NCBI GenBank assembly: GCA_019636555.1
Contig: JAHBXH010000001.1
Span: 2,204,928 to 2,268,927, forward strand
DNA length: 64,000 nucleotides
Reading direction: 5' to 3'
DNA from: Phycisphaeraceae bacterium
Lineage (GTDB): Bacteria > Planctomycetota > Phycisphaerae > Phycisphaerales > UBA1924
Of the stretch, positions 1 to 64,000 are shown piece after piece. Numbering within the stretch: the first letter of the stretch is position 1; the number at the start of each line of letters is the position of its first letter. The notes beneath the pieces are model-generated. The model did not search any database and was not told where the DNA came from. It was given only the letters and a program-made list of their open reading frames with translations. Position numbers and translations under genes: made by a program.

Positions 1-58
1 CATCCTCACGCAGGGTGCTCTCGTGAAGAGTGTGGCCACCACGGGTATCAAGGGCTGA
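1..58 (+). CDS. 3' end of an unidentified CDS
   Basis: The second frame is open from the window edge and reads ILTQGALVKSVATTGIKG before a TGA stop at 56-58. It looks like the carboxyl end of a small basic protein, but eighteen residues are too few to name a family. No terminator is obvious after the stop. The next gene starts 250 bases downstream, so the two need not be co-transcribed. Confidence 0.35.
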   Translation, partial: ILTQGALVKSVATTGIKG

Positions 59-143
59 TCGCCGCTTGGCGGGCTCGCTGAGCAGGCGAACAGGTCCGAA
101 AACAATGTTCTGAGCAATCTGCCTCCGACCCAGTGGTGCCTAA

Positions 144-172
144 TTGACGCGGCAAAAGACTTGTGGCAGGAT
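144..172 (+). promoter_or_regulatory. possible promoter upstream of the dockerin-tailed gene
   Basis: TTGACG (144-149) is followed after 17 bases by CAGGAT (167-172), a fair -35 and a weak -10 for a housekeeping sigma factor. It would give a leader of about 130 bases. Nothing else recognisable lies in the 59-308 gap apart from the ribosome binding site at 294-300. The call rests on match to consensus only. Confidence 0.25.
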
Positions 173-308
173 TGAAAAGGAAACTTGCAAAACGACGCGG
201 ATTGCGTCACAATGAAAACGGTTACATCGCGGATTGTTGATGCTTTCCGCGGTCCCACCAGATCGACCTCCCCTTGGTTCATCCCTGGGTTGGAAAGGAG
301 CACACGAA

Positions 309-1178
309 ATGAAATTGGGTTCTTGGATTGGATTGGGAGCACTCGCCATGCTCTGCGGCCAGGCGATGGCGCAAACGCCGTTGCCGATTACCAACGGTTC
401 CTTTGAGGACGACGACCCGATCTTCGGCGGCCTGCTCGGCTACAACGTGCTGCCCGGAGCCGATGTCGAAACGTCGCAGCATCGCACCGGCAACCGAAGC
501 GTCGGCCTCGGACCGCTCGCGGTCAACAATTTTGTCGGCATCACGACCGACAGTGTCAACATCTATTTGCCGTCGCGCCCTTACTACGACCCCTCGATCA
601 ACTGGTACGGCGGCAACATCCGCGCCACGATGTGGTATTTGATTCCGACCGATTCGCCGGTCGTCGGTGGCGGCGGCGGACTCAAACTCGACGTCAAACT
701 CTTCAACCAGAACTACGCGACGCTGGACGGTGCGTGGGACATCCAAGGCAACACCGGCGGCGCGTGGGTGAAGTACGAAGTGGTCTGGAACAAGGCTGAC
801 ATCAAGCAAAAAGTCTGGATCAACGCCACCGAGAACTGCAACGGTGGCTGCTTTGTCAACAATGGACCACCGCCATACGGGGTTCCGCCCTATCCGAGCC
901 GCGTCAAGGTCACTCCGGGTCGCTGGGGCGGCGAATCGGGCGGCGGCGCGGGCACGAACACGATTTTTATCGACGACCTTTCGGTCGTGCAGGATCACAG
1001 TTGCCCCGCCGACTTCAACGGTGACGACCTGGTCGACGACTCAGATTTCGTCATCTTCGTGCCGTCGTACAACAACCTCATCGACTTCCGCGCCGATCTG
1101 AACGGCGACGGACTGACCGACGATGCCGATTTCTCGCTCTTTGCAAGCGCCTACAACGATCTGATCTGCGCGCCCTGA
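309..1178 (+). CDS. secreted dockerin-tailed protein
   Basis: A 289-residue exported protein of unknown specific function. Residues 1-22 form a classical signal peptide ending AMAQ. The middle (NGSFEDDD onward, rich in Gly, Tyr and Trp) resembles a beta-sandwich carbohydrate-binding or PEP-type surface domain. The last 60 residues carry two calcium-loop repeats, DFNGDDLVDDSDF and DLNGDGLTDDADF, preceded by CPA. This dockerin-like tail is very common on secreted proteins of Phycisphaerae and similar planctomycetes and probably anchors or folds with calcium. The ATG at 309 is preferred over an upstream in-frame start at 234 because AAAGGAG (294-300) sits 8 bases before it and the signal peptide begins there. 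It stands alone and is followed by its own terminator. Confidence 0.75.
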   Translation: MKLGSWIGLGALAMLCGQAMAQTPLPITNGSFEDDDPIFGGLLGYNVLPGADVETSQHRTGNRSVGLGPLAVNNFVGITTDSVNIYLPSRPYYDPSINWYGGNIRATMWYLIPTDSPVVGGGGGLKLDVKLFNQNYATLDGAWDIQGNTGGAWVKYEVVWNKADIKQKVWINATENCNGGCFVNNGPPPYGVPPYPSRVKVTPGRWGGESGGGAGTNTIFIDDLSVVQDHSCPADFNGDDLVDDSDFVIFVPSYNNLIDFRADLNGDGLTDDADFSLFASAYNDLICAP

Positions 1179-1206
1179 TTCCTTGTCCGACTCGGATTGA
1201 TCAAGC

Positions 1207-1230
1207 CCCGGCGAGTGCCGGGTTTTTTTT
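1207..1230 (+). terminator. rho-independent terminator of the dockerin gene
   Basis: The stem CCCGGC (1207-1212) pairs with GCCGGG (1217-1222) across a GAGT loop and is followed by eight T residues. It terminates the rightward dockerin gene. The T run overlaps the stop codon of the leftward polyketide synthase gene. Confidence 0.85.
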
Positions 1231-2362
1231 ATCTCAGCAACAGCCCCTCGGCCGTGATTCCCGGTCCGAAACTCATGAGCACGCACGGGAGCCGAAGTTC
1301 TCGGCGTGAGCGCATGGCTTCGAGGACAAATAGAACCGTGGCGCTCGACATGTTGCCGTGCAAACCCAGCACCTGCCGCGATGCATCGAGCGCGCAACCC
1401 GGCAAGCAGAGAGCTTCGCCGATCGCGGACAGAATCTTCGGCCCTCCCGGATGAACCGCCCACGATCCAACCTCCTCGATCGTTAACTCCTCCGAATCAA
1501 GCCATTCCCGCACCCATTCCCCGGCCCGCCTCCGGATCGTGCCCGTCAATTCAATCCCGAGATTCATCTCAAATCCGTGGTCACCCACCGCCCAGCCCAT
1601 CTGATCTCGAGAGTCTTCGATCAGTCGTGATGAAGTTGAAGATACACACGCGAACTCAGCTTCACCTGCCCCCACCCCACCCCACGCCCCACCCCACGCC
1701 CCGACAACCGCGGCACTCGAGCCATCGGCAAACAGCGCATTCGCGACAACCTGATCGGGGCGCGCGTCGTAGCGAAAGTGAACGGAACAAACCTCGGTGC
1801 AGCAAACAAGCACCCGGGCTGCTTTGTCTGCGCGCGAGAACGCCTCTGCCAGGCGCAGCGCGTTGATCGCCGCGTGGCACCCCATGAACCCAACATTCGT
1901 ACGCTGCACCGTTCGCGGAAGTCCCAGCGCTTCCACGAGGTCGATGTCCCAGCCCGGCGAAGCGAATCCTGTGCAGGAAGCGCTCACGAGGTGTGTGATT
2001 TCTCCCGGATGGACTCGCGAGTCCGCGAGCGCTGCGCGCGTCGATCGTATCGCAAGGGAAGTGGCACGCTTTGCATAGATCGCCATTCGGGCCGCCGTGC
2101 CCGGTCCGCTCGGGCAACGCAGTGATGCGGGTGCAAAGCTTGGCGCATCGGATTGAGTACCTGAAGCCGAAACCGAGTGTGCCGCTTCCGTTCCTCGGAA
2201 ATCGACTCCGCTCCGCCGGTAGATAAGCTCGATCTGGCGGCGCTGGTCTTCGGTTTCTGGAGGCGAGAGCTCCAGCGCCAGCGTCAGCGCTTCTTCCTGT
2301 GAGAAGGGTCGGTCGGGGGCTGCGACTCCGAGTCCGAGTATGGCCGGGTCATCCGATTTCAT
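1229..2362 (-). CDS. type III polyketide synthase
   Basis: A 377-residue chalcone/stilbene synthase-fold enzyme that extends an acyl-CoA starter with malonyl-CoA and cyclises the product, typically to a resorcinol, pyrone or phloroglucinol. The catalytic triad is visible: Cys162 in GFMGCHAA, His304 in AVHPGGPKI and Asn337 in HGNMSSAT. SASCTGF (about 128-134) and SFGPGITAEG near the end are also family motifs. The start at 2362 forms an ATGA overlap with the stop of the upstream oxidoreductase, indicating translational coupling. A short DNA repeat (1674-1704) inserts GAWGGAWGG after residue 220 in what looks like a surface loop. The neighbours suggest the polyketide is methylated and oxidised, as in the Streptomyces srs phenolic-lipid operon; the actual product is unknown. 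Confidence 0.88.
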   Translation of the reverse strand: MKSDDPAILGLGVAAPDRPFSQEEALTLALELSPPETEDQRRQIELIYRRSGVDFRGTEAAHSVSASGTQSDAPSFAPASLRCPSGPGTAARMAIYAKRATSLAIRSTRAALADSRVHPGEITHLVSASCTGFASPGWDIDLVEALGLPRTVQRTNVGFMGCHAAINALRLAEAFSRADKAARVLVCCTEVCSVHFRYDARPDQVVANALFADGSSAAVVGAWGGAWGGVGAGEAEFACVSSTSSRLIEDSRDQMGWAVGDHGFEMNLGIELTGTIRRRAGEWVREWLDSEELTIEEVGSWAVHPGGPKILSAIGEALCLPGCALDASRQVLGLHGNMSSATVLFVLEAMRSRRELRLPCVLMSFGPGITAEGLLLR

Positions 2363-3612
2363 ACGGCGACAGACTCCGGTGCCGAGAGGTGCCATGGGCC
2401 GCTGATCGCCGATGCCAGGTAGTCGCGAACGCTCGGCACTTTGTTGGCAACAGATACTGTCGCAGCGACGATCGCCGGGCTGCGGAGCGCCCGAGAGGTC
2501 ACGCGGCAGGCGGCGCGCCGAGAGTTCGCCGTGCGATGCCACGCCTGTGTCCAGGCTCCCGTCCTGTATTCCCCCGCCACGACAGCGCGAGCGAAGGGCG
2601 CAACCGCCAACCCGGCTTGCATCGCCCACGAAATGCCCTCGCCGGTGAACGGTTCGACGTAGCCCGCCGCGTCCCCGACGACAAAGAGCCGTTGACCCTC
2701 CACGCGCCGTCGCCTGGTTAACAGCCCGGTGCCGCGCCATGGCGCGTTCGCGAGCGGCGCTACACATTCATCGAGGCCACACTCCCTTGCGATTTCACAA
2801 ACAGCCGCGGCCGGTCCGCCCGAGCGACGCGTGACTTGCGGAGAGAGTGCCGCGGCAATATCGATCGATCCGTCTCGCAATCGAACCGCGCCAAAGTATC
2901 CCGCCTTCCCGCAGCGCATCGCTATTTCAGCCTCGCTGCACAATCGCTCGGCCCCACCATCACGAATGCGAGCGCCCACGCCAAAGTGAGAGGTGTTCGC
3001 GATACGCGGGTTCCATTCCTCGGTGCGCGGCAGAAAACTTCCCGCCAGTCCATCTGCCACGATGACGACGTCCGCCGTCAAGCTGACGGCGCCCCGCGGG
3101 CCTGTGAGCGTCAAACGGCATGCGCCGGCAGCCCCGCCTTCCAATGTCGCGCCCTCACCCATCCTTGCAGCGGCACCCCGATCACGGGCGTGTTCGAGCA
3201 GCATCGCATCGAAATCTTCCCGACCGATCGCGACTCCGTGTCGCGCCAGGTCGATTCTCAATGTTCGGTTTCGCGCTGCGAGCGAGAAGAAATGAATCGG
3301 AGCGCCACGCTGTCGAACCGCGCGATCGATTCCCATAGTCTTCAGACTCGCCATCCCCGACGGGGACACGCAGCATCCGCACACCTTGGGCCTCGGAAAC
3401 TCCGCCTTCTCGACGACAAGCGTACGAAGGCCGAGCGAAGCGCAAGCCCATGCGGCCGCAGAACCGGCCGGCCCGGCGCCAATCACCGCAACCTGCCAGG
3501 AAGTGGATTCCGACGAGTTCGCGCTTTGAACACTCAGTTTGGCTTTCTCCAGACCAGCATCATCCGTGAGATGCCTCCAAACTTGATCGTTGCACCCCGA
3601 AGACCTGCGCAT
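2359..3612 (-). CDS. FAD-dependent oxidoreductase, geranylgeranyl reductase-like
   Basis: A flavoprotein of up to 417 residues of the geranylgeranyl reductase/aromatic hydroxylase superfamily. The Rossmann FAD motif GAGPAG lies at 45-50, the family cysteine motif CGCC at about 78-81, and the second FAD motif GDAAGYVEPFTGEG at 313-326. It probably hydroxylates or reduces the polyketide made by the next gene, acting in the cytosol or at the membrane. The start is uncertain: ATG 3612 overlaps the methyltransferase by 79 bases, and homology begins only near residue 40. A CTG overlapping the methyltransferase stop is an alternative, preceded by GGAG. The 3' end overlaps the synthase start by four bases. 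Confidence 0.78.
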   Translation of the reverse strand: MRRSSGCNDQVWRHLTDDAGLEKAKLSVQSANSSESTSWQVAVIGAGPAGSAAAWACASLGLRTLVVEKAEFPRPKVCGCCVSPSGMASLKTMGIDRAVRQRGAPIHFFSLAARNRTLRIDLARHGVAIGREDFDAMLLEHARDRGAAARMGEGATLEGGAAGACRLTLTGPRGAVSLTADVVIVADGLAGSFLPRTEEWNPRIANTSHFGVGARIRDGGAERLCSEAEIAMRCGKAGYFGAVRLRDGSIDIAAALSPQVTRRSGGPAAAVCEIARECGLDECVAPLANAPWRGTGLLTRRRRVEGQRLFVVGDAAGYVEPFTGEGISWAMQAGLAVAPFARAVVAGEYRTGAWTQAWHRTANSRRAACRVTSRALRSPAIVAATVSVANKVPSVRDYLASAISGPWHLSAPESVAV

Positions 3613-4226
3613 TCAGCCAATTCGCGCATTTCGTCGCGTGTAAATGCGGCACGGGCGGACAACACCGCATCCGCGTGAACGACGGGGCTCCGCGTGACCG
3701 CCCGGCTTGCCACCGCGATCATCGCCAGATTGACCGGCGAGCGAACAAGGTCATTGACAATCACGCAATCGCATTGGACTGCCATATTCTGAAGCAGCCG
3801 AACCGCATCCGACGCCTCGAGATGGTGAAAAAAGAGACTCGCAACGCAGCAGGAAAATCCGCTCGGGAGCGGCGAACTCACCGCATCGTGCTCGAGAAAA
3901 TCACACGAAAGACCTCGGCTTGCCGCCGATTGCCTCGCCAATCGGATCGAGTTTGGATTGACGTCGCAGCCAGCGAACGTAGCCCGAAGACCCCGTTCTT
4001 CCCCAAGGCGCGCGGCCCGAACGACAAAGTCCCCTCGAGCGCACGCGATATCAAGAACGCGAAGAGGTTCCGAATGGCGGCGAGATTCGCGTTCGATTTC
4101 TCGGAAAGTTCGCCCGAACGCACCAGAAAGTGCGTTCAACCGCGAGAGCCCGCTCAGCGCACCCGCCAGTGCCTCCGGCGGAAGCGTTGGATCATCCATT
4201 AGTTCGGGGCTCAGCCGACGCAGCAT
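3534..4226 (-). CDS. class I SAM-dependent methyltransferase
   Basis: A 230-residue Rossmann-fold methyltransferase. Motif I reads VLDIACARGD at 57-66, followed by CDVNPNSI (acidic motif II) and SLFFHH. It is the promoter-proximal gene of the three-gene minus-strand operon and most likely methylates the polyketide or a quinone derived from it. GGAG seven bases before the ATG at 4226 supports the start. The operon promoter must lie in the 99-base gap shared with the divergent FMN reductase. An alternative role in ubiquinone/menaquinone-type methylation cannot be excluded. Confidence 0.75.
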   Translation of the reverse strand: MLRRLSPELMDDPTLPPEALAGALSGLSRLNALSGAFGRTFREIERESRRHSEPLRVLDIACARGDFVVRAARLGEERGLRATFAGCDVNPNSIRLARQSAASRGLSCDFLEHDAVSSPLPSGFSCCVASLFFHHLEASDAVRLLQNMAVQCDCVIVNDLVRSPVNLAMIAVASRAVTRSPVVHADAVLSARAAFTRDEMRELAECAGLRGATIKFGGISRMMLVWRKPN

Positions 4227-4325
4227 GAACGACTCCGGTCCCGACGCGGATGGTAACGTGAAAGCGCGACCAGCACGCTATCTTTTGTCGCTTGGCGCAT
4301 TGGCCTGATTAGGTGGAGCCGACGC

Positions 4326-4907
4326 ATGAGTACGAAGCCCCGGATCCTGGCATTCGCCGGAAGCAATCGGAAAGAATCGTTCAACAGAAAAGCGCTTCGA
4401 GTGGCGATCGATGCTGCGCGAGCAGCCGGTGCCGAGGTCACTCACATCGAATTGAGTGACTATTCCCTTCCGATCATGGATGAGGATTTGGAAGCATCTC
4501 AGGGCATCCCCGAAAGTGCTATGAAGCTCAAGCAGCTGATGATCGAACATCCCGCGTTTCTGATCGCTTCGCCGGAGTACAACAGTTCCGTGCCTCCCCT
4601 GCTGAAGAACACGATCGACTGGGTTTCGCGCCCGGTTCGAGGAGAGCCGCCGCTCGCGGCGTTCCAGGGAAAAATTATCGCCCTTCTCGGCGCCTCGCCC
4701 GGCGCTTTCGGTGCCGCCCGGAGCCTCATCCACCTGCGCGCGATCCTCGCCCATGTCGGGGCGGTCGTGCTGCCCGATCAGGCCACGATTCCGAATGCCT
4801 CGGAAGCGTTCACGCCGGACGGCGGACTGAAAGATCCGAAGCAACAGGCACGCATCGAGGCTGTCCCAAAGAAGCTCGTGGAGTTCCTGAAGAGACTTGG
4901 AATGTGA
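4326..4907 (+). CDS. NADPH-dependent FMN reductase family protein
   Basis: A 193-residue flavodoxin-fold reductase. AFAGSNRKESFNRK near the start is the FMN phosphate loop, and SPEYNSSVPPLLKN at about 79-92 is the second signature of the NADPH-dependent FMN/azo/chromate reductase family. It transfers electrons from NAD(P)H to flavin, quinones or azo compounds in the cytosol. TGGAG lies about ten bases before the ATG. It is transcribed divergently from the polyketide operon, so a shared regulatory gap and a role in redox steps there are possible but unproven. Confidence 0.85.
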   Translation: MSTKPRILAFAGSNRKESFNRKALRVAIDAARAAGAEVTHIELSDYSLPIMDEDLEASQGIPESAMKLKQLMIEHPAFLIASPEYNSSVPPLLKNTIDWVSRPVRGEPPLAAFQGKIIALLGASPGAFGAARSLIHLRAILAHVGAVVLPDQATIPNASEAFTPDGGLKDPKQQARIEAVPKKLVEFLKRLGM

Positions 4908-4920
4908 TCCACGGCGCTCA

Positions 4921-4953
4921 AAAAAGCACCCCGCGATCGCTCGCGGGGTGCTC
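4921..4953 (-). terminator. terminator of tRNA-Glu
   Basis: An 11-bp perfect stem (4926-4936 with 4943-4953) with a six-base loop. Read on the minus strand it ends in a T run (complement of the A tract at 4921-4926). It lies directly downstream of the tRNA. Confidence 0.8.
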
Positions 4954-4957
4954 AAGT

Positions 4958-5031
4958 GACCCCAAGGGGATTCGAACCCCTGTTTTCAGGATGAGAACCT
5001 GACGTCCTGGACCAGGCTAGACGATGGGGCC
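4958..5031 (-). tRNA. tRNA-Glu (anticodon CTC)
   Basis: Read on the minus strand, GGCCCCA pairs with TGGGGTC as the acceptor stem, the anticodon arm is TCAGG-TTCTCAT-CCTGA, giving anticodon CTC, and the T arm AGGGG-TTCGAAT-CCCCT is canonical. CCA is not encoded. It is followed by a strong hairpin terminator. Confidence 0.95.
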
Positions 5032-5223
5032 AATGCGATCGGATTCGCGAATGACGCGATCCAGGACAGCGGAGACAATAGGACGCGGGCGAGTTGGGTC
5101 AACCGTTCTGTGCGTCTTTGGATTCGCTCTTCCGAACCGCCGAAATCCGGCCGGAAAGAGGCCTGCTCGCCGCGCGTTTGACGAAAAGAGGTCCGCGTCC
5201 AAAGCGGCGCCACGCCGGCTCGA

Positions 5224-6048
5224 CTACCGCTTCGAAGCGATCACAACGAGCACGATCACGTCGTACAGAGCGTGGGTTGCGACCACGATCCCAAAGCCCC
5301 GAACAAGAAAGAGTCCGGCGAAATAGAGTCCGGCTGCCGCCAGGAAAATCGCGCTGGCGATATCGGTGCCGCTTCGCAGCCCGGCCAGCGAAACCTCGTG
5401 GTAGAGGGCAAAGGCCAGCGCCGAAACGACGCACGCGATGATCGCGGATGTATTCCGGGATATCTTGAGCACATCACACAACACAAGGTGCACACCCGTG
5501 ATCATCACCAGCCGAAACACCAGTTCCTCGTAGAGCCCGGCGCCTATCGAAAGTGTCAGCCGCTCCTGCCACGAAAACGAGTGAAGATCGACCTGCGGCG
5601 GCGCCAGCGACATCGCCGCCAATGAGCCGGACTGCGTCTTGGCGTTCATGATGAGCCCCAGCACCAGCAAGGGAATCATCAGTACGCACGACTCGAGCGC
5701 CATGCCGACGAGAACCCCGGGCCGGATTCGCCACGAATCCCGGTTGAGCACGTGCCAGATCAGAAGAACAACCACCAGCGTGATCGCGGGCAGATGAAAA
5801 CTCGGGGCCCCGAACACCGTGAAGAAGCGCGCGAGCAGATTTCGCGCGCTCACCGTTCGCATCACCCCTGTCGCATCCTGCAAATACCAAAGCGAGCCGA
5901 ATTCGTAGATTGCGATGAGCGGAAGAAGAAAAACCAGAATGTGAAGCGGCGACATCGAAAGCCGCCAATAGCTGCCATCTCGATGAAAATCCGGATGATG
6001 AGTCCGCGTGTTTGAGTTGGATGTGCGTGGCAGCGGAGAACCCGGCAT
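5224..6048 (-). CDS. CPBP family intramembrane metalloprotease
   Basis: A 274-residue polytopic membrane protein of the CAAX protease/bacteriocin-processing (CPBP, Abi) family. The three family motifs are present: EELVFR (motif 1, catalytic Glu-Glu), FALYHE (motif 2) and HALYD (motif 3). About seven hydrophobic segments are visible. In bacteria the substrates are mostly unknown. The first 31 residues are polar, and an internal ATG (5955) just before SPLHILVF is an alternative start; the YWRLSMSPL segment before the first membrane helix looks conserved, so the longer form is kept. It is not clearly in an operon. Confidence 0.82.
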   Translation of the reverse strand: MPGSPLPRTSNSNTRTHHPDFHRDGSYWRLSMSPLHILVFLLPLIAIYEFGSLWYLQDATGVMRTVSARNLLARFFTVFGAPSFHLPAITLVVVLLIWHVLNRDSWRIRPGVLVGMALESCVLMIPLLVLGLIMNAKTQSGSLAAMSLAPPQVDLHSFSWQERLTLSIGAGLYEELVFRLVMITGVHLVLCDVLKISRNTSAIIACVVSALAFALYHEVSLAGLRSGTDIASAIFLAAAGLYFAGLFLVRGFGIVVATHALYDVIVLVVIASKR

Positions 6049-6100
6049 TCACTCCTCCGGGGGCAAGCCTATCGCGCACTCGGCAGAGGGCTCCTCGCCG

Positions 6101-6135
6101 CAAAAAGCAAACGACCGCTCATTCTGGAGCGGTCG
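6101..6135 (-). terminator. terminator of rpsT
   Basis: A 9-bp stem CGACCGCTC (6112-6120) with GAGCGGTCG (6127-6135) followed on the minus strand by TTTGCTTTTTG. It lies 20 bases after the rpsT stop. Confidence 0.8.
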
Positions 6136-6155
6136 CATTGAAATCCGAATCTGGT

Positions 6156-6455
6156 TCACTTGTTCGACTTGCCGGCCTTGGTCGACTTTCCAGCCTGTTT
6201 GCCCTTGAGCTTCATTGAAAGGCGACTCTTGCGGCGTGCCGCCTGGTTCTTATGGATCACGCCCTTGGCGGCGGTCCGGTCGATAATCTGCGCGGCCTTG
6301 GTCATCGCCGACTTTGCCTCCTCAGCGCTGCCGTGCAACACCTTCTCGTTGAAATCCTTGATGGCGTCGCGCATCGTGCGGAGGCGCCAGCGGTTGCGGG
6401 CGCGGGCGGCTTCATTCTGACGGACGCGTTTCTGGGCGGAGAGCGAGTGAGCCAT
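6156..6455 (-). CDS. rpsT: 30S ribosomal protein S20
   Basis: A 99-residue, strongly basic helical protein beginning MAHSLSAQKRVRQ, with the S20 core segments RNRWRLRTMRDAIKDF and GVIHKNQAARRKSRLS. S20 binds the 5' domain of 16S rRNA early in small-subunit assembly. It carries a lysine-rich tail (GKSTKAGKSNK) slightly longer than in E. coli. It is monocistronic, with its own terminator. Confidence 0.96.
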   Translation of the reverse strand: MAHSLSAQKRVRQNEAARARNRWRLRTMRDAIKDFNEKVLHGSAEEAKSAMTKAAQIIDRTAAKGVIHKNQAARRKSRLSMKLKGKQAGKSTKAGKSNK

Positions 6456-6663
6456 TGGATTCCTTGATCAAACGAGAACCTTCGCCGCGTGTTTGCGGGG
6501 GGTCAGAATGATTCGCAATCCCCCCGTCAGAATCAAGGGCGCTGCCTCCAACGGAGTGACGGAAGACGCTCGATCGCTTGCTCTGGTGGAATCTTGCAGG
6601 GTTCCCTGCGAAGCGTCGCGCAAGAGAGAGGCCGACCGACGAAAACACGGCTATCCTTGCTCC

Positions 6664-6684
6664 CCGGCGGCAAGTTGCCGCCGG
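6664..6684. repeat. palindrome just upstream of tRNA-Arg
   Basis: CCGGCGGCAA (6664-6673) and TTGCCGCCGG (6675-6684) are perfect inverted arms around a single G. It ends four bases before the tRNA-Arg 5' end, so it could be a processing or regulatory structure. Otherwise the 6456-6663 gap shows no gene. Confidence 0.5.
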
Positions 6685-6688
6685 TCGA

Positions 6689-6762
6689 GCGGGCGTAGCT
6701 CAATTGGATAGAGCACCTGACTACGGATCAGGAGGTTGCAGGTTCGACTCCTGCCGCCCGTG
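6689..6762 (+). tRNA. tRNA-Arg (anticodon ACG)
   Basis: Acceptor GCGGGCG pairs with CGCCCGT. The D arm is GCTC..GAGC, the anticodon arm CCTGA-CTACGGA-TCAGG gives anticodon ACG, and the T arm is GCAGG-TTCGACT-CCTGC. CCA is not encoded. A34 is presumably deaminated to inosine, as in other bacterial ACG arginine tRNAs. Confidence 0.95.
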
Positions 6763-6849
6763 TTTTCCCGGTACCGCTCGGCGCGAAAGACTCTTCCCCG
6801 GTGCGTTTTCGAAAATGCGTACTGGCGGTTGACGCCCGGCTGCTGCTTG

Positions 6850-6878
6850 TCAAACATCTGTTTGAATCGGATGTTTGA
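6850..6878. promoter_or_regulatory. candidate TetR operator (29-bp palindrome)
   Basis: TCAAACATC (6850-6858) and GATGTTTGA (6870-6878) are perfect 9-bp inverted arms with an 11-base spacer. The right arm ends on the first base of the regulator's ATG. This is the usual size and placement for an autoregulatory TetR-family site, so the regulator likely represses its own transcription and possibly the export operon. Confidence 0.65.
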
Positions 6879-7591
6879 TGACCAGATCACGCTCCCAACT
6901 CAGTCACGGCGCCGCGGAATCAAGCCCCGATACACGGGCGCGGTTGATTGACGCCGCGGGTGAAGAATTCGCCGAGCATGGCTTCGCCAAAGCAACTGTG
7001 CGAGACATCTGCGCGCGCGCCGGGGCAAATATCGCGGCGGTGAACTACCACTTTCGCGACAAAGAAACGCTTTATCTCGAGACGCTGCGCTACGCGCACC
7101 GGTACTCAATCGAGCACTATCCTCACGACGGCGGTCTGACTCCCGATGCGTCGCCGAAAGACCGACTGCACGCCTTCGTGCGTGCTTTTCTCGCGAAGAT
7201 TCTTGATCCAGACCGGCCCAAGTGGCACGGGAGGTTGATCTCCCGGGAGATGACCGAGCCGACCCCGGCGTTGAATCTCCTGATCGAAGAAGGAATCCGG
7301 CCTCAATTCGGTGCGCTGTGCGCGATCGTCAAGTCTCTCGCGCCCAGCTTGGGAGGAGACGAGATCGAGGCGAGCGCCGCGAGCGTAATCGGGCAGGCTC
7401 TGCACTATCACCACTGCAATTCGATGATCAAGCGGCTGTACTCCGAGCGCAAAAGCGGATTTCCGTTCGATCTCGAGTTTCTGACCGATCACATCACCCG
7501 TTTTTCGCTCGCGGCTTTTTCCGGGCTCGAGCTGTCCGCGAGCCAAAGGGACAAACAGCGCGGAGCGCAGGCCAAACGCAAACACGGGTGA
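6878..7591 (+). CDS. TetR/AcrR family regulator, CerR-like
   Basis: A 237-residue transcription factor. Residues 19-65 form the TetR helix-turn-helix (RARLIDAAGEEFAEHG, then VRDICARAGANIAAVNYHF). The C-terminal ligand domain (KWHGRLISREMTEPTPAL) resembles the DUF1956 domain of YbiH/CecR regulators, which control ABC export operons of the same layout. The ATG at 6878 is preferred over an adjacent TTG at 6875. A palindrome overlaps the start. The export operon begins 90 bases downstream on the same strand, making it the obvious regulatory target. Confidence 0.88.
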   Translation: MTRSRSQLSHGAAESSPDTRARLIDAAGEEFAEHGFAKATVRDICARAGANIAAVNYHFRDKETLYLETLRYAHRYSIEHYPHDGGLTPDASPKDRLHAFVRAFLAKILDPDRPKWHGRLISREMTEPTPALNLLIEEGIRPQFGALCAIVKSLAPSLGGDEIEASAASVIGQALHYHHCNSMIKRLYSERKSGFPFDLEFLTDHITRFSLAAFSGLELSASQRDKQRGAQAKRKHG

Positions 7592-7681
7592 TCGGGGGCT
7601 CTCCGGGCGCAGCGAAGAGAAGGGAATACGCCGGATCAAGTCGGAAGGAATGGTCAGGTCGAAAAGGGAAAAGACGAGGCG

Positions 7682-8842
7682 ATGTACTTTCTAGCGCTCA
7701 AAATGCTCTTCAACGACAAAGCCAAGTTCTTTGGCATTGTTATGGGCGTCACGCTCGCGTCGCTGGTGATTACGCAGCAAGGGTCGATCTTCGTCGGCTT
7801 GATGTCGCGGACGTTTGGCGTGATCACCGACATGAACTATCCGGACATCTGGGTGATGGACCCAAAGGTCCAGTTCATTGATGACACCAAGCCGCTCGCC
7901 GACACCAAGTTGTTCGAAGTCCGCGGCGTACCCGGCGTCGCGTCGGCCGTGCCGCTGTACAAAGGAATCATCCGCGCGCGTACGGACAGCGGCCTGTTTC
8001 AGAATTGCAATCTTTACGGGCTCGACGATTCCACGCTGATCGGGGGCCCCGGAGAAATGATCGAGGGGCGCCTCGCCGACCTCCGCATGGCCGATTCCGT
8101 CATCGTCGATGTGGAAGGCGCGCGCGACAAGCTCGCGAAGAAGAACCCTGTTCCCGGCGGGCCCAGAATACCGCTGAAGATCGGAGACACGCTCGAGCTC
8201 AATGACCATCGCGCGGTCGTCGTCGGCATATCCAAAGGTTCGCGAACATTTCAGTCACAGCCGAACCTGTTCACCACGTACTCGCGCGCCGTGACCTTTG
8301 CCCCGAAGGAGCGCAAGCTGCTTTCGTTCGTGCTCGTGAAGGCCGAACCCGGGGAAGACCCCGAGGAGCTGCGCGCACGAATCACGGATCGAACCGGTCT
8401 GGCTGCCTACACAGCAAAGCAATTCAAGATGCTCACGGTGAATTACTTCTTGAAGTACACCGGCATTCCAATCAACTTCGGGATCGCGGTCTCTCTGGGA
8501 TTCATCATCGGAACACTGATTACCGGATTCATGTTCTTCTCGTTCACGATCGACAACCTCAAGTACCTGGGCACCCTCAAAGCCATGGGAACCAACGACA
8601 GCACGCTGATGGCGATGATCCTGCTCCAGGCGCTCTCGGTCGGCTGCATCGGATTTGGAATCGGGGCCGGAGCCGCCACGGTGTTCGGGGTCTCCATGAA
8701 AGACTCACAGCTCGCATTCTGGTTGACCTGGCAAATCCTGGTCCTGTCGGGAGGTGCGGTGCTGATCATCTGCATGCTGGCGGCGATGCTCAGCGTGCGC
8801 AAAGTCGTCGCTCTTGAGCCCGCGGTGGTTTTCAAAGGATGA
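7682..8842 (+). CDS. ABC transporter permease, FtsX/DevC type
   Basis: A 386-residue inner-membrane permease. One N-terminal helix (FFGIVMGVTLASLVITQQG) is followed by a large periplasmic domain and three C-terminal helices ending in the FtsX-type LEPAVVFKG. This four-helix layout matches MacB/DevC permeases, which drive substrate extrusion mechanically through HlyD and TolC partners. It is the first gene of a four-gene operon. Its stop overlaps the ATPase start as ATGA (8839-8842). Substrate unknown; DevBCA systems export glycolipids in cyanobacteria. Confidence 0.88.
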   Translation: MYFLALKMLFNDKAKFFGIVMGVTLASLVITQQGSIFVGLMSRTFGVITDMNYPDIWVMDPKVQFIDDTKPLADTKLFEVRGVPGVASAVPLYKGIIRARTDSGLFQNCNLYGLDDSTLIGGPGEMIEGRLADLRMADSVIVDVEGARDKLAKKNPVPGGPRIPLKIGDTLELNDHRAVVVGISKGSRTFQSQPNLFTTYSRAVTFAPKERKLLSFVLVKAEPGEDPEELRARITDRTGLAAYTAKQFKMLTVNYFLKYTGIPINFGIAVSLGFIIGTLITGFMFFSFTIDNLKYLGTLKAMGTNDSTLMAMILLQALSVGCIGFGIGAGAATVFGVSMKDSQLAFWLTWQILVLSGGAVLIICMLAAMLSVRKVVALEPAVVFKG

Positions 8843-9639
8843 ACCCGATGTCCGCGATCGCATCAATGCCCGCACCGCACACCGACCCATCGGGCCGAGA
8901 CCTGGCGGTGCGTTGCCGCGGAGTCGTCAAGAACTACGGGAGCGGCGCCTCGGTCGTACGAGCCCTGCGCGGGATCGATCTCGATGTTTACGCCGGCGAA
9001 CTGCTCATGCTCGTCGGGCCATCGGGATGCGGCAAGACGACTCTGATCAGCGTCATCGCGGGCGTGCTCGATCGCGACGAAGGCGAATGCACGGTCTACG
9101 GCGAGGATTTTTCCGCGATGAATTCGCGTCAGCGCACGCGCTTTCGAGGGCAGACCATCGGGTTTGTATTCCAGTCGTTCAATCTGATCCCGACTCTCAC
9201 GATCGCAGAAAACGTGTCGGTGCCGCTGATCCTGAACGGCACCGATCGTCGGACCGCTCTAAAGAAAGCGAAGGACATTCTCGCGACCGTCGGGCTCGGT
9301 GAGCGGGTGAACGATGCGCCCAATCGGCTTTCGGGCGGCCAACAGCAGCGCGTCGCGATCGCTCGAGCGCTCGTACACGACCCGAAGTTGATCGTCTGTG
9401 ACGAACCGACGAGCGCCCTCGATCACGAAACCGGGCACAGAATTCTCGAACTGCTCAAAGGCGTCGCGATGGGCGGAAACCGGTCGCTCGTCGTCGTCAC
9501 CCACGACAACCGCATCTTCGATTTCGCTGATCGCATCGCGCACATGGACGACGGGCAGGTGGACAAGATTGTCGGTTCGGCGAAAGACCTGTACGGACCC
9601 AGCTTCGATAGCGCGGCACGAGGAGGTGAGCGCCCATGA
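8839..9639 (+). CDS. ABC transporter ATP-binding protein
   Basis: A 266-residue ATPase of the MacB/LolD/DevA class. Walker A is GPSGCGKT (60-67), the Q-loop lies in FVFQSFNL, the signature LSGGQQQR starts at 164, Walker B is LIVCDEP (184-190), and the switch His is in VVTHDNR. It powers the preceding permease. Four-base overlaps with both neighbours (8839-8842 and 9636-9639) show tight translational coupling. Confidence 0.94.
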   Translation: MNPMSAIASMPAPHTDPSGRDLAVRCRGVVKNYGSGASVVRALRGIDLDVYAGELLMLVGPSGCGKTTLISVIAGVLDRDEGECTVYGEDFSAMNSRQRTRFRGQTIGFVFQSFNLIPTLTIAENVSVPLILNGTDRRTALKKAKDILATVGLGERVNDAPNRLSGGQQQRVAIARALVHDPKLIVCDEPTSALDHETGHRILELLKGVAMGGNRSLVVVTHDNRIFDFADRIAHMDDGQVDKIVGSAKDLYGPSFDSAARGGERP

Positions 9640-10736
9640 TTCGGACTTTTCTCGTTCCACTGCTCGCGATCGGCGGCATGGTGTTTGCCATGGTGATCGT
9701 GGTTCGGAGCAGCCAGCCAAAGCCTCCTTCTATTCCGGTCGTGATGCCGCCCGTGTCTCCGTTTGAGGCACGCGTCGCCGGGTCGGGCATCATCGAGGCA
9801 AACTCTGAAAACATCGCGATCGGTACGCCTGTCGGGGGCACCGTTGAAAAAGTTGCCGTTCGTGTGGGCGATCGCGTCAACGCGGGCGACGTGCTGTTCA
9901 TACTGGATAGCCGAGATCAACAGGCGCAGCTCGCGGTGAAACAAGCCGAGTTGGAGGCGGCACGCCAGAGCTTGAAGCGATTGGAATCGATGCCCCGGCC
10001 TGAGCAGATTCCGCCAGCGGAAGCCCGCGTAGAAGCGGCACAAGCCACTGTGGATGATCTTCAGAACCAACTGACGATTATGGAGCGGGTGAATGACCCT
10101 CGCGCCCGCTCGGAAGAAGAGATGTCGCGCCGCCGGTTTGCTGTACTGGTCGCCAAGCGACGGCTGGACGAAGCCCAAGCGGATCTCGCGCTTCTGAAAG
10201 CCGGTGCATGGAAGCCCGAAATCGAAGTTGCAAAGGCGCAGGTACTTGCCGCTGAAGCGGCCGCGAAACAGATCCAAACCGAGATCGATCGTCGAATCAT
10301 CCGGGCGCCGATCAACGGCCGCGTGTTGCAGGTCAAAGTGCGCCCCGGTGAATACGCGAGCGCCGGCATCCTCGCCACTCCACTCATCCTCATGGGTGCA
10401 GTCGATCCGCTGCACGTGCGGGTCGATGTTGATGAAAACGATGCGTGGCGAGTTCGTGCGGGCGCGAGTGCAGAGGGGTATCTTCGGGGCAATCGCGACA
10501 TCAAAGCGGCGCTGAAGTTCGTCCGCTTTGAGCCTTATGTTGTTCCCAAGAAATCACTTACGGGAGATTCCAGCGAGCGCGTGGATACGCGCGTGCTTCA
10601 GATTCTCTTTTCGTTTGATCCCGACGACCTGCCCGTGTTTGTCGGACAGCAGATGGACGTTTATATCGAGTCTGCCCCTGAAGGCAGCAACAAACCAATG
10701 CAGCCGGGATCGCCGGCTTCGGAGAGCAAGAAGTGA
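9636..10736 (+). CDS. HlyD-family periplasmic adaptor
   Basis: A 366-residue membrane-fusion protein with an N-terminal signal anchor (FLVPLLAIGGMVFAMVIVV). It has a split lipoyl/barrel-sandwich domain (GGTVEKVAVRVGDRVNAGDVLFIL, then IIRAPINGRVLQVKVRPGEYA), an intervening alpha-helical hairpin of about 130 residues, and a beta-barrel domain. It should bridge the permease to the outer-membrane channel encoded next. It overlaps the ATPase start and the channel start by four bases each. Confidence 0.92.
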   Translation: MIRTFLVPLLAIGGMVFAMVIVVRSSQPKPPSIPVVMPPVSPFEARVAGSGIIEANSENIAIGTPVGGTVEKVAVRVGDRVNAGDVLFILDSRDQQAQLAVKQAELEAARQSLKRLESMPRPEQIPPAEARVEAAQATVDDLQNQLTIMERVNDPRARSEEEMSRRRFAVLVAKRRLDEAQADLALLKAGAWKPEIEVAKAQVLAAEAAAKQIQTEIDRRIIRAPINGRVLQVKVRPGEYASAGILATPLILMGAVDPLHVRVDVDENDAWRVRAGASAEGYLRGNRDIKAALKFVRFEPYVVPKKSLTGDSSERVDTRVLQILFSFDPDDLPVFVGQQMDVYIESAPEGSNKPMQPGSPASESKK

Positions 10737-12409
10737 AATCTCGCAGCGAATCGATCGGAACGGGACCGGGGACGTTCGTGCTGGCGCTGGTTTGCGGATC
10801 AGCACTCTCTCTCAACGGGTGCAAGGTGGGCCCCGACTACAAGGGCCCGCCGGAAATGACATCGCCTTCTGATTTTGCGGCGGTGCCCCAAGGTCCGGTG
10901 CCCGACGTCAAGTCGATGCCCGCGCCCGGCGATGTCGAGCTCGCGGCGTGGTGGAAGCAGTTCGGTGATTCGACCCTCGATTCGCTGATTGAAAGAGCGC
11001 TCCAGGGTAACCTTGATCTCAAGCTTGCCCAGTCGCGTGTGAAAGAGGCTCGCGCGGCCCGGGGAATTGTTGTGGCCGATTGGTTCCCGGCGGTTGGAGC
11101 CGGCGCCGCGTACTCGCGAAGCCGAAGCAGCGACAACATCGGATTCATCGGGCCGAATCCGACCGGCGGCACGGACCTGTACACCGCCGGATTCGATGCC
11201 TCGTGGGAAATCGATTTCTGGGGCAAAACAGCGCGCGGCGTGGAGGCTGCCGACGCGGTCATCGGCCAGACGATCGAGATCCGGCGCGATGTCATGATCT
11301 CGCTTCTCGCGGAGGTTGCAAGCAACTACGTGACGCTCCGTGGACAACAGGAGCGTCTGACCGTGACCGAACGCGCCGTGAAGGCGCAGGAAGATTCTCT
11401 CAACCTGACGGAGAGCAGATTTCGCGCGGGGCTGGTCGGCGAGCTCGACGTCGCGCAGGCCAAGGCGCAGCTCGAGAATCGCGTTGCGCAGCTCTTTCCG
11501 ATCAAGACCGAGATGGAACGGGCGATCAACCGGATCGGCGTGCTGCTTGGGAAGCCTCCGCGTGCCTTCGCGGACGAGCTTTCACCTCGTGCAAAGCTGC
11601 CCGTTGCCCCCGCGATTGTCAACGTGGGGGTTCCGTCCGAACTGCTGAAGCGCCGGCCGGACATCCGTGCGGCGGAGAGAACGCTCGCCGCGCAAACCGC
11701 CCGCATCGGTGTGGCAACGGCCGATTTATATCCGAGCTTTTCGATTACGGCCGCGCTCGGCTTGCAATCGAATCAGTTCGGAAGCTGGTGGAACATGAGC
11801 AGCCGATACTGGAACGTCGTTCCGGGCGTGAGCTGGCCCGTGCTCGACTGGGGCAAGATCCGATCGAATATCCAAGTTGCCGATGCGCGCGCGGAACAGT
11901 CGATGATCGTTTACGAACAAGTCGTTCTCAACTCTTTTGAGGATGTAGAGTCGGCTTTGCTCCAGATGGTCAGCGAGCAACAACGCTACGGAGCGCTCAC
12001 TCGCGCGGTTCAAGCGAGCGCGCGCGCCGTGCAGCTTGCCGATGATCTCTATCAGACGGGCAACGTCGACTTCCGCACCGTGCTCGACAACCAGCTCAAC
12101 TTGTTCGTGGCGGAAGATCAGGCGGTCATCAGCCAGGCATTGACGCTGACCAGCATGATCAGCCTGTACAAATCGCTGGGAGGCGGCTGGGAGTCGCTCG
12201 AGCAGGACCAGTGGAAGCCCACGCTCATCCCGAGCAGCACGATTTCCGCCGCCGTCGAGGCGATGGCGAACCCCGGCTCGGAATCGGGGGAACAAAGCAC
12301 CGAGCTGGGAGCATCACAACCGGCGAAGGAGCCGCCACCGGCGGGCGATCCGCCATCCGCCCCTCCGGCCGCGCCGCCGTCGGGGACGCCGTCCGCGGCA
12401 AAGCCCTGA
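10733..12409 (+). CDS. TolC-like outer-membrane channel, NodT family
   Basis: A 558-residue outer-membrane efflux protein. A lipoprotein-type signal ends LSLNGC, with Cys30 followed by KVGPDYK, the standard mature start of NodT/OprM channels. Two repeats of the outer-membrane efflux domain are recognisable (SFRAGLVGELDVAQAKAQL and DDLYQTGNVDFRTVLDNQ). The start is a GTG overlapping the adaptor stop (GTGA). About 70 C-terminal residues form an unusual Pro/Ala/Ser-rich tail not needed for the channel. It completes a tripartite exporter with the three upstream genes. Confidence 0.92.
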   Translation: MKSRSESIGTGPGTFVLALVCGSALSLNGCKVGPDYKGPPEMTSPSDFAAVPQGPVPDVKSMPAPGDVELAAWWKQFGDSTLDSLIERALQGNLDLKLAQSRVKEARAARGIVVADWFPAVGAGAAYSRSRSSDNIGFIGPNPTGGTDLYTAGFDASWEIDFWGKTARGVEAADAVIGQTIEIRRDVMISLLAEVASNYVTLRGQQERLTVTERAVKAQEDSLNLTESRFRAGLVGELDVAQAKAQLENRVAQLFPIKTEMERAINRIGVLLGKPPRAFADELSPRAKLPVAPAIVNVGVPSELLKRRPDIRAAERTLAAQTARIGVATADLYPSFSITAALGLQSNQFGSWWNMSSRYWNVVPGVSWPVLDWGKIRSNIQVADARAEQSMIVYEQVVLNSFEDVESALLQMVSEQQRYGALTRAVQASARAVQLADDLYQTGNVDFRTVLDNQLNLFVAEDQAVISQALTLTSMISLYKSLGGGWESLEQDQWKPTLIPSSTISAAVEAMANPGSESGEQSTELGASQPAKEPPPAGDPPSAPPAAPPSGTPSAAKP

Positions 12410-12444
12410 TTGTGAAGACCTTGCACGCCGATAACGCTGATTGA

Positions 12445-12474
12445 TTGCCGCGACGAGGAGGCCGAACCTATAGT
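12445..12474 (+). promoter_or_regulatory. probable rpsB-tsf promoter
   Basis: TTGCCG (12445-12450) and TATAGT (12469-12474) with an 18-base spacer. Transcription would start near 12481 and leave a leader of about 200 bases before rpsB. Leaders of rpsB are often autoregulatory sites for S2, but I could not assign a known fold here. The 12410-12677 gap shows nothing else. Confidence 0.4.
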
Positions 12475-12677
12475 CCGGTACTTGGCGCTGATCGGCGTCG
12501 AGTCCGGGCGCGTTCCATTCGGGCGCCCCAGCGGAACACAAAGACGGTCGACGGTTCCAAGCCGCGGCCGAACACAGAAGCGCCCTTGGGCAAGTTCGCG
12601 AGACGCCCGGCCGTGCGGTCGGGGTTTCGACCGATCCGGGCTTTGCCGGTGTCGCTGCAAGACAGAAGAGGTGGCCC

Positions 12678-13511
12678 ATGGCCAACACGCTCGTTCAGGA
12701 TCTCATCGAAGCAGGAATTCACTTTGGCCAGCGCGCCAGCGGATGGAACCCCAAGATGGGTTCGTATATCTACGGCAAGCGCAACGGCATCCACATCATC
12801 GACATCAAGGAGACCGTCAAGGGTCTTCTGCTCGCGAAGAAGTTTATCGCGAAGACTGTCTCTTCGGGTAAGGACGTCGTCTTTGTCGGCACGAAGCGCC
12901 AGGCCAAGAGCGTGCTCGAGCAGCGCGTGGGCGACGCGAAGATGCACTACGTGACGGAGCGCTGGCTCGGCGGCACGCTGACCAATTTCCGCACGATCCG
13001 CCTGCGCCTCAAGCGCCTCGAAGAACTCGAAGCGATCCAGAACACCGACAACTTTGCTTCCTACTCCAAGAAGATGGAAAGCCAGCTCAAGCGTGAGCTC
13101 ACCAAAATCAAGCGCAACCTCGACGGCATCCGCAAGATGGAGAAGCTGCCGGGCGCGCTGGTGGTCATCGACGTGAAGCACGAGGTCACGGCGCTCAAGG
13201 AAGCCCGCAAGCTCGGCATTCCCACCATCGCGCTCATCGATACCGACGGCGACCCCGAGCTCGTGGATATCCCGATCCCGGGCAACGACGATTCGATGAA
13301 GTCGATCGATGTCGTGGTCCGCGAACTCTGCCTCGCCGTGGTGGATGGAAAGTCGGCGCGCCAGATCAGCGGCGAGAATCCATCGGGCGGCAGCGGTGAC
13401 GAGTCTTCCGGCCCGGGACGCGGAGACCAGCAGCGGCGCAGCCGCAGGCCCCAGACCCGCGCGAACGAAATGGCTTCCCAGGAAGTGCATGAGGGCGCCT
13501 CGGCCCAGTAA
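12678..13511 (+). CDS. rpsB: 30S ribosomal protein S2
   Basis: A 277-residue S2 protein. Hallmarks are LIEAGIHFGQRASGWNPKM at the start, the VGTKRQAK segment, WLGGTLTNFRTI, and PGALVVIDVKHE with IPTIALIDTDGDPELVDIPIP-type residues toward the end. S2 joins the small subunit late and helps bind S1. A basic, Gly/Ser/Arg-rich tail of about 50 residues extends beyond the usual fold. It heads the conserved rpsB-tsf pair. GAGGTGG precedes the ATG. Confidence 0.97.
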   Translation: MANTLVQDLIEAGIHFGQRASGWNPKMGSYIYGKRNGIHIIDIKETVKGLLLAKKFIAKTVSSGKDVVFVGTKRQAKSVLEQRVGDAKMHYVTERWLGGTLTNFRTIRLRLKRLEELEAIQNTDNFASYSKKMESQLKRELTKIKRNLDGIRKMEKLPGALVVIDVKHEVTALKEARKLGIPTIALIDTDGDPELVDIPIPGNDDSMKSIDVVVRELCLAVVDGKSARQISGENPSGGSGDESSGPGRGDQQRRSRRPQTRANEMASQEVHEGASAQ

Positions 13512-13586
13512 GCGCGCGACTTCCCACTACGCGAACAATCAGCAGTATCCGTCGCCGTGAAATCGGCGCGGCAAGGAACAGTTCCC

Positions 13587-14408
13587 ATGGCAGAGATCAA
13601 CAGCAAAGACGTCATGGCCCTTCGCAACAAGACGGGCCTCCAGATGATGGCCTGCAAAGCCGCGTTGGTTGAGGCCGGAGGAGATCCCGAAAAAGCCGAA
13701 GAGATCCTCCGCAAGCAGCTCAAGGGCAAGATGGAGAGCCGTACCGATCGCGCTGCGGGCGAAGGGCGCATCGGCATCTTCGTCAATGAAGATCACACCG
13801 CCGCCACCATCGTCGAGGTGCGCGCCGAGTCAGACTTTACCGCCAAAAACGAGCAGTTTGTCACGATGGTGAACAAGGTTGCCAGGCTGGCATCCGAGTC
13901 GCACGCGGGCGCAGTCGCAGAGTCGCCGGCGATCAAGTCCGCCGTGGATGAGGTTCGCATCTCGACGGGCGAGAATTGCTCCTACGCGCGCGGACACAAA
14001 CTGCTGGGCGAAGCCGGGAAAACCTCGTTCGGTGCCTATGTACACCACGACGGCAAGACGGGATCGCTTGTGCAGGGCGAAGGCGACATCAGCCAGGAAA
14101 CCCTGCGCCAGGTGTGCATGCACGTCGTCGCGGCGGTTCCGCGTCCCCAAGGTGTTTCGGCCAAGGACGTGCCCGCGGCGGTTGTCGAAAAGGAACGCAA
14201 GTTCCGCATCGAACAGGCGATGGAATCCGGCAAGCCGAAGGAAATCGCCGAGAAGATGGTCGAGGGAGGCATGCGCAAGTTCTTTGAAGAGATCGCTCTG
14301 ATGGAACAGCCGTTCATCATGGATCCGACGAAGAAAGTGAAAGACCTCGTCGGCCCGAAGGCATCGATCATCGCGTTCTTCCGCTGGCAGGTCGGCGAGC
14401 CCGCCTGA
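13587..14408 (+). CDS. tsf: translation elongation factor Ts
   Basis: A 273-residue EF-Ts, the nucleotide-exchange factor for EF-Tu. The N-terminal UBA-like helix set (VMALRNKTGLQMMACKAALV) and the TDF-type motif (ESDFTAKNEQF) that contacts EF-Tu are clear. ATG 13587 is chosen over an upstream in-frame GTG (13557) because MAEINSKDVMALR is the expected start and AAGGAA lies nine bases before it. It is followed by a strong terminator, so rpsB-tsf is a two-gene unit. Confidence 0.96.
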   Translation: MAEINSKDVMALRNKTGLQMMACKAALVEAGGDPEKAEEILRKQLKGKMESRTDRAAGEGRIGIFVNEDHTAATIVEVRAESDFTAKNEQFVTMVNKVARLASESHAGAVAESPAIKSAVDEVRISTGENCSYARGHKLLGEAGKTSFGAYVHHDGKTGSLVQGEGDISQETLRQVCMHVVAAVPRPQGVSAKDVPAAVVEKERKFRIEQAMESGKPKEIAEKMVEGGMRKFFEEIALMEQPFIMDPTKKVKDLVGPKASIIAFFRWQVGEPA

Positions 14409-14478
14409 TTCGATTCGCATCGGCTCCCCCAAAGCGGGTTCCGGTGAATCCGCTCGGATCAACTCCTGTACAAATCAG

Positions 14479-14507
14479 CGCCGCCTCCCGACCGGAGGCG
14501 GCGTTTT
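14479..14507 (+). terminator. terminator of rpsB-tsf
   Basis: A 10-bp perfect stem CGCCGCCTCC (14479-14488) with GGAGGCGGCG (14494-14503), a five-base loop, then TTTT. Confidence 0.88.
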
Positions 14508-14537
14508 CATATGCTTTCTCCCAGAAAGGACCACACC

Positions 14538-15395
14538 ATGTTCAACAACAACGTGACGTCCGATTCTCCGTCTCTCGAGCAATCCGAGCCGATGCGTCGA
14601 CGCGAAGCGCTCGCAGTGCTCGGAATTGGTGCGGTTGCCGCGGCAAGTTCGGCTCTTGCCCAGCCGAATCAGCCGGCGACGCAGCCACGGCTTCCGAAAG
14701 ACCTTCCGCTGAAGGGCCCACCCACTGCCGTCATTCCCGGAAATGTTGCGCCCGCTGAACTGAATGTGTTCGATGAGGCGACGGGCCAATTCATCCTCCC
14801 CGCTCTGCCCTATTCCTTTGACGCGATGGAGCCGTTCATCGATGCGAAGACGATGGAGATCCATCACGACAAGCACCATGCCGGGTACGTCGCCGGGTTG
14901 AACAAGGCCCTGGCGGAACTCGGACGCATACGCACCGCCGCGGGCGATTCGGCCCTGGTCAAGTTTTGGGCGAACCAAGTATCGTTCAATGGCGGCGGCC
15001 ACATCAACCACAGCCTGTTCTGGAACATGATGGCGCCTCCGGGAAAGGGCGGAGGCGGCTCGCCGCGAGGAGCCTTGGCTGAGGCCATCAACAGGTCGTT
15101 CGGCTCGTACGAGCAGTTTGTGGCCCAATACAAAGCCACCGCGGGCTCGGTTGAAGGTGGCGGATGGGGCTGGCTCGCGGTCGAGCCGTGGTCAAAGCAA
15201 TTGCTGCTCTTTCAGGGCGAGAAGCAGCAGGACCTCATGGTCACTGGGGCGCTTCCGGTGCTGGGAGTCGACGTTTGGGAGCATGCCTACTACCTCAAAT
15301 ATCAGAACAAGCGGGCGGAGTACGTGAACGCGTTCCTCAACCTGATCAACTGGGAATTCTGCGGCAAACTCTACGACCGGGCAATAGCCCGATAA
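14538..15395 (+). CDS. exported Fe/Mn superoxide dismutase
   Basis: A 285-residue iron/manganese superoxide dismutase that disproportionates superoxide. The four metal ligands are visible: His109 (EIHHDKHH), His158 (INHSLFW), and Asp245 and His249 in DVWEHAYY. Unlike the usual cytosolic enzymes of about 200 residues it has an 80-residue N-terminal extension with an RRR-containing, hydrophobic export signal (MRRREALAVLGIGAVAAASSA), Tat-like. It would act in the periplasm or at the cell surface. AAAGGA eight bases before the ATG supports the start; nine further upstream codons are unlikely. It is monocistronic, with a terminator. Confidence 0.93.
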   Translation: MFNNNVTSDSPSLEQSEPMRRREALAVLGIGAVAAASSALAQPNQPATQPRLPKDLPLKGPPTAVIPGNVAPAELNVFDEATGQFILPALPYSFDAMEPFIDAKTMEIHHDKHHAGYVAGLNKALAELGRIRTAAGDSALVKFWANQVSFNGGGHINHSLFWNMMAPPGKGGGGSPRGALAEAINRSFGSYEQFVAQYKATAGSVEGGGWGWLAVEPWSKQLLLFQGEKQQDLMVTGALPVLGVDVWEHAYYLKYQNKRAEYVNAFLNLINWEFCGKLYDRAIAR

Positions 15396-15430
15396 ATTGA
15401 GCATCGGAAGCCTCGGAATCTGCATGGATG

Positions 15431-15461
15431 AAGCCCAAGGCGTCCGCCTTGGGCTTTTTTT
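15431..15461 (+). terminator. terminator of the superoxide dismutase gene
   Basis: The stem AAGCCCAAGGC (15431-15441) pairs with GCCTTGGGCTT (15446-15456), followed by a T run to 15461. Confidence 0.9.
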
Positions 15462-15466
15462 GGACT

Positions 15467-15505
15467 TTGACATCGACCTAAGTGTATTTGATATAGGCAC
15501 TTAGG
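15467..15505 (+). promoter_or_regulatory. promoter with overlapping palindromic operator
   Basis: A consensus -35 TTGACA (15467-15472) is followed after 17 bases by GATATA (15490-15495). CCTAAGTG (15477-15484) and CACTTAGG (15498-15505) are perfect inverted arms across the spacer and -10. A repressor bound there would block polymerase. Transcription would start near 15502 and run into the hairpin-rich leader and the symporter operon. The regulator is not adjacent. Confidence 0.65.
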
Positions 15506-15582
15506 CCGTCATAGGCCGCAAAAACAAATTATTCCGCACAGATGGGTGGCATGGCCGCAATCCGGTGGCATGTTTGAGTTGT

Positions 15583-15637
15583 CTTGTCTCTCTCCTCCTA
15601 TTGACTCGGCTGCGGGCGGAAACACGTAGCCGGGTTT
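15583..15637 (+). repeat. structured leader element, copy 1
   Basis: A pyrimidine tract TTGTCTCTCTCCTCCTAT is followed by a hairpin: ACTCGGCT (15604-15611) with AGCCGGGT (15628-15635), including one G-U pair. The 16-base loop begins GCGGGCGGAA. The tract and loop are shared with copy 2 while the stem sequence differs. It lies in the 561-base non-coding stretch 15396-15956, which holds no credible gene. Confidence 0.55.
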
Positions 15638-15676
15638 ACAGAGGGACGCGGGGAAACTCGCCAGCCCTCGAAAGTT

Positions 15677-15739
15677 CTTGTCTCTCTCCTCCTATGACTC
15701 ACCCGCGGGCGGAATTCGCTGGTGAGTTTTTTCTTTTTT
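15677..15739 (+). repeat. structured leader element, copy 2, terminator-like
   Basis: The same tract TTGTCTCTCTCCTCCTAT precedes a hairpin: ACTCACC (15697-15703) with GGTGAGT (15721-15727). The loop again contains GCGGGCGGAA. The stem is followed by TTTTTTCTTTTTT, so this copy could act as an intrinsic terminator or attenuator between the promoter at 15467 and the symporter gene. The stem changes relative to copy 1 preserve pairing. Confidence 0.55.
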
Positions 15740-15871
15740 GGCCTGCTGACCACCGGAGCATGCCGGCATCGTGCTCCCGTGAGCCTCGGAACCCAGTGGT
15801 GCGGCTCACTCAAAGGCGCCTGCTCACGCTCAAGTCTCATTGGCGGGCTGGTTCAGACGCGCTGGGCGTCG

Positions 15872-15911
15872 CTCTCTCCTGCTATTCACTATCCTCGCCC
15901 CCTGCGATAGT
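15872..15911 (+). repeat. structured leader element, diverged copy 3
   Basis: CTCTCTCCTGCTAT resembles the tracts of copies 1 and 2 and is followed by a hairpin ACTATC (15888-15893) with GATAGT (15906-15911) around a C-rich 12-base loop. The conserved GCGGGCGGAA loop is absent, so this copy is less certain. It ends about 27 bases before the symporter ribosome binding site. Confidence 0.35.
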
Positions 15912-15956
15912 CCCTCACTGGTTGGGAGGACTTGGCGCGAAGGGAGCCTTGCACGG

Positions 15957-17543
15957 ATGCAGAGTTTGGCCGCCACCGCTTTTACGGCACTGGATTGGGC
16001 GGTGCTGGCCGGATACTTCGCGTTGGTTGCCGCGACGGGTTGGTGGTTCAGCCGAAAGCAAATGGCGGGACCGAAGGAGTACTTCCTCGCGAATCGGCAG
16101 ATGCCGATGTGGGCGGTCGCGATCAGTGTGCTGGCAACCTCCACTTCCGCGGCAACGTTCATCGGCAGCCCGGAAGAGGGCTACGCGCGAAACCTGACCT
16201 ACTTGTCAACAAACATCGGCGGCGTGATCGCCGTCTTCATCGTCGCAGCGTTCTTCATCCCCGCCTTCTACCAACACAACGTCACGACGGTTTACGACCT
16301 TCTCGAGATCCGGTTCGGACACGAGGCAAAGCAGGCGAGCAGTTGGATGTTCATGATCGGGCGCGTGCTGGCCAGCGGCTCGCGGCTCTTCATGGCGGCC
16401 ATTCCGTTGTCGCTGATTCTCTTTCATGAGACGAAAGACTGGCAACTCATCAGCGCGATCGCGGCGCTCACGGTTGTCGGTGTTCTGTACACACTCGTCG
16501 GAGGGATTCGCAGCATCATCTACACCGATGTGATTCAAGCCGCGGTCTTTGTCGGAGCGGCCGCGGCCGCCGTGTTTGTTTTGCTCGCCAAGATTCCGGC
16601 GCCGATCGGTGAAATCTGGAACGCGATAGCCGGTGCGCAGTCGCCCGACGGAAGCCCGAAATTGACCATCTTGCGACTCGGCGGCGATCCGAAGACGGTC
16701 TACACGCTGCTCACGGCCATCACAGGATTTGTGCTTCTGGGTATGGCGTCGTACGGCACGGACCACGACCTCGCGCAGCGGATGCTCACCTGCAAATCCG
16801 CGGTGAAGGGCAGCCAATCGGTCATCGTCGCGATCCTTCTGAATCTGCCGATGCAGTTGCTCTTCCTAGGAATCGGACTTTTGCTTTGGGTTTTCTACAC
16901 GCGACCAGATCTGATGGGCGGAAACATCCAGATTGCACCCGCCAAGTCGAGCGAGGTGTTCGTTCGTTTTATTCTGGACCAAATGCCCGGCGGCATGGCC
17001 GGGGTGATGATGGCGGGATTGTTTGCCGCGGGGCTCGGCTCCTTCAATTCGGCGCTCAACGCGATGGGCGCGACATTTGTCAATGACGTGTATCAGCGCT
17101 ATGTGAAAGGACGAGAACAAAGGCACTATCTGGCGGTCGGCCGGCTCGCCGTGTGCGCGTGGGGTGTCATTCTCGGCGGGTTCGCAAGCCTGTGTGTCTT
17201 CTGGCAGAAAGGGAGCGGCGAAACGCTGATTTCCTTTGCGCTGGGGGTCATGACTTTCGCATACGCGGGGCTGCTGGCGGTGTTTTTGTGCGCGATCTTT
17301 ACCAGGCGGGGAAACAAGGTGAGCGTGCTGAGCGCGCTCGCGGTCGGGTTCTGCGTTGTGCTCGTACTGCAACCGTGGGCACGCGTGCGCTGGGCGCCGG
17401 TGCTCGGGCTGGATTCGTTTGCAACGTGGGATGTCGCTTGGCCCTGGTACTTTGTGACGGCGACCACACTCGCGTTTCTCGTCTGCATGACCGGAGCGTC
17501 CCCGGCGAAGACCAAGCCTTCCAACGATGCGGGCCATGCCTGA
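15957..17543 (+). CDS. sodium:solute symporter (SSS family)
   Basis: A 528-residue polytopic transporter with about 13-14 hydrophobic segments. GPKEYFLANRQMPMWAV after the first helix and GGIRSIIYTDVIQAAVF in the middle are classic SSS (SGLT/PutP/NanT-like) motifs. It should import a small solute with sodium. As first gene of an operon with hexosaminidase, anmK and murQ, the likely substrate is an amino sugar or anhydro-muropeptide fragment; this is inference. ATG 15957 is chosen over an upstream ATG (15840) because AGGGAG lies about ten bases before it and the upstream 39 residues do not look like this family. A regulated promoter and long leader precede it. Confidence 0.88.
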   Translation: MQSLAATAFTALDWAVLAGYFALVAATGWWFSRKQMAGPKEYFLANRQMPMWAVAISVLATSTSAATFIGSPEEGYARNLTYLSTNIGGVIAVFIVAAFFIPAFYQHNVTTVYDLLEIRFGHEAKQASSWMFMIGRVLASGSRLFMAAIPLSLILFHETKDWQLISAIAALTVVGVLYTLVGGIRSIIYTDVIQAAVFVGAAAAAVFVLLAKIPAPIGEIWNAIAGAQSPDGSPKLTILRLGGDPKTVYTLLTAITGFVLLGMASYGTDHDLAQRMLTCKSAVKGSQSVIVAILLNLPMQLLFLGIGLLLWVFYTRPDLMGGNIQIAPAKSSEVFVRFILDQMPGGMAGVMMAGLFAAGLGSFNSALNAMGATFVNDVYQRYVKGREQRHYLAVGRLAVCAWGVILGGFASLCVFWQKGSGETLISFALGVMTFAYAGLLAVFLCAIFTRRGNKVSVLSALAVGFCVVLVLQPWARVRWAPVLGLDSFATWDVAWPWYFVTATTLAFLVCMTGASPAKTKPSNDAGHA

Positions 17544-19449
17544 TCCTTCCCAACTGCCTCCTTTGATCATGCCCAAACCCTGCGAGATCATCCGGGTTGG
17601 AGGCTTTGCGCGCCTGGGGTTTGCGATTCGGATTGATGCCGGACCACACCGGACGATTGTGGAGCCGATGTTGCGTGCAGCGGAATTCGGCGATGACCGG
17701 GTCGTGTGGATCGGTGGCAAAGATGTGACGCCGGGATCCGGGGGCGGGTTTGTCCGCGTATCCCTCGACCGCGGGCTTGCGGGTGACGGACGGAACGAAC
17801 ACGGGTATCACCTTGATATCGCTCAGGACAGGGCAGCTTCGGAGGCTGCAGGCCCGAGCGTCGTGCTCCGCGCGGCATCATCGACGGGCCTTCGTTGCGG
17901 TGCCGCGACGCTCACACAGTTACTCCGGCAGTACGACGGTGTGGACGGCTGCGTGCTGCCGGCGCTTCGGATAAGCGATGAGCCGTTTCTTCCGACGCGC
18001 GGCGTCATGCTCGACATCTCGCGCGATCGCGTGCCCACGATGGAACACCTGCGCGAAATCGTGAATACGCTCGCGCTCCTCAAGTGCAATCACCTGCAGC
18101 TGTATACCGAGCACACGTTCGCGTACGCGGGTCACGAAGACGTTTGGCGCAGCGCTTCGCCCATGACAGGTGCCGAATATGAAATCCTCGATGGATGGTG
18201 TCGCGAACTCGGTATCACGCTCGGGGCGAATCAGAATTGCTTCGGGCATCTTGCGAAGTGGCTGAGTCTGCCCCGGTATCTGCCGCTCGCAGAGATCGAC
18301 AGTCTTGAGAAGACATGGAAGTTCATGGAATGGGATCGGCCCGGTCCGTACAGCCTTTGCCCGATCGACCCGCGCTCGCACGAATTGGTGCGGGACCTGC
18401 TGGATCAACTCCTACCCCACTTCTCGAACAAGCTAATCAACATCAATTGCGACGAGACCTTTGACGTCGGCCAGGGACGAAGCGCGAAAGAAGTTGCGGA
18501 GCACGGGCGTGCAAGAGTCTATTACGACTTTGTCCACAAGATCGTGAGCGAAGTGCGCCGGCACGGATTCCGCCCGATGTTCTGGGCGGACATCGCGCTC
18601 TCACACCCGGACAAGATCGGGATGATGCCGAGCGATCTGCTCTCACTCGCGTGGGGCTATGAGCCCGACAGCGACTTCGACAACTGGGGCCGCACACTCA
18701 AGAACAACGGACGCGAGTTCTGGGTCTGCCCCGGCACGAGCGCGTGGCGGAGCATCATCGGGCGCACGGTCGAACGCCGCGGCAATATCGATTCCGCCGT
18801 TGCCGCGGCGCACAGGCACGACGCCACTGGCCTGCTGATCACGGATTGGGGAGACCTCGGCCATCGGCAGCAATGGCCCGTTTCGCTTCATGGAATCGCG
18901 GACGCGCTCAACGCGGCATGGACGGGCGAATCTGGCGGCGGAGACCCGAGCGCTGAATCTCTGCAGGTGTTTGGCGATCGCTCGCTTCAAGCCGCCGGTT
19001 GGCTTGAAGATGTCGGCGAGATCGACAAGATTCAGAAGCAGATCAGCGGCAAACCCGATGCCAACGGCAAGCCGACGCGGCTCAAGAACGCTTCGGCGCT
19101 CTTGCAGGATTCCACGCTCGGATGGAATGACACGTGGAAACCCGGGAGCGCCGGGCTGTGGATGGAGAGCGCTGCCGCGGCAAAGTGGCTGGAGGGGCGC
19201 GTGCCGGCAGACTTGAGCGAATCAACCCGTGACGAAATTCGATTCACCGCGCAGTGCGCACGCACGCTGTGCGCACGTGCCGCGGCACGCAGAGGAGATT
19301 CCGGCGCCTTGGCATCTCTTGCAACCGATCTCGAGGCTGTCCGGTCGGAGCATCGACGACTCTGGTTGGTCCGTTCGCGTCCGGGTGGACTCGAGAGCAG
19401 CACGGCGCACTATGACCAGCTGGTTGCAGAAGTCAGCAAGAGGGAGTGA
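17527..19449 (+). CDS. glycoside hydrolase family 20-like beta-N-acetylhexosaminidase
   Basis: A 640-residue protein with an N-terminal GH20b-like domain (about 20-150) and a TIM barrel starting at PTRGVMLDISRDRVPT. The catalytic Asp-Glu pair of GH20 is seen at Asp309-Glu310 (NINCDETFD), where substrate-assisted cleavage removes N-acetylhexosamine. No signal peptide is evident, so it probably acts on imported sugars in the cytosol, a NagZ-like role in wall recycling. It overlaps the symporter stop by 17 bases (ATG 17527; ATG 17536 also possible). AnmK follows after four bases. Confidence 0.85.
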   Translation: MRAMPDPSQLPPLIMPKPCEIIRVGGFARLGFAIRIDAGPHRTIVEPMLRAAEFGDDRVVWIGGKDVTPGSGGGFVRVSLDRGLAGDGRNEHGYHLDIAQDRAASEAAGPSVVLRAASSTGLRCGAATLTQLLRQYDGVDGCVLPALRISDEPFLPTRGVMLDISRDRVPTMEHLREIVNTLALLKCNHLQLYTEHTFAYAGHEDVWRSASPMTGAEYEILDGWCRELGITLGANQNCFGHLAKWLSLPRYLPLAEIDSLEKTWKFMEWDRPGPYSLCPIDPRSHELVRDLLDQLLPHFSNKLININCDETFDVGQGRSAKEVAEHGRARVYYDFVHKIVSEVRRHGFRPMFWADIALSHPDKIGMMPSDLLSLAWGYEPDSDFDNWGRTLKNNGREFWVCPGTSAWRSIIGRTVERRGNIDSAVAAAHRHDATGLLITDWGDLGHRQQWPVSLHGIADALNAAWTGESGGGDPSAESLQVFGDRSLQAAGWLEDVGEIDKIQKQISGKPDANGKPTRLKNASALLQDSTLGWNDTWKPGSAGLWMESAAAAKWLEGRVPADLSESTRDEIRFTAQCARTLCARAAARRGDSGALASLATDLEAVRSEHRRLWLVRSRPGGLESSTAHYDQLVAEVSKRE

Positions 19450-19453
19450 AGCG

Positions 19454-20596
19454 GTGGGACCTCGTGCGAACACACGCCTCGTCGCGGGCTGCATGACCGG
19501 CACGAGCATCGACGCCTTGGATTGCGCGCTCGTGCGCATCGAAGGTAAAGGAATGCAGATGCGACCGGAGTTGGTGGCGACGCTGTCGCGCGATCTTGGC
19601 CAGCTGCGGCCGGCATTGAGAGCATTGGCCCAGCAACAGCCGATGACGGCGGGCGCGATCGCGGCGCTGGCTCGTGACTTCGCCTTGCTCCATGCACACG
19701 CGCTCGAGGAACTCACCGCCGAGCACGGCCTTGACCTGGTTTGCGTTCATGGGCAAACGGTCTTTCATACGCCGCCGGTGTCGTGGCAATTGCTGAATCC
19801 GTGGCCGATCGTACGGTCGCTCGGGGTACCGGTTGTTTTCGATCTGCGTGGCGCGGACCTTGCCGCGGGCGGACAGGGTGCACCGATCACTCCGATCGCA
19901 GACTACTTGTTGTTTTCGCAAAGTGAAAGCCTTCGGCCATTTTGCTGCGTGGTCAATCTCGGCGGGTTCGCCAATGTCACGGCCCTCGTCACGAATCCGG
20001 TGCAGCACAACGAGCCGACTGTACATGGATTCGACATCTGCGCTTGCAATCAGCTTCTCAATTCGATTGCAAGGCTGAAGTTGAACGCGGAGTACGACAG
20101 CAATGGTGCATCCGCGGTCCGGGGCGCGGTTCAAGCGGACGCCGCGAAGCAGCTCGCGGGAATCTTGCTTGAGTCTCGCCAAAAACGACGCAGCCTCGGG
20201 ACCGGTGATGAAGCCTTTGACTGGATACACGCTCATGCTGATGGCATGACCGGCGACGATCTCGCGGCGACGGCGTGCGAAGCGATCGCACGAAGGATCG
20301 TTTCCGAATGCAAAGAGTTCGGGCCGATGATCGTCGCGGGAGGAGGCGTGAAGAATGAGGGACTTCTGGCCGCATTGCGCCGTAGCGCGAACGCCGCCGG
20401 TATTCCTCGAATTCACCGGTCCGATGAGTTCGGCGTGCCGATCGACTTTCGCGAAGCGATGGAATTTGCGATCCTCGGCGCCCTTTGTCAGGACGGACTA
20501 CCTATCACGATTCCGCGAATCACAAAGGTGGAGTCTCCCGCCCCACTCTCGGGTTCGTGGGCTTTTCCGAGCCGCGTGGATAAGGTAAACACATGA
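19454..20596 (+). CDS. anmK: anhydro-N-acetylmuramic acid kinase
   Basis: A 380-residue ASKHA-fold kinase that opens and phosphorylates 1,6-anhydro-MurNAc to MurNAc-6-phosphate. MTGTSIDALDCALV is the family nucleotide motif (usually MSGTSLDG), followed by CVHGQTVFH, GQGAPITPIADYLLF and NLGGFAN. The GTG at 19454 is chosen because AGGGAG lies seven bases before it and the protein then begins just before the first strand; an ATG at 19412 would overlap the hydrolase. Its product is the substrate of the next gene, murQ. Confidence 0.93.
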   Translation: MGPRANTRLVAGCMTGTSIDALDCALVRIEGKGMQMRPELVATLSRDLGQLRPALRALAQQQPMTAGAIAALARDFALLHAHALEELTAEHGLDLVCVHGQTVFHTPPVSWQLLNPWPIVRSLGVPVVFDLRGADLAAGGQGAPITPIADYLLFSQSESLRPFCCVVNLGGFANVTALVTNPVQHNEPTVHGFDICACNQLLNSIARLKLNAEYDSNGASAVRGAVQADAAKQLAGILLESRQKRRSLGTGDEAFDWIHAHADGMTGDDLAATACEAIARRIVSECKEFGPMIVAGGGVKNEGLLAALRRSANAAGIPRIHRSDEFGVPIDFREAMEFAILGALCQDGLPITIPRITKVESPAPLSGSWAFPSRVDKVNT

Positions 20597-21504
20597 CCGT
20601 GCCGCCAGATCGCTCGCACGTCCTCACCGAGCAGCGCAATCCGCGCTCGATGGATCTGCACTCGCTCTCGGTGGCTCAGTGCGTGCAGTTGATTCAGCAG
20701 GAAGATCGCGCGGTCCTGGAAGCGCTCGAAGCCGCGGCACCACAAATCGATGCTTTCATTTCTGGCGCGGAGCCCGGATTTTTGGAGGGTGGTCGGCTGG
20801 TGTATGTCGGCGCGGGAACATCGGGTCGACTCGGCGTGCTGGATGCTTCGGAGGCCCCGCCAACCTTCCAAGTCGAACCGGGAAAAATCATCGGCATCAT
20901 CGCGGGTGGCGATTCCGCGCTCCGAAAGAGCAGTGAGGGCAGAGAAGACGATCCGAAGGGAGCTTGGGAAGAGCTTCGCGCGCTGGGATTGAACTCAAGG
21001 GATAGCGTGCTCGGAATTGCTGCGGGAGGCACCACGCCTTATGTCCGCGGTGCCTTCGAATTCGTAAGCGGTCTAGCGAGCCGGCCGACGAGTGCGTTGC
21101 TGACATGCTCGCCCACGCCGAAGCCCGCGGGAGCGGACCGATTGATCGTGATTGAAACAGGCCCTGAAGTGCTGACCGGTTCGACGCGGATGAAGGCGGG
21201 CACCGCGACGAAAATGGCTCTGAACACCATTTCGACGGTGCTGATGGTCCGCTCGGGGCGGGTCTTTGAGAACCTGATGGTGGATCTGCGCGCAACGAAC
21301 GAGAAACTGAGGGATCGCGGAGCACGGATTATTTCGACACTGACCGGACTCTCCCGCACGGAAGCGCTCAAACTCCTCGAACAGGCGGGAAATAGCGTCA
21401 AAACGGCGGTCGTGATGCATCGAAAGAAGGTCGATCATGGCGCTGCAGAGCGTCTGCTCGCCGCGAATCATGGACGCCTCGAACGAGTTCTGGCGAGCGG
21501 CTGA
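20593..21504 (+). CDS. murQ: N-acetylmuramic acid 6-phosphate etherase
   Basis: A 303-residue SIS-domain lyase that removes lactate from MurNAc-6-phosphate to give GlcNAc-6-phosphate. LTEQRNPRSMDLHSLS at the start, YVGAGTSGRLGVLDASE (the SIS sugar-phosphate loop) and TGSTRMKAGTATKM are diagnostic. ATGA overlap with anmK (20593-20596) shows coupling. Together they convert recycled wall sugar into central amino-sugar metabolism. Confidence 0.96.
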   Translation: MTVPPDRSHVLTEQRNPRSMDLHSLSVAQCVQLIQQEDRAVLEALEAAAPQIDAFISGAEPGFLEGGRLVYVGAGTSGRLGVLDASEAPPTFQVEPGKIIGIIAGGDSALRKSSEGREDDPKGAWEELRALGLNSRDSVLGIAAGGTTPYVRGAFEFVSGLASRPTSALLTCSPTPKPAGADRLIVIETGPEVLTGSTRMKAGTATKMALNTISTVLMVRSGRVFENLMVDLRATNEKLRDRGARIISTLTGLSRTEALKLLEQAGNSVKTAVVMHRKKVDHGAAERLLAANHGRLERVLASG

Positions 21505-21608
21505 GCAACTCGGACCTCACCCCGGCGGTGCTCCCCTACAACTTCGCGGGTTGAGCGAGCATTATCCGATAGAAGTGCTGCGCGAGAGCGCCCTGCAGGA
21601 GAATTGCG
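21470..21608 (+). other. possible out-of-frame N-terminal segment of the PLP synthase
   Basis: An ATG at 21470, inside the murQ end, opens a frame reading MDASNEFWRAAEQLG and later VLRESALQENCV, then runs out of frame with the downstream PLP enzyme at about 21609. If one G were removed from GTTGGCCC the two frames would join smoothly (ENCV-ARIPVES). Alternatively the segment is noncoding and the PLP gene simply starts at TTG 21609. Confidence 0.35.
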
Positions 21609-22868
21609 TTGGCCCGAATCCCGGTGGAGAGCGCGACGGCGACGGAAATCGTCGTCGAAGGTAAGAAGCTGATCGGCTTTGGCGGTTGCAACTACCTCGG
21701 TCTTGCTCATCACCAAGATGTGCTCGATGCGGTTCGCAAAGGGATCGAGAAGTACGGCCTGAGTACAACGGCCTCGCGCGAAACGACCGGCGACACCATG
21801 TCGCACGAACTGCTCGAAGCCGAACTGGCTGATTTCTTCCAGGTTCAGCAGTGCCTTGTCACACCCGAAGGCTACTCGGCAAACATGGCCCTCGGTCAAG
21901 CTCTTGCCCATGACTATCGCGTCGCGATTACGGATGAAAAGTGCCATCGGAGCGTTTCGCACGCGGTTGCCGCGGCGGGCATGCGTGTGATCGCCTATCC
22001 ACACCTCGATGCGCGTGCCGCGGGAGCGCTGGCTTCGCAATACATCGGTGAGGGTGTCGTGATCCTGACGGACGGAGTCTTTGCCGCGGACGGCTCGATC
22101 GCGCCGGCAAAGTCGCTCTTCGAAGTTCTTCCCAAAGAACGGGCGCTGCTGGTTATTGATGATTGTCACGGCTTCTGCGTGCTTGGGCGGAGCGGACGCG
22201 GCACCGCAGATCATCACGGCTTGAGTGCGAGCGGTGTGCCGCTCGAGTCGCGCGTGCTGATTACCACAAGCCTTGCGAAGGGTCTTGGGTGCTACGGAGG
22301 CGTGCTGGCGGGCCCTTCAACCATCATCCAGCGGGCGCAAGACATTGCGAGTGTCTATCGCGGAACGACCCCTGCGCCGCCCGCGATCATCGAGGGTGCA
22401 CGTCAGGCGCTCAAGGTGCTGAATCGAGATCCGATCCTGATGCAAAGGCTTCGGGTCAACGCCGATCGCCTCCGGCGCGGTTTTCAGAAACTCGGAATCT
22501 CGCTCTATCCGACACCCGCACCCATCTTCACCTTTGTGACCGGCGACACGGCATCCATGGACCGGATTCATCGGAAGCTCATCGATGCGGGCTACTTGGC
22601 ACCACTCATCGCCTACCCCGGTGGCCCGACCGATCGCTATTTCCGTGTCACGGTGAATGCCGTCCACACCTCGGAACAGATCGACGGGCTGATCGCCGCG
22701 TTTGCCGATGCCATCGATTCGGAACCAAAGGCGAAATCGGAAGGTGCAGCAGAGCCAAAGCCGCTGAAGTTTCCCGAGGGACAAAGCGGCGGCAGAGAAT
22801 TAATTGGCCCGTGGGATCTCTCGCTTACCCCGATGATGAATCCCCGACTCCCCGCGCTGCCTGGCTGA
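21609..22868 (+). CDS. PLP-dependent alpha-oxoamine synthase family enzyme
   Basis: A 419-residue fold-type I PLP enzyme of the 8-amino-7-oxononanoate synthase / 2-amino-3-ketobutyrate ligase / serine palmitoyltransferase group. Clear family segments are GCNYLGLAHHQDVL, GLSTTASRETTG, DDCHGFCVLGRSG, and TTSLAKGLGCYGG with the PLP lysine. Such enzymes condense an amino acid with an acyl thioester. Its presence after murQ is unexpected, and the substrate cannot be told. TTG 21609 has AGGAG seven bases upstream. A frameshifted longer N-terminus is possible. The last 44 bases overlap the convergent kinase gene. Confidence 0.8.
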   Translation: MARIPVESATATEIVVEGKKLIGFGGCNYLGLAHHQDVLDAVRKGIEKYGLSTTASRETTGDTMSHELLEAELADFFQVQQCLVTPEGYSANMALGQALAHDYRVAITDEKCHRSVSHAVAAAGMRVIAYPHLDARAAGALASQYIGEGVVILTDGVFAADGSIAPAKSLFEVLPKERALLVIDDCHGFCVLGRSGRGTADHHGLSASGVPLESRVLITTSLAKGLGCYGGVLAGPSTIIQRAQDIASVYRGTTPAPPAIIEGARQALKVLNRDPILMQRLRVNADRLRRGFQKLGISLYPTPAPIFTFVTGDTASMDRIHRKLIDAGYLAPLIAYPGGPTDRYFRVTVNAVHTSEQIDGLIAAFADAIDSEPKAKSEGAAEPKPLKFPEGQSGGRELIGPWDLSLTPMMNPRLPALPG

Positions 22869-23685
22869 GTGATGCGAGTCGAGCGGCGCCGATCGCGGCA
22901 TGAAATGGTGAAGTGCCGAACGAAAGCTTCCAGTCCGCTTTCGCGACTGAAGTGAGGCCGGATCGAATCGCGCTTTCCAGTTCCTCACGGCAGCCCTGAA
23001 ACAGCATCCCGACGTACCCGAGTAGCGCCACCGTGTCCGGTCGATAGATCGCATGGGCGATTCGGATTCCCCGTGCGAGCGCGAGGAGGGGACGCGCTTT
23101 TTTGTCGAACTTGCCGACAGCGTCGGCGAAGCCATCGCCGTATTCCGCCCGGATCGCGTTCGCGCCGACATACGACTCGAGCGTGCGGGGCGCCGAACTG
23201 CCTTCGAACGTCACATCGATCTGCCCGAAGTGCCCCGGTGTCTCCCCGCTGACAAGAAGCGGTCGCCCATCATCCAGCACACTCGCTCCAACACCCGTTC
23301 CGATCGAGATCGCGAGCAGGCGTCCGAGAGGTTTTTGCGAAGACCAGTAATCATGTGCCGCGGCGTACGCATCGGAAACAATGAGCGGTGTGACGACTCC
23401 TCCCGTCGATCGAGTCACCAAATCGGAGAGCGGCAGATTCTCGATTCCGGGAAGATTGATCGACTGAACGACGCAAGACCGCGAAGGGTCGAGCCTTCCG
23501 GGGACACACAAACCGATCTTTGCGGCACCGCGCGAGCCCGGCGGGAGCGCCAATGCGATGGCGTCGCACAATTCGTCGGCTCCGGGCCGCGAGTATTCCG
23601 CGCTTCTGGCGGTCGAGATGCGATCGCCGTCGAGAAATGCGACTTTGACCGAGGTACCCCCGATATCGACTCCGAGCGAGGCCAT
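22825..23685 (-). CDS. ROK family sugar kinase
   Basis: A 286-residue kinase with the ROK phosphate motif LGVDIGGTSVKVAFLD at the start and ISIGTGVGASVLDDG plus SGETPGHFGQID in the middle. The canonical ROK zinc cluster (CxCGxxGC) is not visible; GETPGHFGQID occupies the equivalent stretch, so this is a divergent member. A GlcNAc, glucose or ManNAc kinase role would fit the adjacent wall-sugar operon, which it meets tail to tail with a 44-base overlap. It is divergent from trigger factor. Confidence 0.78.
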   Translation of the reverse strand: MASLGVDIGGTSVKVAFLDGDRISTARSAEYSRPGADELCDAIALALPPGSRGAAKIGLCVPGRLDPSRSCVVQSINLPGIENLPLSDLVTRSTGGVVTPLIVSDAYAAAHDYWSSQKPLGRLLAISIGTGVGASVLDDGRPLLVSGETPGHFGQIDVTFEGSSAPRTLESYVGANAIRAEYGDGFADAVGKFDKKARPLLALARGIRIAHAIYRPDTVALLGYVGMLFQGCREELESAIRSGLTSVAKADWKLSFGTSPFHAAIGAARLASLSQAARGVGDSSSG

Positions 23686-23862
23686 GTCGGATCATTCGAC
23701 CTGAACCCGAACGCCGCATGAAGGGAAGTTGAAGCCGGGCGGTTTCGGCGTACACTTGGCGTCCTTACCAGGACACCTTTTCGGCCGCCGAGTGGCGGCT
23801 GGCCACCGACGATCCGACCGCCGGCGCGATAAGCGTTGGGCCATGTTTGCGGAGCAGATCCG

Positions 23863-25260
23863 ATGACTCAGACGCTTGCCCCGGAAGATGTGAAAAACAA
23901 CGACGTCCAAATCCAGGACGCCGGCCCGTGCCGGAAACGGATTTCGATCCGTATCCCGAAGGAGCGCGTGAACGAGAAGCTGAAGGAGTCGCTGGCGGCG
24001 ATCTCGGCCGAAGCGCAGGTGCCCGGCTTCCGCAAGGGTCACGTGCCGCCGGCGCTTGTCGAGAAGCGCTTCGGTTCGGCGCTCCGCAACGAGGCGAAGA
24101 ACCAGCTCGTCGCGACGGCATATAGCGCGGCAATCGAGAAAGCGAATCTGAAGATAGTCGGCGATCCGTTCAGTGAATCGCTCGGCAACGTCGAGATCAA
24201 AGAAGGCCAGGACCTCGCGTTTGAAATCGACGTCGAGGTGCAACCCGAGTTCGCGCTTCCGAGCCTCGACGGCATCCCGGTCAAGAAACCCACGATCGAA
24301 TTGCCCGATAGTGCAATCACCGACGAGGTCCAGAAGATCCTCATCAACGAGGGAGATCTGGAGAGCCGCGACAAGCCCGAAGCCGGCGACTACCTGACGG
24401 GCCACGGCGTCATGAAGGGCGCCGATGGGACCGAGTTCTACAACATCAAGGGCTGCGTGGTTCAAGTTCCCACGGCCGACAAGAACGGCAAGGGCATGAT
24501 CCTGGGCGTAATGGTGAACGATTTCTCCAAGCAGTTCGGCCTGCCGAAGGCGGGCGAGACCGCGACGATCAAAACCAAGGGCCCGGAGAATCACGAAGTC
24601 GAGCAGATCCGCGGGGCGGACCTCACGATCACGTTCTCCGTCGACCGGGTGGACCGCATCATCCCGGCAAAGGTTGACAACGTCATCAAGAACTTCGGGA
24701 TGACCGATGAGCAGCAGCTCCGCGACGCGATCAAGCAGCGCATGGAGCAGCGCGTGATGATCCAGCAGCAGTCGGTCATGCGTCAGCAGCTCGCGCAGCA
24801 CCTGCTCGCGAACACGAAGGTCGATCTGCCCGAGCGAATCACGGCGATCCAGTCGGCACGCAACTTCGAACGCAAACGCATGGAGCTGATGTACCGCGGC
24901 GTCGACGCGCAGAAGATCGAGGAGCACATTGCCGAACTCCGCAGCGGCAGCAGCGAAATCGCGGTCCGCGAGCTCAAGCTGTTCTTCATCCTCAACCGTG
25001 CCGCCGATGAGTTCAACGTCCGCGTCGAGGAGGCGGAGATCAACGGTCGCATCGCGCAGTTGGCAGCAGAGCGCGGCGTCCGTCCGGACAAGCTCCGCCA
25101 GGAGATCATGCAGCGCAACCAGCTCGGCGTGATCTATCAGCAGATCCGCGATCACAAGGCAATGGACGTGATCCTCTCCAAGGCCACCATCACCGAGATG
25201 CCGGCGGAAGAGTTCAATCGTCTTATGGCGGAAGAAGCCAAGGGCGGCGCCCCGGCCTGA
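23863..25260 (+). CDS. tig: trigger factor, ribosome-associated chaperone
   Basis: A 465-residue trigger factor. The ribosome-binding signature appears as VPGFRKGHVPP (about 54-64 of the protein), followed by a PPIase-like middle domain (GDYLTGHG.. onward) and a long helical C-terminal substrate cradle. It binds near the peptide exit tunnel and shields nascent chains. The ATG at 23863 has GGAG eight bases upstream; a slightly longer frame from 23836 lacks support. It is monocistronic, with a bidirectional terminator. Confidence 0.94.
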   Translation: MTQTLAPEDVKNNDVQIQDAGPCRKRISIRIPKERVNEKLKESLAAISAEAQVPGFRKGHVPPALVEKRFGSALRNEAKNQLVATAYSAAIEKANLKIVGDPFSESLGNVEIKEGQDLAFEIDVEVQPEFALPSLDGIPVKKPTIELPDSAITDEVQKILINEGDLESRDKPEAGDYLTGHGVMKGADGTEFYNIKGCVVQVPTADKNGKGMILGVMVNDFSKQFGLPKAGETATIKTKGPENHEVEQIRGADLTITFSVDRVDRIIPAKVDNVIKNFGMTDEQQLRDAIKQRMEQRVMIQQQSVMRQQLAQHLLANTKVDLPERITAIQSARNFERKRMELMYRGVDAQKIEEHIAELRSGSSEIAVRELKLFFILNRAADEFNVRVEEAEINGRIAQLAAERGVRPDKLRQEIMQRNQLGVIYQQIRDHKAMDVILSKATITEMPAEEFNRLMAEEAKGGAPA

Positions 25261-25285
25261 TTCGAGATTGAGACATCCCGCAACG

Positions 25286-25320
25286 AAAAACCCGTGCTTG
25301 AACGCACGGGTTTTTCTTTT
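25286..25320. terminator. bidirectional terminator between tig and the zinc-ribbon gene
   Basis: AAAAACCCGTGC (25286-25297) pairs with GCACGGGTTTTT (25304-25315). T runs flank the stem on both strands, so it can end both convergent genes. Confidence 0.88.
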
Positions 25321-25337
25321 CTTGTCCGGTGAATCAT

Positions 25338-25652
25338 TCAGACGTTGCGCGCTTCCTCGTCGCTGGTGAGCAGGGGCTGATTCACGGCCCCGCACGAAGG
25401 GCAGATGCTCCCGTGCTGGCCGATGGGCTGCGACTTCATCGAATGGCCGCAGCTCCAGCACATGGGCTCATGGAGTCGGACGGCGACGTGATTGAGAGCG
25501 ACCGCGACAATGGCGACACCCACGCCGATCACCGGCCAGGCAGGCAGCGTGCTCCATGCGATGACGCCGATCGCGGCAAGAACCGTCGCCATGACCACGG
25601 CGAGCGCCTTGAGCCGGATTCCTTGGAGCCAACTGCGAGAGCGTTCGAGCAT
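25338..25652 (-). CDS. small membrane protein with zinc ribbon
   Basis: A 104-residue protein of unknown function. Two closely spaced hydrophobic helices (ALAVVMATVLAAIGVIAW and AWPVIGVGVAIVAVAL) are followed by a cytoplasmic treble-clef/zinc-ribbon motif with Cys pairs CWSCG and CPSCG about 17 residues apart. It may be a membrane-tethered metal or nucleic acid binding factor. It sits alone between tig and prpC and shares their strand arrangement only by convergence. Confidence 0.65.
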   Translation of the reverse strand: MLERSRSWLQGIRLKALAVVMATVLAAIGVIAWSTLPAWPVIGVGVAIVAVALNHVAVRLHEPMCWSCGHSMKSQPIGQHGSICPSCGAVNQPLLTSDEEARNV

Positions 25653-25726
25653 GACCGGAGAGGATACGCGAGATCCTGCCGCCCGTCAGGAGCCCGGCCG
25701 CGCCGCGAATCGAGCCGTCGAAAGGT

Positions 25727-26893
25727 TTACCCGTTCCACTTCCGAACGCCCGGTCCGGTGTACTGGCTGAGGGGGCGGATCAGGCGGTTGTTCGCGTGCT
25801 GTTCCATGATGTGAGCGCACCAGCCGCTGACGCGGGCCGCGACGAAGATCGGCGTGTACTGCGGCACGGGGATACCCATGACGAAATACGTCATGCCGCA
25901 AGGAAAATCCACGTTCGGATGGATGTTCTTGTCGCGGAGCATGATCTTCTGGACTTCGTCGCCGATCTCGAACCACTTGAGCTGGCTCGGCCCCTGCGAA
26001 CGCGCGATCTCGCGCCCGAGCTTGCCCAGGATCGGCGCCCGATGGTCGCCGTTTTTGTAGACGCGGTGACCGAAACCCATGAGCTTGCGCTTCTCGGCGA
26101 ACGCCTTCTTCATGAAGTCTTCAACCGAGCCCTTACCGGCTTCGGTGAACTCGCGGATTTCCTTGAGCATCTCCATCGCGGCCTCGTTCGCGCCCCCGTG
26201 CAATGGGCCCTTGAGGGCGGCGATCCCGCCGCAGACCGCGCCGTGCATATCGCTGAGCGTCCCTGCGATCACGCGGCAGGTAAACGTGCTCGCGTTGAAG
26301 TCGTGCTCGGCATAAAGAGTCAGCGAGACGTCGATGCAGCGGGCGTATTCGGCTGGAGGCTTCGTACCAGTCATCATGTAAAGCAGGTTCGCGGCATGAT
26401 CGAGCGACGGATCGCCCCCCCGTTCCTGGCCGACGATCGGCTTGCCGTCGATCACGTTCTGCATGTGTCCGATGACGGTCGGGGTCTTTGCGAGCAACCG
26501 CTTGGACTTGCGAAGATTTGCCGCAGCGGAGTTGTCCTGGCATTCCTTGTCGAGATGACCGAGGATCGAGATGGCGGTGCGGAGCACATCCATTGGGACG
26601 GCGGTGCCGGCCTTGAGCCACGGGCCCGACTGCTTCAGGAACTCGACGACAGGCAGCGGCAGCGCACGCTCCGCGACGAGGTCGGCCTTGAAATTCTTGA
26701 GTTCATCGGCGGAGGGTTTATGCCCGACCAGGAGAACGTGAGCCACTTCCTCGAACGTCGCGTTCTGGGCGAGATCGTGGATCTCGTAGCCCCGGTAGTA
26801 GAGGCCGCCCTGCTCGATCGAGCAGATGTTGGTCTCACCGGCGATGATTCCTTCAAGACCCTTGGCGAACGCGGCTTCGGCGGTTGTGGACAT
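25727..26893 (-). CDS. prpC: 2-methylcitrate synthase / citrate synthase
   Basis: A 388-residue citrate synthase-fold enzyme. Catalytic histidines are in GPLHGGANE and GFGHRVYKNGDHRA; the Asp region is PNVDFPCG. Length and the N-terminal GLEGIIAGETNICSI segment match the short bacterial type II-like enzymes that include PrpC. Pairing with prpB just upstream favours condensation of propionyl-CoA with oxaloacetate in the methylcitrate cycle, although many such enzymes also use acetyl-CoA and this could be the main citrate synthase. It is separated from prpB by 106 bases. Confidence 0.82.
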   Translation of the reverse strand: MSTTAEAAFAKGLEGIIAGETNICSIEQGGLYYRGYEIHDLAQNATFEEVAHVLLVGHKPSADELKNFKADLVAERALPLPVVEFLKQSGPWLKAGTAVPMDVLRTAISILGHLDKECQDNSAAANLRKSKRLLAKTPTVIGHMQNVIDGKPIVGQERGGDPSLDHAANLLYMMTGTKPPAEYARCIDVSLTLYAEHDFNASTFTCRVIAGTLSDMHGAVCGGIAALKGPLHGGANEAAMEMLKEIREFTEAGKGSVEDFMKKAFAEKRKLMGFGHRVYKNGDHRAPILGKLGREIARSQGPSQLKWFEIGDEVQKIMLRDKNIHPNVDFPCGMTYFVMGIPVPQYTPIFVAARVSGWCAHIMEQHANNRLIRPLSQYTGPGVRKWNG

Positions 26894-26999
26894 GGGTACC
26901 TTTCCTAGCGCAGAAAGCGGCTATGAGCGAGAAACAGAGCATAGGTGACGCACATTCGCCGCGCCTCTGCGGCAAATGCCGCGGGGACGCTGACCGGGA

Positions 27000-27917
27000 T
27001 CACGCGTGAAACTCCCACGGCACCCCCGGCTTGTACTCGACAAGGTCGTACAACTGCTGCCTTGTCTGCATCTGCCCGAGCATCGCCTCGACCGATCCGC
27101 TGTGCTTGAGTTGTTCGAGCGCGCGGTCCACCGCCCCCATCGCGATGCGGAGCAGGCTGACTGGGAAGATCACGCACGAATACCCCATCTCACCGAACTT
27201 CGAAAGCGGGATCATCGGCGTCTTTCCGAACTCGGTCATGTTCGCAAGCAGATACGCCTTTGGGCAGGTCGCGCGGAGTTGGAGAGCGAATTCCGCAAAC
27301 TCCTTCTCGCTCGTCAGTCCTTCGGGAAAGATCATGTCGGCGCCGGCCTGCACGTATGCCTTCGCACGCTTCACTGCGGCATCGAACCCCTCCACTCCCT
27401 TCGCATCGGTTCGCGCGCATACGACGAAACCCGAATCGGCTTCGACCGCAGTCGTCACGCGGTCTGCCGCGGCGGCCGCCCACTGGATTTTCTCCACCAT
27501 GTGATCGAGCGGCACAAGTTCCTTGCCGTCGAGGTGGCCGCAGCGCTTGGGAAACTTCTGGTCCTCCAGGTGCAGCCCGGCGGCACCGGCTCGCGCGTAC
27601 TCGATGACCGTCCGCCGCACCATCTCGGCTTCCCCGAATCCGGTATCGGCGTCTGCGAGCACGGGCAGGCGGCTGGCATCCGCGGCTTCGCGAATCTCGC
27701 GGCAGAAATGTTCGAGCGTCAAGAGCCCCACATCGGGCACGCCCGCCGAGACGCTCGTCGCGGCACCGGAGATGTAGCAGGCTTCGAATCCGTGGCGCGC
27801 AATTGCCTTGGCACAAAGTGCGTTGAACGCACCGGGGATCGCGATGCATTGCCGGTCCATCGCGGCCCGCAGACGGGCTCCGGGAGAGGCCAGAACTTGG
27901 TAGAAGCCGTTGCTCAT
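27000..27917 (-). CDS. prpB: 2-methylisocitrate lyase
   Basis: A 305-residue isocitrate lyase/PEP mutase superfamily member. The metal-binding DADTGFG is at 89-95 and the catalytic loop KRCGHLDG at 124-131. The KRCGH form and the length of about 300 are typical of PrpB rather than of isocitrate lyase. It splits 2-methylisocitrate into pyruvate and succinate. It is the first gene of a minus-strand prpB-prpC pair; prpD lies at the far end of the window. An 18-bp palindrome 15 bases upstream of the start could be its operator. Confidence 0.88.
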   Translation of the reverse strand: MSNGFYQVLASPGARLRAAMDRQCIAIPGAFNALCAKAIARHGFEACYISGAATSVSAGVPDVGLLTLEHFCREIREAADASRLPVLADADTGFGEAEMVRRTVIEYARAGAAGLHLEDQKFPKRCGHLDGKELVPLDHMVEKIQWAAAAADRVTTAVEADSGFVVCARTDAKGVEGFDAAVKRAKAYVQAGADMIFPEGLTSEKEFAEFALQLRATCPKAYLLANMTEFGKTPMIPLSKFGEMGYSCVIFPVSLLRIAMGAVDRALEQLKHSGSVEAMLGQMQTRQQLYDLVEYKPGVPWEFHA

Positions 27918-27931
27918 GGCGAGATGATACT

Positions 27932-27963
27932 GATCCGCCCCGGCGGATCGCGTGTTCTATACT
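27932..27963. promoter_or_regulatory. palindrome and tRNA-Gly -10 element
   Basis: GATCCGCC and GGCGGATC (27932-27939, 27942-27949) form a perfect palindrome with a two-base centre, between the prpB start and the tRNA. TATACT (27958-27963) is placed about ten bases before the tRNA 5' end and is a good -10. The palindrome may regulate prpB or simply precede the tRNA promoter. Confidence 0.4.
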
Positions 27964-27972
27964 GAGCCTGCC

Positions 27973-28044
27973 GCGGGCGTAGTTCAGCGGTAGAACGTCA
28001 GCTTCCCAAGCTGAATGTCGCCGGTTCGATCCCGGTCGCCCGCT
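27973..28044 (+). tRNA. tRNA-Gly (anticodon CCC)
   Basis: Acceptor GCGGGCG pairs with CGCCCGC. The D arm is GTTC..GAAC, and the anticodon arm TCAGC-TTCCCAA-GCTGA gives anticodon CCC. The T arm is GCCGG-TTCGATC-CCGGT, and the discriminator T is usual for glycine. CCA is not encoded. The biosynthetic cluster ends 12 bases further on. Confidence 0.94.
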
Positions 28045-28056
28045 TTGACGCAGACT

Positions 28057-28941
28057 TCAGTGCTTGCGCCACTGACGTCCCCACCAGTCATAAGTGATCT
28101 CGGGACCGCGAGAACGCAGGCCAAGCTCGTCGAGCAGATATCGGATTCGCCCCGGACAAGCTCGAATTCCCAGAATTCGAAGGTTGTGCAACCAGCGAAA
28201 TCTCGGAGAATAGCCGGATCGCTTTGTGATCCTCAGGGCTTCCGACTTGTACTCCGCCAAGTTGCGCGACGTCTTCTGATTCGGATGGTAGCGGAATCCG
28301 GCCAACGGGACATCGACGCCCCAAATCTCTGCCAGCGGAGCGAAGCGGCACCAAAGCTCGTAATCGCCGGCGGCGGAAAGCGAGCTATCGACTCGAGCTC
28401 CGGCGCGCTGCCATAGGCTGCGTCTCCAGAAAGTTCCCTCCTGCTGGATAAAGCCAAATCCGTACCAACCCGCGATCGGAAGATAGTCCCCGCGACGAAT
28501 GCCTGCCGAGCTGACCTGAGCGAGCGGGCTGAGTTTGACCACCGCATCGTGCTCGTCGATGACGCAGGGATACAGCGTCGTGAGCCATTCCATTTCCGGG
28601 AATTGACGGAAGAGACTCCCGACCAACCGCAACGTACCCGGCAGAAGCAGGTCATCGGCGTTAATCCACCCCATTATGTCCGCGTCGATATTGGCAAATC
28701 CCTTGTTGAGCGCGTCGTACATACCTCCATCCGGTTCGATCAAGACATGATCGATCTTGTGCTTCCAGCGGGCGAGCACATCCCCGGTGTTGTCGCTCGA
28801 ACCGCCGTCGACGACCGCATAGCGCAGATTGGGATAGTTCTGGTCGAGCACGGAACGGATGGTGCGCTCGATGAATCTGCCGCAGTTGAGAGACGGCGTG
28901 ACAAGAGCGAAGCTGGGCAGAGTTTCGTTGCCGGATGTCAA
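28057..28941 (-). CDS. family 2 glycosyltransferase (distal)
   Basis: A 294-residue GT-A fold glycosyltransferase. VTPSLNCGRFIERTI begins the nucleotide-sugar domain, DGGSSDNT lies at 45-52 and the metal motif NADD at 94-97. It transfers a sugar from a nucleotide donor in the cytosol. The TTG at 28941 is chosen because TTGA overlaps the stop of the upstream FkbM gene; an ATG at 29004 would run 64 bases into it. It closely resembles the other cluster glycosyltransferase (shared FWRRSLW and LLPGTLR/FLPGAFR), suggesting a tandem duplication. Confidence 0.87.
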   Translation of the reverse strand: MTSGNETLPSFALVTPSLNCGRFIERTIRSVLDQNYPNLRYAVVDGGSSDNTGDVLARWKHKIDHVLIEPDGGMYDALNKGFANIDADIMGWINADDLLLPGTLRLVGSLFRQFPEMEWLTTLYPCVIDEHDAVVKLSPLAQVSSAGIRRGDYLPIAGWYGFGFIQQEGTFWRRSLWQRAGARVDSSLSAAGDYELWCRFAPLAEIWGVDVPLAGFRYHPNQKTSRNLAEYKSEALRITKRSGYSPRFRWLHNLRILGIRACPGRIRYLLDELGLRSRGPEITYDWWGRQWRKH

Positions 28942-29717
28942 GCGTAATTCACGTATTTGAATTCTTCGCTCCGCTTGGGAACAAAGAACAGGTCCATTTG
29001 CCACAGCGTGCGGTCGTAAACTCTCCAGAGCGGCTCCGAAAAGTCTACCACTCCGAAACCAAGCCGGTCGAGGAATGCGACCATTTCATGCCACATCAGC
29101 GCGTTGTCGCTCAACCGAAAGTTGTACGTTTCGATCACGAGAATCTCGGTTTGTTCGAGCGTGCGACGAGCGCCCTCGAGTATCGGAACCTCAAATCCGT
29201 GCGTGTCGAGCTTAAGCAGGAATGGTCCTTGCCACGCACGTTTCGCTAGCTCGTGATCAATGCTTGTAACGGGGATCTTGATTGTCTCTTTGTCGGTCGG
29301 GTGTTCGCTCGCCGAGCCGGCGAATTCCCCGCTTGGTTCAAAGTAGACCATCCCGTCCGCACGCGGTCCCGCCGCGGAAATGCAGAACTCGGCGCCCGGA
29401 TGCCCGGCGCAATATGCCTCGAGAGATTTGCGATGCAGTTCCTGCGCCTCGATGAGAAGATAATTCGCGCCCGGAAACACGCTCCTCGCAGCGGCCGACC
29501 ACCGACCATCCGATGCACCAATATCGACGACTGTGCTCACCTGGTGACCGCGGTCACGAACAAGCGTGAGCGCCCGGAGAGTGCTTGCGGCATCGCGAAC
29601 ACGGGTCTCCAATTCTGGGCTGGTGAGACTGGCCGCCGCTTGGCTCGGAGCAGCGGGTGCCCAGATTCGGTTTGCGGCCCGGTGCAGCGCGCCGCTGATC
29701 ATTCTACGAACAGGCAT
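28938..29717 (-). CDS. FkbM family methyltransferase
   Basis: A 259-residue SAM-dependent methyltransferase. VVDIGASDG (63-71) is motif I, IEAQ (89-92) the acidic SAM-binding turn, and LLKLDTHGFEVPILEGA with VIETYNFRL the FkbM-specific segments. FkbM enzymes usually O-methylate sugars, polyketides or cell-surface glycans. The longer upstream frame to 30317 is a shadow of the next gene. It is sandwiched between two related glycosyltransferases, so it probably caps or modifies the sugar they add. Confidence 0.87.
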   Translation of the reverse strand: MPVRRMISGALHRAANRIWAPAAPSQAAASLTSPELETRVRDAASTLRALTLVRDRGHQVSTVVDIGASDGRWSAAARSVFPGANYLLIEAQELHRKSLEAYCAGHPGAEFCISAAGPRADGMVYFEPSGEFAGSASEHPTDKETIKIPVTSIDHELAKRAWQGPFLLKLDTHGFEVPILEGARRTLEQTEILVIETYNFRLSDNALMWHEMVAFLDRLGFGVVDFSEPLWRVYDRTLWQMDLFFVPKRSEEFKYVNYA

Positions 29718-29779
29718 TCTTGATTCCGTGTGGTAGGCACTTCCGATCCCGGTCGGGCAATTCGTTTGAGTGACAAACT

Positions 29780-30763
29780 CTACGTTCTCTTCCTCGCGAT
29801 TCGGTCGGCAAAGGATCGCGCCCAGGATTGCGCCACAGATTCGAGAACATACGCGAGGTTGTCGATCCGATACCAAAGCCGGCGCGTGCGGTCGAGGGGC
29901 GCCCGGAGGCGATCCACCTCGCGCTTTCCGACCGAGTGCGCGACGCGGACGCTCTTTTGAAGCGGGTGCGTTCGAAATGCTCCAAGCGTGCGCGGCAGCC
30001 TGCAGAACTTCGCACCGGCGTGATGAAATCGGAGTATCAACTCCCAGTCGATCAAGAAGTCGAATTCGGTATTGACGCGTGCGCCCGTCCGATTCCAAAG
30101 CGATCTGCGCCAGAATAGGGTTTCCTGGGGGATGTACTGGCGCCAGAGATATGCCGCGGATCGGTGCGGCGGAAGCACCCATCTGCCCACCTCGTCGCCG
30201 TTCGTATCGATAATGATCCGATTGCCGTAGACCACGTCGACTTCCGGATGCTCGCGAAACCATCGCGCCACATAGCGGAATGCGCCCGGCAAGAAGAGAT
30301 CGTCCGAATTGAGCCACGCCATGATTTCGCCGCTGGTCAGCGCAAACCCCTTGTTGATCCCGTCGGCCTGCCCGCGGTCCGGCTCGGAAATCCAGCGCGT
30401 TATTCCCGCGGCTGACCGCAGAACGTCGATTGAATTATCGGTGGAGCCGCCGTCGATGACAACGTATTCCAGCCGCGGATAGCGCTGGCCGGTCACGCTC
30501 TCGATGGCGCCCCTGAGCCAACGTCCTTGGTTGAAGCTGGGCGTCACGACCGAAATCAGCGGCGGGTCAATGAGCGCAGCCTCGAGACTCTGTTTGCTCG
30601 ATTGCTCGGAAAGCAATTCCGGGTCGGGACGGAACGGAATTGGGCGATGCTGTCCATAGACTCCGAGTTTCAGACCGAGAGGTCGGGCAAGTCGCTTCAG
30701 AACGCGCTTGATGTTCCCGCTCAGCGGCGCATCCCTGATAAGCGTTAGTTCGTCTGCGGTCAT
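29780..30763 (-). CDS. family 2 glycosyltransferase (proximal)
   Basis: A 327-residue GT-A glycosyltransferase with a 68-residue N-terminal lead. Motifs are TPSFNQGRWLRG, DGGSTDNS (104-111), DRGQADGINKGF and NSDD (152-155). It lies 46 bases after the synthetase stop and 62 bases before FkbM. It is paralogous to the distal glycosyltransferase. The donor sugar and acceptor are unknown. Confidence 0.87.
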   Translation of the reverse strand: MTADELTLIRDAPLSGNIKRVLKRLARPLGLKLGVYGQHRPIPFRPDPELLSEQSSKQSLEAALIDPPLISVVTPSFNQGRWLRGAIESVTGQRYPRLEYVVIDGGSTDNSIDVLRSAAGITRWISEPDRGQADGINKGFALTSGEIMAWLNSDDLFLPGAFRYVARWFREHPEVDVVYGNRIIIDTNGDEVGRWVLPPHRSAAYLWRQYIPQETLFWRRSLWNRTGARVNTEFDFLIDWELILRFHHAGAKFCRLPRTLGAFRTHPLQKSVRVAHSVGKREVDRLRAPLDRTRRLWYRIDNLAYVLESVAQSWARSFADRIARKRT

Positions 30764-30809
30764 TGGTCAGAATCTCGGTTTGCGGAACCACGAACAGTGT
30801 TCAGATCGG

Positions 30810-33800
30810 TCAGCGAGGAGCAACGCGAGCGCTAGGGGCGTCTACCTGCTCCATGACTCCTAGCTTTGAATGCGGCCAGCAAACGACCTCCGGATCTTGA
30901 GAAACTGAATCGAGCAACTCAACATATCGCCGAATGAAACCCCGCACCCAAGCAGGATCGTGTTTGTTGGCATCGAACATCACCGAACAACCGCTCAATT
31001 CATTGTGCGGGTCGAATGCGAGACTAAACCCCCACGGCATCGCTTCCACCCGACGCTCCAGCCATCTCAACTCAACATCCCTGAATCGCAATGGAGCCCT
31101 GTGGTCGGAAAGGCTGAAGACCGCTTGCACCTCGGGTGGATTCATCCCTTCTCGTCTCAATTCATCGCATAACTCATCGTACGGAATTTCATTTCGCGCC
31201 TGAACCTCGCTTACCAACCGTTGGGTTTCGCCAAGCCAGTGCGAAAACGGGCGGTCCGGGGTCAGCCGAAGTCGCAACGTCGCCAGGTTTGCAAAGTACC
31301 CGAATATTTGCTGTGTCTCCAGACGTGCCCGGCCCGTTGCATAGGTCCCCACCACGATGTCCCGGGTTTCAGTTTCCCAGGCCAGTTGCAAAAGGAACGC
31401 CGACAAACGGACCATGAAATAGGTTGCATCTCGCGAACGGGCGAGCGATTCCAACCGACGAGAAATGTCCGGGCTCAGTCCCCACCAGATCAGTCCGTCT
31501 TCCGGTTGAACCGCTGACCGTCCCACTCGCCGCGGGAGCTCCAAGCGCCCGGGGGGATCGGCGAGTAGGGTTCTCCACCATTGCACTGTTTCGCGATACG
31601 CGGACGCCTGACGGTCCAAGTGACGACGCTGCCACGAGGCGTAGTCAGCGTACTGGAAACTCTTTTCCGGCGACGAAGGTATCAAGCCGCCGCCGCATCG
31701 AAGCTCGTAAGTCGCCGCCACTTCTCGAAAGAAAATGCCCCACGACCACGAATCCGACACAATGTGGTGATTGACGCGCAGCAGACCGTGTTCCCGGTCT
31801 CCGAAGCGCAACAACACAATGCGCAGCAGCGGAAGCCGAGTCAAATCGAAGGGTCTTGCGACCAGCTCGCGGAAGGTCCGCGTCGCAATCTCCGCAGCCC
31901 CTGGTTCCGCCGAAAGGTCGATCACCGGAATTTCAACCTGCGCATGCGGATGCACTCGCTGAACGGGCCTGCCTTGAACCTCTTCGAATGTCGTTCGAAG
32001 AATCTCGTGTCGGTTGGCGACAGCAGAGAGGCTCTCACGGAATGCTTCAACGTCAAGTGGCCCGAGTATCTGATAGCGACAAGCGACCGTGTACCTTGCG
32101 GAGTCTTCAGGCCGCCTCGAAAACCGCCACATCCGCTCCTGGCCAAACGAGAGCGGAAGCGGGTTCGCGCGCGACTCGTGTTGGAGTCCAATCAATGCTC
32201 GGTTCTTTTCTGCTTTCGAAGTCCGCTCGATAGCCTCCGCCAGGCTCCCCAGACTCGGGTGATCGATGAACACCCGCAAATCCAGCTGCACCCCCATTGC
32301 CGCGTCGATTCGCGCCGCAATCACCGCGGCGGACAGAGAGTCTCCGCCAAGATCGAAGAAATTCGAGCCGCGCCCGACTCTTGGGCGCTTCAGCACCGAC
32401 TCCCAGATTTCTGCGATCATCGCTTCTCTTGCATTCGCGGGTGGGATGTGTGCAGATGATTCTTCGATCTGCACTTCCATCTCGTCGAGCGCTTTACCGT
32501 CGATCTTCCCGTGCGGCGTCGTCGGAAACTGCTCAAGGAACACAATCTCCGACGGGATCATGTGCCCGGGAAGCGCTGCGCGAAGCTCGCTCCGGATAGC
32601 TTCGGCACCGTTCGTTGCGCCGATGCGCCGGCAAACGAAGGCGCGAAGACGGGTTTCCCCGGCACTCTCGGAGCTCGCACGCACCACCGCTCCTTGGATG
32701 CCGATCACCCGCGATAACGCCTCTTCGACTTCGGAGATCTCGATGCGGTAGCCATGCACCTTTACCCGCTTGTCAGCACGGCCGGCGATGATCAACTCGC
32801 CGCGCTCGTTCATCCGTGCGAGATCGCCGGTGCGAAACGTCCTGGTACCGTCCGGTCCGTCGCCACCGACGAATCGCTCGGATGTCAGGTCTTCGCGGCG
32901 CCAGTATCCCGTCGACAGGAACCGGCTTCGTACCGCGATTTCTCCTTCGCCGCTTTGCGCGATTCCTTCGCTGTCGCGCCGCAGCAACAGGATTTCCAGA
33001 CCATCGGCTGCCCGGCCGATCGGCAGACGTCCTTCACGAAGCGGCGTCTCGCCGGTAACGCGGAACTGTGTGACGTTGCCCGTCTCTGATGACGAATAGG
33101 TATGCAACAGGAAACCGTGTGTGCTGAAATGCCGGCGCCACGATGCAACATCATTCCAGTTTGCGATCTCAGAGGCGAGGCGGACCGCACGCACGCATTC
33201 GATCCTCCGGTTCGCGTCAAGCGTCTGAACGAAGTGACGAAAAATCGAGGCCGCCGAAACCCAGATTGTGATCCCGTGGTCTTCGAGCCAATCCGCCAAG
33301 CCGGTCACACCCCGTTCCATGACCGGGAAGGGGCAGATCTCACCTCCGCTCAACAGGACCGACCAGAGCGTCGCCAAGCCCTGTCCACCGCTCGGCGAAG
33401 CAAGCCAGAGACTCCGATCTTCAGGCTTCAATTCCAGCCCGATCGCGAGCCGGCGAGCATTGTGCAGGACGCTCCGATGCGGTTTCATAACCGCCTTCGC
33501 CTGGCCGGTTGATCCGGAGGTATAGATCAGGAACGCGAGATCGCGCGGCGAAATCGGCAGCGACGGATTCTCTTCCGATTCACCATCGGCGAATTCAAGC
33601 CTGATCACCGGGATTTTCTTCGCCAAACTCGCAGCAAGCCGTTCATTTGCGGAATCCGCAATGATGAACGCCGGCTGCGCATCGTCCAGTGACCGTGAAA
33701 GGCGAGATTCGGGCTCCGTCGGATTCAGCACAACGGCGACACGCCCGGCTTTCAGGACGCCGATCATCGCCGAGATCAGAGGACCATCGTGCCTCACCAC

Positions 33801-34043
33801 GATCGCCACACGATCCCCGCGATCTCCGGGGCGAGCGATCAGGTGATGCGCCAGTCGATTCGCCGCGGCATTGAGCTCGGAATATGTTGGCCTCCAACTC
33901 CCCGAACCGATGGCGCACTTCGCACCTTGCAAACGAGCGACACGTTCAAAGCATGAAGGAACCGACTCGTCTTCGATCGAAACAAACGTCTCCGCGGCAA
34001 GCGGAGCGCATTCCAACGAGCTGTCCGGATTCCGCTCGATCAT
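30810..34043 (-). CDS. nonribosomal peptide synthetase module, A-T-C
   Basis: A 1077-residue single module in the order adenylation, thiolation, condensation. Adenylation: YTSGSTG (174-180), YSSSET (316-321), TGDLARM (405-411), GRADKRVKVHGYRIE (421-435), and Lys513 in HGKID. Carrier: DLGGDSLS (564-571), phosphopantetheine Ser569. Condensation: LSFGQERMW (632-640), RHEILRTTF (678-686), and active-site HHIVSDSWS (759-767), where the usual Gly after Asp is Ser. There is no starting condensation domain and no thioesterase, so the loaded acyl group is probably released by the terminal condensation domain onto a soluble amine or hydroxyl. By eye the Asp that binds the alpha-amino group (GrsA Asp235) is replaced by Gly in SPSGGQGLATLW, suggesting a non-amino-acid substrate. 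Confidence 0.9.
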   Translation of the reverse strand: MIERNPDSSLECAPLAAETFVSIEDESVPSCFERVARLQGAKCAIGSGSWRPTYSELNAAANRLAHHLIARPGDRGDRVAIVVRHDGPLISAMIGVLKAGRVAVVLNPTEPESRLSRSLDDAQPAFIIADSANERLAASLAKKIPVIRLEFADGESEENPSLPISPRDLAFLIYTSGSTGQAKAVMKPHRSVLHNARRLAIGLELKPEDRSLWLASPSGGQGLATLWSVLLSGGEICPFPVMERGVTGLADWLEDHGITIWVSAASIFRHFVQTLDANRRIECVRAVRLASEIANWNDVASWRRHFSTHGFLLHTYSSSETGNVTQFRVTGETPLREGRLPIGRAADGLEILLLRRDSEGIAQSGEGEIAVRSRFLSTGYWRREDLTSERFVGGDGPDGTRTFRTGDLARMNERGELIIAGRADKRVKVHGYRIEISEVEEALSRVIGIQGAVVRASSESAGETRLRAFVCRRIGATNGAEAIRSELRAALPGHMIPSEIVFLEQFPTTPHGKIDGKALDEMEVQIEESSAHIPPANAREAMIAEIWESVLKRPRVGRGSNFFDLGGDSLSAAVIAARIDAAMGVQLDLRVFIDHPSLGSLAEAIERTSKAEKNRALIGLQHESRANPLPLSFGQERMWRFSRRPEDSARYTVACRYQILGPLDVEAFRESLSAVANRHEILRTTFEEVQGRPVQRVHPHAQVEIPVIDLSAEPGAAEIATRTFRELVARPFDLTRLPLLRIVLLRFGDREHGLLRVNHHIVSDSWSWGIFFREVAATYELRCGGGLIPSSPEKSFQYADYASWQRRHLDRQASAYRETVQWWRTLLADPPGRLELPRRVGRSAVQPEDGLIWWGLSPDISRRLESLARSRDATYFMVRLSAFLLQLAWETETRDIVVGTYATGRARLETQQIFGYFANLATLRLRLTPDRPFSHWLGETQRLVSEVQARNEIPYDELCDELRREGMNPPEVQAVFSLSDHRAPLRFRDVELRWLERRVEAMPWGFSLAFDPHNELSGCSVMFDANKHDPAWVRGFIRRYVELLDSVSQDPEVVCWPHSKLGVMEQVDAPSARVAPR

Positions 34044-34049
34044 GTTTTT

Positions 34050-35051
34050 TCAAAGAAGTGCGTTCTTGTCCAGCACCAGCTTTCTCAGGGTGGAGTCGGT
34101 CGTTCGGACCGGATAGACCTTCGGCATCATGATGAGTTCGCTGAAGTCGGTGCGGCAGACGCCGGTGTACCCGAGCATCAATTGGAAGCGAGGCTTGACA
34201 GAATTCCTGCTCCCAAAGTGCATGCATCCCGACGATTCGATGAACATGACCGAGCCTCGCGCACCCGTGAATTCGATTGCATGACGCCGATCGACAACCG
34301 AATAGACCTCTTCGTCGGTGAAGCGATAGCCATGTCCAGGTCCCCAGTTCCCCAGCTTTGAAGACGCCTCTTGTGAAATCGAGCGAGGCAGAAAAGTCCA
34401 TGGGCCGTGCTCGCTGGTCGTGTCCTCCAGCAGTACAAGCACATAGAGATTGGGCAACGAGTAGTAGTCGAGGTGGTAGAGCTGGCTGTCGTGGGGCTTA
34501 TCCGGCTGATCGTCAAAGGCCGCGTTCGACTCCACAAAGCGAATTCCGGACGGCAGCGTTGTCGACAGCGCCGGCACACATCCGAGATACGCGCCAACAA
34601 CAGACAGCAATTCGCTCGAGGTCGCAAAGTCGAGAAAAGACGGATAGCGCTCAAGGTCTTCCGGCGTCCACACATCCTGGAAATAGCTGCGATACGCACC
34701 GGGCGAGGAGCGACGAGTGCCCGATCGCTCCGAGATGATCCGTCGTGAATCCTCCAGAACGCGGTCGAGATGAGGGAGTGTCCTTGAATCATCCCGTCCC
34801 CAGCCGTCGTTCATTTCGACCGGCTTCCGGGTGATCGGCCCGTTCTCGTCGATAAGTTTCTTCCACCGATCTTGATAGAGCGACCGCCGCAATTCGTCCT
34901 GCTGCTGGAACTTGGCCTGGTTGTACGCGAGAGCCAGTCGCATGGTGTTCCGGATTCCCAAGCAGGCCATGTGGTTCTCGTGCAGACGCTTTGCCAACGG
35001 TCGCATCTGAGCGTCGAGTTCATCAAACTTTTTTGCGTCACTGCTCGCCAT
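34050..35051 (-). CDS. PhyH-like iron(II)/2-oxoglutarate dioxygenase
   Basis: A 333-residue double-stranded beta-helix oxygenase. The iron triad is readable as His193-x-Asp195 (LYHLDYYS) and distal His278 (SGCMHFGSR), with Arg288 (KPRFQ) placed to bind 2-oxoglutarate. LLEDTTSEHGPWTFLP is typical of the phytanoyl-CoA dioxygenase family. It likely hydroxylates the synthetase substrate or product. Its stop lies six bases before the synthetase start, so the two are surely co-expressed. Confidence 0.82.
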   Translation of the reverse strand: MASSDAKKFDELDAQMRPLAKRLHENHMACLGIRNTMRLALAYNQAKFQQQDELRRSLYQDRWKKLIDENGPITRKPVEMNDGWGRDDSRTLPHLDRVLEDSRRIISERSGTRRSSPGAYRSYFQDVWTPEDLERYPSFLDFATSSELLSVVGAYLGCVPALSTTLPSGIRFVESNAAFDDQPDKPHDSQLYHLDYYSLPNLYVLVLLEDTTSEHGPWTFLPRSISQEASSKLGNWGPGHGYRFTDEEVYSVVDRRHAIEFTGARGSVMFIESSGCMHFGSRNSVKPRFQLMLGYTGVCRTDFSELIMMPKVYPVRTTDSTLRKLVLDKNALL

Positions 35052-35083
35052 TCCAGCCGCTCCTTTCTTCGTCGCGCTTCACA

Positions 35084-37027
35084 TCAGCCATAAATCGTCT
35101 GCACGCGGCAATAGAACTCCCGATCCGACGGCCCGTGTTCCGCCGGCCCCACTCCTGATGCTTTCCACCCGCCCAGTGGCGAGGCCGCATCGGCGTCAGC
35201 TGTTGCCCGATTAATCTTCAGCACGCCCGCCCGCGCTTCCAGCAGGAATTGTTCTTTCAACCGCGGTGAAGACGAGAACACCGCTGCGACCAATCCCTGG
35301 CGAACACCGTTGCACAATGCTAATGAATGATTGAAGTCGGTCGCTCGCTGCACGACGAGAATGGGCGCAAAGCTCTCCTCCTGCACGATCTCATGAGACT
35401 CGCGATCGGCAAATACGATCGTCGGTGGAAAAAACGATCCCTGATCCATCAGTTGCGAAAAGTCCGCCTGCTCCCGGTGCGGAGTCAAGGCGACCAGTCC
35501 GTCCTCACGCGCGCGGCGAAGCAAGTGTTCGGTCTCGCTTCGCTTCCGCGCGCTGATCAGAGGTCCGATGACCGTTTCGGGTTTCGACGGATCGCCCCAA
35601 ACCAGTTGCGCGGTCGCTTTTTTCAGGGCAGAAATAAAAGCTTCAAAGCAGGATTCGGCGACAATGACGCGCCGGTTCGCCGTGCAGCGTTGTCCCGCGA
35701 AGCCGAATGCGCCCTCGGCAATTTTTTCCGCCGCCGCTGTCAACTCCGCATCCTCCCAGACGATCGACGCGTTGTTCCCACCCAATTCGCCCTGGTAAGG
35801 CACACGACGGCGCGCGCAGATTTCCTGTATCGCGTAACCGGCAAGAGCAGAACCGGAGAGCGTCACTCCGTCGATCGCGTCGTCTTCGGCGAGACGCAGA
35901 GCGGTCGAGTGATCTCCGGCGCACAGACCAAGCACCCCATCGGGAATGCCCGCTTCGCGCGCGATCTCGAGCACCCGATGCGAGATGGCCGTCGCCGCAG
36001 GAGCCGGCTTCCAAACCACCGTGTTTCCGAATGCCAGCGCCGGGGCGATTTTTCCCGCAGGAATCCCGACCGGGTTGTTGTACGGGGTGATGATCCCGAC
36101 GACCCCGAGCGGCTCATATCGAAATCGCGTTTCCGCGCTCGTCGTGCTCCCAAGCGGCTGTTCCGCCATTGCCGCGGCCAGTTCGAGCAGCTCAGCGCTC
36201 CTTCGGATTTCCCCCCGAGCCTGCGCAATCGGCTTTCCGATATCGCGAACGATCAAATCCGCGAGCGGCCGGCTCTCACCGAGCAGTTTCGAAGCCCAGC
36301 GCCGCAGCAGAGCGCCGCGCTTCGTCGGCTCCTCAAGTCTCCACTGCCGCCATGCACACCTTGCCGCGCTCGCCTTTCCGCGAACTGCCGCGGCGCCGTC
36401 GATGCCGATACTCCATAATTCACGCGTTCGATCAACCGGTGAAAAGTGCGAGAATCTCGAATCCTCGCGCCCTTCTCCACCGATTCTCTCGAGCACTCGA
36501 TCCACGGAGAGGAACCGGGCCGCCCGGCGCTCCAAATAGCAGCGCGTAATCGCCGCGTGAATCGGGTCGTCGCTCGCGACAGCGTCTTCGGCGATCAATA
36601 CGCGATACCCGCGCTGGTAGGCATCAAACGCGGTCGCCCGCACGCATCCGTGCAGGTGCACTCCCGCCAGAACGATCGCGTCGCAGCCATTCGCGCGAAG
36701 TCGCCGATCGAGTTCCTCGGAACCGAACCCGCTGAAGAACCGCTTGTGAATCAACGTTTCCCCGGCGATCGGCGTGAGGCTCGGCGGCGTCTTATGCCCG
36801 GGCGTTCCTTCGACGCATCTCCAAATCTCCTTCTCTCGCCAGTGCGGCATGCGACTATCCGGCTCCCGCTGGACCGTCGTCCATACATGAATGACCGGAA
36901 TCCTCCGCTCTCTACAACTTCGCAACAAATTCGCCGCGGAATCAACAACCTTTCCCGCCGCTGGCTCGAGCCCCGCCGCGTGCAGAAAGTCTTCTTGAAA
37001 ATCAACAAGCACCAGAGCCGGTTTCAT
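35084..37027 (-). CDS. isochorismatase-like hydrolase fused to aldehyde dehydrogenase
   Basis: A 647-residue two-domain protein. Residues 1-185 are a cysteine hydrolase with its Asp9 (LVDFQ), Lys95 (HKRFFSGF) and Cys128 (VHLHGCVRA). Residues 200-647 are an aldehyde dehydrogenase with Asn in TPYNNP (315-320), Lys340, Glu414 (GELGGNN) and Cys448 (GQRCTAN). The first domain could cleave an amide or vinyl ether; the second oxidises the resulting aldehyde to an acid or CoA ester. I know of no standard enzyme with this fusion. ATG 37027 overlaps the upstream dehydrogenase stop (ATGA). Confidence 0.85.
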   Translation of the reverse strand: MKPALVLVDFQEDFLHAAGLEPAAGKVVDSAANLLRSCRERRIPVIHVWTTVQREPDSRMPHWREKEIWRCVEGTPGHKTPPSLTPIAGETLIHKRFFSGFGSEELDRRLRANGCDAIVLAGVHLHGCVRATAFDAYQRGYRVLIAEDAVASDDPIHAAITRCYLERRAARFLSVDRVLERIGGEGREDSRFSHFSPVDRTRELWSIGIDGAAAVRGKASAARCAWRQWRLEEPTKRGALLRRWASKLLGESRPLADLIVRDIGKPIAQARGEIRRSAELLELAAAMAEQPLGSTTSAETRFRYEPLGVVGIITPYNNPVGIPAGKIAPALAFGNTVVWKPAPAATAISHRVLEIAREAGIPDGVLGLCAGDHSTALRLAEDDAIDGVTLSGSALAGYAIQEICARRRVPYQGELGGNNASIVWEDAELTAAAEKIAEGAFGFAGQRCTANRRVIVAESCFEAFISALKKATAQLVWGDPSKPETVIGPLISARKRSETEHLLRRAREDGLVALTPHREQADFSQLMDQGSFFPPTIVFADRESHEIVQEESFAPILVVQRATDFNHSLALCNGVRQGLVAAVFSSSPRLKEQFLLEARAGVLKINRATADADAASPLGGWKASGVGPAEHGPSDREFYCRVQTIYG

Positions 37028-38148
37028 GCCGACACCTTGACTCCCGCCACAACCGACTGCGCCACCAACGCGCCCATCTCCCGCGTGCCGATACAGCGGC
37101 ATCCGGCCTCGGCGAGATCATCAGTCCGCCATCCGTCCGCCAGCACGCGATCGATCGCGCTCTCCACAAGCGACGCTTCCTCATCCATTCCGAAGCTCTC
37201 CCGAAGCAGCATCGCGAGCGAGAAGATCTGTGCCAGCGGGTTGGCTCGATCCGTATTCGCGAGATCCTTTGCTCCGCCGTGCCCGGTTTGGTAGACCGCG
37301 CGCCCGTCCGCGGCGAAATTCGCGGAGTACGACATGCCGCGCGATCCGAGAAACACGGCGCCCAGATCCGCGAGAATGTCCCCGACCATATTCGGAGTCA
37401 CGATGACATCGAACTCGCCAGGATGCTGAATCATCTGATACGCCGCATAGTCCGCGTTCATCATGCAGCACTCGACGCCGCTCCCCGCCCCGAGACGCAT
37501 CGTGACATCACGCCACAAGTTCGAAATCGAAGGCACGCCCCCGTCTTTCACGATGACATGCATCCTCCGGCGACGAGTCGCCGCGAGACGCAATCCAACC
37601 CCGACGATCCTCTCGACTTGATGCTGGCAATAACTGAATCGATGCTCGGCAACTCTCCCGCCGATCGGATCGACTCGATCTTCCCATTGCCCCTGATACA
37701 CGCCCCCGGCATTGTCTCGCACGACCAACATGTCTGCATGCTGCACGACGTGCGGCTTCAATCGCGCAGATTGCGCGAGCGCCGCAACCGGTCTGATCGG
37801 TGCAACTTTGCAAAACAGGTCAAACTGTCGCCGCATTTCATAGACAAACCGGCCGCCCCCCGGTCCACACAAAAGAGCTCCTCCGCGCTCGAAAATCTCG
37901 TGGCAGAATGACGCGACCTCATCGGGCAAGTTTTGAAATCCACTTCCGTCGAAACGAAACGGGCCTTCCGGTATCGCGACGCGTTCGACTTTCACACCCG
38001 CTGCTGACTCGACCGCGTCCAAAACCTCGAGTGCCGCTCGAAGCACCTCCGGGCCAATGCCCTCTCCCGGGAATATCCCCAAAAGCAACCGTCCTCGCAC
38101 TCTTCCGTTCGCTTCCCTCGGAACGATCGATTCGATCACTTTCTTCAT
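37024..38148 (-). CDS. isopropylmalate/isocitrate dehydrogenase-like enzyme
   Basis: A 374-residue beta-decarboxylating dehydrogenase. GEGIGPE (28-34), RRQFDLFCKVAPIRP (106-120), RDNAGGVYQGQ (144-154), the catalytic-type Lys201, NMVGDILADLG (253-263) and the NAD loop HGGAKDLANTDRANP (290-304) are visible. Changes from LeuB consensus (for example KDGGVPSISN in place of the usual DKANVL region) suggest a specialised substrate. It would oxidise and decarboxylate a substituted malate to a 2-keto acid. It heads the cluster operon. ATG 38148 is chosen as the last Met before the fold; GAGG about eleven bases upstream is a modest site, and longer frames to 38298 exist. Confidence 0.82.
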   Translation of the reverse strand: MKKVIESIVPREANGRVRGRLLLGIFPGEGIGPEVLRAALEVLDAVESAAGVKVERVAIPEGPFRFDGSGFQNLPDEVASFCHEIFERGGALLCGPGGGRFVYEMRRQFDLFCKVAPIRPVAALAQSARLKPHVVQHADMLVVRDNAGGVYQGQWEDRVDPIGGRVAEHRFSYCQHQVERIVGVGLRLAATRRRRMHVIVKDGGVPSISNLWRDVTMRLGAGSGVECCMMNADYAAYQMIQHPGEFDVIVTPNMVGDILADLGAVFLGSRGMSYSANFAADGRAVYQTGHGGAKDLANTDRANPLAQIFSLAMLLRESFGMDEEASLVESAIDRVLADGWRTDDLAEAGCRCIGTREMGALVAQSVVAGVKVSA

Positions 38149-38369
38149 CTCCGCTTTCGCCTCTTTCTTCCTGTCCGAGGGTCTGATCAACCCCTTCTGG
38201 CAGTCGCTCTCACCCACACTCCCCCGCACTACACGCCGCAGCGTCAGAGTACTCGATTTCGCCCGCGCCGTCATCGCAGCGCCCAAGTCTCGCGGCACGA
38301 TAACATGCGCGTCAATTCCTCCGCCTGACGCGCACTCGCAGGACGCCCGCTCTCCGCAAGGATCATTTC

Positions 38370-38966
38370 ATGAGCGAATTCCCATCCGTCGTCCTCGCGC
38401 GCCACGGCGAAACCGAATGGAGCAAGAGTGGAAAACACACGGGATTGACCGATCTGCCATTAACGCCGCAAGGGGAAGCCGCGGCACGGGCCATCGGTGA
38501 ACGTCTTCAGGGACAGCGATTCGATAGAGTCTTTGTGAGTCCGCTCCAGCGCGCCTTCAAAACGTGCAAACTAGCCGGCTTTGGTGGAATGGCCGAAGTC
38601 AATCACGACCTCGTGGAATGGGACTACGGCAATTATGAAGGCCTGACGAGCGCTCAAATCCGGCAACAGAACCCCGATTGGAATCTCTTTCGCGACGGAT
38701 GCCCCGGTGGCGAGAGCCCCTCGGCGATCGCCGCCCGCGCCGATCGCGTCGTCGCCAAGACCAGGAAAATCGGCGGCCGCGTGCTCCTCTTTTCCAGCGG
38801 CCACTTTCTCCGCGCGCTGGCATCCCGCTGGCTCCAAGTCCCGATCTATCCGGGCGGCGGACACCTGCTTCTGGGCACGGCGAGCGTCAGCATCCTCAGC
38901 TACGAACACAACTTGCAGGAACCGGCCATCTCCCTCTGGAATGACCGCCATCATGTCCCAAAGTAA
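38370..38966 (+). CDS. histidine phosphatase family protein
   Basis: A 198-residue phosphoglycerate-mutase-like phosphatase. ARHGETEWS carries the phosphorylated His, VSPLQRAFKTC the second Arg, EWDYGNYEGL the acid and SSGHFLRALA the second His. It resembles broad-specificity sugar-phosphate phosphatases more than glycolytic mutase. It is divergent from the biosynthetic cluster and upstream of sugar-phosphate genes; nothing recognisable lies in the 38149-38369 gap, which must hold both promoters. Confidence 0.87.
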   Translation: MSEFPSVVLARHGETEWSKSGKHTGLTDLPLTPQGEAAARAIGERLQGQRFDRVFVSPLQRAFKTCKLAGFGGMAEVNHDLVEWDYGNYEGLTSAQIRQQNPDWNLFRDGCPGGESPSAIAARADRVVAKTRKIGGRVLLFSSGHFLRALASRWLQVPIYPGGGHLLLGTASVSILSYEHNLQEPAISLWNDRHHVPK

Positions 38967-39075
38967 CCCATTTTCACGAACGCCCCGCCCAGTTCCGGCG
39001 TCGGATGAGAAGAAAAGCCCCGCGGCACCGGGCGCGGTACGCTCTTGCAGGCGAATTCAAACACGGAGGTTTTTC

Positions 39076-40170
39076 ATGAACGCCACCGCCAAACTCAGAG
39101 ACATCGGCCAGAGCCTCTGGCTCGACAACATCACGCGCGATCTGCTCAAGAGCGGCACGCTCGCGAAGTACATCAACGAATGGTCGGTCACCGGCCTCAC
39201 GTCCAACCCCACCATCTTTGAGCACGCTTTCAAGAACAGCTCGCTCTACGACGACTCGATCCAGCGAAAAGTCCGCGAGGGCAAAACCGACGAGCCTCTC
39301 TTCTTCGACATCGCGATCGAAGACCTGACCGCCGCCGCAGACCTCTTCCGCCCGATCTACGACAAAACCAACGGGCTCGATGGTTTCGTCTCGCTCGAGG
39401 TCTCGCCGAAGCTCGCTTTCGATACCGCCGCGACCATCGCCGCGGCAAAGTCGCTTCACGCCAAGGCCAATCGCCCGAATCTCTACATCAAAATTCCCGG
39501 AACAAAGGAAGGGTTGCCGGCCATCGAGGAAGCGATCTCCGCCGGTGTTCCGGTGAACGTGACGCTGCTCTTTTCGCGCGAGCAGTATGTTGCCGCGGCA
39601 CAGGCCTATCAACGCGGCATCGAGCGCCGCATCAACGCGGGTCTCAATCCGCGCGTTGAATCGGTTGCCTCGGTTTTCATCAGCCGTTGGGACGGCGCGA
39701 TCGCCGGGAAAGTGCCGGCCGAGCTGACGAATAAGCTCGGCCTCGCGATGGGACTTCGAATCTATAAGGCGTATCGCGATCTGCTGAATTCACAGGCCTG
39801 GCAACGCATGTACAACTTCGGGGCGCGCCCCCAGCGCCTCCTCTGGGCCAGCACCGGTACGAAGGACCCCAAGGCCTCCGATATTCTCTATATCAAGGGC
39901 CTCGCCTCACCCTTCACCGTCAACACCATGCCCGAAGGCACACTCAAAGCGTTTGCCGATCACGGCGAAGTCGGTGAACTCCTCCCGGCAGACGGCGGCA
40001 CCGGCGAAACACAGCTCGCCGGATTCACCAAGGCGGGAGTCGATCTCGATCAACTCGCGGCAAAACTGCAGACCGACGGCGCTGCATCGTTCGTGAAGAG
40101 TTGGGAGTCGCTGCTCTCGGGCCTTTCGGAAAAGGTTCGCGGCGCAAAGGCCCCGGCCGGCGTCGCCTGA
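39076..40170 (+). CDS. tal: transaldolase
   Basis: A 364-residue transaldolase of the pentose phosphate pathway, moving dihydroxyacetone units between sugar phosphates. Family features are SVTGLTSNPTIFEHA near the start, the Schiff-base Lys in LYIKIPGT, and RLLWASTGTKDP near the end. ACGGAGGT five bases upstream is the strongest ribosome site in the region and fixes the start; the long frame upstream to 38707 is a shadow of the phosphatase. It is followed by pgi and rpiB, a sugar-phosphate operon. Confidence 0.95.
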   Translation: MNATAKLRDIGQSLWLDNITRDLLKSGTLAKYINEWSVTGLTSNPTIFEHAFKNSSLYDDSIQRKVREGKTDEPLFFDIAIEDLTAAADLFRPIYDKTNGLDGFVSLEVSPKLAFDTAATIAAAKSLHAKANRPNLYIKIPGTKEGLPAIEEAISAGVPVNVTLLFSREQYVAAAQAYQRGIERRINAGLNPRVESVASVFISRWDGAIAGKVPAELTNKLGLAMGLRIYKAYRDLLNSQAWQRMYNFGARPQRLLWASTGTKDPKASDILYIKGLASPFTVNTMPEGTLKAFADHGEVGELLPADGGTGETQLAGFTKAGVDLDQLAAKLQTDGAASFVKSWESLLSGLSEKVRGAKAPAGVA

Positions 40171-40212
40171 ATCGGTCACGCCAGCGACTTTGCCATTTCT
40201 TTGGAGTATTCG

Positions 40213-41853
40213 ATGCCGGAATCGAAAGACTTGACGTCGTTACCCTCGTGGCGTGCACTCGGCGATCACTACAGCAAAGTGCGCGAAGCGCACCTTCGTC
40301 AGTTGTTCTCACAGGACCCGCAGCGCGGCACGAAACTGACGGTCGAAGGCGGCGGGCTGTTCCTCGACTATTCAAAGAACCGAATCACGGAGCAAACACT
40401 CGGGCTCCTCATCAAGCTCGCCGAGGAAGCGGGCTTGCGCGCGAAGATCGACGCGATGTTCCGCGGCGACAAGATCAACATCACCGAGAATCGTGCGGTG
40501 CTCCACACGGCGCTGCGCGCGCCCCGCGGCACCACGATCACCGTTGATGGCGAGAACGTCGTGCCCGAAGTCCATGCGGTTCTCGACAAAATGTCTTCGT
40601 TCTGCGATCGCGTCCGCAAGGGCGATTGGAAAGGACACACCGGCAAAGCGATACGGAACGTCGTCAACATCGGTATCGGCGGCTCGGATCTCGGGCCCGT
40701 CATGGCCTACGAAGCGCTCCGCCATTACACGCGGCGAGATATGACATTCCGGTTTGTGTCCAATGTCGATGGAATCGACTTCGTCGAAGCGACGCACGAT
40801 CTCGATCCGAGTGAAACGCTCTTTATTGTTTCCTCGAAAACGTTCACCACGCTCGAGACCATGACCAACGCGCAGAGCGCACGGGACTGGCTGCTCAAGG
40901 GTCTCGGCGGTGACGCAACGGCGGTCGCCAAGCACTTTGTCGCCGTCTCGACCAACGCCAAGAAAGTCGCCGAGTTCGGCATCGACACCGCCAACATGTT
41001 CGAGTTCTGGGATTGGGTCGGCGGCCGCTATTCGATGGACTCCGCCATCGGCCTCTCGACCATGCTCGCCGTCGGTCCCGACGGTTTCCGCCAAATGCTC
41101 GACGGTTTCCACAAGATGGATGAGCACTTCCGGACATCTCCCTTCCAGAAGAATCTCCCCGTCATCATGGGCCTTCTTGCCCTCTGGTACTCGGATTTCT
41201 TCAAGGCCGAGACGATCGCGGTCCTCCCCTACGAGCAGTACTTGAAACGCTTCCCGGCTTATCTCCAGCAGCTCACCATGGAGAGCAACGGCAAGCATGT
41301 GACCCTCAGCGGCAAAACCGTCGACTACGCGACCGGCGCCATCTATTGGGGCGAACCGGGAACCAACGGCCAGCACTCGTTCTACCAGTTGATCCACCAG
41401 GGCACGCGCCTCATCCCCTGCGACTTTATTGCGTTCAATCACGCGTTGACGCCCCTCGGTCGCCACCACGACATGCTGATCGCCAACGTGCTGGCTCAAG
41501 CCGAAGCACTCGCGTTCGGCAAAACCGCCGACGAGGTCCGCAAAGAAGGAACGCCCGAGTCGCTTGTCCCCCACCGCGTCTTCGAAGGAAACCGTCCTTC
41601 CAACATGATCTTTGCCGATCGGCTGACGCCGGCGGTTCTCGGCGCGCTCGTCGCGCTCTATGAACACAGCGTCTTCGTTCAGGGCGCGATCTGGAACATC
41701 GACAGTTTCGATCAATGGGGCGTCGAGCTCGGCAAGGCTCTCGCCCAGAAGATCATCCCCGAGCTCGAGGCGCCAGCCGAACCCAACCTGGCGCACGACA
41801 GTTCCACGTCGAATCTGATCCGCCGCTACCGGGCCGCTCGCTCGGGCAAATAG
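40213..41853 (+). CDS. pgi: glucose-6-phosphate isomerase
   Basis: A 546-residue enzyme interconverting glucose-6- and fructose-6-phosphate. [46 protein letters not shown] and [20 protein letters not shown] are canonical. ATG 40213 has GGAG six bases upstream and is preferred over an in-frame TTG at 40201. It is full length for the E. coli-type family. Middle gene of tal-pgi-rpiB. Confidence 0.97.
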
Positions 41854-41863
41854 GGAGGCCAGC

Positions 41864-42319
41864 GTGATCATCGGAATCGCCGCGGATCATGGTGGATTCG
41901 AGTTGAAACGCGAACTCGCCGTGCGCCTTCAGAAAGCGGGCCACACCGTCCGCGACTTCGGCGACGGCGCGAGCACCCCGGCCGACGATTATCCGGATTA
42001 TGTCATTCCCTTATCTCGCGCTGTCGCTGCGGGAGAGGTCGAGCGCGGCATCGCCGTCTGCGGCAGCGGGGTCGGCGCCGCAATCTGCGCGAACAAGGTC
42101 GAAGGTGTCCGCGCCTCGCTCATCCACGACCACTTTTCTGCAAAGCAAGGGGTCGAAGACGACCACATGAATGTGCTGTGCCTGGGCGGCAGAACAACCG
42201 GCGTGGAGACCGCCTGGGACTTCGTTCAGACGTTTCTCACGGCGCAGTACAGCAAGGAAGAACGCCATCTCCGCCGGCTCGCAAAAGTCGCGGCGCTCTC
42301 CGCCGATCGCAAGCGGTGA
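41864..42319 (+). CDS. rpiB: ribose-5-phosphate isomerase B
   Basis: A 151-residue RpiB/LacA-family isomerase that interconverts ribose-5- and ribulose-5-phosphate. IAADHGGFELK carries the ring-opening residues and AVCGSGVGAAICANKV the catalytic Cys. The start is a GTG with GGGAGG five bases upstream. It closes the tal-pgi-rpiB unit and converges on a minus-strand gene 10 bases away. Confidence 0.94.
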   Translation: MIIGIAADHGGFELKRELAVRLQKAGHTVRDFGDGASTPADDYPDYVIPLSRAVAAGEVERGIAVCGSGVGAAICANKVEGVRASLIHDHFSAKQGVEDDHMNVLCLGGRTTGVETAWDFVQTFLTAQYSKEERHLRRLAKVAALSADRKR

Positions 42320-42329
42320 CGATCGTCGT

Positions 42330-42839
42330 TCATCGCGCCGGCACGTCGTCGTCGAAGCTCTCTTCGCCCTCGGGCTCGGGCGTTGCCGCGCTCAATCCCT
42401 CACGCTGGATGAACCGGACGCAGGCGTTCCATCGGAGAACGGCGTCGTCGTTTCCCGAGCTGGCGACTTTGTCCGCGGCCTCGAACCAGGTCATCGCTTC
42501 GCGCAACAGGCCGAAAATCGTCTCACCTGGGTAGCCGGAATCAAACAACGCTTTGGCCCACCGCTCTTCGACGACGCCTCGATAGTACGAGCGTTCGAAC
42601 TCTCCCTTTAGCCGCGAGACGAGCTGACGTGCCTCGTCGGCGGACGCTTTCGGCGACCCAAATCGGTCCGACTGCGACAGAATCAGCGCGACAATCGCAT
42701 CCTGGTTTCCCGGATCGGCATCGAGAACGTCGCGGCAGATGCTCTCCGCTTCCCGCGGCTCGTTCAGGAGCCGATATCGCTCTGCTTTGGCGAGCGCACG
42801 AGAAACCGATTCCAGCGCAATAGGTTTCAGCGCGAACAT
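42330..42839 (-). CDS. hypothetical helical repeat protein
   Basis: A 169-residue, mostly helical cytosolic protein with one TPR-like unit (AKAERYRLLNEPREAESICRD-type spacing, then DPGNQDAIVAL). The tail is acidic (PEPEGEESFDDDVPAR). No family can be named. It lies 58 bases downstream of sdhB on the same strand and may be co-transcribed; an assembly or accessory role is possible only by position. Confidence 0.6.
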   Translation of the reverse strand: MFALKPIALESVSRALAKAERYRLLNEPREAESICRDVLDADPGNQDAIVALILSQSDRFGSPKASADEARQLVSRLKGEFERSYYRGVVEERWAKALFDSGYPGETIFGLLREAMTWFEAADKVASSGNDDAVLRWNACVRFIQREGLSAATPEPEGEESFDDDVPAR

Positions 42840-42897
42840 ATCAACCTCCGGTAATTCGTGATCGATTCACATCGCTTCGAACACCATTTCCGCCAAA

Positions 42898-43686
42898 TCA
42901 CTCCAACTTCCGAGGCTTGAACATCCGGAACAGCTTCGTCAACGGGTCGTAGAACTCGTCCACCACGCGCTCCTTCAGCGGGATGATCGCGTTGTCCGTG
43001 ATCGTGATGTTTTCCGGGCAGACCTTTGTGCAGCATTTGGTGATGTTGCAATACCCAAGACCTTCTTCATCCCGTAGATATTTCGTGCGATCCTCGGTGT
43101 CGAGCGGGTGCATCTCGAGTGCCGCCGTGTACACAAAGTGCCGCGGGCCTGCGAACTCGTCGTGCTTGTGGTGATCACGGAGCACGTGGCACACGTTCTG
43201 GCACAGGAAACATTCGATGCACTTGCGGAATTCCTGCACCCGATCGACATCCGATTGCTGCATCCGCCAGGTTCCATCCGGCGCATCGGGCTTCCGCGGC
43301 CTGAAAGGCTTGATCCGCTTCTTCACCTCGTAGTTCCACGACACATCCGTGACGAGATCCTTCACGTGCGGGAACGATTTCATCGGCTCGACGATCACCG
43401 GCATCGAAAGATCGAGCGTGTCGAGCCTGGTCATGCACATGAGGCGCGGCTTGCCGTTGATCTCCGCCGAGCACGAGCCGCACTTGCCCGCCTTGCAGTT
43501 CCAGCGGCACGCGAGCGTCGGCTCCGACTCCGCCTGAATCTGGTGAATCGCATCCAGCACGACCATGCCGCCGCTCACGTCGGTATGAAAATCCTTGAAC
43601 GCGGCGCTCTCGCCCTGCCCTTTCCAGACTCGGAACATGGCTCTCTGTGTGCCATTTGAAGGGCGCGTGTTGCCGGTTGTGGTCAT
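42898..43686 (-). CDS. sdhB: succinate dehydrogenase iron-sulfur subunit
   Basis: A 262-residue SdhB/FrdB. The three cluster motifs are in order: CRWNCKAGKCGSC with a later CMTR for [2Fe-2S], CIECFLCQNVCHV for [4Fe-4S], and CCTKVCPENI with upstream Cys for [3Fe-4S]. It passes electrons from the flavin of SdhA to quinone via SdhC. It is separated from sdhA by a glyoxalase-fold gene, an unusual order. Confidence 0.95.
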   Translation of the reverse strand: MTTTGNTRPSNGTQRAMFRVWKGQGESAAFKDFHTDVSGGMVVLDAIHQIQAESEPTLACRWNCKAGKCGSCSAEINGKPRLMCMTRLDTLDLSMPVIVEPMKSFPHVKDLVTDVSWNYEVKKRIKPFRPRKPDAPDGTWRMQQSDVDRVQEFRKCIECFLCQNVCHVLRDHHKHDEFAGPRHFVYTAALEMHPLDTEDRTKYLRDEEGLGYCNITKCCTKVCPENITITDNAIIPLKERVVDEFYDPLTKLFRMFKPRKLE

Positions 43687-43729
43687 GCATTCTCCGATCG
43701 AACCGATACCCTATTCCCAAAGCTCCGTT

Positions 43730-44152
43730 TCATTCCTCGCGTGCTGTCGGCGCTTCGTCCGTTGGTTCTGCAAACCAGAGCCAGTAACCCTCCGGATCTC
43801 GCACTTCAAATTCCTTCATGCCGTAGATCGCGACACGCATTTCCCCGGCATCGACACCCTTTGCGAGAAACTCTTCGCGAAGCGCTTCCGCGTTCCGCAC
43901 ATCGAAGTAGAAAACCTGATAGTCCTTGCTCTTGCGTGGCACATCGCGCCGAACCGAATCGGCCGGCGGCGCGTTGAGCATGACGGCTGTCCCATCGCGC
44001 TCGACCTCCGCCCAGACCGGCGGATTCCCGTGCATCGAACTGCAGTTGAATCCGAGCTTTTCAATGTAGAACCGAACCGCCCCCGGCAGGTCAACAACCG
44101 CCAGCATCGGCCGAAGCCCTCGAATCCGAGGCTTTGTTCCGTCGTTCGCCAC
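43730..44152 (-). CDS. VOC (glyoxalase/bleomycin resistance) family protein
   Basis: A 140-residue vicinal-oxygen-chelate fold protein with two beta-alpha-beta3 units: RPMLAVVDLPGAVRFYIEKLGF and a second ending VRDPEGYWLWFAEP, the Glu of which is a usual metal ligand. Enzymatic role unknown; possibilities include lactoylglutathione-type lyase or resistance protein. It starts two bases before the sdhA stop codon region and is clearly part of the sdh transcript. Confidence 0.82.
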   Translation of the reverse strand: MANDGTKPRIRGLRPMLAVVDLPGAVRFYIEKLGFNCSSMHGNPPVWAEVERDGTAVMLNAPPADSVRRDVPRKSKDYQVFYFDVRNAEALREEFLAKGVDAGEMRVAIYGMKEFEVRDPEGYWLWFAEPTDEAPTAREE

Positions 44153-44154
44153 GT

Positions 44155-45966
44155 CTACTTGTTTTCCTCAATGACCTGCTTGAGATCGTCCCGCAGCGGC
44201 GAGATGGTCTCGCGCCGAAGTTGCATCGATCCATCGGGCCCGCGCCGAACCACCGTGTTGTGCTGCGAGAACTCCTTCTTCTTCTCCGAATGATCCTCGC
44301 GGAAATGCCCGCCGCGGCTCTCTTCCCGGTCGATCGCGCTCCTCGTCGCGGCTTCGGAGCACACGAGCAGGTTCTCAAGATCCAGCGCCGTGTGCCAGCC
44401 CGGGTTGTACTCACGATTCCCGTCGATCCCGACTCCCGCGGCACGCTTCCTGAGCATCATCAGCCCCTCCAGCGCCGCAATCATGTCCGCCTCGGTACGC
44501 ACGATCCCCACTTTGTCCTGCATCATCTCCTGCAGCGCGTGCTGCACGACATACGGATTCTCGCCCGTCGGCCGGTCGAAGGGCTCGAGCGCCTTTTTGG
44601 CCGCTGCGCTCACCTGCCCCTCATCGATCGCGCCCGCGCCGTATTTTTTCGCGAATTCCGCGGCGTGCTCGCCCGCCCGTTTTCCGAAAACGAGCAAGTC
44701 CGAGAGCGAGTTTCCGCCCAATCGATTGGAACCGTGCAAGCCCGCCGCGACCTCGCCCGCTGCGAAAAGACCGGGCACGTTCGACATCTGCGTCACACCA
44801 TCGACGCGCACGCCGCCCATGACGTAGTGCGTTGTCGGGCCGACTTCCATCGCTTCGGTTGTGATGTCGACGCCGGCCAGTTCTTTGAACTGGTGATACA
44901 TGCTCGGCAGTTTCTTCTTGATGCGCTCCGGCGCGTTCGCCACTTTCTCTTTGATCCACGCGATGTCGAGATAAACGCCGCCGTGCGGGCTGCCCCTTCC
45001 CGCTTTCACCTCCCGATTGATGCAGCGCGCCACGTGATCGCGCGTCAGCAACTCCGGCGGCCGATTCGCGTTCTTGTCGCCCTCGACATACCGCCAGCCT
45101 TCCTCGGCGTCCTTTGCAACCTGGTTCTTGTACAGGTCCGGGATGTCGTTGAACATGAACCGCTCGCCCTTGTTGTTGAGCAAGCGTCCACCCTCGCCTC
45201 GCACGCCTTCGGTGACGAGAATGCCTCTCACGCTCGGCGGCCACACCATCCCCGTCGGATGGAACTGGATGAACTCCATATCCATCAGGTCCGCGCCCGC
45301 AAAATACGCGAGCGCCTGCCCGTCGCCGGTATATTCCCACGAATTGCTGGTGATCTTGAACGCGCGACCGATGCCGCCCGTCGCGAGCACCACCGCCTTG
45401 GCTTTGAACACCCGGAACCGGCCCCGTTCGCGGTCGTATCCGAACGCGCCGACAACGCGCTCACTGTCCTTCAGAAGCGCCGTCGTCGTGTGCTCCATGT
45501 AGACCGTGATGCCCTGATGGATTCCGTAGTCTTGAAGCGTCCGGATCATCTCGAGTCCCGTGCGGTCGCCCACGTGCGCGAGGCGCGGATAGCGATGACC
45601 TCCGAAGTTTCGCTGGAGAATGCGCCCGTCCTTCGTGCGATCGAACAGCGCGCCCCACTTCTCGAGTTCGCGGACCCGGTCCGGCGCTTCCTTGGCGTGG
45701 ATCTCCGCCATCACCCAGTTGTTGAGGTATTGGCCGCCGCGCATCGTATCGGAAAAGTGAACCTTCCAGTTGTCGCGGTCGTCCACATTGGCCATCGCCG
45801 CGGCCATGCCGCCCTCGGCCATCACCGTGTGCGCTTTGCCGAGCAATGACTTGCACACCAGGCCCACAGAGACACCCGAAGCCGAGGCCTCGATCGCCGC
45901 GCGCAATCCCGCGCCCCCCGCACCGATCACCAGCACATCGTGTTCGTGAGTCTGATAGTCGCTCAT
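44155..45966 (-). CDS. sdhA: succinate dehydrogenase flavoprotein subunit
   Basis: A 603-residue SdhA. VLVIGAGGAGLRAAIEA binds FAD, AHTVMAEGGMAA holds the His for covalent FAD, FIQFHPTG and the Arg-rich RGEGGRLLNNKGERFM belong to the dicarboxylate site, and HGSNRLGGNSLSDLLVFGKRAG is diagnostic. It oxidises succinate to fumarate. ATG 45966 begins SDYQTHEHDVLVIG; a longer frame to 46011 overlaps the cassette gene and is rejected. Confidence 0.96.
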   Translation of the reverse strand: MSDYQTHEHDVLVIGAGGAGLRAAIEASASGVSVGLVCKSLLGKAHTVMAEGGMAAAMANVDDRDNWKVHFSDTMRGGQYLNNWVMAEIHAKEAPDRVRELEKWGALFDRTKDGRILQRNFGGHRYPRLAHVGDRTGLEMIRTLQDYGIHQGITVYMEHTTTALLKDSERVVGAFGYDRERGRFRVFKAKAVVLATGGIGRAFKITSNSWEYTGDGQALAYFAGADLMDMEFIQFHPTGMVWPPSVRGILVTEGVRGEGGRLLNNKGERFMFNDIPDLYKNQVAKDAEEGWRYVEGDKNANRPPELLTRDHVARCINREVKAGRGSPHGGVYLDIAWIKEKVANAPERIKKKLPSMYHQFKELAGVDITTEAMEVGPTTHYVMGGVRVDGVTQMSNVPGLFAAGEVAAGLHGSNRLGGNSLSDLLVFGKRAGEHAAEFAKKYGAGAIDEGQVSAAAKKALEPFDRPTGENPYVVQHALQEMMQDKVGIVRTEADMIAALEGLMMLRKRAAGVGIDGNREYNPGWHTALDLENLLVCSEAATRSAIDREESRGGHFREDHSEKKKEFSQHNTVVRRGPDGSMQLRRETISPLRDDLKQVIEENK

Positions 45967-45971
45967 TGGAG

Positions 45972-46450
45972 GAGTCCTGAGTCTTAGTGTCCTGCGTCCT
46001 GCGTCACACAAACCGTGGCTTTTCTTCGGCCCACAGAGGGCTTTGGCGCGCTGCGCTCCAAACCCGATCGAAAACTCCCCAGCGAGCTGCCCAGTTCTTG
46101 TATGAGCTCTAGCAATTCTTCAAAGGTCGGCTGGTTAATGTGCCCGACATCAAGGGCCGCATACAGCATCGAGCGAATCTCCCCGGCCGAGCCTTTTGAA
46201 ATCGAAAGAAACTGCAGAAACTCCGCTCTTCGATATCGCTCGAACCCCTCGGCGACGTTGTTCATGACGGAAAGCGAAGCCCGGCGAAATTGATCGGTCA
46301 TCACGTAGTCACGCCGAAACGCGCGTTCCCGTGTCAATTCATGAATTCGCTTGTTCACGACTCGAGCCTTCCTCCACACTTGAAGATCTTCGAACTTTCG
46401 AACAACCACGAGCTTTACCTCTCTGTCGTTTCGTTCCCGACTCAGGACTC
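45972..46450. repeat. inverted repeats flanking the four-helix-bundle gene
   Basis: GAGTCCTGAGTC (45972-45983) and its exact complement GACTCAGGACTC (46439-46450) bracket the small gene between sdhA and sdhC. The left arm directly abuts the gene's stop codon. Both sides continue into degenerate GTCCTG/AGGAC runs. This looks like a mobile cassette boundary. Confidence 0.6.
45984..46409 (-). CDS. four-helix bundle protein (23S rRNA intervening-sequence type)
   Basis: A 141-residue helical protein. KFEDLQVWRKARVVNKRI, DQFRRASLSVMNNVAEGFERY, EFLQFLSISKGSAGEIRSML and the closing bundle match the S23/IVP family first seen inside 23S rRNA introns but mostly found free in genomes. Function is unknown. 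The start is GTG with AGGT about eight bases upstream. It lies within the sdh operon, framed by 12-bp inverted repeats, and its last residues (VCVTQDAGH) are encoded by the repeat-like DNA. Confidence 0.88.
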   Translation of the reverse strand: MVVRKFEDLQVWRKARVVNKRIHELTRERAFRRDYVMTDQFRRASLSVMNNVAEGFERYRRAEFLQFLSISKGSAGEIRSMLYAALDVGHINQPTFEELLELIQELGSSLGSFRSGLERSAPKPSVGRRKATVCVTQDAGH

Positions 46451-46484
46451 AGGACTTCAGGACCGAGGACCCACGACGCTCCGC

Positions 46485-47336
46485 CTAAACGAGCCGAATA
46501 TCCGCCCAATACCCGCTCGCGCACATGCGCACGTAAAAATCAGTGAAGCCGACCCAGAAGAGGCTCAGCCACGCCCAGATCATGTGGCCGCGGTTCAGGC
46601 ACGAGGCGCAGTCGTACGCTTTCTTGCTCGCGCCGCCTCCCAATTCGTCCTTGCGCCCGCCGATCAGGTGTCGGAACGAATGGCACCCGAGCGTGTAGCC
46701 GCCCAGCAAAATCGGGTTGATGGTGAGCACCAGCGAGCCGATCCCGATTCCAAACCCGTTCCGCTTGGTCTTGGGATTCGTGAACACATACGCGTGCACC
46801 GCGTCGTACACGAGGATGATGAGGAACAGCAGCGCCAGATACAGAAAGTAACGGTGCACGTTCTGCAGAATCAGCGGCAGTTTCCGCTCGCCCCGATACG
46901 CCTCTTTCCGAAACCCGGGCTCACCGACCGCGCAATTCAGCGGGTCGCCCCAGAAAGCCTTGTAGTACGCGCCGCGGTAGTAGTAGCAGGTGAATCGAAA
47001 GCCGCCCGGGGCCCACAGGATCAGCAGCGCAGGCGAAAAGACGATGAAGCTCGGCCAGATCGAGAGCAGCCAGCTCGGCGCCTCGCCGAACCACGCGTGC
47101 CCGGTGTGCATTCCGGGCGGGTCCCACAGCAAAGGCGAATAGAACGGCGAGAGATAGTGCGCTCCCCCGCCGTCATACGCGAAGTTCTTGCCCTGAAATG
47201 CGGCCCACGTCGAATAGACGACGAACGCGCCGAGCCCGAGAAACGTGAGCAGCGGCTGAACCCACCACGCATCCGTGCGCGACGTCTCACCAAGCTTTCG
47301 GATTTGGGGCAACCGAACGTCGATTCCGCGACTCAT
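46485..47336 (-). CDS. sdhC: succinate dehydrogenase membrane cytochrome b subunit
   Basis: A 283-residue integral membrane protein with about five hydrophobic segments and conserved His residues in ILQNVHRYFLYLALL and LGCHSFRHLIGG that probably ligate heme. The single long anchor resembles the fused SdhCD type of actinobacteria and planctomycetes. It heads the sdh operon. ATG 47336 (GAGGAG upstream) is preferred to an adjacent TTG at 47339. Confidence 0.88.
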   Translation of the reverse strand: MSRGIDVRLPQIRKLGETSRTDAWWVQPLLTFLGLGAFVVYSTWAAFQGKNFAYDGGGAHYLSPFYSPLLWDPPGMHTGHAWFGEAPSWLLSIWPSFIVFSPALLILWAPGGFRFTCYYYRGAYYKAFWGDPLNCAVGEPGFRKEAYRGERKLPLILQNVHRYFLYLALLFLIILVYDAVHAYVFTNPKTKRNGFGIGIGSLVLTINPILLGGYTLGCHSFRHLIGGRKDELGGGASKKAYDCASCLNRGHMIWAWLSLFWVGFTDFYVRMCASGYWADIRLV

Positions 47337-47375
47337 CAATGGCTCCTCGACCGTGCCGACGGGCTGAGCATACTA

Positions 47376-47413
47376 AAACCCGCCCGGACTTCAATCGTCA
47401 ATCGGGCGGGTTT
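47376..47413 (-). terminator. terminator of the M16 peptidase gene
   Basis: AAACCCGCCCG (47376-47386) pairs with CGGGCGGGTTT (47403-47413). On the minus strand the stem is followed by a short T-rich stretch before sdhC. Confidence 0.75.
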
Positions 47414-47447
47414 GAGTTCGATCATCAATGTCGAGCTCAAGCGGCTT

Positions 47448-50381
47448 TCAGTGCCCGCTTCCCGAGCCTTCCGATTCTCCTGAAACCGTCGACCGGGGTG
47501 CGGGAACCGCGCCCGGCGAAGCAGAAGCCGCGGGGCGAACCGTCACGACGACGGCCTGGTCGGGCGAGTAGTACTTCGCGAAGACCTGCTTGACCTGATC
47601 GGCGGTCAGCGCCTGATACGCCTCGGGATCTTCAACGATCTCCTCGAGCTTCAGACCGCGGAATGTGATCTGATCCAGCCGCTGCGCCCAGTACCCCGGG
47701 TCCTGCAATTGATCCTTGAACGTGTTGGCAAACTGCTTGCGCGCCACCACCATCTCCTCCTCAGTCGGCCCGTTCTTCGCGAACTCGTCATACATCGAGG
47801 CCAGCTTGTCCACCAGAGGCTTCACCTTGGAGGGCTCCGTCGGTGCGCCGGCAGAGAACATGCCGAATCCCGGATACGTCGTTGCCGCCCGCGACTGTGC
47901 GCCGATGCTGTACACCAGCTGCGCATCCTCACGCACTTCTTTCACCATGCGTGTCGACAGAATTCGCGAGGCCATCGCCAGCGCCCGAACATCGGCACGA
48001 TTCGCCTGGTCCGCGCCATAAAAACCGGACATCACAAACGCCTGCGGCGTGGGCGTATCGATCGTCTTCTCGATGATCCGCGGACCGCTCGGCCTCTCGA
48101 TCTTGCGGAGATTGGCGTACGTGTTGGCGCTGACCTTCGTACGCTGCGGCAGCGATCCAAGATAACGCTCCGCGAGTTCCACGACTTTATCTTTCGGCAC
48201 ATCGCCGACAACGACAACCTCGATCGGCGAATCCTTGATGAGTTTGTCGAGCCACGCCTGCGACGACGCGAGCGAGAGTCGATCCACCTGCTCCGGGGTC
48301 ATGACCTTCGTGCGAGGCTCTGTTTCCGGATACTGCGCCGAAATCGACGTGCGCATCCCCATCATCATCGGGTTCTTGGTCGATTCGATCAGCATCTCTT
48401 TCGACATCGTCTTGAATTGATCAAACGACGAGGCCTCGATCTTCGGCTGGGTCAGGAGCAAGTACGCCAGTTGGAAACCAGATTCGAGTTCCTCCGGGTT
48501 TCCGCTGATGTTGAGTGTGATGGCGTCTTCTGCGCCGCCGATTCCTCCTCCACCTCCCCGGCCCCCGCGCCCACCCCCGCGCCCGGCAAAGGCGCCGCCG
48601 CCGCCACGCACGTTGATTTTCTTTCCCGTCATCAGTTCGCGGATATCAGTCGAGGAGAGCTTCTGGGTTGTGGGCCGGCTCCACGCGAGCTGCGCCGCGC
48701 TCGTGATGCCGCGGTTGTCGGCGTTTTCGAGCAGCTCCCCCCCGATGAGCGCGATCTGCACCGAGGCCTGATTCTTCCGCTCGTCCATGAATCGATAGTG
48801 AACCCGCACGTTGTTCGAGAGCCACCCCGACCAGACCTTGCTCGACGGGTCTTCCGTGAATTCGACAAATTCTCCCGGATTGGGAAGATCGCTCATTAAC
48901 TGGGTGGCGTGCTCGGCTTCCGATTCCTGAGTCGGCTGCACCGTGAAAGCCCTGGTGCCGATCGCGAGAAGTTCGGATTCACTCGGCACGTTCGGACCCG
49001 ACGGAAGTGTCGCGACAAAGGCGATCGCAGTGGGATCGAATTCCTTCGCGAATCGCTTCTCGACTTCCTCTTCGGTGATCTGCGGGAGCAGCTTCTGAAG
49101 AAGCTCGAGTCGCTGCGCGGGCGAAATCGCGGGTTCGCCGGCGGAGACCGCGCCGTTCAAACGATTCATCAATCCCTGCATCGGCGTCGTCCCCTCGGTC
49201 TCGACGGCTCGCTCCGCGCTTGCGATCATCTCCTTCTTCGCGTCTTCGATTTCGCGCGAAGTGAACCCGAATTGCCGCCCGCGCTGGATTTCGAGAGCGA
49301 TTTCTTCAACCGTCTCCTTCCACATTCCGGGCTTGGCACGCGCGTTCGCGTTCGCGGCATAGATCGCGGTTCCCTGATTCCCCATCGAAACGCGACCGTT
49401 GAGATAGCTGGTCGATCCCTTCGAAACCTTGTCGCTCAGCCGGCGATTCATGGCGATCTCGGCGATCCCGGCGACGATGTCGTCGCGGAACTGCGGCACC
49501 GTGGTGATGGCGGGGCGCCCCGGCTCGAGCCGGACAATCTGGATGTCCTCGCTGCGCACCTCGGGGTCGCTCGCGACGATCGCAAAGCTTTTGTCGTACG
49601 CCTTCACGCGCACGTCGACCGGGGTCGGCTTCGGCTTTTTGGGAAGCGATCCGAATTTTTCCTTGATGAGCGTCACTACCTCGTTGGGGTTTGCGTCGGC
49701 GATCACCATGAGTGTTGCGTTGGATGCGCCGTACCACTTGCCGTAGTAGTCTTCGAAGTCCTTCTTCTTCACACTATCGATCGTCTCTTCTTTGCCGATC
49801 GTGATGCGTTCACCGTACAGCGATCCCGGCGCGATGCGCTCGATCACGTAGAAACCGGTACGCTGGCGACCCGACAAGCCGCGCCGACGCTCCTCCTGAA
49901 TGATCTGGCGCTCGTCGTCGATTTCATTCGGCAATAGAGAGAGCCGACCGGTGACGTCGGCAAAGAACGTCAAGCCCTTACCCAAGGTCTCGGGCTTGGT
50001 ATCCGGAAGCGACAACTGATACGTCGTCTGCTCCATATTGGTGAACGCGTTCTGGTCGCGACCGAACTGCATTCCCAGCGATTGAAAGAACGGAACCAGC
50101 GTTCCGGGAGCAAAGTTCTCGGATCCGTTGAACGCCATGTGCTCGAGATAGTGAGCGATGCCGCGCTGCGGATCGGTCTCGTTGAGCGACCCCGTGTGCA
50201 TGTGCACCCAGACGACCGCGCGTCCCTCGGGCACCGAGTGCTGCCGCACGATGTAGTTGAGGCCGTTGTCGAGTTGGCCGACGACGAGCGCGGGGTCGAC
50301 CGGGAGGGGCTGCGCAATGGCGGAAGAAAGCACACCCAGCCCGACGACAAGAGCGCTCGCAGCGCGGGATACTGAATTCAT
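47448..50381 (-). CDS. M16 family zinc peptidase, two-domain, secreted
   Basis: A 977-residue insulinase/pitrilysin-like metallopeptidase. A signal peptide ends near SSAIAQ (19-24). The inverted zinc motif HYLEH (His77, Glu80, His81) lies in the first M16 unit, with the distal Glu in QIIQEERRR. A second inactive unit follows. Between them is a Gly-rich insert (FAGRGGGRGGRGGGGG, DNA 48536-48612). It probably degrades peptides in the periplasm. Length matches two-unit PqqL-like enzymes. It is monocistronic, with its own terminator. Confidence 0.92.
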   Translation of the reverse strand: MNSVSRAASALVVGLGVLSSAIAQPLPVDPALVVGQLDNGLNYIVRQHSVPEGRAVVWVHMHTGSLNETDPQRGIAHYLEHMAFNGSENFAPGTLVPFFQSLGMQFGRDQNAFTNMEQTTYQLSLPDTKPETLGKGLTFFADVTGRLSLLPNEIDDERQIIQEERRRGLSGRQRTGFYVIERIAPGSLYGERITIGKEETIDSVKKKDFEDYYGKWYGASNATLMVIADANPNEVVTLIKEKFGSLPKKPKPTPVDVRVKAYDKSFAIVASDPEVRSEDIQIVRLEPGRPAITTVPQFRDDIVAGIAEIAMNRRLSDKVSKGSTSYLNGRVSMGNQGTAIYAANANARAKPGMWKETVEEIALEIQRGRQFGFTSREIEDAKKEMIASAERAVETEGTTPMQGLMNRLNGAVSAGEPAISPAQRLELLQKLLPQITEEEVEKRFAKEFDPTAIAFVATLPSGPNVPSESELLAIGTRAFTVQPTQESEAEHATQLMSDLPNPGEFVEFTEDPSSKVWSGWLSNNVRVHYRFMDERKNQASVQIALIGGELLENADNRGITSAAQLAWSRPTTQKLSSTDIRELMTGKKINVRGGGGAFAGRGGGRGGRGGGGGIGGAEDAITLNISGNPEELESGFQLAYLLLTQPKIEASSFDQFKTMSKEMLIESTKNPMMMGMRTSISAQYPETEPRTKVMTPEQVDRLSLASSQAWLDKLIKDSPIEVVVVGDVPKDKVVELAERYLGSLPQRTKVSANTYANLRKIERPSGPRIIEKTIDTPTPQAFVMSGFYGADQANRADVRALAMASRILSTRMVKEVREDAQLVYSIGAQSRAATTYPGFGMFSAGAPTEPSKVKPLVDKLASMYDEFAKNGPTEEEMVVARKQFANTFKDQLQDPGYWAQRLDQITFRGLKLEEIVEDPEAYQALTADQVKQVFAKYYSPDQAVVVTVRPAASASPGAVPAPRSTVSGESEGSGSGH

Positions 50382-50665
50382 TGTGGCCTTTCCTTGGTGA
50401 AATCGATCGGGAGGGGATCATGGGACACACGGCTTGGGCCCCGCCCACCAGGGCGGATAGTTTACCACAAATCAATTGCTGCTACGCCGGCCGTAAGTCA
50501 TTGAAAATACTGGTATTTCCGACGCAACGCCGGCCCCGGCAATTCCGGTCTGTTGATACCGAACACCTCTCGCATTCTTTGTGAAGATGCGGTATGCTGA
50601 GCGGTTCACCCCCTCTCTCCCGCGAGCATGCCGCGGCGTCCAACCGCGGAAACGGAGGCTCTGTC

Positions 50666-51796
50666 ATGGCCGACCTGAGTGTGACAGTCGATGGCTTGAA
50701 GTTACCGAACCCGTTTGTCATCGGGTCCGGCCCTCCGGGCACGAACGCAAACGTCATCGGCAAGGCTTTTGATGAGGGCTGGGGCGCGGTGATCGCCAAG
50801 ACGATCAGCTTGGATGCATCGAAGGTCATCAACGTCGCGCCTCGCTACGCCCGGATGAGGGTTGGGGCCAAGGGAAGCGAGACGATCGTCGGCTGGCAGA
50901 ACATCGAGCTGATCTCGGACCGGCCGTTCGATACGTGGATCGAAGAGTTCAAACAGGTCAAGCAGAAGTACCCGGATCGCATCCTGATCGCCTCCATCAT
51001 GGAGGAGTACAACAAGAACGCCTGGTGCGAAATCGTCGAGCGCTGCCAGGACGCCGGCGTCGATGCATTCGAACTGAACTTCTCGTGCCCGCACGGACTC
51101 CCGGAACGCAAGATGGGCGCCGCGATGGGCCAGGACTGCGAAGTCCTCGGCACGGTCTGCGGCTGGGTGAACAGCGTCAGCAAGAAACCAGTTTGGGCGA
51201 AAATGACGCCGAACATCACGCACATCGAGGAGCCGGCACGCGCGGCGCTTCGCAACGGCTGCGAGGGGATTGCGGCGATCAACACAATCCTGTGTGTCAT
51301 GGGAGTCGACCTCAAGACTCTGCGCCCCGAGCCCACCGTCGAGGGGTACACGACCCCAGGCGGCTATTCGTGCAAGGCGGTTCGGCCGATCGCGCTCCGG
51401 ATGGTGATGGAATGCGCGCGGATGATGAAGTCAGAATTTCCCGGCCGCTCGCTCTCCGCGATCGGTGGCGTAGAGACCGGCGAAGATGCGGCGCAGTTCA
51501 TCCTGCTTGGCGCGAACACGGTGCAAGTCTGCACGGGCGTGATGATCCACGGATATGCGCTGGCGAAAGAACTCTGCCGCGGCTTGTCGGCATTCATGGA
51601 CGCGAAGGGATTCAAGACAATCGAAGAATTCCGGGGCCACTCGCTCCAGTATTTCACGACGCATCACGATCTGGTGCAGCGCCAGGCGCAGGCGAAGGCG
51701 CTGGAAAAGGCCGCGGCGGAAGGCCGCGTGACCAAGGACACGCAGTGGACGGGCGAGAAGTTTGTGGAACAGTCGAACAAGCTGGTGGCGAACTGA
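50666..51796 (+). CDS. preA: dihydropyrimidine dehydrogenase catalytic subunit, PreA-like
   Basis: A 376-residue FMN TIM barrel related to dihydroorotate dehydrogenase. NPFVIGSGPPGTNANVI, ELNFSCPHGLPERKMG, AKMTPNITHIEEPA and GGVETGEDAAQFILLGA fit PreA/DPD. It reduces uracil and thymine, the first step of reductive pyrimidine catabolism. The C-terminal ferredoxin domain of E. coli PreA is absent here (no Cys clusters), and no preT partner is adjacent. GGAGG eight bases before ATG 50666 fixes the start. hydA follows on the same strand beyond an inserted cassette. Confidence 0.87.
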   Translation: MADLSVTVDGLKLPNPFVIGSGPPGTNANVIGKAFDEGWGAVIAKTISLDASKVINVAPRYARMRVGAKGSETIVGWQNIELISDRPFDTWIEEFKQVKQKYPDRILIASIMEEYNKNAWCEIVERCQDAGVDAFELNFSCPHGLPERKMGAAMGQDCEVLGTVCGWVNSVSKKPVWAKMTPNITHIEEPARAALRNGCEGIAAINTILCVMGVDLKTLRPEPTVEGYTTPGGYSCKAVRPIALRMVMECARMMKSEFPGRSLSAIGGVETGEDAAQFILLGANTVQVCTGVMIHGYALAKELCRGLSAFMDAKGFKTIEEFRGHSLQYFTTHHDLVQRQAQAKALEKAAAEGRVTKDTQWTGEKFVEQSNKLVAN

Positions 51797-51844
51797 GAGA
51801 CCGGAAGATAAACACGGAGTACCACGGGGAACCACGGAGAAAAG

Positions 51845-51882
<38 letters not shown>

Positions 51883-51907
51883 GAACGAAAGCTATCAGAG
51901 AATTCGA

Positions 51908-52288
51908 TTGAGCAAGTTGCTCCACTCAGAACTGACTGGAAAAATCATCAGCGCGGCGGTTGCCGTGCATGATGAGTTGGGGCCTGGGCTTCTGGAGTCC
52001 GCTTACGAGGCGTGCCTTTGTTTTGAACTCATGAACCGAGGGCTGTCTGTACGTCGCCAAGTGGACATCCCCATCATTTATCGAGAGACTCATTTGGAGT
52101 GCGGTTATCGCGCGGACATCGTGGTTGAGAACAGCGTCATTGTCGAAGCGAAGTCGGTCGAAGCGATCGCGCCGATTCACGAGGCCCAGTTGCTGACTTA
52201 TTTGCGTCTCTCAGGCATCCGCGTCGGCCTGTTGATCAACTTCAATCAGTTGCGTGTCACCGATCATCTCATCCGGCGGATTGTTTGA
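51908..52288 (+). CDS. GxxExxY family protein
   Basis: A 126-residue protein of the GxxExxY (PDDEXK-like) family. The naming motif is GPGLLESAYEACL, followed by GYRADIVVENSVIVEAKSVE with the Asp and Glu-x-Lys of a nuclease-like core. Biological role unknown; the genes occur in many copies in planctomycetes, often with repeats nearby. The start is TTG at 51908 with a weak AGAGAA site. It splits the pyrimidine catabolic pair preA-hydA. Confidence 0.88.
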   Translation: MSKLLHSELTGKIISAAVAVHDELGPGLLESAYEACLCFELMNRGLSVRRQVDIPIIYRETHLECGYRADIVVENSVIVEAKSVEAIAPIHEAQLLTYLRLSGIRVGLLINFNQLRVTDHLIRRIV

Positions 52289-52389
52289 CTGGCTTCGACT
52301 TTCACAATTTCCGTTGATTGGCTTTGATTGGCTTTGATTTTCTCAGTGTTTCCTCCGTGGTACTCAGTGGTCCTCCGTGTTGAAATCCC

Positions 52390-53775
52390 ATGCCTTTACT
52401 CATTAAGAACGGCCGCGTCATTACCGCCTCCGACGACTACGTCGCCGACATCTACTGCGCGGCGGACACGATCACACGCATCGAGAAGAGCATCGATGCG
52501 AAGTCGTGCGCGCCGGGCACGGAAGTCATCGACGCCTCGGGCAAGTATGTGTTCCCCGGCTTCATCGACCCGCACGTGCACATTTACCTGCCCTTCATGG
52601 GCACCTACGCGAAGGACGACTGGGAATCGGCCTCGCGTGCGGCGCTCCTGGGCGGGACTACCACGCTCATCGAGATGATCTGTCCGGGAAAAACCGACGA
52701 GCCGATGGCGGCGTTCGAGACCTGGCTCGGCAAAGCGCAGGGAAAGGCCGCGTGCGATTTCACGTTCCACATGGGCGTCACGCGATTTGACGACACGGCG
52801 GCCAGGCAGTTCCGAGAGATCGTGAAGCGCGGCATCCGCTCGTTCAAGGTCTTTCTCGCGTACAAGGGCGCGCTCGGCGTCGATGATCGCGAGCTATATC
52901 ACACGCTCAAGCTCGCCAAGGAACTCGGCGTCGTCGTGACGGCGCACTGCGAAAACGAAACGCTTGTTGCCGAGATGCAGGCGGAACTGCTCGCGGCGGG
53001 CAAGACCGCCCCGGAATTCCATGAACCCTCGCGACCGGTGCAGGTCGAAGCCGAGGGAGTGCATCACCTGATGACGTTCGCCGAATTGACGGGGGCGGAG
53101 GTGTACGTCGTGCACACGTCGTGCGACGAAGCGGTGCGAGAAGCGGTTGCCGCGATCGGGCGGGGCGTGAAGGCGCACATCGAAGTCGTGATCCCGCATC
53201 TTGTGGTCGATCACTCGTACACACAGAAGAACGGATTCGAGGGCGCGAAATTCGTCATGTCTCCTCCGCTCCGCGACAAGTCGCAGCTCGCCAAGATGTG
53301 GGCCCACCTTGCATCGCGCACGATCGCGACAGTCGCAACCGACCACGCGCCCTTCGATTTCGAATCGCAGAAGACGATGGGCAAAGACGCGTTTACGAAG
53401 ATTCCGAACGGGATTCCGAGCGTGGAGAACCGTGTCGATCTGCTCTACACGCAGGGCGTCGCGACGGGCAGGATCGATTTGAACACCTTTGTCGATGCCG
53501 CGAGCACGCAGGCGGCGCGGATCTTCGGTCTCAAAGGCAAGGGGACGATCGCGGTAGGCTCCGATGCGGATCTCGTGGTATATGACCCGGCGTATCGCGG
53601 AAAAGTCCACTCTGCATCGAAGACCCATCACAACATGGCGACCGACTACTCCGCGTTCGAAGGATGGGAAATGAAGGGACGGAGCGACACAGTCACGGTG
53701 CGCGGGCAGGTGATGGTGAAGGGCGCCAAGTTCGTTGGCAAGATGGGAACCGGCAGGCTCGTTGGACGTGGTTGA
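52390..53775 (+). CDS. hydA: dihydropyrimidinase
   Basis: A 461-residue amidohydrolase that opens dihydrouracil and dihydrothymine. PGFIDPHVHIYLPF gives the metal HxH, FKVFLAYKGALG the carboxylated Lys, then HCEN, VVHTSCDEA and TVATDHAPF with the catalytic Asp. It also resembles hydantoinases and allantoinases, but the preA context favours pyrimidines. It starts nine bases after the right cassette end, so the cassette probably carries part of its upstream region. Confidence 0.92.
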   Translation: MPLLIKNGRVITASDDYVADIYCAADTITRIEKSIDAKSCAPGTEVIDASGKYVFPGFIDPHVHIYLPFMGTYAKDDWESASRAALLGGTTTLIEMICPGKTDEPMAAFETWLGKAQGKAACDFTFHMGVTRFDDTAARQFREIVKRGIRSFKVFLAYKGALGVDDRELYHTLKLAKELGVVVTAHCENETLVAEMQAELLAAGKTAPEFHEPSRPVQVEAEGVHHLMTFAELTGAEVYVVHTSCDEAVREAVAAIGRGVKAHIEVVIPHLVVDHSYTQKNGFEGAKFVMSPPLRDKSQLAKMWAHLASRTIATVATDHAPFDFESQKTMGKDAFTKIPNGIPSVENRVDLLYTQGVATGRIDLNTFVDAASTQAARIFGLKGKGTIAVGSDADLVVYDPAYRGKVHSASKTHHNMATDYSAFEGWEMKGRSDTVTVRGQVMVKGAKFVGKMGTGRLVGRG

Positions 53776-53792
53776 TGAAGCGACCTGCGAGT

Positions 53793-56306
53793 TCACTTCC
53801 AAGTCACGCTGAACGCTTCGCTCGCTTTCGGGAATGTGAGTACCGCAGCGTCACCGTCGCGCAGAGCATCGGTGGAATCCGGTCCGGAATGCGAAACAGT
53901 GATTCCGGGGCTCACGTAGCGAAGCCTGACTTCGATGTCCCGCGCAAAGCCGGGCGTGATGCGAAGAGTCCGCTGCATGCCCTGCTTGGAAACAGCGGCA
54001 CTCAATCCATCGGCGCAAGCCACCGAACCACTATCTCCGGGCCAGATTTCGAGGATCAAGCGGTCATCAAGACACTCGACGCTCGGATCGATCTCCGGGG
54101 TGCGCCTCATGAGCGTGGCGATGCCCGGCGGCAGCATCGGCACAAGTGCCCCGGCTCGAACGAAGAGCGGAGCCTGTTCCAGCGGCGCCGCAACTGAAAC
54201 CGTTTTGGGTCCGGCGATCCCCTCGCCGGTCCAGTAGTTGATCCACGTGCCGCGGGGCAGATACACGGAGCGCTGCGTTCCGCTCTGAAACATCGGCGCC
54301 ACCAGTAAATCCGGGCCGAACAGGAATTGAAACTGTGCGCTCGCCGCGGCAGCGTCGTCGGAAAAAGCAAACGCCATGGGCCGAATGAGCGGCACGCCCT
54401 TCTCGCTCGCCTCTTGTGCCGCGTTTCGAATGTAGGGATACAACCGGGTGTGCAAGTTCGCAAAGTCGCGATAGATTGCGAGCGCCTGTTCACCGTAATC
54501 CCACGGCCCCTTGTTCGACTGCATGTGCGCCATCATCAGCGGGGTGAACGCGGCAAACTGCGTCCAGCGGATGAAGAGCTCCGGCGTCGCATCCCCCATG
54601 TAACCCGCGATGTCGCAGCCCCAGAATGGCAAGCCGGAAAGCGAAGCGGTTTGTGCCGCGATGATGACTCCGGGCAACCCATTCTCGAACGAGAAGTCGG
54701 CGTGGTTGTCTCCGGCCCAGCCGAACGGATACTTCCCCGTGCCGGTGAAGCCGCACCGCGAAATCAGCGTGTGATCACCGGGACGGACCTCCTCCAGAAA
54801 ATCGTTCGCGGCTTTGAGATAGAGCTGAGCGTATCGACCCTTCATCTCCGATGCGGTCGATCCGTCGTGAAAGACCGCATCTGTGACGAAGTTACTCTCG
54901 CCGTCGTCGCACTTGATCGCAGCGACACCCCACCTGGCCATCGGTTGCATCTGCGCCTGCCACCACTCCACTGCGGCGGGATTCGTGAAGTCCACGAGCG
55001 CGCCGGTCCCCTTCCACCAGGGCACGATCGACGGCTTGCCCGCATCTTTTCCGGCGCTCGGCCCGGAGCGCACGAGGTAGCCATTGCGGACCGCATCCTC
55101 GAAATTGCTCGCGGGGCCACCGTCGATTCCTTTCATGTCCGTCACGTTGGTGAGATTGACGAACGGCGTCAGCCAAAAACACGGCACGAAGCCCTGCCTC
55201 TTCACCTCGGCGAACATCGCGTCCGGGTCGGCGAACTGCTGCTCATTCAGGCGGAAATCGTTGTAGCTTGTTTCCCACGGACTATCGATCACAATGACCG
55301 AAGCCGGCAGGCCGTGCTTGCGGCTGAGGCTCGCATCATCCAGTACTTCGTTCTGATTGCGGTGCACGTCGCGGCTCTTCCACGGCGCGAACGCCCACGA
55401 AGGCGGCACGTTCGGTCGCCCGGTCAACCGCGTGAATTCAGAAAGCACATCCTGGGGCTTCGGACCCGCGATCAGCACCAGCCGCATGCGCCTGGCATGG
55501 TCGCGGACGATCACGAAGTCGCGCTCCGTTGAGTTCAGATCAAACGTGCTCGGCGTCGTGCTGTCGAGCCAGATTCCATACCCCCTGCTGCTGATCACAA
55601 ACGGAACGGGCTTGTACGTGGAGAGCCCCTTTTCCTCCGGGTGGTCGCTGCTTGCCATCCGAAGGACGTTGCCTTTTTGATTGATCGCGTTGAACCGCTC
55701 GCCGCCGCCGTAGTAGCGGCTGTTGTCTTTCAATCTCGCGTCGAAATCGTGGATTTGGTCGTCGGCGGTCCACTCGATCGCGATTGCGCGCTCGCTGGTC
55801 GCCTTCGCGTCGAGATGCAGGTTGTCAATGCCACTCGGCCCTTTGATTTCTATCGCGTCGAGCATGACTTCGCGCTCGTCGCGAAGCACGAGCACAATCG
55901 CCTTACCATCCGAGCGTACTTCCATTCTTCGAATCGCGGCGAGTGGCTCCATCGGCCCGGTTCCGACGAAGATGACGCTGTTGCCGTCTGGATCCTGCTG
56001 GCGCACATTCGGATCGGCGATCCATTCGAATCGCCCGCTCGCATCTTCGACAACGAACTTGTAGCGCACGACGATCTGATCAACCTCGACTTGCTTTGTC
56101 CAGAGGCCGTCCGCACCTGTGGACATGAGAGCGCCGGCGTCTTGCGGCTTGCCGTTCACATTCGCGGCCCAGTTATTGAAATTGCCGGCGAGGTACACCC
56201 GCTTTGCGCGAGGAAATTGAAGTTCGAACTTCAGATCCATCGCGGCGGCGGAATAGCCAAACGCCGCGCAAACCAACAGGACGATCCCGATTCGCAAAGT
56301 GCGCAT
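53793..56306 (-). CDS. glycoside hydrolase family 31
   Basis: An 837-residue secreted alpha-glycosidase (alpha-glucosidase or alpha-xylosidase). A signal peptide (1-22) is followed by an N-terminal CBM48-like E-set domain (VYLAGNFNNWAANV, about 36-110), then the GH31 barrel. The nucleophile Asp is in AAIKCDDGES and the acid/base Asp in WAGDNHADFSF. The substrate cannot be told. It converges with hydA, 17 bases apart, with no clear terminator between them. Confidence 0.9.
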   Translation of the reverse strand: MRTLRIGIVLLVCAAFGYSAAAMDLKFELQFPRAKRVYLAGNFNNWAANVNGKPQDAGALMSTGADGLWTKQVEVDQIVVRYKFVVEDASGRFEWIADPNVRQQDPDGNSVIFVGTGPMEPLAAIRRMEVRSDGKAIVLVLRDEREVMLDAIEIKGPSGIDNLHLDAKATSERAIAIEWTADDQIHDFDARLKDNSRYYGGGERFNAINQKGNVLRMASSDHPEEKGLSTYKPVPFVISSRGYGIWLDSTTPSTFDLNSTERDFVIVRDHARRMRLVLIAGPKPQDVLSEFTRLTGRPNVPPSWAFAPWKSRDVHRNQNEVLDDASLSRKHGLPASVIVIDSPWETSYNDFRLNEQQFADPDAMFAEVKRQGFVPCFWLTPFVNLTNVTDMKGIDGGPASNFEDAVRNGYLVRSGPSAGKDAGKPSIVPWWKGTGALVDFTNPAAVEWWQAQMQPMARWGVAAIKCDDGESNFVTDAVFHDGSTASEMKGRYAQLYLKAANDFLEEVRPGDHTLISRCGFTGTGKYPFGWAGDNHADFSFENGLPGVIIAAQTASLSGLPFWGCDIAGYMGDATPELFIRWTQFAAFTPLMMAHMQSNKGPWDYGEQALAIYRDFANLHTRLYPYIRNAAQEASEKGVPLIRPMAFAFSDDAAAASAQFQFLFGPDLLVAPMFQSGTQRSVYLPRGTWINYWTGEGIAGPKTVSVAAPLEQAPLFVRAGALVPMLPPGIATLMRRTPEIDPSVECLDDRLILEIWPGDSGSVACADGLSAAVSKQGMQRTLRITPGFARDIEVRLRYVSPGITVSHSGPDSTDALRDGDAAVLTFPKASEAFSVTWK

Positions 56307-56317
56307 GCTCTGGACTC

Positions 56318-58165
56318 CTACCGAATCGCGCCCGAAACGATTCCCGCGCGCAAACCGGTGATCTCTTTGTCGATGGTGGCGCTATCGGCGCCCAAGTCCT
56401 TCAAAACCAATTCGCCCAGCGCGATCGCGGCCTCTGCTTCCTCAAACACCGCCCCCGTCACGCCAGCGACCGCGAGCGCATTTTTCTCGTTCAGATAGCG
56501 GGTTCGAACCAGGATGTGCATGTCGGGATTTAACTGTCGCGCCTGCATGACGACCGGCGCCGGGTTTGAATGCGCCGCCATCGTCACGAGCAGGTACTTG
56601 GCGTCTCGCACACCCGCCTGCGTCAACACTTCCGCGCTCTGCGCATCGCCGAAGATCGCCAGCCGCCCCGCATGATTCACTTCCCCCACAGTGTCCATGT
56701 TCATATCGATGATGACGGTTCGCAGCCCCGCCTGGCGCAACAGCCGATCGACCGTCCTTCCGACATGTCCATACCCAACTACCACCGCGGTTCGCCCGTG
56801 CTCCTCGGTCGAGCCGGCCGCAAGTCGTTCCACAGTTTCGGCGTTGTCGGCGTGCACCCGGCGCTCCGCTCTTGCGTTGAGCGCGTTCCACAAGCGCGGC
56901 ATCGAGCGCAGCCAGTTTTCCGCCGGTTTCACAAGACGGAACAGAAGCGGATTCACCGTGATTGAGAGGATCGCCGCGGCAACGATCACATTCGGCCCTT
57001 CGCTCGGCATGAGCGAATGTCCCATCGCGACGTTCGAAAGAATGAACGAGAACTCGCCGATCTGCGCGAGACCCACCGCCACGGTCAACGCCGTCCGCAT
57101 CGAGTGGCCGAGCACCAGCACGATGATCAGCGCCGCGATCGGCTTCGCGACGAGCACGATCCCGAGCCCCGCGAGCACCATCCCGGGTTGATCGACCAGA
57201 ATGTGCCAATCAAAGAGCATCCCGACCGACACGAAGAAGAGCACTGCAAAGGCGTCGCGGAGCGGGAGCGCATCGGCCGCCGCCTGATGGCTCACAGGAG
57301 ACTGCGCCACCATCATGCCGGCCAGGAATGCGCCGAGCGCCATCGAAGCGCCAAACAGGTAATACGCCCCCGCGGCAACCGCAACCGAAAGCACGAGAAC
57401 TGTCAGCGTGAACAGTTCGCGCGAGCGCAATCTCGCAACCTGCACCAGAATCCACGGCACGACTCTCGCGCCGATCACAAACACGATCGCAACAAAGACG
57501 CCGAGTTTCGCGAGCGCCCAGCCGAGCGTCGGCCAGAAACTCACATTCGCCGTCGTCGCTTCCGCCAGCCCGCCGCTATCGGATGAACCCCCCATCACGG
57601 GAAGGATGACGAGAAACACGACGGTGAACAGGTCTTCCACGATCAGCCAGCCGACCGCGGCATGCCCCGCCGGGGTCGTCAGCACACCATTATCCGTCAG
57701 AACGCGGATCAAAACAACCGTACTCGCGACCGCCATCGCCATTCCCAGCACGGCTCCTGCGCGCAAATCCCATCCCATCGACCAGAAAATGAGCATTCCG
57801 AGCAACGTGGCGACGAGACTCTGCCCGAATGCGCCTGGGATCGCGATCCACTTCACCGCGTTCAGATCTTTGAGATGAAAGTGCAGGCCGACACCGAACA
57901 TGAGCAGGATGACGCCGACCTCCGCGAGCTCCTGCGCGATTTCGACATTCCCGACAAATCCCGGCGTATGCGGGCTGATGATGACGCCGGCGAGCAAATA
58001 GCCCACGATCGGCGAGAGCCCGAGACGTTGCGTGACGAGGCCGAGCACCCACGCCACGGCGAATGCCGCGGCGATGGTCCGGATCAGCGGCAGACTGTCA
58101 AAGCCGTCCGCTCCACTCGCGCCCCCACCCGCGCCGAGCACCGAAATCGCAAAAAGGTCGCACAT
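56318..58165 (-). CDS. CPA2 cation:proton antiporter with TrkA-N domain
   Basis: A 615-residue KefB/YbaL-type antiporter. About twelve membrane helices (from LIRTIAAAFAVAWVLGLV to NPLLFRLV) are followed by a cytoplasmic Rossmann domain VVVGYGHVGRTVDRLLRQ that binds NAD or nucleotides and gates transport. The exchanged ion is K+ or Na+. It ends 11 bases upstream of GH31 on the same strand, so the pair may share a transcript. Confidence 0.92.
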   Translation of the reverse strand: MCDLFAISVLGAGGGASGADGFDSLPLIRTIAAAFAVAWVLGLVTQRLGLSPIVGYLLAGVIISPHTPGFVGNVEIAQELAEVGVILLMFGVGLHFHLKDLNAVKWIAIPGAFGQSLVATLLGMLIFWSMGWDLRAGAVLGMAMAVASTVVLIRVLTDNGVLTTPAGHAAVGWLIVEDLFTVVFLVILPVMGGSSDSGGLAEATTANVSFWPTLGWALAKLGVFVAIVFVIGARVVPWILVQVARLRSRELFTLTVLVLSVAVAAGAYYLFGASMALGAFLAGMMVAQSPVSHQAAADALPLRDAFAVLFFVSVGMLFDWHILVDQPGMVLAGLGIVLVAKPIAALIIVLVLGHSMRTALTVAVGLAQIGEFSFILSNVAMGHSLMPSEGPNVIVAAAILSITVNPLLFRLVKPAENWLRSMPRLWNALNARAERRVHADNAETVERLAAGSTEEHGRTAVVVGYGHVGRTVDRLLRQAGLRTVIIDMNMDTVGEVNHAGRLAIFGDAQSAEVLTQAGVRDAKYLLVTMAAHSNPAPVVMQARQLNPDMHILVRTRYLNEKNALAVAGVTGAVFEEAEAAIALGELVLKDLGADSATIDKEITGLRAGIVSGAIR

Positions 58166-58221
58166 CAGCGATTAAAGTATCGCCAATCAGCACAGCGTGC
58201 GCGCCCGCACAGAAAAGCGTC

Positions 58222-59610
58222 TCAAGCCTTCTCGACTTCGCCGATCGCGACATCGAGTACATCGAGCATGAACTGGATGTCGGCATCGGTCAGGCACATC
58301 GGGGGTTTGATGCGCAGCACGTTTCCGAAGAAGCCGCCCTTGCCGATGATGAGCCCGAGGTCTTTGCAGCGCTCGAAGACCGCGGCACACTGAGCGCTTG
58401 CCGGAGTCTTGGTCGCGCGGTCGGTGACCAGTTCGACGCCGCACATCAGGCCCTTGCCGCGGATGTCGCCGATCATCGGATGCTTCTTCTGAAGTTCGCG
58501 CAGCCCGGCGAACAGCTTCGCGCCCTTGTCCTTCGCCTGCTCTTGATAGTTCTCTTCGAGCAGAACATTGAGCGTCGCAAAGCCCTGCGCCATCGAGACG
58601 GGATTGCCACCGAAGGTGTTGAAGTGAATGCGGCTGGTCAGGCTCTTGGCGATCGCGGGCGTTGTGACGACCGCGGCGAGCGGGCATCCGTTTCCGATGC
58701 CCTTGGCCATGGTCACGATATCCGGGTAGACGCCGCGGCCGCCGACCGTCTGGAAGCCCCAGAAGTTCTCTCCGGTGCGACCGAAGCCTGTTTGCACTTC
58801 GTCGGCTACGCAGAGGCCGCCGGCGTCGCGCACGGCCTTGTAGGCCGCACCGAGATAGCCCGGAGGCATCTCGACAACGCCGCCGACGCCCTGCATCGGC
58901 TCGGCGATGAATCCGGCGACCTTCCCGCTGGTCGTGTAGCGGATCACGTCCTGAACATCGATTGCGTATTTCTCGCCCGCCTTCGGATCGTCGTATCCGT
59001 ATTGGCCCCGGAAGCGATCGGGCAGGATCGCGTGATGCACGCCGAAGCCCTGAGGCGTGTTGAATTTCCAGGTGCTGTGCGCCGTCAGACCCATCGGGGC
59101 TGCCGAACCGCCGTGATAGCCGTTCCGAAGAGCAATGAAGTCGTAGTTCCCGGTATGCGCCCGCGCCATCAGCATGGCGAGGTCGTTCGCGTCACTGCCC
59201 GAGTTCACGAAGTAAACGACGCTCAGCCCCGATTCTTTCGGAAAGGTGGACGCGAGCTTCTTTGCGTATTGACCGATTGTCGGGTGCAGATAGATCGTGG
59301 TCGTGTGCTGGAGCAGAGCGTTCTGCGCATTCACCGCCGCCATCACTTTCGGATGACAGTGGCCGATGCTCACGGTCACGATGCCGCCGAAGACATCGAG
59401 ATAGCGCCGGCCGGTCTCATCGAACAGGTACTGCATGTGCCCCTGCACCATCATCACCGGATTTTTGTAATAGGTGACGAGCGCGGGCGTGCAGAACTCC
59501 TTGCGAAGGGCCAGCACTTCTTCTTTGCTGGGGCCCGTGTAGGGCGCGGGCTTGAAATCACAAGGCGGAAGGGTCGGGGCCTTGGACGGCGATGCGGTGG
59601 CGGTTGTCAT
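58222..59610 (-). CDS. class III aminotransferase, beta-alanine/AGXT2 type
   Basis: A 462-residue PLP enzyme. GHCHPKVMAAVNAQ, FVNSGSDANDLAMLMAR, ADEVQTGFGRTGENFW and VTMAKGIGNGCPLAAV with the PLP Lys are typical of subgroup III omega-aminotransferases. FCTPALVTYYKNPVMM at the start resembles AGXT2 and PYD4, which transaminate beta-alanine or beta-aminoisobutyrate, end products of reductive pyrimidine breakdown. That fits preA and hydA nearby. The same family also uses GABA or ornithine. Confidence 0.9.
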   Translation of the reverse strand: MTTATASPSKAPTLPPCDFKPAPYTGPSKEEVLALRKEFCTPALVTYYKNPVMMVQGHMQYLFDETGRRYLDVFGGIVTVSIGHCHPKVMAAVNAQNALLQHTTTIYLHPTIGQYAKKLASTFPKESGLSVVYFVNSGSDANDLAMLMARAHTGNYDFIALRNGYHGGSAAPMGLTAHSTWKFNTPQGFGVHHAILPDRFRGQYGYDDPKAGEKYAIDVQDVIRYTTSGKVAGFIAEPMQGVGGVVEMPPGYLGAAYKAVRDAGGLCVADEVQTGFGRTGENFWGFQTVGGRGVYPDIVTMAKGIGNGCPLAAVVTTPAIAKSLTSRIHFNTFGGNPVSMAQGFATLNVLLEENYQEQAKDKGAKLFAGLRELQKKHPMIGDIRGKGLMCGVELVTDRATKTPASAQCAAVFERCKDLGLIIGKGGFFGNVLRIKPPMCLTDADIQFMLDVLDVAIGEVEKA

Positions 59611-59676
59611 GGTAAATCCCTCTTCTTTGTGCGTGTTTCTCTATGGGAAGGGTAGAACACCGCCGTCGGTCCCCGC

Positions 59677-61203
59677 TTATCGCAAAGTTGCGGTACCGAG
59701 CGCGATGTGCGAGCCGCGTTTCACCCTCCCCCGCATCAGGAAGTAGTAAATTGCCATCGCGAGCGCGAGCCCGATGAACCATGCGTACCCGTAAATCTCA
59801 TCAAAAAACTGAGGGAACATCGGATGCACGTTCGGATTCGCCGCGGCCTGCGCGTGCGTCCGGTTTGCCGCGGCATTGAGGAATCCGGGAATGTTCGGCA
59901 AGACCGCGAGGCCCATCGCGATCACCGCCCGCCAGTTGATTCCGCCGGAGTAGGAGTACTCGCCGCGAGGGTCGTAGAGCGCATCCACGTTCAGCTGCTT
60001 CCTGCGGATGATGTAATAGTCGCAGAGCATGATTCCGGCGATAGGCCCCAGCAGCGCGGAGTATCCGATAAGCCAGGTGAAGATGTACGCCGAGAGATTA
60101 GTGTAGAGATACCACGGCATGATGAGCACGCCGATGACCGCCGTGATGATCCCGCCGATTCGGAACGAAATCACACGTGGGTTGAGATTCGAAAAATCAT
60201 TGGCGGGGCTGACGACATTCGCCGCAATGTTGGTCGAGAGCGTCGCGATCGTGATCGCGATCAGCGAAATCACGATCACAGGAATTGAGCCGAGCTTGGA
60301 AACGAGCGTTACCGGATCCCAGATCGTCTGCTTGAAGATGATCGTCGTGGCGCTGGTCACGACGATTCCAATGAAACAAAAGAGCGTCATCGTCGTCGGC
60401 AGTCCGATCGCCTGCCCCCACACCTGTGATTTCTGGTCGCGAGCAAATCGCGTGAAGTCGGGGATATTCAGAGAAAGCGTCGCCCAGTATCCAACCATCG
60501 CCGTCAAGTTCGGGAAGAAAACCAGCCAGAATGCGCGGTTGCTCTGAAACTTCGAACCCTGCGCGAACACATCGGAGACACTTCCGACTTCCGAGGCCCG
60601 CCAGAGCGCCCAGCCCATGAGCGCGAGCCCCGCCGCGATCAGAAACGGCGCGGCCCACGATTCGAGCCACTTGATCGAATTCATTCCGTGCCAGACGAAG
60701 TGGAGATTGATGAACCAGAACGCGAGAAAGCACGCGGCCTGCCAAGGCGTGAGGCCGATCGCCATGATCCGCGTTTTTTCCGCAACCAGATCGATCGCAC
60801 CGAGTGAAGCGAGTATCTGGTAAATCGCGTCGCCGCCGATCCAAGTCTGAATCCCGAACCAGCCGCAGGCGACCAATGCCCGCGCAATCGCCGGGATATT
60901 CGCCCCGGTCGTGCCGAAGCTGGCCCGCATCAGGACCGGAAATGGGATGCCGTACTTCGCGCCCGGATGGCCGTTGAGAATCATCGGAATAAGCACGATC
61001 AGGTTGCCGAGCGCGACCGTGATCACCGCCTGCCACCACGCCATCCCTTGCCCGATCATCCCGGCGGCGATCGTGTACGTGGTGATGCACACCGCCATGC
61101 CGATCCAGAGAGCCGCGATGTGCCACGTGCTCCAGGTTCGCTGCGCCGGAGTCGTCGGGGCGAGATCGGGATTTGAAAGTGCAGCGAAACCTGATTCGTT
61201 CAT
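59677..61203 (-). CDS. NCS1 family nucleobase/hydantoin permease
   Basis: A 508-residue permease with about twelve helices. TWHIAALWIGMAVCITTYTIAAGM and NGHPGAKYGIPFPVLMRASFG near the start, then NIPDFTRFARDQKSQVWGQ, are hallmarks of NCS1 transporters for uracil, hydantoin, allantoin or cytosine. It is upstream of the aminotransferase (66 bases), so uptake and catabolism of pyrimidines or derivatives are co-expressed. ATG 61203 is chosen; the upstream residues of the longer frame do not match. Confidence 0.92.
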   Translation of the reverse strand: MNESGFAALSNPDLAPTTPAQRTWSTWHIAALWIGMAVCITTYTIAAGMIGQGMAWWQAVITVALGNLIVLIPMILNGHPGAKYGIPFPVLMRASFGTTGANIPAIARALVACGWFGIQTWIGGDAIYQILASLGAIDLVAEKTRIMAIGLTPWQAACFLAFWFINLHFVWHGMNSIKWLESWAAPFLIAAGLALMGWALWRASEVGSVSDVFAQGSKFQSNRAFWLVFFPNLTAMVGYWATLSLNIPDFTRFARDQKSQVWGQAIGLPTTMTLFCFIGIVVTSATTIIFKQTIWDPVTLVSKLGSIPVIVISLIAITIATLSTNIAANVVSPANDFSNLNPRVISFRIGGIITAVIGVLIMPWYLYTNLSAYIFTWLIGYSALLGPIAGIMLCDYYIIRRKQLNVDALYDPRGEYSYSGGINWRAVIAMGLAVLPNIPGFLNAAANRTHAQAAANPNVHPMFPQFFDEIYGYAWFIGLALAMAIYYFLMRGRVKRGSHIALGTATLR

Positions 61204-61313
61204 GAGCAATGGTTCCGGACGCCTGTCCCTCCGAAACAGACGTGCGAACCTTGTGATATCGGCTAAAAGCTCCAGATTTCTTGCTCTCTGCCCGTTCCCG
61301 GCCAAGCAAGAAA

Positions 61314-61334
61314 GCTCTTCCCGATGGGAAGAGC
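61314..61334 (-). terminator. terminator after the anti-sigma locus
   Basis: GCTCTTCCC (61314-61322) pairs with GGGAAGAGC (61326-61334) across a three-base loop. On the minus strand it is followed by TTTCTTGC. It separates the sigma/anti-sigma locus from the permease operon. Confidence 0.7.
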
Positions 61335-61359
61335 CTTTCGAGAATCAGACTCGCTACTC

Positions 61360-61868
61360 TTATTTCGGCTGAGGCGCGTTCTGTTCCACGGCTCGCAGCA
61401 GCGCCTGGGCATCCTCTTCGTTGGTCACGCGAACTTTTCTGCCATCCGGGAGCGTGATCTCCCGCCCATTCGACGGATCGACTCCCTTCGTCACAAAAGT
61501 CCCTGTGCCCCCATCGGGCATCTTCATCTCCATCACGCCGCCGGACGTCAGGTCCGCGCCGTTCGCGTCGACCGTCAGGTGGACGGTTCCGTCCGGCTGT
61601 CGAACCGCCTCGCCGACGACGTTTGCGGTTCCACCGTTATTCAGATGCATCACGCCGGAAAAGTGAATCGGTCCCACGCAATGCCGCTGGCAGCCCCCGC
61701 CGCGAAACAGCCGCCCGCGAGTGCCGCGGCAAACAGAAATCGCTTCCACCCAAAGCCTCTCGTGCTCATGATCTGCTCCTGCAATTTGCGCCAATCCGGT
61801 TCTCCTGTCCACTGCGCAGCGGACAGCGACTTCAAGGCGTTTTCAACTGGATCGTTCTTGTTGCTCAT
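61360..61868 (-). pseudogene. frameshifted anti-sigma-like membrane protein
   Basis: Residues from ATG 61868 (SNKNDPVENALKSLSAAQW, then one membrane helix FLFAAALAGGCFAAGAASG) end at a TGA at 61650-61652. The following frame continues IHFSGVMHLNNGGTA and a repetitive beta-domain (MKMPDGGTGTFVTKG, ITLPDGRKV) to 61360. A missing G near 61665 (CCG for CCGG) would join WDR to IHFSG as one protein of about 168 residues. The ATGA overlap with the sigma gene marks it as its anti-sigma partner. Alternatively two coupled genes exist, with the second starting at ATG 61650. Confidence 0.6.
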
Positions 61869-62467
61869 GATCGTGTTTCCGTTTCCGTACTGCGCCGAAG
61901 GTGCCCGTCGCGATCAAGTTCCCTTCGCAGCGATTCCCTTGCACGCGCCAGCCTCGATTTGACCGCCTGAGTGTTAATTCCGAGCATCATGCTGATTTCT
62001 TCGAGCGGCATCCCTTCGAGATAATGCGATGAAAGCACTTCCTGCTGCGACGCCGGAAGCCGGAGCAGCGCCGCAAGCGCCGGTGTTTGCTCGCCTTCGA
62101 GCCGCGGCTCGGGCAGCATTTCTCGAAAGATCGGGATCCGTCGGAGGATGCCGCGCAGCCCGCCTCGCGCCGAACCTACCGGTTCACTCGGTTGTGCGCG
62201 ATGCGCCGAAGCCAGACCAGCATCGGAACTTCCGCCCGGTATGTGTGGATCGAGCAGAACGCGGCGACGAAGACGTCGTTCGCCAGGTCCTCGGTGACGT
62301 GCTTGTTCCCCGTCCGCCGGTAAATCAGGCCCGCGACCGCTCCGTAGTGCTCGCGATAGAGCAAACCGAAAGATTCTGTGTGGAGTGCGGCCGTCGAATC
62401 GCCGGCCGTTTTTGCTGCCTCGACCCGCCCCTCCGGCTCGCCCGCACAGATGCCCGTGTGATTCCAT
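61865..62467 (-). pseudogene. ECF sigma factor with multiple frame lesions
   Basis: Region 2 is read in one frame (HTESFGLLYREHYGAVAGL, EDLANDVFVAAF, MLVWLRRIAHNRVNR) and stops at a TAG at 62176-62178. Region 4 is in another frame (LPASQQEVLSSHYLEGMPLEEIS, then LGINTQAVKSRLARARESL) ending at 61865. Restoring Trp for the stop and one C near 62160 would give NRVNR-W-VRREAG-LRGILRR. The start also seems to need a shift. Protein-like sequence on both sides argues for recent decay. It is divergent from prpD. Confidence 0.65.
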
Positions 62468-62631
62468 CACACCTCTCAAGAGTCACAGGATTCCCGGAGG
62501 TTCCGGCCGCCGTTGGGTGTTTTGGGGTTTTTCGCAAATTCTCCGGTGCGTACGCTTGCGGCTCGAATTCCCCCCGGGGTACGACCCCCAATGCCAGCCC
62601 ACTCGCTCCCTTCACTGAGTCATCCAAGCTC

Positions 62632-64000
62632 ATGCCAACACTCAACATCAACAAAAACACCCACATCCATCTCCCGGCCGACACCAATCAGGCCCTCGGC
62701 ATCGCGCAGTACGCCATCGACTTCATGTCCGATTCGCCAGCCAAAAGAGGCGAACCCGACCAGTCTGTCCTCGATCGCACGGAGTTGTTCCACACAGACG
62801 CGAATCTCTGCGGCGTCTCGGCCCTCGCGCTCGGCACCAACGCCCCCACCATCCTCCGCGCCGAAGCGCACCAGTATGCAACGCCGGTTTCCGGCAGTGG
62901 TTCACTCGCGGGCGTGCCGTGGGCAAGAGGCGCTGTCCGCTCGGGTGTCCCCACTTTTGGAAGCCGCACCGATGTGCAGGTCGAAAAGGCACTCGTCGCC
63001 AACGGCGCTGCCGTGCGCGAGTGGGACTCGAACGGAACCAATTTCGGTTTCAATCCCGAACTCGGTCACACCGCCGGCGAGTTCGGCCACAACGATTTCT
63101 ACGGCGTCGCGCTCGCCGCGGCGCAGCTCCGCGGCAAGGACGGCAACTTCGCGCTCCGCGGCATGATCCTCATCGACGAGATCCGAGGCCGACTCGCCGA
63201 GGTCTTCAGCCTCAAGTCGTACAAGATTGATCATGTCGTACACGGCGCCATCGGAAGTGCCGCGGCATTCGGCGCGATGATGGGCGCGACCGCGGAACAG
63301 ATCGAGAGCGCGATCGGCATGGTCGTCGCGCACTACATCCCGTTCCGCGCGATCCGCGCCGGCAAGCAACTCAGCGATTCCAAGGGCGCTTCCGCAGCGA
63401 TCAGCACGGAAGCAGCAGTGCTTTCGGTCAAGCGCAGCATGGCCGGGTTCCTCGGTCCGCGCGACATCTTCCGCAATCCCGAAGCAATCTTCCGCCTCTT
63501 CGAAGGGCCCGGTCAGTTGTTCAAGAAAACCGCCAGCGGCGGCACGGGCATCCCCGACGCGAAGGAATCTTGGGGAACAAAGACCTACGCCTCGCCCTTT
63601 GATCTTGTGCTCGGCCGCGCCGGCTCCGACTTCGCGGTGATGGGCATGCACTTCAAGCTGGGTCTCTATGAACATCAGAGCGCGGGCGCGCTGCAGGGGA
63701 TGATCAACCTGATTTCCCGCAACCCGCACCTGCTTGATGATCAGACCGGCGACGCGATCGACAAGATCGTGGTCAAGGCATACGAGCCCGCGTTCGGGAT
63801 CATCGGCGACCCCGCGAAGCGCGATCCGAAGACACGCCAATCTGCCGATCACTCGATGCTCTATCTGGTCTGCACGATGCTCCGCAAGGCACTCGAGAAT
63901 CGCGCCGCGAGCAAGGCGGCGAAGGCGACATGGCGCGATGTCATGCTCCTCCCTCACGACTTCTCCGCCAAGAGCCTCAGCGACCCGCTCACGCGGCGTC
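62632..64000 (+). CDS. prpD: 2-methylcitrate dehydratase family protein, 3' end outside window
   Basis: A partial MmgE/PrpD enzyme, 456 codons without a stop. LGIAQYAIDFMSDSPAK, NGTNFGFNPELGHTAGEFGHND and VVHGAIGSAAAFGAMMGAT are family segments, and RAGKQLSDSKGASAAIS follows. PrpD dehydrates 2-methylcitrate to 2-methyl-cis-aconitate. With prpC and prpB at 25.7-27.9 kb this completes the methylcitrate route for propionate. ATG 62632 is the first reasonable start but has no strong ribosome site. It runs off the right edge. Confidence 0.9.
   Translation, partial: MPTLNINKNTHIHLPADTNQALGIAQYAIDFMSDSPAKRGEPDQSVLDRTELFHTDANLCGVSALALGTNAPTILRAEAHQYATPVSGSGSLAGVPWARGAVRSGVPTFGSRTDVQVEKALVANGAAVREWDSNGTNFGFNPELGHTAGEFGHNDFYGVALAAAQLRGKDGNFALRGMILIDEIRGRLAEVFSLKSYKIDHVVHGAIGSAAAFGAMMGATAEQIESAIGMVVAHYIPFRAIRAGKQLSDSKGASAAISTEAAVLSVKRSMAGFLGPRDIFRNPEAIFRLFEGPGQLFKKTASGGTGIPDAKESWGTKTYASPFDLVLGRAGSDFAVMGMHFKLGLYEHQSAGALQGMINLISRNPHLLDDQTGDAIDKIVVKAYEPAFGIIGDPAKRDPKTRQSADHSMLYLVCTMLRKALENRAASKAAKATWRDVMLLPHDFSAKSLSDPLTRR

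Follow-up and report, generated by a model that had tools for sequence, protein, structure and literature searches.

In LeuB, the specificity loop and Arg104 are located at the substrate, and the EntB-type members of the isochorismatase family are without the active-site Cys. Among adenylation (A) domains, those for alpha-hydroxy acids have Ala or Gly at position 235 and those for alpha-keto acids an aliphatic residue there, whereas McyG has Val at 235 yet activates Phe; in StsA, Met stands instead of the A5-motif proline (2024 review, PMC11253843). Here we analysed a cluster of seven genes in a stretch of 64,000 nucleotides from a Phycisphaeraceae bacterium, the whole of which is called the window. 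We found no description in the literature of a pathway with this gene set, and the sequence-only reading of the same DNA had likewise recognised none. It is probable, in our estimate, that four of the genes (IDH, Fus, PhyH and A-T-C) form a conserved precursor-and-loading pathway, with GT2a, FkbM and GT2b as a separate, locus-specific part.

Table 1. Genes of the cluster and the bordering tRNA gene (positions in the window)
Feature	Position	Strand	Evidence
IDH, divergent beta-decarboxylating dehydrogenase (LeuB/Icd superfamily); core gene	37024..38148	-	Pfam Iso_dh, 228 bits
Fus, isochorismatase-like cysteine hydrolase fused to aldehyde dehydrogenase (ALDH); core gene	35084..37027	-	Pfam Isochorismatase and Aldedh
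PhyH-type Fe(II)/2-oxoglutarate dioxygenase; core gene in 6 loci	34050..35051	-	HxD...H...R motif, orthologue Pfam score, Foldseek
A-T-C synthetase (adenylation, carrier, condensation); core gene	30810..34043	-	Pfam AMP-binding, PP-binding and Condensation
GT2a glycosyltransferase; probably resident gene of the site, membership doubtful	29780..30763	-	Pfam PF00535
FkbM-family methyltransferase; membership doubtful	28938..29717	-	Pfam PF05050 (Methyltransf_21), TIGR01444
GT2b glycosyltransferase; membership doubtful	28057..28941	-	Pfam PF00535
tRNA-Gly(CCC), integration hotspot bordering the cluster (context)	27973..28044	+	ARAGORN

All seven open reading frames were present between 28057 and 38148 on the minus strand, with domain identities taken from Pfam (Table 1), and successive genes either overlap by 4 bp or are separated by at most 62 bp. 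IDH and Fus share an ATGA overlap (37024-37027) in which the Fus ATG overlaps the IDH stop, and FkbM and GT2b a TTGA overlap in which the TTG start of GT2b overlaps the FkbM stop; the gaps in between are 32 bp (Fus/PhyH), 6 bp (PhyH/A-T-C), 46 bp (A-T-C/GT2a) and 62 bp (GT2a/FkbM, with the FkbM start set at 29717). The IDH start at 38148 is that chosen in the sequence-only reading and agrees with the conserved region, the frame itself reaching 38298. The short spacing and the seven members listed in that reading were thus borne out; FkbM lies between the two glycosyltransferases. Third-position GC is 0.60-0.72 in the seven genes versus 0.77-0.83 in most neighbouring housekeeping genes, PGM being likewise low (0.70).

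Seven co-directional genes are in themselves unremarkable, and what exceeds chance is the recurrence of the core. Fusion loci number 14 in total (the window, L014, L015, L016, L017 and L075 to L083), of which 13 are planctomycetal and the remaining one is from Magnetospirillum. A protein search of relatives found one full-length Fus elsewhere in the order, in genome G048, where IDH, Fus and PhyH follow each other as in the window. Three more loci came from a scan of genome contigs: a Phycisphaerae MAG (L015), Magnetospirillum moscoviense (L016) and a Blastopirellula sp. (L017). Searching with a Fus profile (E<=1e-110) gave matches in three overlapping samples: the order (8 of 400 genomes), the phylum (6 of 392) and the class (4 of 397). 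One of the six phylum matches, in G497 (L084), consists of the ALDH part only and was left out of the 14, and the only new genome of the class search, G906, seems to be that of L015; no further fusion locus came from the classes of G441 and G468. Plasmid carriage of Fus was rejected, with no match at 1e-100 among 72,556 plasmids.

IDH adjoins Fus or stands one gene away in all 12 loci with enough flank (in L081 PhyH sits between the two), and the sequence distances of the two proteins correlate (Mantel r=0.69, permutation p=0.0001, n=12). Six of the fusion loci have a PhyH relative belonging to the same subfamily. Divergence of the A domain and of PhyH did not track that of IDH and Fus, a weak comparison with few loci. 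As separate observations, an IDH-Fus variant accompanied by a HemN-like radical SAM protein and a Rieske oxygenase is found in two unrelated planctomycetes (L017:4503-8610 and L083:3531-10928), and in Magnetospirillum moscoviense (L016:2-14879) a ligase-IDH-Fus group is flanked on one side by a 2427-aa Calx-beta repeat protein and on the other by an ABC transporter plus a membrane-fusion-like protein.

The recurrence that the sequence-only reading had expected of the neighbours in related genomes is seen for the core and not for the GT2a/FkbM/GT2b end: by BLAST, no relative of these three genes was found in the other core loci examined. GT2b is a paralogue of GT2a (41% over 219 aa). In the core-less congener G004, the interval from the tRNA-Gly repeat to the PGM-transaldolase-PGI block contains just one gene, a GT2 66% identical to GT2a; in congener G006 it contains a VIT-family gene. 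Fus and the A domain were found in none of seven congeners at the thresholds used. Since the core is absent from the congeners and the site is variable, the core was either acquired there or lost; GT2a may have been in place beforehand, probably being a resident gene of the tRNA-Gly site. The pathway should be reduced to the four-gene core with the three remaining genes as an uncertain appendage.

The site itself is variable across the genus. The last 42 bases of the tRNA gene plus two more (28003-28046) form an exact 44-bp repeat beside the variable region in G004, G006 and G007, and in G007 an integrase gene adjoins the tRNA. The tRNA-Gly(CCC) by prpB (window 27973-28046; L094, L106, L107, L109) is an integration hotspot of the genus, with the 44-bp repeats marking element ends. 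The window holds no second copy of the tRNA 3' end, so that the cluster as a whole is rejected as an att-flanked island and our claim is limited to acquisition or loss at a hotspot. Citrate synthase and PrpB were also rejected as pathway genes, prpB being conserved beside tRNA-Gly(CCC) in the core-less congeners G007 and G001.

All seven genes could nonetheless belong to one pathway, in which A-T-C would attach an acid to a sugar, the GT2 enzymes would place the sugar on a glycan or small molecule, and FkbM would methylate it. The tight co-directional spacing speaks for this, as does the lone condensation domain, which requires a non-carrier acceptor, and other glycosyltransferases occur close to the core at two loci, a GT4 enzyme in L080 and a GT28-domain protein in L017, so that a glycan acceptor is possible. 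A pathway for glycan acylation or a glycosylated metabolite would be expected to keep its glycosyltransferases with the core, and such conservation was not seen. The missing relatives at other core loci and the solitary GT2a homologue at the same site in G004 make the seven-gene pathway unlikely, and they leave unsupported the earlier proposal of glycosylation and methylation by the last three genes. The four-gene core remains the reading that we favour.

The host genome contains four Iso_dh genes, of which IDH is the fourth, the other three scoring better. IDH scores 209 bits against the leuB model, under the curated cut-off of 353 bits. In alignments to LeuB, all 13 IDH sequences were without Arg104 (A, S, V, I, T or N at that position) and without the 13-residue specificity loop, and Asn102 was replaced by Lys in each. 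The same 13 sequences retain the features of the beta-decarboxylating dehydrogenase superfamily, namely the catalytic Tyr and Lys, the metal-binding Asp triad and the NAD-binding Asp, while of the LeuB set (Arg94, Arg104, Arg132 and the loop) Arg104 and the loop are gone. The low score, these losses and the three better Iso_dh genes rule out an ordinary LeuB. We infer a changed substrate with an unchanged type of chemistry, NAD-dependent oxidation and decarboxylation. The absent arginine might mirror an absent carboxylate, in which case the product could be an aldehyde, and this would account for the aldehyde dehydrogenase fused in Fus.

In the hydrolase domain of Fus, the Asp-Lys-Cys triad is invariant across the relatives in the alignment; the retained Cys rules out an EntB-type isochorismatase, and the top PDB match of the domain is 3eef, an N-carbamoylsarcosine-amidase-related protein. 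The ALDH domain has the catalytic Cys473, Glu439 and the Asn, all invariant. The dioxygenase of the window scored below the Pfam PhyH cut-off of 22 (12.9 bits, E=0.14), while its orthologue in L081 lies above it (23.8 bits), and the HxD...H...R motif is invariant in six relatives. With an AlphaFold model of medium confidence (mean pLDDT 72.6), Foldseek placed GriE and the proline hydroxylase H11 at the top of its matches, with EctD and PtlH lower, at probability 1.0 and TM about 0.4; at that TM, the predicted structure makes the assignment secure at the superfamily level alone.

Adenylating genes were present at eight fusion loci, directly adjacent in most, in agreement with the co-occurrence of Fus and synthetase expected from the sequence-only reading. 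Five are of NRPS type by Pfam (the window, L014, L075, L080 and L081) and three are AMP-binding ligases (L016, L077 and L078). The layout is A-T-TE in L014 (about 9 kb from PhyH), L075, L080 and L127, and A-T-C-T-TE in L081. In G179, IDH stands beside an A-T-TE gene on contig C24, and Fus is on a different contig, at its end. A 577-aa protein of L015 resembles a phenylacetate-CoA ligase by eye and gave no Pfam hit. Activation is not universal, because L082 and L083 have IDH-Fus with no adenylating gene nearby and none was recognised within the fetched part of L017. The loci L082 and L083 would suit a catabolic IDH-Fus pair that degrades a hydroxy acid or amide, with adenylating neighbours coincidental at variable sites; isochorismatase-like hydrolases, ALDHs and decarboxylating dehydrogenases are frequent in catabolism, and the window site is an integration hotspot. 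Against such a pair stand the eight loci with adenylating genes, mostly adjacent and of two architectures, and the lack of a transporter or regulator among the seven genes of the window, which leave it distinctly improbable. Beside the A-T-TE gene of G048 (L014:11752-13682) are a 324-aa and a 306-aa protein that resemble each other and gave no Pfam hit.

The A-T-C protein has the adenylation, carrier and condensation domains of an NRPS module (Pfam), with the carrier-domain Ser, the HHxxxD motif (here HHIVSDS) and Lys517 intact. Compared with LgrA, its A domain has Gly instead of Asp235, the residue expected for an alpha-amino acid, and Arg at 299. The five other IDH-linked NRPS A domains have Ala or Gly at 235, Arg299 is found in all six, and the A5-motif proline of IDH-linked A domains is Ser, Thr or Met. 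In A domains with no IDH in the vicinity, position 299 is Lys or Phe, or Arg in the case of L126. McyG activates Phe with Val235, so that loss of Asp235 is no proof against an amino-acid substrate; together with the change of the A5 proline, it makes an acid without an alpha-amine the likeliest substrate, most likely an alpha-hydroxy or alpha-keto acid. Arg299 would perhaps hold a second carboxylate of this substrate; its occurrence in L126, with no IDH nearby, counts against the core reading. A search of 400 genomes with an A-domain profile found ten members of the clade (about 1e-137 or better), spread over nine genomes. Fus is present in five of the nine; four of these five had contributed to the profile, leaving G179 alone as independent. 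Related standalone synthetases, A-T-TE by eye, were noted in four Phycisphaerae genomes (L128, L129, L130 and L132), with Tyr235/Lys299 codes, no IDH or Fus nearby and, in L128, an in-frame stop. G179 also encodes, away from IDH and Fus, a 1960-aa NRPS-like protein (L131:4964-10846) whose A domain (Gly235/Phe299) falls in the same wider clade.

The host genome, 95.6% complete, contains exactly one condensation domain, that of A-T-C, and no downstream partner module for it was found. As A-T-C ends in this domain without a thioesterase and has no partner module, transfer to a soluble or glycan non-carrier acceptor is the simplest reading, and the domain would most likely move the acyl group in this way. 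A single phosphopantetheinyl transferase, AcpS-sized, was found in the genome and none of Sfp size; this absence and that of any other condensation domain could mean that A-T-C is the decayed remnant of a larger NRPS in an inactive cluster, which is very improbable given the intact reading frames, carrier Ser, HHxxxD, Lys517 and all IDH and Fus catalytic residues and the single-module form of most NRPS-type relatives.

Gene set, gene order, recurrence, intact catalytic motifs, altered specificity residues and the single condensation domain were read from the sequence, and from there we infer the order of reactions, the substrate class and the acceptor of the core pathway. The hydrolase domain of Fus would probably cleave an amide or similar group to set a carboxylate free. 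Acting on a beta-hydroxy acid, IDH would oxidise its C-OH with NAD and decarboxylate the acid. The aldehyde formed, or a related one, would be oxidised to an acid by the ALDH domain of Fus, and PhyH would probably hydroxylate this acid. The A domain would then adenylate an acid lacking an alpha-amino group and load it on the carrier; Arg299 would perhaps bind a second carboxylate of this acid. In the window the condensation domain would transfer the loaded acid to a non-carrier acceptor, onto an amine or a hydroxyl, and GT2a, FkbM and GT2b may or may not supply this acceptor; in relatives a thioesterase would release the acid. The sequence-only reading is thus partly supported: its unusual acid built by the first genes fits the A domain lacking the alpha-amine-binding Asp, loading and transfer by the synthetase is reasonable with the sole condensation domain of the genome, and, of its acyl or aminoacyl decoration, a non-alpha-amino acid fits and the aminoacyl option is unlikely after the loss of Asp235. 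Its idea of precursor loading finds support here; its glycosylation and methylation steps do not.

More tentatively, and with the odds somewhat against us, we suggest that a new class of oxidatively decarboxylating dehydrogenase and Fus together supply an alpha-hydroxy or alpha-keto acid not recognised so far, from which a rare, widely scattered and as yet undescribed family of Planctomycetota metabolites is built; here the lone A-T-C would attach it to a non-carrier acceptor. If so, this would be a new precursor route for single-module synthetases and would define a dehydrogenase subclass with the diagnostic motif RFVYD-x-R...F-D...K and no Arg104. Fus would be a marker for clusters of this kind in Planctomycetota, a phylum with little-known natural products, and the lone condensation domain would offer a clean test case for acyl transfer to a free acceptor.

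With LeuB and the isocitrate/isopropylmalate dehydrogenase superfamily, IDH has in common the fold family, two of the three substrate arginines, the catalytic Tyr/Lys, the metal-binding Asp triad and the NAD-binding Asp; it differs in the replaced Arg104, the Lys at Asn102, the absent loop and the leuB score below cut-off. Fus shares Asp, Lys and Cys with isochorismatase-like cysteine hydrolases such as N-carbamoylsarcosine amidase and nicotinamidase, and differs from them in its fusion to an aldehyde dehydrogenase. The window dioxygenase has the HxD...H...R motif and predicted fold of the PhyH-superfamily 2-oxoglutarate oxygenases GriE and EctD, from which a long N-terminal helix, the sub-cut-off Pfam score and membership of a distinct subfamily tied to the core set it apart. 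The single-module synthetases for acids without an alpha-amine, EnSynA1 and StsA, resemble the IDH-linked enzymes in Gly/Ala235 and the replaced A5 proline, and the A-T-TE layout of L014, L075, L080 and L127 matches that of keto-acid enzymes such as RalA. In contrast to EnSynA1, StsA and RalA, the IDH-linked enzymes have Arg299 and are coupled to IDH and Fus, and in the window enzyme a condensation domain takes the C-terminal place of the thioesterase.
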